From: a bacterium
GTDB taxonomy: Bacteria > CSSED10-310 > JAJRTK01
Direction of reading: 5' to 3'
DNA: 5,723 nt
NCBI GenBank assembly: GCA_024278345.1
Contig: JAJRTK010000205.1
Coordinates: 1-5,723, forward strand
The notes below the pieces were generated by a model, which was not told where the DNA came from, made no database searches, and was given only the letters and a program-made list of their open reading frames with translations. Both the position numbers and the translations under genes were made by a program. Below are positions 1 through 5,723 of this stretch, piece after piece. How positions within the stretch are numbered: position 1 is the first letter of the stretch; every line of letters starts with the position of its first letter.

Positions 1-25
1 GATCGATTCCAATCACTTTACCCAT
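1..25 (-). CDS. dnaK: DnaK (Hsp70 chaperone), N-terminal fragment cut by the window edge
   Basis: Only the first eight codons are present, reading MGKVIGID on the minus strand. This matches the highly conserved start of bacterial DnaK, where the beta-strand G-K-V-I-G-I-D leads into the LGTT phosphate-binding loop of the Hsp70 ATPase domain. An AGGAGG Shine-Dalgarno lies 10 nt upstream of the ATG, and the gene begins 19 nt after the grpE stop codon, the usual operon position. DnaK is the ATP-dependent cytoplasmic chaperone whose ADP release is driven by GrpE. The identification rests on eight residues plus the grpE/hrcA context; the rest of the gene lies outside the window, so its integrity cannot be judged. 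Confidence 0.9.
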
Positions 26-35
26 GAGAGGTTAG

Positions 36-41
36 CCTCCT
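36..41 (-). promoter_or_regulatory. Ribosome binding site of dnaK
   Basis: The minus strand reads AGGAGG, a full Shine-Dalgarno core, 10 nt before the dnaK ATG. It lies in the 19-nt gap after the grpE stop, which argues for independent, strong translation initiation of dnaK on a shared transcript. Confidence 0.8.
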
Positions 42-44
42 GTC

Positions 45-1415
45 CTATGCGCTAGATTCTTCATCACCTTTGAGACTGGCCTGACCTGGCTGCCCCCGTC
101 GCTCGACGTCCGGATGCCGAGGTTCCTCTACATTTCCCTCTGATGCGCAGGGCAAATGCTCAGGTTCCACGGCACTCTCGGAAAGATCCTCAGGCGCCGG
201 CAAGAGGGAAGACGGTCTCTTTGCCACCGCGACCATCGACTGCCGTATCACTTTATCCTGCAGGAGATAGCCGCGCCTGAAGTCTCGAACGACGGTATTC
301 TCGGGCAGCTCACTCCCCTCCTCCATCATCACGGCCTCGTGAATGTTGGGATCAAAAGGCTGTCCAACCGCTTCGATTGGTTTCAAACCAAACTTCATGA
401 ATACATTCATCATTTGGGCAAAGATCAAGTCAAAGCCCTTCACAAAACTTGCATCGATCTTGTGGTCGGCGCAACTCTTGAGTGCAGCTTCAAAAGCATC
501 GGCGACCAACAGCAGTTCTTTCAGGAGCTTTTCATTGGCGCTGCGGATCAATTCCGTCCGTTCTCGGCGCACGCGCTTCTTGAAATTGTCAAACTCCGCG
601 TGCAACCTCAAAACCCGCTCCCCAAAGTCGGCAATCTGCGCATCCTTCTGCCCCAGTGCCTCCTCCAACTCGCGAACTCTTTCTTCCTGGAGCGCCAGCG
701 AAGACTCTTCGACGCCCAAAAAATCCAGTTCTTCTGAATCGAAGCCCTCCAGAGCCTCCGCCTCCAATTGGCCCGCGCCAACATCTCTTGCCCGCTGGCT
801 GGCCTGAGCCTCCCGCGCCAACCGGCCAAGATCGGGGATCTCCCCCGGCTCCTCCACGACATCCGCTTCCACGGAATCCTCCGACGTTCCATCCGCCACT
901 TCTCCGCCATCAGCCTCGAGGGCCGGCTCGGAAAACACCGCCCCAGCCTCAACGTCCACCGACATCCCTCCAGAAACAGCGGCCCCCAGATCCGCAAGAA
1001 CAGAAGTAGCCCCCTCCTCTTTGGCCTCGGCACTCCTCGGGGCCTCCACCGATTCTTCAGGTTGACTCCCGGCGGCAGATCCAGTCGAGACCACTTCACC
1101 GGCGCCCTCCAGAGCGGCCGCCCCCCCCGCTGCACCGCTCCCGACTTGCAAACCATCGGGTTCAACGGTCTCCGATGCCACGAGCGGCTCTTCCACCGCC
1201 GGGGGTTTCTCTTCCCTGGAAAGATCCGAAGTCAACGCATTTTCCCGCGGACTGGCGGCCTCCGTTTCCTCCACAAGCCCCCCGGAACCTGCCTCCTCGG
1301 CAAGTTCGGCGCCCAGAAGCTCATTGTCCAACCGTTCCACGACCGGGGAGGAAAGCCCGACCCCATCGCCGACAGCACCGCCATCTATCAACTCACCCAC
1401 CACGCGATCCTTCAC
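45..1415 (-). CDS. grpE: GrpE, nucleotide exchange factor of DnaK, with a very long acidic N-terminal extension
   Basis: GrpE is a homodimeric cytoplasmic co-chaperone that releases ADP from DnaK. The canonical part lies at about residues 240-400: a heptad-like coiled coil (about 236-275), the motif LHAEFDNFKKR (271-281), the helical-bundle region (about 282-340), then the beta-wing with FDPNIHEAV (354-362) and GYLLQDKVIRQSMVAVAK (382-399). The protein is 456 residues, whereas GrpE is usually about 180-210. The excess is a low-complexity N-terminal region of about 235 residues, rich in Glu, Ala, Gly, Val, Asp and Ser and nearly free of Lys, plus a hydrophilic C-terminal tail of about 57 residues. 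The GTG start is preceded by AAGGAG at 9 nt. Met151 is a possible internal start, but its purine-rich stretch lies almost against the ATG, so I prefer the full length. The gene sits between hrcA (55 nt away) and dnaK (19 nt away). A run of eight G on the coding strand falls within the extension. Family assignment is secure; the role of the extension is unknown. Confidence 0.95.
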   Translation of the reverse strand: MKDRVVGELIDGGAVGDGVGLSSPVVERLDNELLGAELAEEAGSGGLVEETEAASPRENALTSDLSREEKPPAVEEPLVASETVEPDGLQVGSGAAGGAAALEGAGEVVSTGSAAGSQPEESVEAPRSAEAKEEGATSVLADLGAAVSGGMSVDVEAGAVFSEPALEADGGEVADGTSEDSVEADVVEEPGEIPDLGRLAREAQASQRARDVGAGQLEAEALEGFDSEELDFLGVEESSLALQEERVRELEEALGQKDAQIADFGERVLRLHAEFDNFKKRVRRERTELIRSANEKLLKELLLVADAFEAALKSCADHKIDASFVKGFDLIFAQMMNVFMKFGLKPIEAVGQPFDPNIHEAVMMEEGSELPENTVVRDFRRGYLLQDKVIRQSMVAVAKRPSSLLPAPEDLSESAVEPEHLPCASEGNVEEPRHPDVERRGQPGQASLKGDEESSA

Positions 1416-1424
1416 GTTTCGAAT

Positions 1425-1430
1425 CTCCTT
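1425..1430 (-). promoter_or_regulatory. Ribosome binding site deciding the GTG start of grpE
   Basis: The minus strand reads AAGGAG, 9 nt before the GTG at 1415. It supports the far-upstream GTG as the real start and hence the long form of GrpE. It lies within the 55-nt hrcA-grpE gap, in which I see no terminator or clear promoter. Confidence 0.7.
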
Positions 1431-1470
1431 GCTCTATCAAAACCTCACTGTCAACAAACTCGGAAAATAT

Positions 1471-2562
1471 CTATGTCATCGATGACTCACCTTCCGCGGA
1501 CAGATCTTCCCTCGAAATGAACCGAGTCAACATCTGGCCCGCAAACCCAACCCAAGCGGCGATCTTCGGATAGTTCATACGCATCGGGCCCACAACCCCC
1601 ACGGTGCCGACATTCCGGCCATCGTATTTGTAGGAGGCCGATACCAGCGTGAAATCTCGAAACTCTGGGAGGTCGAGCTCCGAACCAATGAGAACTTCGA
1701 TGGAATCATTCTCCACACAAGAATTGAGAATCTCCAAGAGATGAGATTTCTGTTCAAAAGCCCCGTAGATCTGGCGCATTCTATCGATATCCGCAAACTC
1801 AGGCTGCCCCAGCATCTTCGCCGTGGAACCGATGTGAAGGTCATCCGCCGCGGCATCGCTCCCAAACGCCTGCCGAGCCAGATCAAAAGCATCTTTTAAC
1901 ATCTTGTCGTAAAGATCCTTGTCCTCCCGCATCCGGGTTAGAAGAAGCTCCTTGATGGCACTCAACGGGAGACTCCCGAGTTCGTTGTTTAGCAACCGAC
2001 TGATTTTCCGAAGCTTTCCCTGCGACAGCTCCACCCTTGTCTGCACCACCTTCTGGTGCACCAGCCCGAATTCCGAAACGAAAATCGCCAACACACGACA
2101 ACCATGCAAATGGACAAACTCGATGTGCTTAAACACGGTGCGACCGATGTCCGGCAGTGTAAAGACCGCGGTGCATCCCGTCTCCGCGGAGAGGACACTG
2201 GACGTCTGTTCCAGCAGAATTTCCGGCGGTACCTCATTTGAAATCCGCGAAAGGAAAATTTGACGCTGGTTCGGGGTTAACAAGACATCGGAACCCATGA
2301 CCAAGCGATCGACATAAATCCGATACGCTAAGTCAGTTGGCTGGCGCCCCGCCGACGTGTGCGGCTGATAGAGAAACCCCATTTCCTCCAGATCCGCCAT
2401 GGCGTTTCGAAGTGTCGCCGGTGACAAGCGCCGATTCATTTGTTTCGAAAGCTGCCTGGAACTCACGGGCCGGGCCGTCTCCACATAGAGGTGGATGATG
2501 CTTCGCAGCACTTCAAACTGGCGTGCCGTCAGTTGTTCGTAGCACAAATGCCTGATAGCCAA
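1471..2562 (-). CDS. hrcA: HrcA, heat-inducible transcription repressor
   Basis: HrcA is the dimeric repressor of class I heat-shock operons; in known cases it binds the CIRCE inverted repeat and depends on GroEL for folding. From the start chosen here the protein has 363 residues, slightly above the usual ~340-350. The N-terminal winged helix-turn-helix is clear: LTARQFEVLRSII, then PVSSRQLSK (about 32-40), LSPATLRNAMADLEEMG (46-62) and the family signature PHTSAGRQPTDLAYRIYVDRL (from 67). A central GAF-like part follows, and the C-terminal signature VGVVGPMRMNYP sits near 321-332. The frame stays open upstream to a GTG at 2646, but those 28 residues do not resemble HrcA. A TTG at 2562 has GGAGG 9 nt upstream and places the HTH at the usual distance from the N-terminus, so I chose it. 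It is the first gene of the hrcA-grpE-dnaK block. I see no CIRCE upstream, so its operator is not evident. Confidence 0.95.
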   Translation of the reverse strand: MAIRHLCYEQLTARQFEVLRSIIHLYVETARPVSSRQLSKQMNRRLSPATLRNAMADLEEMGFLYQPHTSAGRQPTDLAYRIYVDRLVMGSDVLLTPNQRQIFLSRISNEVPPEILLEQTSSVLSAETGCTAVFTLPDIGRTVFKHIEFVHLHGCRVLAIFVSEFGLVHQKVVQTRVELSQGKLRKISRLLNNELGSLPLSAIKELLLTRMREDKDLYDKMLKDAFDLARQAFGSDAAADDLHIGSTAKMLGQPEFADIDRMRQIYGAFEQKSHLLEILNSCVENDSIEVLIGSELDLPEFRDFTLVSASYKYDGRNVGTVGVVGPMRMNYPKIAAWVGFAGQMLTRFISREDLSAEGESSMT

Positions 2563-2571
2563 TGCCAGAAA

Positions 2572-2576
2572 CCTCC
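2572..2576 (-). promoter_or_regulatory. Ribosome binding site deciding the TTG start of hrcA
   Basis: The minus strand reads GGAGG 9 nt before the TTG at 2562. No comparable purine tract stands at a proper distance before the longer GTG candidate (2646) or the next TTG (2547), so this site fixes the most likely start. Confidence 0.7.
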
Positions 2577-2647
2577 ACAAGAAAATCGATCGGCAGCCCA
2601 CGGTCCACGTCGCGGATGTTGTTGCTTTGAGTGGATCAGTGTACACC

Positions 2648-2665
2648 CATTTTAATCATTTTAAC
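2648..2665. repeat. Tandem 9-bp direct repeat (CATTTTAAT, CATTTTAAC)
   Basis: Two adjacent copies differ only in the last base. On the minus strand this reads as two TTAAAATG units, about 85-100 nt upstream of the hrcA TTG and beside the GTGTACAC palindrome. A tandem repeat of about one helical turn upstream of a repressor gene could be an operator or part of an AT-rich promoter (TAAAAT resembles a -10 box). It could also be chance in an AT-rich stretch. The repeat is seen directly; any function is inference. Confidence 0.5.
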
Positions 2666-2673
2666 CATACCAG

Positions 2674-2701
2674 ACTATCCTCCGAACTCGAACAACTTCA
2701 A
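2674..2701 (-). promoter_or_regulatory. Weak promoter candidate for the hrcA-grpE-dnaK block
   Basis: On the minus strand TTGAAG (2696-2701, four of six bases of the -35 consensus) is followed after 16 nt by GATAGT (2674-2679, four of six of the -10 consensus), about 110 nt upstream of the hrcA start. With the preceding base the -35 reads CTTGAAG, which also resembles a heat-shock sigma-32 -35 element, but I do not see the CCCCAT-type -10. The match is weak and other spacings in this AT-rich stretch could be argued. Confidence 0.25.
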
Positions 2702-2866
2702 GATCGGAGCAAAACTGTCCAATTGTTGCCACCGCCTCTGTTCATTGTAGGCCAGAATTGGGAAATCTTCGCCACATCCTATCTTGGCATTGCGACGCCT
2801 GGGCAAATCCGAGTCGTTTTCTTTTTCGAGATTCTTCCCCGAAACCGCCCCACGTAGCCATTCACC

Positions 2867-4987
2867 ATGCTCCTCGAACAAGTTTCTACAGCCGGCAGCC
2901 TCCTTCGCACCCTTGCTGGATTGCTCGCCCTGAATCTGCCTCTCTTCCTTGGGGCTTGGCTGGGAAGCCGAATCTGCTCCGCCTTCATCCCCAAGGCCAA
3001 AAGCCCACCCTTCTCCCAGGCCTCCGCGCCCCAGCAGTTTTGCCACGGCATCGTCATCGGCTGGAGCCAGCTCGTCCTTACTTTCGTTTTCCTTGGAAGC
3101 GTCGGCGTTCTCAGCTTTTGGACGGCAACGGGTCTCCAATGGCTGGCGCTCTTGGGCTGGATTCTCCTCTCCCGGAGGATCCCAGAGCCCGGCGAAACCC
3201 AAAAGACTGCCACCGCTGGAAAACTACCTGCCCTTCCGGGCTCCCAAACCGAGGTGAGCGCGGTATGGGGAAAAACAGCCCACCGGCGGAGGCGAGCGCT
3301 TGCCGGATGGAGCCTCCTAGTCCTTGGCTTGACTCTTGGACCCTGGTTTCAACAACTTTCCATGCCCCCTGTCATGGAAGATAGCCTTACCTACCACATG
3401 AGCTTCCCGGCAGAATGGCTGGAAAGTGGCGAAATCCGGATGCCAATCCAGCACGACGCCGACATGGGGCCCACCTACTACCCGTTCGCCGGAGAAGTTC
3501 TCCTGGGCTGGTGGATGCTGACGTTCGGGAGCGATCAATTCGCCACGGGCAGCGGGATTCTCTGGATTCCGGTTCTTTTGGCGGCTCTCTTGGCGGCGAC
3601 GGGCTTGCTTGGATGCGGTTCCTCCTCGGCGGCGGCGGCATGGGCTTTCTTGGCGACTTCTCCCCTGGTGGTCTGGCTCACTCTGGTTGCGTTCAACGAT
3701 CTGGCACTCACCGCGGCACTCCTGCTGGCCCTAGCAACGGCCCTGCAATTTTGCCGGAATCCCGGCTGGGTGACGGCGACCCTCTCAGGAGCAGCCCTGG
3801 GGCTCGTGGTGGGAACAAAATACTCCGGGCTGGCCTTTGGGAGCGGGGTCGCCTTGATCGCCCTGGCTGGGCTCATCCAAGAAATCCTGTCCAACGGGAT
3901 GAAGAGAGCCAGCGCCCTCGCCCTGGCCATGGGTGGAACAGGCTTGGCCATAGGCGGATATGCCTATGCGCGAAACCTTCTTCTCACGGGCAGCCCGATC
4001 TATCCGGCGCATCTTGAGCTCTTGGGTTTCCGGGTCTTTGACGGGCTCTATGGTGTCCAGAACTGGCTGGCACACCCCCACCACCAATTCGACTGGCGGA
4101 AGTTTCTCCTGACAGCACCGGGTGCGGCTCGCTTCGGCTGGCCCGCCATCTGGGGTCTCCCGCTCCTGGCAGCGGTTTCGGCGGTTCTTCTCCTCCTCCG
4201 GAAGAAAGTTCTCCTGCTTCTGCCTCTGGCGGCTGGATTCATTGGGCTGGCAGCCTTTTGGACCAGTTCCCCCTACCGCCACGATCCAAGATTCTACATT
4301 CCCGTGCTGGCCCTCATGGCGGCGGCGGCAATCCCGGCTCTCGACGCACTTTCCAGGCGCACTGGCCGCCTCTTCGAGATCCTCTTCATCCCGGCACTCC
4401 TGGCCTGCTTCGCCCGGGCCGAATCCGGCCTGGGCTCCCAAACCCAGTATCTGGTCACCGGGGGACTGCTTCTCCTCTGGGCTTTCCTGCCAACCCGCAC
4501 AGCCAGAATGCTCACCGGAAAAACCGCCACGGCGTGCGCCCTGGGAGCGGCGATTCTCGGACTCGCCCTGGCCCAGCCCAGCTACCTCGAAAACCGTTCC
4601 GCGCGGTGGGAAACGATCTACGCCCGGCAACGGGGCAAGATATGGTCCGCCGTCCACCGCATCAGCCCGCCGGGCGGCCTCACCGTCGCGGCCGCGGGAA
4701 CGAGCAATACCTACCCGCTCTACGGAGCCGACCTCCGAAACCGGGTTCTCTTCGTTCCCAGAAACTCCCATGGCCGAAGCATCGCCTATGGTTTCGGCTA
4801 CCCGTTCGGCTCCCCCTTCGACAATCCCACTCCCCAGGCCTGGCTCAAAAACCTGGAGGCTCTCGCCGTCGATCTTTTGGTTCTTGGTCCAGGGCGATGC
4901 CCCGAGCGCGCCTGGATCCGCGGCAATCCCACGCGGTTCCACCTGGAGCTGCAAGCCGGTGGATACTCCCTCTATCGAGTGCTCTGA
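2867..4987 (+). CDS. Polytopic membrane protein, GT-C fold glycosyltransferase-like (GT39/ArnT-like)
   Basis: The 706-residue protein has roughly 14-16 hydrophobic segments and a soluble C-terminal part of about 135 residues (from ~571). GT-C enzymes transfer sugars from polyprenyl-phosphate donors on the outer face of the cytoplasmic membrane. Supporting features: the acidic pair E171-D172 in PPVMEDSLTYHM, just after a membrane segment at about 145-164, is placed like the catalytic acidic motif of the first external loop; N277-D278 (AFNDLAL), GTKYSGL (316-322), YARNLLLTGSPIYP (367-380) and SPYRHDPRFYIP (468-479) are placed as in GT39-like bacterial membrane proteins. Three additional hydrophobic segments (about 12-36, 61-84, 86-101) and a polar linker with an RRRR cluster (about 103-143) precede the catalytic-type core. 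The ATG has no clear Shine-Dalgarno, so the start is less certain than the frame. trmL follows after 43 nt. Donor and acceptor cannot be told; an oligosaccharide or lipid glycosylation role is inferred from the family only. Confidence 0.75.
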   Translation: MLLEQVSTAGSLLRTLAGLLALNLPLFLGAWLGSRICSAFIPKAKSPPFSQASAPQQFCHGIVIGWSQLVLTFVFLGSVGVLSFWTATGLQWLALLGWILLSRRIPEPGETQKTATAGKLPALPGSQTEVSAVWGKTAHRRRRALAGWSLLVLGLTLGPWFQQLSMPPVMEDSLTYHMSFPAEWLESGEIRMPIQHDADMGPTYYPFAGEVLLGWWMLTFGSDQFATGSGILWIPVLLAALLAATGLLGCGSSSAAAAWAFLATSPLVVWLTLVAFNDLALTAALLLALATALQFCRNPGWVTATLSGAALGLVVGTKYSGLAFGSGVALIALAGLIQEILSNGMKRASALALAMGGTGLAIGGYAYARNLLLTGSPIYPAHLELLGFRVFDGLYGVQNWLAHPHHQFDWRKFLLTAPGAARFGWPAIWGLPLLAAVSAVLLLLRKKVLLLLPLAAGFIGLAAFWTSSPYRHDPRFYIPVLALMAAAAIPALDALSRRTGRLFEILFIPALLACFARAESGLGSQTQYLVTGGLLLLWAFLPTRTARMLTGKTATACALGAAILGLALAQPSYLENRSARWETIYARQRGKIWSAVHRISPPGGLTVAAAGTSNTYPLYGADLRNRVLFVPRNSHGRSIAYGFGYPFGSPFDNPTPQAWLKNLEALAVDLLVLGPGRCPERAWIRGNPTRFHLELQAGGYSLYRVL

Positions 4988-5019
4988 CCAAACAACGAAC
5001 CCTTGACCTTCCCAGAGCC

Positions 5020-5030
5020 GGAGCTGCTCC
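5020..5030 (+). promoter_or_regulatory. trmL ribosome binding site inside a small inverted repeat
   Basis: GGAG (5020-5023) lies 7 nt before the trmL ATG and serves as Shine-Dalgarno. The whole stretch to the start codon is GGAGC-T-GCTCC, an inverted repeat that could pair the GGAG with CTCC directly before the ATG. The stem would be only four pairs with a three-base loop, so an effect on translation is speculative. Confidence 0.5.
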
Positions 5031-5528
5031 ATGAACCCCCTTCCATTCAATATCGTCCTTTTCCAACCTGAAATCCCCAACAATACCGGGGCCGTGGGCC
5101 GGATCTGCGTGGGAACCGGCAGCCTCCTCCACCTGGTTCGGCCGCTGGGGTTCCGGATCGACGACAAGGCGGTGCGCCGAGCCGGGCTCGATTACTGGAA
5201 GGACGTCGAACTCCGGGTCCACGACAGCCTCAAGGAAGCCCTGGCCACGGCGGACCGGGTCCACTACTTCTCGACGAAGGGAGCCAGGCTCTACACGGAC
5301 TGCTCGTTTCAGCCGGGAGACTATCTGGTCTTCGGCCGCGAAACGGCCGGCCTTCCCCGGGAGCTCCTGGCCAGGCGACGGGAAGACAGCTACACGATTC
5401 CCATTTGGGGCCCCATCCGTTCCCACAATCTTGCCAACGCGGTGGCCATCATCATCTATGAGGCATTCCGGCAGGTGGGCTTTCCGCCCAAAACGGGAGA
5501 CCTTCCATCAGCGGGACAGATGCCCTGA
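5031..5528 (+). CDS. trmL: tRNA (cytidine/uridine-34-2'-O)-methyltransferase, SPOUT family
   Basis: TrmL methylates the 2'-O of the wobble nucleotide (C34 or cmnm5U34) of certain leucine tRNAs with S-adenosylmethionine, as a homodimer in the cytoplasm. The 165-residue product is close to the usual ~155-165. All family blocks are present: NIVLFQPEIPNNTGAVGRIC (7-26, with the NTG and Arg24), LHLVRPLGFRIDDKAVRRAGLDYW (33-56), and the trefoil-knot motifs YLVFGRETAGLP (98-109) and IRSHNLANAVAIIIYEAFRQ (129-148). In the last block His132 stands where Leu or Met is usual (RS-L/M-N); otherwise the SAM-binding knot appears intact. The ATG has GGAG at 7 nt and the N-terminus matches the family, so the start is sound. 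It follows the membrane protein gene by 43 nt with no visible terminator between, so co-transcription is plausible. Related SPOUT enzymes such as TrmJ or TrmH are longer and fit less well. Confidence 0.93.
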   Translation: MNPLPFNIVLFQPEIPNNTGAVGRICVGTGSLLHLVRPLGFRIDDKAVRRAGLDYWKDVELRVHDSLKEALATADRVHYFSTKGARLYTDCSFQPGDYLVFGRETAGLPRELLARRREDSYTIPIWGPIRSHNLANAVAIIIYEAFRQVGFPPKTGDLPSAGQMP

Positions 5529-5550
5529 TTCGGGGCTAAAAGGCGACTGG

Positions 5551-5570
5551 CGCCGGCCGGATGGCCGGCG
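5551..5570. terminator. GC-rich hairpin downstream of trmL, possible terminator
   Basis: CGCCGGCC (5551-5558) and GGCCGGCG (5563-5570) form a perfect 8-bp, all-GC stem with the loop GGAT, starting 22 nt after the trmL stop. No T-run follows on the plus strand, so it is not a canonical intrinsic terminator. On the minus strand a T4 follows nine bases after the stem, which is also weak. It could end the plus-strand transcript, protect its 3' end, or be part of the hairpin-rich repeat tail. Confidence 0.4.
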
Positions 5571-5652
5571 ACGGGAGCGGACACAACCAAAAGAAAAGAA
5601 AGCGGGCCTCGGTCATGGTACCGGCCACGGTTCAGATTTCAGACGCCGCCCC

Positions 5653-5720
5653 GGGGCTTCCAGCCCTGGAACCCGGCGGAGGCTCCGCCTCCGGACCTCC
5701 GCTGGGAGCGCCGCTCCCAG
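5653..5720. repeat. Cluster of three consecutive GC-rich hairpins
   Basis: Three inverted repeats stand side by side. The first has TTCCA/TGGAA arms around GCCC (5658-5671), with GGGG and CCC on either side that could extend the stem across a bulged C. The second is GGCGGA-GGC-TCCGCC (5676-5690). The third is CTGGGAGC-GCC-GCTCCCAG (5702-5720), an 8-bp stem. The loops are all GGC/GCC-type. The cluster lies in non-coding DNA after trmL and may continue past the window. Such clusters resemble intergenic palindromic repeat families found in high-GC genomes; whether it is repeated elsewhere cannot be seen here. Confidence 0.55.
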
Positions 5721-5723
5721 ACC

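Follow-up and report, generated by a model that had tools for sequence, protein, structure and literature searches.

The N-terminal tails of GrpE proteins are about 40-50 residues long, a length that reviews describe as well conserved (PMC8215388, PMC12987570). These tails enter the DnaK cleft weakly and help to displace bound peptide via acid-flanked hydrophobic residues (PMC12915176), and deletion of the N-terminal tail blocks release in the case of Mycobacterium tuberculosis GrpE (PMC10803776). According to an opposing view, peptide displacement by the GrpE tail has not been directly shown (PMC12987570), and debate persists on whether and how the tail displaces clients. DnaK carries a tail of its own. 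It is acidic and disordered, makes contact with misfolded clients, and is credited with better refolding and with survival under stress (PMC8215388, citing Smock 2011; PMC7918210). In Myxococcus xanthus, the C-terminal tail reportedly does not account for how the two DnaKs of that species differ (PMC11019930).

The window, by which we mean the whole 5,723-nucleotide stretch of bacterial DNA analysed here, carries on its minus strand the gene order hrcA-grpE-dnaK. This is the neighbourhood typical of GrpE, adjacent to dnaK and with hrcA upstream. The features referred to below are the following.

1..25, minus strand: opening codons of dnaK (MGKVIGID), cut at the contig end, with eight codons present
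45..1415, minus strand: grpE, 456 amino acids, GTG start (Pfam GrpE profile and open reading frame)
48..215, minus strand: acidic C-terminal tail of GrpE, residues 401-456, with 420-456 predicted disordered (AlphaFold2, charge count)
216..704, minus strand: GrpE core, residues 238-400, with long helix, bundle and beta wing (PF01025; PDB 4ani and 1dkg; AlphaFold2)
750..830, minus strand: predicted helix, residues 196-222, net charge 0, holding 4 of the 9 Arg of the arm (AlphaFold2, charge count)
840..1415, minus strand: N-terminal arm, residues 1-192, net charge -37, predicted disordered (AlphaFold2, charge count)
1425..1430, minus strand: ribosome-binding site AAGGAG, 9 nt before the grpE GTG
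1471..2646, minus strand: hrcA, heat-shock repressor, heading the gene run (TIGR00331, 8.9e-84, residues 40-375)

The hrcA stop lies 55 nt upstream of grpE and the dnaK ATG 19 nt downstream of it; the true start of hrcA may be internal to its open reading frame. A CIRCE-type HrcA operator is absent from the window with up to 3 mismatches allowed, including the region upstream of hrcA (2500-2900, minus strand), so HrcA control of the operon is assumed from gene order only. Elsewhere in the window, the plus strand at 2867-4987 encodes a protein of 706 residues that resembles a mannosyltransferase (PMT) only weakly and is followed by a TrmL-type tRNA methyltransferase (5031-5528). A 250-codon open frame runs antisense to the GrpE arm (768-1520, plus strand) and is weakly coding-like in parts (at best 0.17, -0.02 and 0.23 bits per codon), as is expected opposite a GC-rich gene.

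The preliminary description of this DNA, made from the letters alone, recognised an intact GrpE core, and the profile comparison agrees: residues 238-399 match Pfam PF01025 at 3e-47, with 160.8 bits against a cut-off of 25.8 and coverage of profile positions 4-165 of 165. H272-K279, R281, G327, P356, A361, G382, Y383 and R391 are invariant in a 7-sequence alignment, and the positions of the DnaK contact and the core are present, including the HAEFDNFKKR motif of the helix and the Gly and Arg residues in the bundle and wing. An AlphaFold2 model built on the same number of aligned sequences renders residues 238-400 confidently, and the long helix, bundle and beta wing appear as expected. On these features the protein is a true GrpE, of the predicted dimeric nucleotide exchange factor type.

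Ahead of the Pfam core stand 237 residues with a net charge of -45. This arm is made up largely of Glu (41), Ala (37), Gly (33), Val (26) and Asp (16), with 3 Lys and 9 Arg, so that 57 D/E face 12 K/R; the 56-residue C-terminal tail has a net charge of -9. The strongly acidic, nearly Lys-free character first attributed to the arm, and the presence of a tail, are thus borne out by the counts. The proposal that the arm is disordered holds for most of its length. Nearly all of residues 1-192, and of 420-456 in the tail, have pLDDT below 50, taken here as a proxy for disorder; residues 196-222 are predicted to form a helix of modest confidence (pLDDT about 49-70), and the charge-hydropathy measure of the arm is borderline because of its Ala and Val. 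Profile searches of the arm returned no domain or known motif. DNA tandem repeats were sought as its origin and none were found within it, the sole repeat-like trace being two 22-nt stretches at 744 and 1104 that are 86% alike.

The length of the arm depends on where translation starts and on whether the frame is continuous. The grpE GTG has the best ribosome site among the candidate starts, and of 12,309 start-like codons sampled from this genome's DNA only 1.2% have a site match of 6 nt or better. An in-frame stop lies just six codons before the GTG, which gives an open frame of 462 codons. Under a codon model derived from 78 of the genome's own ORFs (gene median 0.20 bits per codon), the three thirds of the arm score 0.29, 0.16 and 0.33 in frame and both other same-strand frames are negative. 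Such coding-type usage throughout the arm argues against two frames having been joined by a sequencing error, one of the two ways in which the preliminary description considered that the arm might prove spurious. The tail scores about zero (-0.04) and is in frame to the stop, 19 nt before the dnaK ATG. The other way, an internal start such as Met151, fares no better: Met151 has no usable ribosome site, and GTG153 and GTG182 are preceded by GGAGG at no more than chance level, with 3 internal sites of such quality seen against 2.8 expected after synonymous shuffling. Since internal sites are as frequent as in shuffled sequences, a shorter second GrpE product is possible but not indicated.

An arm this long had been called exceptional, and comparison upholds the word. 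In a GrpE search over 386 genomes the window's open frame is the longest among the best 150 matches listed, a list ranked by score in which divergent GrpEs are under-sampled. The other 149 open frames have a median of 211, a 95th percentile of 303 and a maximum of 410 codons, figures that overstate protein length: the 410-codon frame opens with non-GrpE residues, and from its likely start the protein would have 242 aa. When starts are called by ribosome site, the sampled GrpEs that do not belong to the long-armed groups span 160-288 aa. Where the typical N-tail has 40-50 residues, the Pfam core of the window's GrpE is preceded by 237, and no structure is predicted for 192 of these. The length of this GrpE is therefore real and extreme. 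In another lineage, the GrpEs of loci L047 and L050 bear tails built of ADQ repeats.

The genome of the window (G000) encodes two DnaKs, on contigs C79 and C202. C79 opens in frame at TNSCVAVMEG of a DnaK and very probably continues the window's dnaK over a gap of a few bases, as the sequence at the two contig ends suggests; the contigs do not overlap. The C79 DnaK matches PF00012 with 834.6 bits at positions 9-598, taking in nucleotide domain, linker and substrate domain, and keeps the GrpE-facing loop ITADETGPKHLN and the interdomain linker DIILLDVTPLSLG (ILLDVTPLSL). It stops directly after the lid helices, at ...TQAIYTASKGLSKSGA with the final residues TASKGLSKSGA, and is missing the acidic, disordered C-terminal tail, some 30 residues long, of a canonical DnaK. 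The C202 gene is full-length, is followed by two J-domain protein genes, and encodes a DnaK in which that tail is present (...ADDVVDAEFEDVD, ending DDVVDAEFEDVD). A second GrpE of the same genome is encoded on contig C57, beside a J-domain protein gene; at this locus (L002, 1474-2589, minus strand) the GrpE arm of some 144 residues is rich in predicted coiled coil, and the likely start MFPHDRALEEWW gives a protein of 288 aa. Beyond what the preliminary description proposed, the long arm thus appears to belong to a second DnaK/GrpE pair whose DnaK has no acidic tail of its own.

Below the phylum, searches by genus, by family, by order and by class yielded the window's own genome and no other; the phylum sample comprises eight genomes. 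In six of these (G000, G002, G003, G004, G005 and G007) grpE is paired with dnaK and encodes a protein of 336-456 aa, with an arm of 101-237 residues and a tail of 57-85 residues, and the operonic DnaK lacks the DVVDAEFE tail in 6/6, some of these DnaKs retaining an acidic end of 10-25 residues (e.g. G004, G005). A second, tailed DnaK was found in G000, G002, G003 and G007, and G006 has one DnaK of each kind. Arms of 35-73 residues are the rule among GrpE paralogues elsewhere in these genomes; the coiled-coil arm on C57 departs from it, as does one of 88 residues in G006, where the neighbouring DnaK is tailed. In the DnaK tree a 100/99 branch divides tailed from tail-less types and the six operonic phylum DnaKs cluster with weaker support (84/92); the GrpE core tree, built for the orthology of the operonic GrpEs, is largely unresolved. 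The same combination is seen outside the phylum, in two genomes of family f132 (GrpE of 372 and 373 aa, DnaK without the DVVDAEFE ending) and in G042 (GrpE of 336 aa, DnaK with a different acidic ending in place of DVVDAEFE). Among GrpEs encoded beside a complete DnaK, the partner lacks the DVVDAEFE tail in 9/9 cases where GrpE has at least 300 aa and in 6/27 where it is shorter (p=5e-5, or 0.015 with one case per lineage), the 300-aa cut having been picked after the data were seen, on a small sample and with ancestry corrected crudely. The six sampled tail-less operonic DnaKs with GrpEs of ordinary length (L118, L121, L122, L134, L146 and L152) indicate that the link is one-way: tail loss needs no long arm. 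What is new here is that the long-armed GrpE is linked with a second DnaK devoid of the tail.

No match above chance was obtained between the window arm and the arms of f132 or G007, and the few low p values against other relatives were lost after accounting for the number of pairs tested. Two motifs that the window arm seemed, to the eye, to have in common with the long f132 arms (DGVGLSSPVV / DGIGLESPAV, and EIPDxGx[IL]A) were rejected, the best ungapped match having p=0.35 against shuffled arms. The arms of families f2 and f3 share the motif LGDDYITSALAALE / DVDADIASALAAIE (p 0.01-0.03 between families; L011, L015, L017, L020), which may be a candidate binding site. Across the phylum, what is kept is the length and acidity of the arm rather than its sequence.

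We propose, with a probability of roughly 40%, that the GrpE arms supply the acidic disordered segment lost by the operonic DnaK and act near its substrate-binding domain. The window's GrpE would serve the second, divergent DnaK encoded beside grpE. Its core would grip the DnaK nucleotide domain, with the two arms anchored at the starts of the long helices, next to the substrate-binding domain, where they would keep acidic disordered chain highly concentrated. In that position the arms would be weak competitors for the substrate cleft, like the short tail in E. coli, and would touch unfolded clients in place of the absent DnaK tail. In effect the acidic segment would have shifted from the chaperone to the exchange factor, tying client contact to the step of exchange and release. 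Given the roles of the two tails in the literature and the sequence facts above, it is the most economical idea that the arms provide what the DnaK lacks. Its fuller form, an ancient second DnaK/GrpE pair in which DnaK gave up its acidic, disordered, client-contacting tail and the GrpE arms assumed its role, so that the exchange factor holds clients during release, is doubtful.

The main rival, which we regard as possible though tentative, sees the arm as an acidic bristle under little constraint: low-complexity sequence that has grown at one terminus of an essential protein and is tolerated, or helps slightly with solubility, but has no specific part in the DnaK cycle and is free in length while it stays acidic and disordered. 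An arm whose sequence is unconserved even where length and charge are, and which is rich in Ala, Glu, Gly and Val, is what this would look like, and unrelated genomes have GrpE arms of 66-90 residues with a similar make-up. The distribution of long arms speaks against it: they accompany a tail-less DnaK in three lineages, and the phylum paralogues away from such a DnaK are mostly short-armed, with the two exceptions given above. The motif kept in common by the f2 and f3 arms also fits a bristle poorly.

It is unlikely that the arm acts only as the short E. coli tail does, that is, as a tethered substrate mimic whose acid-flanked hydrophobic clusters (e.g. EADVVEEP, residues 183-190) enter the DnaK cleft, the extra length being slack or room for several sites. 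Residues 17-IIM-19 of E. coli GrpE have that role (PMC12915176), the M. tuberculosis deletion points the same way, and the arm holds six clusters of this DnaK-binding type. Six, however, compares with 3.7 expected from composition (p=0.14), so that enrichment was rejected, and some 40 residues suffice in E. coli, which leaves 237 unexplained. A binding platform or thermosensor extension for another partner is very unlikely: the helix of net charge 0 at 196-222, between the acidic arm and the coiled coil, could dock something, but its prediction is of only modest confidence and the profile searches of the arm were empty. Least probable of all is that something other than the long form is the main product, with translation from inside, for example from GTG182 (5-nt ribosome-site match, 5 nt upstream) to give a 275-residue GrpE with a 56-residue arm, or that both forms are made, given the start and codon evidence above and the long arms of orthologues in five genomes, whose starts lie close to the end of the preceding gene.

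The locus bears on the debate over client displacement. Here nature pairs a GrpE whose arm is about five times the usual length with a DnaK that has no tail, a ready-made contrast for telling apart what the two tails do, and the ordinary DnaK in the same genome makes tail swaps and deletions testable within one genome.

Among described systems, MXAN_6672 of Myxococcus xanthus is likewise an additional GrpE that shares its operon with a specialised second DnaK, MxDnaK2; the excerpted report mentions neither a long arm nor HrcA, and the two systems are likened by description only (PMC11019930). The GrpE of Geobacillus kaustophilus (4ani) has the same core, to which window residues 236-398 align at 7.9e-29, as does E. 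coli GrpE complexed with DnaK (1dkg), to which residues 228-400 align at 1.2e-19. Their chains in the PDB have 213 and 197 aa, and the window's GrpE adds to this plan its 237-residue arm and 56-residue C-terminal tail. In having both additions it resembles Mycobacterium tuberculosis GrpE (8gb3), which carries disordered stretches of 44 residues at the N-terminus and 48 at the C-terminus (PMC10803776); that protein has 235 aa in total, and its N-terminal arm is about five times shorter than the one described here.
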